Below are positions 1 to 16,402 of a stretch of DNA of 16,402 bases, in pieces. The DNA comes from Coxiellaceae bacterium (lineage in GTDB: Bacteria; Pseudomonadota; Gammaproteobacteria; UBA9339): NCBI GenBank assembly GCA_003142435.1, contig PLMI01000169.1, forward strand, positions 1,592 to 17,993, read 5' to 3'. The position numbers and the translations under genes were made by a program. Positions within the stretch are counted from its first letter, which is position 1, and each line of letters opens with the position of its first letter. Under the pieces are notes generated by a model. That model was given only the letters and a program-made list of their open reading frames with translations, searched no databases and was not told where the DNA came from.

Positions 1-29
1 CCGCAAACCGTAGTAAACTTCGTTATTAG

Positions 30-839
30 TTATTTTTCTCTCACCCAATTAATTATTGGTATAGAATATTTATTTTCGGCAATGAATTGTGATAGTCCAT
101 ATACATAAAATAACAAAACAATTATCCAGGCTGTTTCCAGCATGCTGCCTACAGCGTATTGCTGCGCAATAAGTTGAAAGCTGAAAATGAAATCAGAGAT
201 GCGGGCAACGCAAAAGCCTAGTGCTGTATAGAACAATCCTCTATTTTTAGCAGTTGCCAGGCAAAAAAGAGCAAAAACAAAACCCATCAAATATAAAATG
301 TCTTCTACGACGGTAAAAATTTTATCGGCAGTAGATGTTCCTTGCCATTGAGTGAGTATGGTCCATACAATGATAATTGCACTTAAAATCCATGCAAAGG
401 ATGAAATTTTTTTAGAATTTTTTGTCTGTTTTGTAAAAACGGAGAAAATTTTTATCCAGATTAGTGTCAAGCATGATAAATCTGCTATGAAGACCAGGTT
501 ATCGGCAATGGACATCCACGAAGGGGAAGTTTCCTTAGGCAGGTGAAATATGTTCGAAGATAAATTATATAAAATGTCATCCCAGAATGAAAAACAAAAG
601 GCTAGAAGAAATAAAAGAAATATTTTTTTATTGTTTTGATTGAGGGATTTTCTATAAAGGGTTATCGCGAAGATGATAGCGGCGATGTCCAATATCGATA
701 AACAGACAAAGGGCATGAATCCATATATGTTGGCAGTAGCGGGATTATTACGTAATACACCATAGACGACTGTATAAAGCAACCATATTACTACAAAGGT
801 AATAGTTATAGGTGTAAATTTTTTTGATTGTATTTCCAT
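30..839 (-). CDS. Polytopic membrane protein of unknown function, about 8 TM helices
   Basis: I do not recognise this protein as a named family. It is about 269 residues and almost entirely hydrophobic helices: I count roughly eight membrane-spanning stretches, beginning with one near the N-terminus (TITFVVIWLLYTVVYG), separated by short polar loops and ending in a short charged tail (NWVREK). There is no signal peptidase site and no soluble catalytic domain. The overall form resembles N-terminal membrane sensor modules that usually precede kinase or cyclase domains, but here no output domain follows; that comparison is an inference. I chose the ATG at 837-839 because a GAGG Shine-Dalgarno sits about 6 bases upstream; a TTG four codons earlier would also be in frame. 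It is co-directional with the XRE gene, whose stop lies 124 bp upstream. Confidence 0.75.
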   Translation of the reverse strand: MEIQSKKFTPITITFVVIWLLYTVVYGVLRNNPATANIYGFMPFVCLSILDIAAIIFAITLYRKSLNQNNKKIFLLFLLAFCFSFWDDILYNLSSNIFHLPKETSPSWMSIADNLVFIADLSCLTLIWIKIFSVFTKQTKNSKKISSFAWILSAIIIVWTILTQWQGTSTADKIFTVVEDILYLMGFVFALFCLATAKNRGLFYTALGFCVARISDFIFSFQLIAQQYAVGSMLETAWIIVLLFYVYGLSQFIAENKYSIPIINWVREK

Positions 840-963
840 AAGGCACCTCAATGTACAAAATAATCGTTTTAAAAGTCAGATACTAAAGATATTTATTATT
901 TTTCATAATGTAATATAAGGTTATTCTATAGCAAAAAATAGGCAAAATCTAGTAATATAAGCA

Positions 964-1266
964 TTATTCCATGAACTCTTCAAAAGGTTTATCGATAAAA
1001 TTGTAATTGCCCAAAATCAGCCAGGATGGTGATCTATTTAGTACTCTGCAGTAATGCATCAATGCTTCCAGTGAGGGGCGGTATTCGCCCGTTTCATGGG
1101 ATCGATAAGTTCGCTCTTTTATTTTTTGCTTTTGAGCAAAATCCCTTGCGCTTCGGTAGCCAGCTCTTTTTCGAGCTTCCCTGAGCCTTTCGTGTAGTTC
1201 TTCACATATATCTATATCGTGCAATTTTTTATCCTCAATCATATTGACTTGTGCGTTTCCATTCAT
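964..1266 (-). CDS. Small XRE/Cro-CI family helix-turn-helix regulator
   Basis: A 100-residue protein with a single helix-turn-helix domain of the XRE type, at about residues 24-86. The N-terminal part is charged; the HTH reads as helices around LREARKRAG, ARDFAQKQKI, then RTYRSHETGEYRPSLEAL, followed by YCRVLNRSPSWLILGN. The pattern ARDFAQ-ERTY-HETGEYRPSLEAL is the classical repressor layout in which the turn is followed by a recognition helix and a GxxxPxxxxL helix. There is no peptidase or dimerisation domain, so it is probably a simple repressor or chromosomally fixed phage-type regulator. No good Shine-Dalgarno precedes the ATG at 1264-1266; a downstream ATG at codon 9 is possible. It is transcribed away from the 75-residue ORF, and the gap between them holds a palindrome that could be its operator. 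Confidence 0.8.
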   Translation of the reverse strand: MNGNAQVNMIEDKKLHDIDICEELHERLREARKRAGYRSARDFAQKQKIKERTYRSHETGEYRPSLEALMHYCRVLNRSPSWLILGNYNFIDKPFEEFME

Positions 1267-1293
1267 GTAAAATCGGCAGTATGACTGTTAATT

Positions 1294-1313
1294 ATTTATT
1301 TATTTATTTATTT
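1294..1313. repeat. Tetranucleotide microsatellite (ATTT)x5
   Basis: Five perfect consecutive ATTT units, followed by more T residues, lie 28-47 bp upstream of the XRE start codon. Seen directly. Slipped-strand change in unit number would alter spacing in the leader or promoter of the XRE gene. Confidence 0.85.
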
Positions 1314-1334
1314 TTTTATTCTAGTTGGCATTAT

Positions 1335-1353
1335 CGATTTTTGCATAAAATCG
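1335..1353. promoter_or_regulatory. Inverted repeat, candidate operator for the XRE regulator
   Basis: CGATTTT, a 5-base TGCAT centre, then AAAATCG: perfect 7-bp arms in a 19-bp site, midway between the divergent XRE gene and the 75-residue ORF. The size and position fit an operator bound by a dimeric XRE protein controlling both genes; binding itself is inferred. Confidence 0.4.
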
Positions 1354-1372
1354 CATAGATATGGCTTTAATT

Positions 1373-1402
1373 TTGTATTTAATGAATAGTAATTTTTATA
1401 TT
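1373..1402 (+). promoter_or_regulatory. Possible sigma70 promoter for the 75-residue ORF
   Basis: TTGTAT at 1373-1378 and TATATT at 1397-1402 with an 18-bp spacer, giving a leader of about 60 nt before the strong ribosome binding site. The region is very AT-rich, so chance matches are likely. Confidence 0.3.
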
Positions 1403-1471
1403 GAGTTATGTCAATTCGTTAAGTAAAAAATTTTTTTAAACAATTAATGTTTTTTAAAAAGGAGATTTATT

Positions 1472-1699
1472 ATGAATACTTCAGCATTATTATCAAAAAA
1501 GTCTTTTGGATTTAGCCTTTCACTTTCAGAATTAAAAGCAAATCTTAGCAGAATACGAGAACAAATTCTGATTTGTGTGGCGGAAGCAAAACATTATGTT
1601 AAACATGTGGAGCTATTGAACGAAAAGGTTAAAGATTTATCTGTTGAAGAGGAAAAGTTATTAATGCTGATCGAAGAGGCGACCGCAGTGAAGCATTGA
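1472..1699 (+). CDS. Small helical protein of unknown function (75 aa)
   Basis: I do not recognise this protein. It is 75 residues, soluble, and predicted to be mostly helical: a Ser-rich N-terminus (about 1-20) is followed by a heptad-like amphipathic stretch (about 20-72; LKANLSRIREQILICVAEA and then LLNEKVKDLSVEEEKLLMLI) that looks like a coiled coil or helical hairpin. The reading frame is supported by an excellent Shine-Dalgarno, AAGGAG at 1459-1464, 7 bases before the ATG; this is the best ribosome binding site in the window and suggests the protein is made abundantly. It is divergent from the XRE gene and upstream of the toxin-antitoxin operon on the same strand, but the latter has its own promoter. 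Confidence 0.65.
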   Translation: MNTSALLSKKSFGFSLSLSELKANLSRIREQILICVAEAKHYVKHVELLNEKVKDLSVEEEKLLMLIEEATAVKH

Positions 1700-1713
1700 A
1701 TAGGAAATAGAGG

Positions 1714-1741
1714 TTGCAATGTGTATGACATTGGTTATAAT
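1714..1741 (+). promoter_or_regulatory. Promoter of the toxin-antitoxin operon
   Basis: TTGCAA at 1714-1719, a 16-bp spacer and a perfect TATAAT at 1736-1741. The predicted start point is near 1748, about 48 nt before the antitoxin ATG and inside the palindrome at 1737-1768, so a bound repressor would occlude RNA polymerase. Confidence 0.6.
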
Positions 1742-1768
1742 ACGTAATATACCTAATATACGTATTAT
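1737..1768. promoter_or_regulatory. Palindromic operator candidate for TA autoregulation
   Basis: ATAATACGTA (1737-1746) and its exact reverse complement TACGTATTAT (1759-1768) are separated by 12 bp. Within the site AATATAC also occurs twice as a direct repeat (1746-1752, 1755-1761). It overlaps the -10 box and the predicted transcription start. Phd/YefM antitoxins are known to bind short palindromes in their own promoters, alone and with toxin; that this is such a site is inferred. Confidence 0.55.
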
Positions 1769-1795
1769 TTCTAATGACATAACTTTGATAAACTT

Positions 1796-2026
1796 ATGAA
1801 AGCGAGCGCTACAGAATTAAATAAACATCCCGGAAAATATATAAATCAAGCCATAAAGGAACCGGTAATTGTTGAAAGGTCCGGTTACCCCGTAGTTGTA
1901 ATGGTTTCTTACGATCATTATCGGCAATTGGAAGATGCATATTGGGGTGAATTGGCAAAAACGGCAGAAAAAGGAAAGTCTCTCGGCAAAAAAGCGACTA
2001 TGAAATTTTTGCATGAGGATGATTAA
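1796..2026 (+). CDS. Phd/YefM-family antitoxin of a type II TA module
   Basis: A 76-residue antitoxin. Residues 1-50 match the Phd/YefM DNA-binding fold: the start MKASATELNKHPGKYINQA, the strand PVIVERSGYPVVVMVSYDHY (about 23-42) and the helix that follows. The C-terminal part (about 50-76, WGELAKTAEKGKSLGKK) is charged and probably disordered until it wraps around the toxin. Family knowledge: such proteins neutralise the cognate RelE-type toxin by direct binding and repress the operon, with toxin as co-repressor, and are degraded by Lon or Clp proteases under stress. The stop codon TAA shares its last base with the toxin ATG (2026), implying translational coupling. There is no strong Shine-Dalgarno. 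Promoter and palindromic operator lie immediately upstream. Confidence 0.88.
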   Translation: MKASATELNKHPGKYINQAIKEPVIVERSGYPVVVMVSYDHYRQLEDAYWGELAKTAEKGKSLGKKATMKFLHEDD

Positions 2027-2307
2027 TGGCTGCTTTGGACCTTAAGAAAAAAGCGCATAAATTTATTCAATCTTTACCACCAAAACATAAGCGACAAGTC
2101 AAAGATCGTATTTTGTCTTTGCAAGATGATCCAATTCCACATGATGCAAAGAAATTATTGGGTTATGAAAATTATATTAGAATTGATGTTGGTGAGTATC
2201 ATGTCGTTTATCGATATGATAGTAAAAAAGACTTGGTAATTATTGTCTTAGTTGGAAAACGTAATGATAGCGAGGTCTATCGCATCTCTAAAAGAACTTT
2301 GGGGTAA
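2026..2307 (+). CDS. RelE/ParE-superfamily toxin (probable mRNA interferase)
   Basis: A 93-residue basic protein with the RelE fold order: N-terminal helices (KKAHKFIQSLPPKHKRQVKDR, in part, residues 8-28), a short DP loop, LLGYENYIRIDVGEY (about 44-58), the strand HVVYRYD (59-65) and the final strand with VGKRNDSEVYR (76-86). The positions of the basic and tyrosine residues (R52, R63, K78/R79, Y85) agree with the RelE group, whose members cut mRNA in the ribosomal A site, better than with ParE gyrase poisons. Full length for the family, no frameshift, so the module looks intact. Translation is probably coupled to the antitoxin through a one-base overlap. Activity and target remain inferred from family. 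Confidence 0.88.
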   Translation: MAALDLKKKAHKFIQSLPPKHKRQVKDRILSLQDDPIPHDAKKLLGYENYIRIDVGEYHVVYRYDSKKDLVIIVLVGKRNDSEVYRISKRTLG

Positions 2308-2369
2308 AATACTGTAAGCAACAAAATGCGATATTGTTGAATAATTCGTATTTGTAGCTTTTTTGATTT

Positions 2370-2399
2370 GGTAGGCGCAGGCTGAAGCCTGCGCCTACC
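2370..2399. repeat. Perfect 13-bp GC-rich hairpin in the relE-nrdJ gap
   Basis: GGTAGGCGCAGGC at 2370-2382, a TGAA loop, and its exact reverse complement at 2387-2399. It stands out from AT-rich surroundings and lies between the convergent toxin and nrdJ genes. No U-tract follows on either strand, so it is not a canonical intrinsic terminator; it looks more like an intergenic palindromic repeat, and the outer arm contains GTAG as REP elements often do. Sequence features are seen; the class is inferred. Confidence 0.7.
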
Positions 2400-2463
2400 G
2401 GTTAAAAATTTACAAATTAATTTTGTTACACAGAACGTGCAATATGAATTATCCAACAACCAG

Positions 2464-2512
2464 CTGGCCTGAAAGACCAACTTAATGTTCGTTTTTCGAG
2501 CGTAACCCTGGG
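2464..2512. repeat. Decayed copy of the 6.3-7.9 kb repeat unit
   Basis: GGCCTGAAAGACC is a variant of the small CGACCTGAAAGGTCG hairpin, and the following ACTTAATGTT matches ATTTATGTT of the array units. Then CGTTTTTCGAGCG and CCCTGGG recall the right half of the large hairpin. The left arm (CCCAGGGC) is absent. It lies 26 bp past the nrdJ stop codon. Homology by eye, with gaps. Confidence 0.5.
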
Positions 2513-2537
2513 AACAATTGCATGTTTTGCCTGAGGT

Positions 2538-5500
2538 TTAACTACAACCAGTTGTTTCACCACAGGTAACACATTTCAGACAAGCGCCGTTCCTGACCAA
2601 AGTAAATTGATTGCAATTAGGGCAGGGTTCGCCTTCGTAGCCTTTGATTTTTGCTTCAGCCACAAGATCCGCCACGCTTTCGCTTTCACCTTCTTCTGTT
2701 ACAGATTCAATTGCCGGAACTTCTGGTTTTTCAGCTTCTCCTTCAAACTCAAGCTCTAATTGTTTTTGTTTTTTACGTGCAGCTTCTTCTAGAATTTCTG
2801 GTTTTACATGCGCAAGGTCATATCGTCCTAAATAAGTAATGGCCAGTTCGCGGAAAACGTAATCGATAACCGATGTTGCCATCTTGATAGATTTATTGCC
2901 TGTCACAATGCCGCTTGGTTCAAATTTAGTAAAGACAAAAGCTTCGACGAATTCTTCAAGTGGTACGCCATATTGCAACCCTAAAGAAATAGCGATGGCA
3001 AAGCAGTTCATGAGTGATCGATATGCAGCTCCTTCGCGGTGCATGTCTAAAAATATCTCGCCGAGTTTGCCGGTATCGTATTCTCCGGTTCTAAGATAAA
3101 GGCTATTTCCCGCAATTTTTGCCTTTTGCGTGTAGCCGCCTCTTCTGTCAGGTAATTTTGCTCTCCCTGCAACAATGCGTTGTACCATTTTTTCTGCTAA
3201 GGCTGCCGTTCCGATTTTAGTTATTTCAGTTGGGTCTAGATGTAACAATTCAGCGACTGCTTGCAGCGGCTGGCTTAATTTAGAACCGTCTCGGTATAAT
3301 GCAATCGCCTTGGTCGCCAATTTCCACGATAACATATAAGCATTTTTTACGTCTTCAATTGTCGATTCGTGCGGCATGTTTATTGTTTTAGAAATTGCGC
3401 CGCTTACAAAAGGCTGTGCTGCTGCCATCATGTAAATATGTGCTTCATAAGAAATAAAGCGTTTGCCAAAACGGCCGCATTTGCTTGCACAGTCAAAAAC
3501 GGGCAAATGTTTTGTTTTTAAATGTGGCGCGCCTTCAAGCGTCATGCTGCCGCAAATAAATTTATTTGCTTCTTGAATTTGTTCTTCAGTAAAGCCGAGT
3601 TCTTTGAGGAAGTTAAACTTTGGATTTGCAATTTTATTTTCGTCAATATGCAGGATTTTTTTGATTGTGTCTTTGCCTAATGTCCAAGCATTAAAGAGAA
3701 AATTTATATCAAAAGAAGTTTCCAGCTGTTGTTCCAGTTTATATAAAACGTCGTCTGGTAGTCCCTTTTTTTGTAAAGATTTTATATTTATATGCGGACA
3801 ATTTTCAAATGAGCCACTGCCCATGGCGTAAAAGATGATGTCTTGTATTTGTTTTTCTGTGTAACCTAAATGCTTTAAGCTTTCTGGTACGGATTGGTTG
3901 ATTATTTTAAAATAACCGCCGCCAGCAAGTTTTTTGAATTTCACTAACGCAAAATCTGGTTCAATTCCCGTAGTATCGCAGTCCATCACCAAACCAATTG
4001 TTCCCGTTGGCGCAATTGCGGTAACTTGCGCATTTCTGAAGCCATGTTTTGTGCCAAGTTCTAAAGCAAGATCAGCAGTTTGTTGCGCTTCTTTTAATAA
4101 ATAATCAGGGCAAAAAGCATCGTCAATTTTAAGTGGTTTTATGCTTAAGTTTTCAAATTTATTTTCGTTGTAAACTGCATGGCGATGATTGCGTATTACA
4201 CGCAACATGTCGGTTTTGTTAATTTCATATCCTTCGAAGGGGCCAAGTTGTTCTGCAAGTTCGGCTGAGGTTGCTAGAGCCGCAAATTGCATAATTGCTG
4301 TAACAGCACCACAAATTGCGACCGCCTCTTTGGAATCGTAAGGCACGCCAATGCGCATTAAGTATGCTCCCAAATTTGCATATCCTAAACCAAGTGCGCG
4401 GAATTTGTACGATGCTTGCGCTATGGGGGCGCTTGGATATTGCGCCATTAAAATGCTTATTTCTAACGTGAGAGTCCAAAGCCGCACCGCATGTTTGAAA
4501 GCATCAACGTCAAGCTTGCCGTCATTTTTCATGAACTTTGTAATGTTAAGCGAACCTAAATTACAGGCACTGTTATCTAAAAACATGTATTCCGAGCAAG
4601 GATTAGAAGCATTTATGCGTCCGCTTTTAGGGCAGGTGTGCCAGTCATTTATAGTTGTATCAAATTGCATGCCAGGATCTGCGCATGACCAGGCAGCGTA
4701 TGCAACTTGATCAAGCAAATATTTGGCCTTTATAGTTTTGCAGGGATTTGGTTCGCGTTTTTCTTTTTGCGCTTTTGCTAATTCAATTCGCCAATATAAA
4801 TTCCAATCGTCATCTTTTTCGACGGCTTTCATAAAATTTGCCGATGCGCGTACTGAATTATTGGAGTTTTGTCCGGAAACAGTTTGATATGCTTCGCTTT
4901 GCCAATCAGTATCGTATTCAGGAAAATCGATAGATCGGAGTCCTTGCTTGTAAAGTTCAATAACTCGCAAAATATAGGCTAAAGGAACCTGCACTTTTTG
5001 TGCTTCAGCGATAGCAAGAGCTAGAGTTTTATTTATTTTTGGATCGGTGCTTTCGTTTGGTTTTAATTTTGTATCATTACAGGCAGCAATAATTCTATTT
5101 AAATGCATGCGATTTAACTTTGATCCAGTGACAAGAGAAGCAACTTTTTGTTCTTCGATAACTTTCCAGTCAATAAAGTCTTCGATGTCAGGATGATCCA
5201 TATCCAAAACAACCATTTTGGCGGCGCGCCTTGTTGTGCCGCCCGATTTTATTGCTCCGGCGGCGCGGTCGCCAATGCGCAAAAATGACATAAGGCCGGA
5301 AGATTTGCCGCCTCCGCTTAGTGGTTCGCCGGCGCCTCTGATTTTAGAAAAGTTGGTTCCGGCTCCGGAACCATATTTAAAGAGCAATGCCTCGCGCGTC
5401 CACAAATCCATGATGCCGCCGTTGTTGACGAGGTCATCATCAATGGAAAGAATAAAACATGCATGAGGTTGCGGATGAGTGTAAGCGTCTTCTGATTTTT

Positions 5501-6065
5501 TGATTTCACCGGTTGCAGGGTCTGCATAATAATGTCCTTGTGCGGGACCTGTAATTCCATATGCCCAATTAAGGCCAGTGTTAAACCATTGCGGTGAATT
5601 CGGCGCGCCCATTTGCGTTGCAAGCATAAATACCATTTCATCATAATAGGAAAGAGCATCTTCTTCTGAATTAAAATAATTGTTTTTCCATCCCCAGTAA
5701 GTCCATGTTCCTGCTAAACGATGAAATATTTCCTTCGCGCTTTTTTCGCCGCGATATTGTTTTTCTTGCGGCAAACTTTCGAGTGCTTTCAAGTCTGGTT
5801 CGCTTCTTTGTAACCAGGCGGGAACATTTTTTTCTGCAATGCATTTTGTTATTGTTGGAATACCAGATTTGCGAAAATATTTTTGAGCGATGATATCCGT
5901 TGCGACTTGCGACCAAGATGCCGGAACTTCAACGTCTTTTGCAAAAAATGCTCTTGAACCATCTAAATTGAGAATTTCAGAAGTTCGCTTTACGTATTTT
6001 ATTTCATTAGTAGCGGATTTTTTGGCTGAGTTATTTTTGGTGAATCGTCTGTTAATAGAAGTCAT
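2538..6065 (-). CDS. nrdJ: Class II (adenosylcobalamin-dependent) ribonucleoside-diphosphate reductase
   Basis: A cytoplasmic enzyme of 1175 residues that reduces ribonucleotides to deoxyribonucleotides using a thiyl radical produced from adenosylcobalamin, so needing neither oxygen nor a separate radical subunit. Landmarks: substrate-site Cys203 in PHACFILS; the glycine-rich loop [13 protein letters not shown] (232-244); the catalytic NPCSE with thiyl Cys490 (488-492), followed by NLGSLN; APTGTIG (685-691); [15 protein letters not shown] (about 884-898); and [11 protein letters not shown] (924-934). The C-terminal tail has a zinc-ribbon-like CPNC (1148-1151), CLKCVTC (1162-1168) and a final GCS, typical of long NrdJ proteins where the tail re-reduces the active site. 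Between the core and tail is a low-complexity acidic stretch (about 1095-1135). Start: ATG with AAGGA 7-8 bases upstream; family length is normal. There is no room in the leader of about 25 nt for a cobalamin riboswitch. Confidence 0.96.
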
Positions 6066-6096
6066 GTATTTATCCTTAAAAGGGTTACTTCTCGAA

Positions 6097-6125
6097 ATAA
6101 TACAAGGTTAAATGGGCGTAAACAA
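6097..6125 (-). promoter_or_regulatory. Promoter of nrdJ
   Basis: On the minus strand, TTGTTT (6120-6125) and TATTAT (6097-6102) are separated by exactly 17 bp, placing the transcript start near 6090, about 25 nt before the nrdJ ATG. No NrdR-box pair was recognised by eye, but I could not scan systematically. Confidence 0.5.
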
Positions 6126-6281
6126 GAGTTGTTTCGAAAATAATCCCGAAAAACATGTAATAAAAAATATTAGTAAAATCAAATAGTTAGCATAAAGATC
6201 GAATTTTTTAGATAATATGTTTTCCTTGATTTTATCTAATGAACTTTTTGGGGAAAATCTGGAGAGAACATGTCGTTGTTT

Positions 6282-6317
6282 CCAGGGCGGCTCGCAAAAA
6301 CGCTCGCGTGCCCTGGG
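6282..6317 (+). repeat. Large hairpin, copy 1 (forward)
   Basis: Arms CCAGGGC (6282-6288) and GCCCTGG (6310-6316), with an asymmetric interior containing CGC/GCG pairing and an AAAAAC loop. It has five A residues in the loop where other copies have six. Confidence 0.85.
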
Positions 6318-6322
6318 TTGAC

Positions 6323-6344
6323 GTAGGTTGACCTTGCAGGTCAA
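6323..6344 (+). repeat. GTAG tetranucleotide plus small hairpin
   Basis: GTAG at 6323-6326, one G, then TTGACCT-TGC-AGGTCAA (6328-6344), a perfect 7-bp stem. GTAG 5' of a hairpin is the signature of REP sequences recognised by RAYT proteins. The same arrangement recurs at 7391-7412. Confidence 0.7.
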
Positions 6345-6499
6345 TGATTCAAAAATTGTTAAATCATCATATGGTTTTTGCTATGCAAGACAATACAATG
6401 AAAACGAATTATATGTATGTGTTTTTGCAAATTGCTTGGGTTTGCGGATTCATATGAAATCGCATAACCTAAAATGGGTTGTGATTATCTCATTGCATT

Positions 6500-6516
6500 T
6501 CGACCTGAAAGGTCGA
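6500..6516. repeat. Small hairpin, TCGACCT type
   Basis: TCGACCT, GAA loop, AGGTCGA; followed by ATTTATGTTAG. An identical copy is at 7527-7543 and a decayed copy (left arm mutated to TTGGTCT) at about 7651-7667. Confidence 0.85.
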
Positions 6517-6646
6517 TTTATGTTAGTTTTTGTGACGAATTGTTTATTGCAAAATATATGTACAATCTAACCTGTTGGTTAATTTGCTTAGGATATTATT
6601 TACCCTAATGGACTAGATTTATGCTCACAAATTTGTTTTTTGTATT

Positions 6647-6663
6647 TTGACCTGCAAGGTCAA
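6647..6663. repeat. Small hairpin, TTGACCT type
   Basis: TTGACCT, GCA loop, AGGTCAA. It is the reverse-orientation counterpart of 6328-6344, and a copy with a GGA loop is at 7800-7816. The loop changes while the stem is conserved. Confidence 0.85.
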
Positions 6664-6673
6664 TCTATGTTAG

Positions 6674-6711
6674 CCCAGGGCATGCGAGCGTTTTTTGCGA
6701 GCCGCCCTGGG
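6674..6711 (-). repeat. Large hairpin, copy 2 (reversed)
   Basis: CCCAGGGC (6674-6681) and GCCCTGGG (6704-6711); the reverse complement of copy 1 apart from single-base changes, with ATGCG instead of ACGCG beside the left arm. Confidence 0.85.
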
Positions 6712-6733
6712 GAAATTGATCCCACACAATATT

Positions 6734-6750
6734 TTGCCCTGAAAGGGCAA
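6734..6750. repeat. TTGCCC-type hairpin, left of tnpA
   Basis: TTGCCCT, GAA, AGGGCAA, followed by CCTAAATT. It is mirrored on the other side of tnpA at 7307-7323 and repeated directly at 7889-7905. Lying 97 bp before tnpA, it is a candidate for the left-end hairpin of the transposon. Confidence 0.75.
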
Positions 6751-6847
6751 CCTAAATTATTACATATTGAGTTTTACGGTATTGCCATAAATTGTAAAAC
6801 AAAAAATAATATATAAATCGTCTTGAAAATTTATATAAAAATCTATC

Positions 6848-7300
6848 ATGTCACAATCATTATCCACCGTTATAATTCACATTGTTTTCAGCACTAAAAA
6901 TCGCGAAAAAATATTGAGCGATAATATTCGTGCAGAGCTTTACCCATATATTACATCTATGCTTCGCAATCATGAATGTCATCCTTATAAGATTGGTGGA
7001 ATGGCTGATCACATTCACATTTTATGTAAATTATCGAAAACGATTACAATTTCTGATTTGATAGGAAAAATAAAATTTGCCACATCAAAATTTATAAAAA
7101 ATAAAACTTCTGGGTCGCAAAAATTTTCTTGGCAAAATGGTTATGGCGTTTTCTCTGTTGGGCAAAGCTTATTGGATATTGTATGTGCTTACATTGCAAA
7201 TCAATCCCAACATCACAAAATAAGAACCTATGAAGATGAGCTTATTAAATTATTGAACAAACACAAAATAAATTATGATGAACGCTATTTGTGGAATTGA
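6848..7300 (+). CDS. tnpA: IS200/IS605-family Y1 (HUH) transposase, RAYT-like
   Basis: A 150-residue single-domain transposase. The HUH metal-binding motif is H55-I-H57 within GMADHIHILC, and the presumed nucleophilic tyrosine is Y115 in AYIANQSQHH, the layout of Y1 enzymes that cut and rejoin single-stranded DNA. The start STVIIHIVFSTKNREKIL, the WQNGYGVFS segment (95-103) and the end YDERYLW are characteristic of the IS200-like group that lacks a TnpB partner; none is present here. Full length with no stop, so probably active at some time. There is no clear Shine-Dalgarno, as is usual for these poorly expressed genes. The stop codon is only 6 bp from an inverted hairpin. Because the surrounding hairpins occur many times and in both orientations, a domesticated RAYT role (mobilising REP repeats) is as likely as a self-moving insertion sequence. 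Confidence 0.9.
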   Translation: MSQSLSTVIIHIVFSTKNREKILSDNIRAELYPYITSMLRNHECHPYKIGGMADHIHILCKLSKTITISDLIGKIKFATSKFIKNKTSGSQKFSWQNGYGVFSVGQSLLDIVCAYIANQSQHHKIRTYEDELIKLLNKHKINYDERYLWN

Positions 7301-7306
7301 ATTAGG

Positions 7307-7323
7307 TTGCCCCTTCAGGGCAA
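7307..7323. repeat. TTGCCC-type hairpin, right of tnpA (inverted)
   Basis: TTGCCC, a 5-base CTTCA loop, GGGCAA. With the flanking AATTAGG it is the reverse complement of 6744-6757, giving tnpA-proximal inverted ends. Confidence 0.75.
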
Positions 7324-7347
7324 AATTGTGTGGGGATCATCTCTAAA

Positions 7348-7385
7348 CCCAGGGCGGCTCGCAAAAAACGCTCGCGTGCCCTGGG
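7348..7385 (+). repeat. Large hairpin, copy 3 (forward)
   Basis: CCCAGGGC (7348-7355) and GCCCTGGG (7378-7385). With the following GTAG hairpin (7391-7412) and AATTCAAAAATTG it repeats about 6282-6358 almost exactly. Confidence 0.85.
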
Positions 7386-7390
7386 CTAAC

Positions 7391-7412
7391 GTAGGTTGAC
7401 CTTGCAGGTCAA
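7391..7412 (+). repeat. GTAG tetranucleotide plus small hairpin, second copy
   Basis: GTAG at 7391-7394, one G, then TTGACCT-TGC-AGGTCAA at 7396-7412; identical to the copy at 6323-6344. Confidence 0.7.
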
Positions 7413-7526
7413 TAATTCAAAAATTGCCCCATGATAACGAATGATATACATACATTTTTATGAGTTGATTGAGTTTGACGATTGAAACCTAATACCCAAA
7501 ATAGATTGTGATTATCTTATTGCATT

Positions 7527-7543
7527 TCGACCTGAAAGGTCGA
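7527..7543. repeat. Small hairpin, TCGACCT type, second copy
   Basis: Identical to 6500-6516, including the preceding ATTGCATT and the following ATTTATGTTAG, but here it is joined directly to a large hairpin (7554-7591), unlike the copy at 6500. Confidence 0.8.
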
Positions 7544-7553
7544 TTTATGTTAG

Positions 7554-7591
7554 CCCAGGGCACGCGAGCGTTTTTTGCGAGCCGCCCTGGG
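7554..7591 (-). repeat. Large hairpin, copy 4 (reversed)
   Basis: CCCAGGGC (7554-7561) and GCCCTGGG (7584-7591). This copy has no counterpart in the left module, so it marks an extra insertion, or alternatively a deletion on the left. Confidence 0.85.
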
Positions 7592-7598
7592 TGTCTAG

Positions 7599-7864
7599 GG
7601 ATTCATATGAAATCTTATAACCAAAATGGATTGTGATTATCTCATTACATTTTGGTCTGAAAGGTCGATTTATGTTAGCTTTTGTGACGAATTGTTTATT
7701 GTAAAATATATGTACAATCTAACCTGTTGGTTAATTTGCTTAGTATGTTGTTTACCCTAATGGACTAGATTTATGCTCACAAATTTGTTTTTTTGTATTT
7801 TGACCTGGAAGGTCAATCTATGTTAGCCCAGGGCACGCGAGCGTTTTTTGCGAGCCGCCCTGGG
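7599..7864. repeat. 266-bp direct duplication, copy B
   Basis: Partner of 6446-6711, with about 16 differences by hand. It contains a decayed small hairpin (about 7651-7667), an intact one with a GGA loop (7800-7816) and the large hairpin at 7827-7864; a TTGCCC-type hairpin follows at 7889-7905, as after copy A. Confidence 0.85.
7827..7864 (-). repeat. Large hairpin, copy 5 (reversed)
   Basis: CCCAGGGC (7827-7834) and GCCCTGGG (7857-7864), identical in plan to copies 2 and 4. Confidence 0.85.
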
Positions 7865-7888
7865 TTTAGGAATTAACCCGATGTGGTT

Positions 7889-7905
7889 TTGCCCTGAAAG
7901 GGCAA
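7889..7905. repeat. TTGCCC-type hairpin, third copy
   Basis: TTGCCCT, GAA, AGGGCAA, followed by TCTAAATTA; the same orientation and sequence as 6734-6750. It is the outermost intact repeat on the right. Confidence 0.75.
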
Positions 7906-7954
7906 TCTAAATTACTTATGCAATTATGGATGATTTTTTGCGTAGCTGCTGTAG

Positions 7955-7983
7955 CCGAGCGTTTTTGCGTGCAGGACTTGGGT
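7955..7983. repeat. Decayed large hairpin at the array edge
   Basis: CCGAGCGTTTTTGCG followed by CTTGGGT resembles the loop and right half of the reversed large hairpin. It begins 14 bp past the stop codon of the kinase gene. As at 2464-2512, the left arm is missing. Similarity is by eye only. Confidence 0.35.
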
Positions 7984-7996
7984 AAATCGCAAATTG

Positions 7997-10393
7997 TTAC
8001 TCTTCCGGCTTATAGAAATTCTGAATTTCCTCGATTTCGGTGCAAGCTTTTTGGAAGAGATTATCCACCAATTTCTTTTTAATCTTGTATAGTTTTTCTG
8101 TTGCAAGTTCCAACTGAAAAAGAGTATTTTGCAATTTGGTAATTCCTGTATAACACAATGCGCCTTTCAATTTATGGCTGACAAGAAAAAGAGATTTATA
8201 ATTTTTGGTCTCGTAGGCTTTTTTCAGATCATCCAGATATTCCGGAAGCTTTGCCATGAGAGTTTTCATTAAAAGCTTCATCAGCTTTTCATCACCGTGG
8301 GCTATTTTCTTTGCAAGATCCCAATCAATTAATGGCCTTTCGGTTATTTCTTGCTCGATTGGTGTTGACGTTGTTGCTTTTGCTCCAACTTTGGCTAGCG
8401 CTTTTGATTTTTGCATTAACCAAATAGCCAACATATCCTTTGCTTTATCAATATCTAATGGTTTCGTTAAAAAGTCATTCATTCCGGCAGCAAGACAGTT
8501 TTTTTTCATCGTTTCGTCTTGGTGAGCGGTTATCGCGATAATCGGAACCTTCTTGTCAATTTTTCTGATTTTTTTTGTCAGCTCTTCTCCTGTTATATCA
8601 GGCAATCCAACGTCTGTAAAAATTATGTCATAAGTATTTTCTTTAAATATTTGCATTAGCTCTTTGCCTGTTTCTGCAAGAGAAAACTTCATATGCAATT
8701 TTTCTTTAAATATATTTTGTGCTGAGCTCTGCGCGAGTTTATCGTCTTCTGCCAACAGTACTTTTTTGTTTCGTAATTCGCTAAAGTCGATGTTGGAAAA
8801 AGCACTTTTTACGGGGGTGATGTCATCTATTGCATTTGTATTTTTAAGTTCGCACGGAATAAGGCAAGTAAAAGTTGTTCCTTTGCCTTCCTTGCTTTCC
8901 AATTCGATTTTACCATTTAGCTCTTCAATAAATTGTTTGGTAATGCTAAGTCCAAGACCTGAGCCTGGGTAAAGCCCTTTATTCGATGGAGTACAGCGCA
9001 CGAAGCGATCATAAACTTGATTTACTTTATCTTTAGGAATGCCAATGCCGCTGTCTGCAACAGTGATTTTTAAAATTAATTGATTGTCGTCAACCCATTT
9101 GTCCACAGACATGATAAGTTTAACAAATCCTTTGGGGGTGAACTTTACCGCGTTGCTTACAAGATTTAAGAACGAGCGAAACATGCGTGTTTTATCGCTA
9201 ACAATTAATTTTGGTACGTCTTTTGCGCATTCTAAATGTAATTGTAATTTCTTGAGCTGTATAGTCGGTGCTTCAATTTCAACGATGCTCCTGACGAGGT
9301 CGTGAACATCAAATCGCGTAAGAATGATAGGAATTTGACCAGAACTGATTTTATCGAATTCTAAAACGTCATTAATTAAATCGAGCAATCTTGCTGAAGC
9401 ATCAGCTACTTGTTTTAGTATTTTTTTTCGTTTTGGTTGCTTTTCTGTTTCTACAAGATTTTTAGTTATTTGCGATATGCCGGCAGCCGGAGTGCGCAAA
9501 TCATGCTGCATGTTTTGAATAAACTTCGATTTTGCTTCGCTTGCAGCTTCCGCTTGTTCTTTGGCGATGCGGAGTTGTTCTTCGGCATTTTTACGGTCGG
9601 TTATATCTACAGAAATACCAACCAAACCAGTTGTCTCACCGTTAATGACTATAGGTTCTTTATGAGATAAATAAGTATGCTCCGAATTATCGGCCAGCTT
9701 AACAGTGTTTTCAAGTACTCTTCCAACCCCGGATTTTATAATTTCCAAATGCTCCTGATTTATTTCATCAGCAGTTTCTTTGCTCCAACCCAGAGTTTTT
9801 GCAAAATCATAAATGTCCTTACCAAGGCAACTTTCAACATCTTTACAACCAAAATTAACCGCTTGCGTCAGATTAGCCCCAATAATCTTTGTATCTTTAT
9901 CTGTCCAGTATATGTGCGCAGGCAAAATATCAATAATTTTCTGTAACAATTCCGCTGGCTTTACAGTATTTTCTGTAACTTTTTTTTCCGATTCGAATTG
10001 CTCAACTCGTTTGCGATCAGTTATATCAAAAGAAATCCCCATTAAACCAGTTACTTCTCCATTAACAACTATAGGGTTTTTATAAGACAAGTAAGTATGC
10101 TCTAAACCATCAGCCAATATAAGAGTATTTTCAGTTATTTTCCCAACTCCGGTTTTTATGATTTCTATATCTTCCTGATGAATGGTATCGGCCATTTTTT
10201 TATTCCAACCAAGAATTTTTGCAAAATCATAAATATCCTTACCGAGGCAGCTTTCAACATCTTTACAACCAAAATTAATTGCAAGCGTTAGATTTGTGCC
10301 CATAATCTTTGCATCCTTGTCGGTCCAGTATATGTGTACAGGTAAGGTATCAACAATTTTTCTCAACAGATCTTCTGTTAATTTTATATTCAT
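7997..10393 (-). CDS. Hybrid sensor histidine kinase: PAS-PAS-HisKA-HATPase-REC-Hpt
   Basis: A 798-residue cytoplasmic hybrid kinase of ArcB-like order without membrane segments. PAS1 about 5-130 and PAS2 about 145-270, each ending in DITDRK; a coiled linker (270-290); HisKA with phospho-acceptor His297 in MQHDLRTP; HATPase with N-box NLVSNAVKFT (410-419), DSGIGIP (447-453) and GSGLGLS (477-483); receiver with acidic E549/D550/D551, phospho-acceptor Asp594 in FTDVGLP and Lys644; Hpt with His740 in SHKLKG. All catalytic residues of a four-step phosphorelay are present. The two PAS domains are 87/120 identical by my count, a recent internal duplication. No output domain or cognate response regulator is nearby, so phosphate must pass to a regulator elsewhere. 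It starts 33 bp after the oxidoreductase stop, co-directional, so probably the last gene of that operon. Related in sequence to the kinase at the right edge. Confidence 0.94.
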   Translation of the reverse strand: MNIKLTEDLLRKIVDTLPVHIYWTDKDAKIMGTNLTLAINFGCKDVESCLGKDIYDFAKILGWNKKMADTIHQEDIEIIKTGVGKITENTLILADGLEHTYLSYKNPIVVNGEVTGLMGISFDITDRKRVEQFESEKKVTENTVKPAELLQKIIDILPAHIYWTDKDTKIIGANLTQAVNFGCKDVESCLGKDIYDFAKTLGWSKETADEINQEHLEIIKSGVGRVLENTVKLADNSEHTYLSHKEPIVINGETTGLVGISVDITDRKNAEEQLRIAKEQAEAASEAKSKFIQNMQHDLRTPAAGISQITKNLVETEKQPKRKKILKQVADASARLLDLINDVLEFDKISSGQIPIILTRFDVHDLVRSIVEIEAPTIQLKKLQLHLECAKDVPKLIVSDKTRMFRSFLNLVSNAVKFTPKGFVKLIMSVDKWVDDNQLILKITVADSGIGIPKDKVNQVYDRFVRCTPSNKGLYPGSGLGLSITKQFIEELNGKIELESKEGKGTTFTCLIPCELKNTNAIDDITPVKSAFSNIDFSELRNKKVLLAEDDKLAQSSAQNIFKEKLHMKFSLAETGKELMQIFKENTYDIIFTDVGLPDITGEELTKKIRKIDKKVPIIAITAHQDETMKKNCLAAGMNDFLTKPLDIDKAKDMLAIWLMQKSKALAKVGAKATTSTPIEQEITERPLIDWDLAKKIAHGDEKLMKLLMKTLMAKLPEYLDDLKKAYETKNYKSLFLVSHKLKGALCYTGITKLQNTLFQLELATEKLYKIKKKLVDNLFQKACTEIEEIQNFYKPEE

Positions 10394-10426
10394 CTTCTAA
10401 TAGTTGTTTTTTAAAAACTATAGTTA

Positions 10427-11752
10427 TCACACCCGATAGGTGACATTTGAAAACGACGAGTGTATATCTTCAGCAGCTTTTATACCAGAATCTATTGCCG
10501 CTAAAACATTCGGTGAATTTACTGAACTACCGATAAAATAAGTATCTATTTCCTTATTATATTTCGGCGCTGTAAATCCTGCAGGTGATTCTAGTAATGG
10601 AATATTATTAGCCATACCAAACCGCCTGACATATTCAGCAGGAGATATAACATGACTCTCCACTATTGCAGCCCTAAAATTATGAATTCTAGATGCTATT
10701 TTAGTTATTACATATTCTCTAATTTTTTTAGCTTGCTCTTCAGTAAGCTCTTCTATACCTCGCGGAGTTGGCATATATGCTGTTACTGTATAGCAGCCGT
10801 TTTGTTCAGGTAAGCTATTAATGAAACAATGGAATCCGAATGAATCCGGAAGACTTCCGCCTAATCTTATTTCGCTCATCCGATATGTAAAGTTTTTAGG
10901 TAAAAAAGCCGTTGTATGAGTTCTGCGAAGGTACTTGCAACTGCTTTTGATAGCGAATAAAAGCGTAGTTAACGCCAAACCAGGGCGAGACTGCGGTGGA
11001 TAATATTTCCAAGCATCAACGCTTGATATTACCAAATCGGATTGATATGCATTGCCATTTTTAGTTTTAATTAATTTACGACCATTCGGCAGTTTCTTAA
11101 TTTCTTGACACTCATTGAGGAAGGCGACTTGCCCACCAAGTCGAAGAAACCTGTCTCGCATTTTATCTGTAACACTTGTCATTCCGCCAATAGGTATTCT
11201 AGGATACTGCATACTTTGAGCCATCATAACACGTAATAATCCCAGGTTTATATCCGGCCCTAATGTCGGATAAGAGAACGAAGCCTGCACTTCATTAGAA
11301 AATGCCGGATTAAGACCAAGCAATATAGATGATAACTGTTTGCCTGTTTCGCCATACAAAGACCTCCAAAAAAATTTGGCTGAACTTACAGGGTATGATA
11401 AAAAATGCCATACTGTTTTAAAATCAAACGGACTTCTTAGCGTCGTTCCATTTTCAAAAACACACTCATTCGATCTTGATGCAAATGAATGTTCTACACC
11501 CAATGTTTTTAGTGTTTGCTCAAATCCAATAGGTGGTTGATTGCACCCAACCTCGAATTCAAAGTTACCTATTTTAGCGGTATTACATGGACCACCCACT
11601 CTTTGCGATTTCTCCAAGAGTAACACAGGTTGATTTGGACAAAGTTGGAGCGACTTAATACCACAAGCAAGTCCTGCTGGACCAGCCCCAATAATTGTCA
11701 GATAAAAATTTCTTGGACTACTCACAAATGTTGATAATTGGTTTAAGTACAT
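10427..11752 (-). CDS. FAD-dependent oxidoreductase, CrtI/amine-oxidase-like
   Basis: About 441 residues from the ATG at 11750-11752 (a TTG at 11780-11782 would add ten). The N-terminal Rossmann motif YLTIIGAGPAGLACG (about 17-31) and the acidic LLLEKS plus RVGGPC segment bind the FAD ADP moiety; PIGGMTSVTDKM (about 187-198) and the C-terminal YFIGSSVNSPNVLAAIDSG (about 405-423) complete the FAD-binding pattern of the phytoene desaturase/protoporphyrinogen oxidase/amine oxidase superfamily. It has no transmembrane helix or signal peptide. No carotenoid genes are near, so the substrate is more likely made by the A-T-R protein encoded 47 bp upstream on the same strand; amine, dihydropyrazine or alcohol oxidation would each fit. 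There is no good Shine-Dalgarno for either start, which suggests coupling to the upstream gene. The fold is well supported; the reaction is not known. Confidence 0.85.
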   Translation of the reverse strand: MYLNQLSTFVSSPRNFYLTIIGAGPAGLACGIKSLQLCPNQPVLLLEKSQRVGGPCNTAKIGNFEFEVGCNQPPIGFEQTLKTLGVEHSFASRSNECVFENGTTLRSPFDFKTVWHFLSYPVSSAKFFWRSLYGETGKQLSSILLGLNPAFSNEVQASFSYPTLGPDINLGLLRVMMAQSMQYPRIPIGGMTSVTDKMRDRFLRLGGQVAFLNECQEIKKLPNGRKLIKTKNGNAYQSDLVISSVDAWKYYPPQSRPGLALTTLLFAIKSSCKYLRRTHTTAFLPKNFTYRMSEIRLGGSLPDSFGFHCFINSLPEQNGCYTVTAYMPTPRGIEELTEEQAKKIREYVITKIASRIHNFRAAIVESHVISPAEYVRRFGMANNIPLLESPAGFTAPKYNKEIDTYFIGSSVNSPNVLAAIDSGIKAAEDIHSSFSNVTYRV

Positions 11753-11799
11753 AGTAAATAAAGTAGTTAATATGGCGGGCAAGTACCGCGCAATAAATT

Positions 11800-14700
11800 T
11801 TAATATTCCGCATTTAGCAAATTATTACAATACATTTTAATTAGCTGGTCAATTGGTGTGGGTAATATTCCACCTTTTGCTAGCAATTCATAAGTAAACT
11901 TGTTTACGAACTGCGGCGTATGTTGATATATTTCTAAAGCTGTTAATTCATCGTATATCTTTTCACTGAGCAACGGAAAAAAAGAATATAAATAATTATC
12001 TTTTTTATTTTCTGGAAGATCCTTGATAACAAGCTGTAACCATGTTTTATAAGGCAGCAACTCTAAGTGAATCCCAAGTAGTTTAATTATTTCTTGGATA
12101 AAAACTGTACTACTTATGTTATCCGATGACTTTGGACAAAGATGATAAATTTTTCCGATTGAATCGTCGCGTTGTGACAAATAATAAATAGCTTTTGCCG
12201 TATAATCTACAGAAATAAATTCCTCTAATTGATCAACCAAGTTTGGATAAACACCCAAACGTAAGCACTCCTTTACGTAAGCATGCCAAAATTGCTGAGT
12301 TGATGTAGCTCCAGTTTCACTGTGGCATAATATTAAACCTGGACGATATATAGTAATTGGAACACCACGTTCTATTGCTTGCTGCATCAAATAATCGGCA
12401 ACCCATTTACTTTGTACATAACCAATTTCATGCGTCAAACATGAAGCACTTTTGATTGTATCGGTAAATTCATCAATTTGTTTCAGACCTTTTTCAAAAA
12501 GATGTCTATAACTAAAAACAGATAATGTAGATATATAATGAATAGGAATAAGCTGATCAAAAGTAGCCAAACGCAATATTTCCTTAGAACCCAAAACATT
12601 TGCTGGTTTTAATGCAACATAAGGCTTGATAAAGCTTACATCGCTGGCTGCATGGTAAATCATATTTACGGTTCTACTCAACGATACAAATTGCTGTTCA
12701 TCTAATCCAAAAAATGGTTTGGTAAGATCGCATGGAATAGCTTGTAATCGAGACGCATGTTTTACAAAATCGCAATCTATCTGGTATTTTTTTGCTGTTT
12801 CCTCAATTCGTTGTAAAGCAGCGTTTGTTTCCTTGGCTCGCACTAAACAATAAATAATTGCATCAGTATTATTAAGTAATTCATCTAGTAAAAAAGCACC
12901 TAAAAAACCAGTTGCCCCAGTAAGCAATATATTTCTCTTGGCAGATTGACGGCTATTAAAATTAGCATAATGCTGTTTGGTAAGAACTTCATTTATACAA
13001 GCTTCTTCTGAAAAATCGATAACTGTCTCCGCTTGTTCGGTTGTCAATGATTTAATATAATTCGCCATGCTTTTAATGGATGTATGCTCGTAAAACTTAC
13101 CTACTCGCATATCGATATTAAAAGCTTTATTAACTTCTATGATAAAATTAATTATAGAAAATGAATCCATCCCGACATCAAAAAAATTGGTATCAGCTTC
13201 GATTTGGTTGATATTAAGTAAACGTCGCAAAATATCGTACAAAACACATTCATCATTAGTCCAGACAGCATCAATGGAGTTATTTATTACACTATCACTT
13301 TGATAGTGATCAAGCATTTGGTAGTCAGTTTTACCATTTAAATTTAATGGAATCTTAGACAGGAAAAAACACTTATTTGGTGAAACACCAGCTGGTAATT
13401 TCTTACGTAGATAAGATCTTAGCTCAGCTTCATTAAGTTTTTTGCCTGGCTTTAGTTGTGTATATACAGATAGAATGTCATTTTCAAACACAGCAGCACT
13501 AATAGCTATGTATTCATGTTCACTTAAGGCTATTTCAATCTCATCTAAACTGATGCGAATCCCATGGAATTTAATTTGTCGATCTTTTCTGCCAATATAT
13601 TCTATATTGCCATCTTCCAGCATTCTTACAAAATCACCTGTTTTGTAAAGCCGTTTACCAGATATTTGCAGAAAACTTTTTGCGGTTTGCTCACTATTTC
13701 TATATTTGCGAGCTAATCCAGTACCTCCAATATACAATTCACCAATTTCTTGATTTTTAACCGGTTTTAAATCTGAGTCTAATATATACAATTCAGCATC
13801 ACCTAATGATTTTCCAATAGGTACCCTAGCAGTATATTCGATTTTTTTATCTATCTTATAAGATGTTACTGCAACAGACGCCTCTGTCGGACCATAAATA
13901 TTAAATAATATAAATCTATTTTTTAATTTATTAACAACACTAGGAGCGCATACTTCTCCCCCAGACATTATAACTTTTAAATGTGGAAAGGAAGCATCTT
14001 GCATTACTTTTAAAATAGAAGGTAATAAAATCACAATACTAATTCTATTATTATTAATCGTATCAATCATTGGCTGACCTGGAAGCTGATCTATTTTTTT
14101 AGTAATAACTAGGGTCCCACCTCTTAAGATTGGGATTCCTATTTCAGGAATGATTGCATCAAAACCTATAGAAGAAAACTGCAATAACCGTAGAGGCATT
14201 ACATCTTCAGGTATAATGTTTGCCATTGCAATACATGTATTAATAAATCCCTTATGTTCAAGCTCAACTCCTTTCGGACGACCTGTAGAGCCAGATGTAA
14301 ATAAAATATAAGCAATATCATCGAACGATATAGGTAGATCTAAATTATCTCCAGAGTAACGCGCCAACATCGCTTCATCATAACGAATAAACTTAACATT
14401 GGTATATCCACATAGCTCAGTTAATTCCATAGGATGTACAATAATGTGTGATAACTTAGTATCCTCGATAATAAAATTTATTCGATCAGAAGAAGCATTG
14501 ACATCGATGGGCACACATATGGCACCACATTTCAATACACTCATTAAAATTATAGGTAGTTCGAGACTTCTATCTACATATAGTCCGACCGTCATTCCTT
14601 TCTCAATACCTAATTGTTGTAAATATCTAGCCAATTGGTTTGATCTTTTATTAAACTCTTTATAAGTGCAAAAGTTCTCGTAGTATATGATGGCTATCTC

Positions 14701-14802
14701 ATTTGGAGTTAACTCTGATTGTTGCTCCAGTAATTGATGGAAGGTATGTACGGAGTGATTATTAAGTCTCTTATTTTTGATTAGTAAGTTTTCGTGTGCC
14801 AT
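11800..14802 (-). CDS. NRPS-like adenylation-carrier-thioester reductase (A-T-R) protein
   Basis: A 1000-residue single-module synthetase. Adenylation domain about 20-500: FTSGSTGRPKG (168-178), FDAIIPE (214-220), NIYGPTE (301-307), GELYIGG (354-360), YKTGD (386-390), GRKDRQIKFHG (404-414) and catalytic Lys491 in NLNGKTDY. Carrier domain about 515-585, with phosphopantetheine Ser547 in FFDVGMDS. Reductase domain about 620-985, with NAD(P)H motif GATGFLG (629-635), Ser758/Thr759, and catalytic Tyr795/Lys799 in YVQSK. It has no condensation domain, so it should activate one acid and release it as an aldehyde or alcohol, like Lys2 and carboxylic acid reductases. Asp215 at the first specificity position suggests an alpha-amino acid; hand alignment to GrsA gives the pocket D-A-P-L-M-G-I-V-A-K, hydrophobic and not one I recognise. 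No phosphopantetheinyl transferase gene is in the window. Confidence 0.93.
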   Translation of the reverse strand: MAHENLLIKNKRLNNHSVHTFHQLLEQQSELTPNEIAIIYYENFCTYKEFNKRSNQLARYLQQLGIEKGMTVGLYVDRSLELPIILMSVLKCGAICVPIDVNASSDRINFIIEDTKLSHIIVHPMELTELCGYTNVKFIRYDEAMLARYSGDNLDLPISFDDIAYILFTSGSTGRPKGVELEHKGFINTCIAMANIIPEDVMPLRLLQFSSIGFDAIIPEIGIPILRGGTLVITKKIDQLPGQPMIDTINNNRISIVILLPSILKVMQDASFPHLKVIMSGGEVCAPSVVNKLKNRFILFNIYGPTEASVAVTSYKIDKKIEYTARVPIGKSLGDAELYILDSDLKPVKNQEIGELYIGGTGLARKYRNSEQTAKSFLQISGKRLYKTGDFVRMLEDGNIEYIGRKDRQIKFHGIRISLDEIEIALSEHEYIAISAAVFENDILSVYTQLKPGKKLNEAELRSYLRKKLPAGVSPNKCFFLSKIPLNLNGKTDYQMLDHYQSDSVINNSIDAVWTNDECVLYDILRRLLNINQIEADTNFFDVGMDSFSIINFIIEVNKAFNIDMRVGKFYEHTSIKSMANYIKSLTTEQAETVIDFSEEACINEVLTKQHYANFNSRQSAKRNILLTGATGFLGAFLLDELLNNTDAIIYCLVRAKETNAALQRIEETAKKYQIDCDFVKHASRLQAIPCDLTKPFFGLDEQQFVSLSRTVNMIYHAASDVSFIKPYVALKPANVLGSKEILRLATFDQLIPIHYISTLSVFSYRHLFEKGLKQIDEFTDTIKSASCLTHEIGYVQSKWVADYLMQQAIERGVPITIYRPGLILCHSETGATSTQQFWHAYVKECLRLGVYPNLVDQLEEFISVDYTAKAIYYLSQRDDSIGKIYHLCPKSSDNISSTVFIQEIIKLLGIHLELLPYKTWLQLVIKDLPENKKDNYLYSFFPLLSEKIYDELTALEIYQHTPQFVNKFTYELLAKGGILPTPIDQLIKMYCNNLLNAEY

Positions 14803-14818
14803 AGTTATTCTTAAATTA

Positions 14819-14950
14819 TTACTTCTTTGATTGTAGAATCTTATAGACGATTACACATCCAATTTTTAGCTGGCGAGCAATAGTGGACGAAGCTGATTTT
14901 TGTTCTTTCAATTTAAATTTTGATCCTTTTTTTAGTAATTCACTAAGTTG
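14819..14950 (-). pseudogene. C-terminal remnant of a serine-recombinase-like HTH protein
   Basis: An open frame of about 43 codons with no start codon, preceded by in-frame stops and ending TAA at 14819-14821. It includes SELLKKGSKF and STIARQLKIGCVIVYKILQ, which follows the IARxLxIGxxTVYxxL helix-turn-helix that closes resolvase/invertase proteins. The expected Arg/Ser-Thr at the turn are replaced (GCVIV), consistent with decay. The rest of the protein is absent; only 212 bp separate the flanking genes. It lies 16 bp upstream of the A-T-R start and could be a scar of the event that placed that gene here. Assignment is by motif only. Confidence 0.45.
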
Positions 14951-15018
14951 TTACATAACTCATCGATTTTTGAATACGTGGTAGCTTTAATGGATTGTTG
15001 ACAGTTTTCCAGTATCAT
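14932..15018 (-). CDS. Possible 28-residue ORF overlapping the kinase stop codon
   Basis: ATG at 15016-15018 overlaps the kinase TGA (15015-15017) as ATGA, the usual sign of translational coupling; the frame encodes MILENCQQSIKATTY and on to LVNY, ending TAA at 14932-14934. The peptide is unrecognised and has no hydrophobic segment. It may be chance, or the start of a gene truncated when the recombinase-like remnant was formed. Confidence 0.2.
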   Translation of the reverse strand: MILENCQQSIKATTYSKIDELCNNLVNY

Positions 15019-16402
15019 AATGTCTCATAAACTTCCAAAACCTCGGTTATTTCAGTACAAACAACATTATATAATTCTTTGATATCCGCTACTTTCACTT
15101 TTTTTGGTTTAGTAGCAGCGCACAAGTTAGAAGCAGCAACTCTAAGTTTTGATGCACCAGAGTAAGTCGCAGCTCCACGGAGTTTATGGCTTAAATCATA
15201 CAAAGTTGTAATGTCGGTTTTCCTAAAAGCTGATTTTAGATCTTGCAAGTACTTTGGCAGTATCTCAGCAAAAACCTGCCATAGTTGTTTTGCTATATCT
15301 TCCCTGCCGTTTAAGATTTTTTTACATAATTCAAAATCTATGATTTGATTATCATTAGAAATAGTATAGTCTAAAATATTCGAATCAACATCGATGTTTT
15401 TTTCTTTTAGTAACCATCTATGTAAAACCGCTTTTGCCTTTTGTATGTTCAAAGGTTTAGCTAAAAGGTCATTCATGCCAACGCTTCGGCAAATGTCGCG
15501 GATGAGTGCTTTGTCATGAGCCGTTAAAGCAACAATAGGTGTTTCTTTATTTGTTTTACGTATAGCTAAGGTTACATCAGAGCCAATGATATCAGGAAGT
15601 CCTAAGTCCATAAAAATCAGATCGTAATTATTTTCCCTGACCATTTTTAAAGCTTCTTCTCCAGTTTTTGCTAAAGAAAAATTAGTATGTAAATTGTCTG
15701 CAAGAATTATTCGCGAAGACATTTGAGCTATTTCGTCATCTTCAACTAACAATATTTTTTTGTCAGAGAAATCGGTTTTTGTATCAAACTGAGGCAGGGA
15801 AGGTGTATATATATTTTCATTTTTTGTGGGAATCTCTTGTCTAAAAATATTGTCATAATTTGTAATATCCAAAAGCGATATAGTGCAAGGCAGCAAACAA
15901 GTGAAAATTGTACCTTTCCCTGCAGAACTTTCAACCTCGATTTCACCTTTAAGGTCTTCAATGAATTGCTTAGTGATACTTAAGCCTAAACCAGAGCCCG
16001 GGTACATCCCTTTATTAGTTGGTGTAGCCCGTTCAAAGCGTTCATAAATTCTATGTTGCATATGCAAAGGAATGCCAATGCCGGTGTCAGAAACAGCTAT
16101 TTTTAAAATGCAATGTTGGTTATCTATTTGTTTTGCAATGCTCAGAGATAATTTTACGTGTCCTTCATTGGTAAATTTTAATGCATTACCAATAAGGTTT
16201 AAAAAAATACGGAAAATACGGTTTTTGTCGCTAATAACATGTTGCGGAACATCTTTAGCGATTTCCAGTTGTAAATCTAGTTTCTTGTTAAGCGCAACAG
16301 CTGTTTCAAGCTCGATAATGTTGTTTGCGATGCCATATAAATCAACTTTTTGTGCTAAAACCTGTATTTCATGCGAAGTTATTTTATCAAAAGACGCAAT
16401 TT
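15015..16402 (-). CDS. Hybrid sensor histidine kinase, 5' part beyond the right edge
   Basis: Partial: the frame stays open to the window edge, giving 462 visible codons; the HisKA phospho-His and any sensor domain are outside. It enters just after the second HisKA helix (SFDKITSHEI), followed by the HATPase with NLIGNALKFT, DTGIGIP and GSGLGLS; a receiver with VEDD and phospho-acceptor Asp in FMDLGLP (codon 15606-15608) and LAKP; and an Hpt with His in SHKLRG (codon 15186-15188). All visible catalytic residues are intact. Across 56 residues from the YxRF to the PC after the HATPase it matches the kinase at 7997-10393 at 41 positions, so the two are paralogues. It is co-directional with the A-T-R gene 212 bp downstream; a separate promoter for the latter was not convincing. 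Starting the protein at the internal TTG (16065-16067) would cut the ATP-binding domain and is rejected. Confidence 0.92.
   Translation of the reverse strand, partial: IASFDKITSHEIQVLAQKVDLYGIANNIIELETAVALNKKLDLQLEIAKDVPQHVISDKNRIFRIFLNLIGNALKFTNEGHVKLSLSIAKQIDNQHCILKIAVSDTGIGIPLHMQHRIYERFERATPTNKGMYPGSGLGLSITKQFIEDLKGEIEVESSAGKGTIFTCLLPCTISLLDITNYDNIFRQEIPTKNENIYTPSLPQFDTKTDFSDKKILLVEDDEIAQMSSRIILADNLHTNFSLAKTGEEALKMVRENNYDLIFMDLGLPDIIGSDVTLAIRKTNKETPIVALTAHDKALIRDICRSVGMNDLLAKPLNIQKAKAVLHRWLLKEKNIDVDSNILDYTISNDNQIIDFELCKKILNGREDIAKQLWQVFAEILPKYLQDLKSAFRKTDITTLYDLSHKLRGAATYSGASKLRVAASNLCAATKPKKVKVADIKELYNVVCTEITEVLEVYETL

What the first reader, a model, noticed from the sequence alone, without database searches (positions are those of the whole stretch)
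10427..14802. Minimal two-gene biosynthetic cassette: A-T-R synthetase plus CrtI-like FAD oxidoreductase
Seen: a complete adenylation-carrier-reductase protein with no condensation domain, and an FAD oxidoreductase 47 bp downstream on the same strand. Known: such reductase domains release the tethered acid as an aldehyde (or alcohol), and alpha-amino aldehydes can self-condense to dihydropyrazines. Inference: the FAD enzyme may aromatise a spontaneously formed dihydropyrazine, or oxidise the aldehyde/imine. The adenylation pocket read by hand (D-A-P-L-M-G-I-V-A-K) is not a code I recognise, so both product and substrate may be new.
Basis: partly seen in the sequence, partly recalled or inferred. 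Interest (0 to 1): 0.72.

Follow-up and report, generated by a model that had tools for sequence, protein, structure and literature searches.

The report
Minimal peptide synthetase paired with kinase
A bacterium with a small genome carries a stripped-down enzyme predicted to turn one amino acid into a reactive aldehyde, next to a flavin enzyme and a sensor kinase, and relatives repeat the enzyme-kinase pairing (once as one fused protein), which hints at a chemical signalling system.

Summary
In detail: 11800-14802 (-) encodes an intact 1000-aa A-T-R protein without condensation domain; 47 bp downstream lies an FAD oxidoreductase (10427-11752). "Two-gene cassette" is too narrow: 33 bp further on is a predicted-soluble PAS-PAS-HisKA-HATPase-RR-Hpt kinase (7997-10393), and a paralogous kinase lies upstream. 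In the window's order 7 of 8 strong NRPS-type reductase (R) domains have a PAS kinase downstream (once in the same 4,514-aa frame; in the window with the FAD gene between). Of all 20 strong R matches in a class sample outside the order, 1 has one. That one led to a second order, where 11 of 13 formyl-A-T-R genes have a kinase or its visible part directly downstream and 2 divergently. The A-T-R part resembles ATRed, which gives a pyrazine without the FAD gene. The FAD protein has a CrtI/amine-oxidase-like fold, but no phytoene synthase was found in the order, and I saw the A-T-R/FAD pair nowhere else. Best reading: an aldehyde-derived small molecule, perhaps tailored by the FAD enzyme, sensed by the kinase; the sensing is inferred. 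New variant of a known kind.

The parts
11800..14802 (-). A-T-R minimal NRPS-like synthetase, 1000 aa, intact
13312..14730 (-). adenylation domain (aa 25-497), pocket DAPIMGIVAK
13054..13242 (-). carrier (T) domain (aa 521-583), Ser547 in GMDSFS
   Evidence: Ser547 aligned invariant
11809..12933 (-). thioester reductase domain (aa 624-998), TGATGFLG ... HYISTL ... GYVQSKW
10427..11752 (-). FAD oxidoreductase, 441 aa from ATG (451 aa from TTG at 11782); CrtI/amine-oxidase-like fold
7997..10393 (-). hybrid histidine kinase HK2, 798 aa: PAS-PAS-HisKA-HATPase-RR-Hpt, no predicted membrane segment, 33 bp after the FAD gene
15015..16402 (-). paralogous hybrid kinase HK1 (666 aa in L054:16606-18606, with two unknown residues; PAS, HATPase, RR, Hpt), cut by the window end, 212 bp before A-T-R
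14831..14914 (-). possible remnant of a recombinase HTH between HK1 and A-T-R (weak, not significant)
   Evidence: HTH_7 10.1 bits, E 1.75, below cut-off; no Pfam hit

Best explanation
The genes are a three-gene unit: (1) A-T-R loads one hydrophobic alpha-amino acid on its carrier domain and releases it with NAD(P)H as an alpha-amino aldehyde [anatomy shown, chemistry from known relatives]; (2) the free amino aldehyde condenses, most simply to a dihydropyrazine or related cyclic imine, and the FAD enzyme oxidises that species or the amine [inferred]; (3) the small diffusible product is bound by a PAS domain of the downstream hybrid kinase and feeds an internal His-Asp-His phosphorelay [inferred]. 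It is the smallest version seen here of a recurrent arrangement in which reductase-terminated NRPSs are encoded beside, or fused to, PAS hybrid kinases that look soluble [the arrangement is shown, its purpose is not].
For: A and R motifs and the carrier Ser are intact. Same-strand spacing of 47 bp and 33 bp. A carrier activator (PF01648 match, 245 aa; Sfp-type as I read its length and sequence) is present in this genome, in which A-T-R is the only NRPS-type R domain found. Pairing: 7 of 8 strong R domains in the order have a PAS kinase downstream: five as the next gene, spaced from a 50-bp overlap to a 15-bp gap, one in the same 4,514-aa frame, and the window with FAD between. Second order: of 13 F-A-T-R genes, 9 have a full PAS-HATPase-RR kinase directly downstream, 2 a downstream ORF cut by the contig end that shows the PAS part, 2 a divergent kinase or its PAS part. 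The three second-order kinases scanned with Pfam have PAS, HisKA, HATPase, RR and Hpt, as HK2 has; HK2 and the G051 kinase share 31% over 687 columns. Control: of all 20 R matches of 168 bits or more outside the order in the class sample, 1 has a downstream kinase. In G008:C52 the R domain pairs with a second-order F-A-T-R (100/96) while its kinase lies in the own-order NRPS-kinase clade (100/99): the pairing outlived a change of partner. Precedents: ATRed (PMC7586950); valdiazen, a signal from the cluster of the reductase-domain NRPS HamD (PMC11659414, passages); MgoA, a one-module NRPS that regulates mangotoxin (PMC3945005, passages, which also list a condensation domain).
Against: The window's kinases are not in the clade of the six kinases paired with R-NRPSs in its own order, and kinases of the window's type occur with no NRPS in the few kb fetched around them (L076, L088, L089, L093). 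HK2 has a 53%-identical paralog just upstream and another close homolog elsewhere in the genome, so the synthetase could have landed in a kinase array. G002:C127 has R without a kinase, and L159:2-1168, a second-order R domain seen in passing, has an F-A-T-R gene and not a kinase next to it. No ligand, product or phosphorylation has been measured. The A-T-R/FAD pair is seen only here.
Confidence: 0.42

Rival explanations
1. Ordinary small secondary-metabolite unit: A-T-R plus FAD make a pyrazine or amine-derived compound with some other role, and the kinase regulates it in answer to another cue.
For: ATRed makes a pyrazine with no kinase mentioned in the part read. PAS_4 domains bind many ligands (recalled). 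The window's kinase subfamily is also found without NRPS in the stretches fetched.
Against: Does not explain an NRPS and a kinase in one frame, or 7 of 8 and 13 of 13 pairings against 1 of 20 in the control.
Confidence: 0.3
2. Chance neighbourhood: the synthetase and FAD genes were inserted into a kinase tandem and have no functional link with it.
For: Kinase paralogs on both sides (53% identity); a non-significant recombinase-like remnant at 14831-14914 (E 1.75); an IS200-type transposase at 6848-7300; GC of A-T-R 0.331 against HK2 0.363, FAD 0.385 and RNR 0.410, though the HK1 part is also low at 0.344.
Against: Pairing recurs in two orders with different kinase clades.
Confidence: 0.2
3. 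The FAD protein is a carotenoid desaturase unrelated to A-T-R.
Confidence: 0.04
4. A-T-R is an aminoadipate reductase (Lys2) or carboxylic acid reductase.
For: Same domain order (recalled).
Against: Lys2 model 346 vs cut-off 1030, CAR model 179 vs 1300; Asp215/Lys491 amino-acid pocket.
Confidence: 0.04

Closest known systems
ATRed, Xenorhabdus indica xind01729 (PMC7586950, first of three parts read)
   Same: A-T-R in one protein, no condensation domain; proposed to release an amino aldehyde
   Different: ATRed yields a Phe-derived pyrazine also when its gene alone is expressed in E. coli; here an FAD enzyme and a hybrid kinase follow. Sequence identity to ATRed was not measured.
HamD and MgoA signal-linked NRPSs (PMC11659414 and PMC3945005, passages)
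   Same: NRPSs with reductase domains whose operons make or control signals
   Different: Those operons carry other tailoring enzymes; no adjacent hybrid kinase is mentioned in the passages seen, and the MgoA passage lists a condensation domain
F-A-T-R synthetase plus PAS hybrid kinase pairs of a second order in the same class (G051:C8 and L157-L168), found here
   Same: R-terminated one-module synthetase beside a kinase; the three kinases scanned by Pfam share HK2's PAS-HisKA-HATPase-RR-Hpt plan
   Different: N-terminal formyltransferase, no FAD gene between, mostly Val-like or Phe-like pockets; different R-domain lineage
CrtI / protoporphyrinogen oxidase / amine oxidase fold group
   Same: FAD fold
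   Different: 16-18% identity to the CrtI-type structures 4rep and 4dgk, no phytoene synthase found in the order, only generic Pfam models passed

Membership tests
A-T-R minimal NRPS (ATRed-like) | A, T and R domains in one protein, no C or TE | tested here: met
A-T-R minimal NRPS (ATRed-like) | intact catalytic motifs of A, T and R | tested here: met
A-T-R minimal NRPS (ATRed-like) | releases an amino aldehyde or pyrazine | not testable with these tools
   needs enzyme assay
Lys2 aminoadipate reductase | passes TIGR03443 | tested here: not met
   346 vs cut-off 1030 bits
Carboxylic acid reductase | passes NF041592 | tested here: not met
   179 vs cut-off 1300 bits
CrtI carotenoid desaturase (FAD protein) | passes TIGR02734 | tested here: not met
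   46.7 vs 238 bits
CrtI carotenoid desaturase (FAD protein) | phytoene synthase (PF00494) in the genome | tested here: not met
   0 of 11 order genomes, 7 of 14 controls positive; own genome 94% complete
CrtI carotenoid desaturase (FAD protein) | CrtI-type fold | tested here: met
R-NRPS/PAS-kinase pair (defined here) | R-terminated synthetase with a PAS hybrid kinase without membrane segment next to it | tested here: met
   one gene after A-T-R, 33 bp from the FAD gene; highest 19-residue Kyte-Doolittle mean 1.01
R-NRPS/PAS-kinase pair (defined here) | kinase of the same clade as the six other own-order paired kinases | tested here: not met
Mgo/Ham signal operons | the other biosynthetic genes of those operons beside the NRPS | tested here: inconclusive
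   neighbours in the window are kinases and an FAD gene; not sought elsewhere in the genome

The most novel reading that the evidence does not exclude
Reductase-terminated NRPSs and soluble PAS phosphorelay kinases form a new class of self-contained chemical signalling system in at least two orders of one bacterial class: each synthetase writes an amino-acid-derived aldehyde (N-formylated where a formyltransferase domain is present, FAD-tailored in the window) and its partner kinase reads it; the fusion into one polypeptide shows how tight the link can be.
Probability: 0.4. Interest if true: 0.88.

Novelty: new variant of a known kind. Interest (0 to 1): 0.72.

Why it matters
A-T-R enzymes are usually read as sources of metabolites. 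A repeated operon link, and once a shared open frame, with sensor kinases that look cytoplasmic would make them candidate signal synthases with a candidate receptor already in hand, and the pocket codes of the synthetases (Val-like, Phe-like and others) would predict the signals. That gives a testable ligand-receptor pair without first isolating a compound.

Tried and rejected
Co-occurrence of FAD with A-T-R: genome-contig scan with FAD, none confirmed of 19 stretches; scan with the R-domain alignment, 4 loci at 32-39% identity, none of which showed the FAD protein in a phmmer scan; viral scans, none for FAD and 2 loci for R; plasmids, no FAD match. FAD in genomes: 95 relatives, 11 order genomes, 369 class genomes: apart from the window's own, the listed matches are almost all to the N-terminal nucleotide-binding stretch. 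Protein database: 3 FAD proteins including the window's own; 8 with the alignment, of which one new long match, P0124 at 22%, and four that cover 11-18%; both searches scored only the 7,999 candidates sharing most words. First AlphaFold model of the FAD protein was useless (pLDDT 35); the second, with seven rows, was usable (66.8).

Window kinases as members of the own-order NRPS-kinase clade: rejected by three trees. Recombinase remnant: not significant. No Rfam match in the window at gathering thresholds.

Limits of the pairing counts. Own-order loci are not independent: five of the eight R loci lie in four genomes of one genus. Fisher 7/8 vs 1/20 p = 5e-5, and 6/7 vs 1/20 without the window p = 1.6e-4, ignore that. 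The 20 control loci are all matches of 168 bits or more outside the order; its 12 listed weaker ones (109-137 bits) were not looked at. Three of the 20 (L141, L149, L153) showed no A domain in the frame. L140 has a divergent kinase and is counted as a miss. The one hit, G051:C8, belongs to the second order, so apart from it the control is 0 of 19. Kinases were recognised by phmmer with six sample domains (three HATPase, two PAS, one RR), so other kinds may be missed. The 12 second-order loci were chosen by frame length (with G051 they are all 13 matches of 1,550-1,600 aa listed; one, L168, has stop codons inside the match there); they test conservation and are no random sample, and most other R matches were not looked at. 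Of 11 own-order NRPS loci with no R domain in the stretch fetched (L061, L064, L066-L074, L075 being part of L072's contig), 5 show the gene downstream (L064, L067, L068, L069, L072) and 1 of these 5, L064, has a kinase one gene further on; L061 has a divergent kinase. Membrane segments: 15 of 16 paired or window kinases tested had no 19-residue mean above 1.6; the one of G007:C63 had three such windows. Rows left out of trees: kinases with HATPase scores under 16 bits or under 20 bits, plus three long-branch kinases and five.

Print: searches returned no paper; 58, 59, 63, 82, 90, 100 returned lists, in whose titles and abstract starts I saw no NRPS-kinase pair or fusion. Only open-licence papers are held.

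Full report
What is there. On the minus strand, in reading order: a hybrid kinase HK1 (ends at 15015; 666 aa in the longer contig), 212 bp, A-T-R (14802-11800), 47 bp, FAD oxidoreductase (11752-10427), 33 bp, hybrid kinase HK2 (10393-7997). The window lies in a 1.49-Mb draft genome of 174 contigs, 94% complete. A-T-R has AMP-binding, PP-binding and NAD_binding_4 domains and passes TIGR01733 and TIGR01746. It is the only NRPS-type R domain found in this genome: the next TIGR01746 match there scores 36.5 bits against 299.9. A carrier activator (PF01648, 245 aa; Sfp-type as I read it) is present. HK2 is PAS-PAS-HisKA-HATPase-RR-Hpt without a hydrophobic segment.

Substrate. In an alignment of 42 A-domain rows the pocket reads DAPIMGIVAK; siblings P0005 and P0006 read DASIMAAVCK and P0020 DASIIAAVCK. 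From recall, DAWTIAAVCK-like codes are Phe and DAFWxGGTFK is Val; the siblings resemble aromatic codes, the window less so. Asp and Lys at the ends argue for an alpha-amino acid. The closest A-T-R proteins are P0005 (49%), P0006 (45%) and a fragment, P0020 (45%). The best genome match outside the window's own among 95 relatives is the F-A-T-R gene of G051:C8 (405 bits, 33%).

The FAD protein. Three members in the large database including the window's own. It matches CrtI-type and amine-oxidase-type structures alike (model pLDDT 66.8). No phytoene synthase match in 11 order genomes. In the window's protein the Asp of the 'IGDSS' motif of both relatives is missing. I could not show that it travels with A-T-R anywhere else.

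The kinase pairing. Searching the window's order (11 genomes) for the R domain gave 8 strong matches, 172-300 bits; the next is 66. Fetching them and scanning: G004:C37 kinase overlaps by 17 bp; G007:C63 overlaps by 50 bp; G001:C51 abuts; G008:C52 14 bp; G009:C49 15 bp; G004:C6 kinase in the same 4,514-aa frame (formyltransferase, three A, two C, three T, R, two PAS, HATPase, and an RR domain just above its cut-off); the window, with FAD between; G002:C127, none. So 7 of 8. In 369 genomes of the class, 32, three of the window's order among them, had an R match at 1e-30; of all 20 matches of 168 bits or more outside the order, fetched has a kinase directly downstream and 1 divergently. That one, G051:C8, led to its own order: 44 of 112 genomes had an R match at 1e-40. 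All 13 listed matches with frames of 1,550-1,600 aa (12 new, plus G051) are F-A-T-R; 9 have a full PAS-HATPase-RR kinase directly downstream (gaps 4-127 bp), 2 a cut ORF showing the PAS part, 2 a divergent kinase or its PAS part. Their pockets: 8 DAFWLGGTFK, one each DAWTIAAVCK, DAWTVAAVCK and DAWIVGAVCK, two DVYYLGGVCK. Three of these kinases scanned by Pfam have HisKA, HATPase, RR and Hpt, as HK2 has.

History. R-domain tree (44 rows): the window with P0005, P0006 and P0007 is one lineage (100/98); five own-order R domains fall in another, which also takes in one second-order R domain (L159:2-1168) and one from G088; the F-A-T-R proteins are a third group, with G008:C52 of the window's order paired to L159 (100/96). 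Kinase trees (43, 39 and 46 rows): own-order paired kinases form one clade of nine rows (100/99) that also holds G009:C11, which follows an NRPS/PKS locus at one gene's distance, and two kinases without an NRPS in the fetched stretch; nine second-order kinases form another clade (100/98), with the divergent one of L160 outside it; the window's pair is a third (100/99, with a paralog from the same genome). So pairing arose or was re-made more than once, which argues for function; equally, the window's pair is not proved by descent.

How it would work. ATRed shows that an A-T-R protein can turn Phe into a compound best explained by an amino aldehyde that gives a pyrazine (PMC7586950, first of three parts read). 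HamD, an NRPS with a reductase domain, belongs to the cluster that makes the signal valdiazen (PMC11659414, passages; there the last reduction may be done by an enzyme outside the cluster), and MgoA regulates mangotoxin production (PMC3945005, passages). In the F-A-T-R pairs a formyl group would block self-condensation of the aldehyde; in the window nothing blocks it, so a cyclic imine or pyrazine is likelier, and the FAD enzyme may oxidise it. In a Lentzea paper the oxidation of such a dihydropyrazine is taken to be spontaneous (PMC8658869, passages). A PAS kinase without membrane segments fits a ligand made in, or diffusing into, the cytoplasm. These steps are inference.

Verdict. The more interesting thing is that it sits in a kinase operon, and that R-terminated NRPSs next to PAS kinases recur in two orders, once in a single frame. 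I searched print in ten searches and saw no such pair in the listings; most subscription papers are not held.

Noticed in passing
L056:5543-19087 (-), G004:C6: Single 4,514-aa open frame joins a formyltransferase-started NRPS ending in R to PAS-PAS-HATPase-RR: an NRPS-kinase fusion.
   Followed up: partly
L137 and L157-L168: F-A-T-R synthetases, 8 of 13 with a Val-like and 2-3 with a Phe-like pocket, each beside a PAS hybrid kinase or its visible part, in a second order of the class.
   Followed up: partly
window 6282-7972: IS200-type (Y1) transposase at 6848-7300 sits among repeated REP-like palindromes on both sides (direct-repeat families of 19 to 171 nt).
   Followed up: no
L054:18905-19464 (-): Two small adjacent ORFs (91 and 86 aa) that look like a RelE-type toxin and a Phd-type antitoxin by eye.
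   Followed up: no
window 2538-6065 (-): B12-dependent ribonucleotide reductase, 1175 aa, passes NF005736.
   Followed up: no
L064:12350-13975 (+), G009:C11: A kinase of the NRPS-paired clade lies one gene after an NRPS/PKS locus in which no R domain was seen.
   Followed up: no
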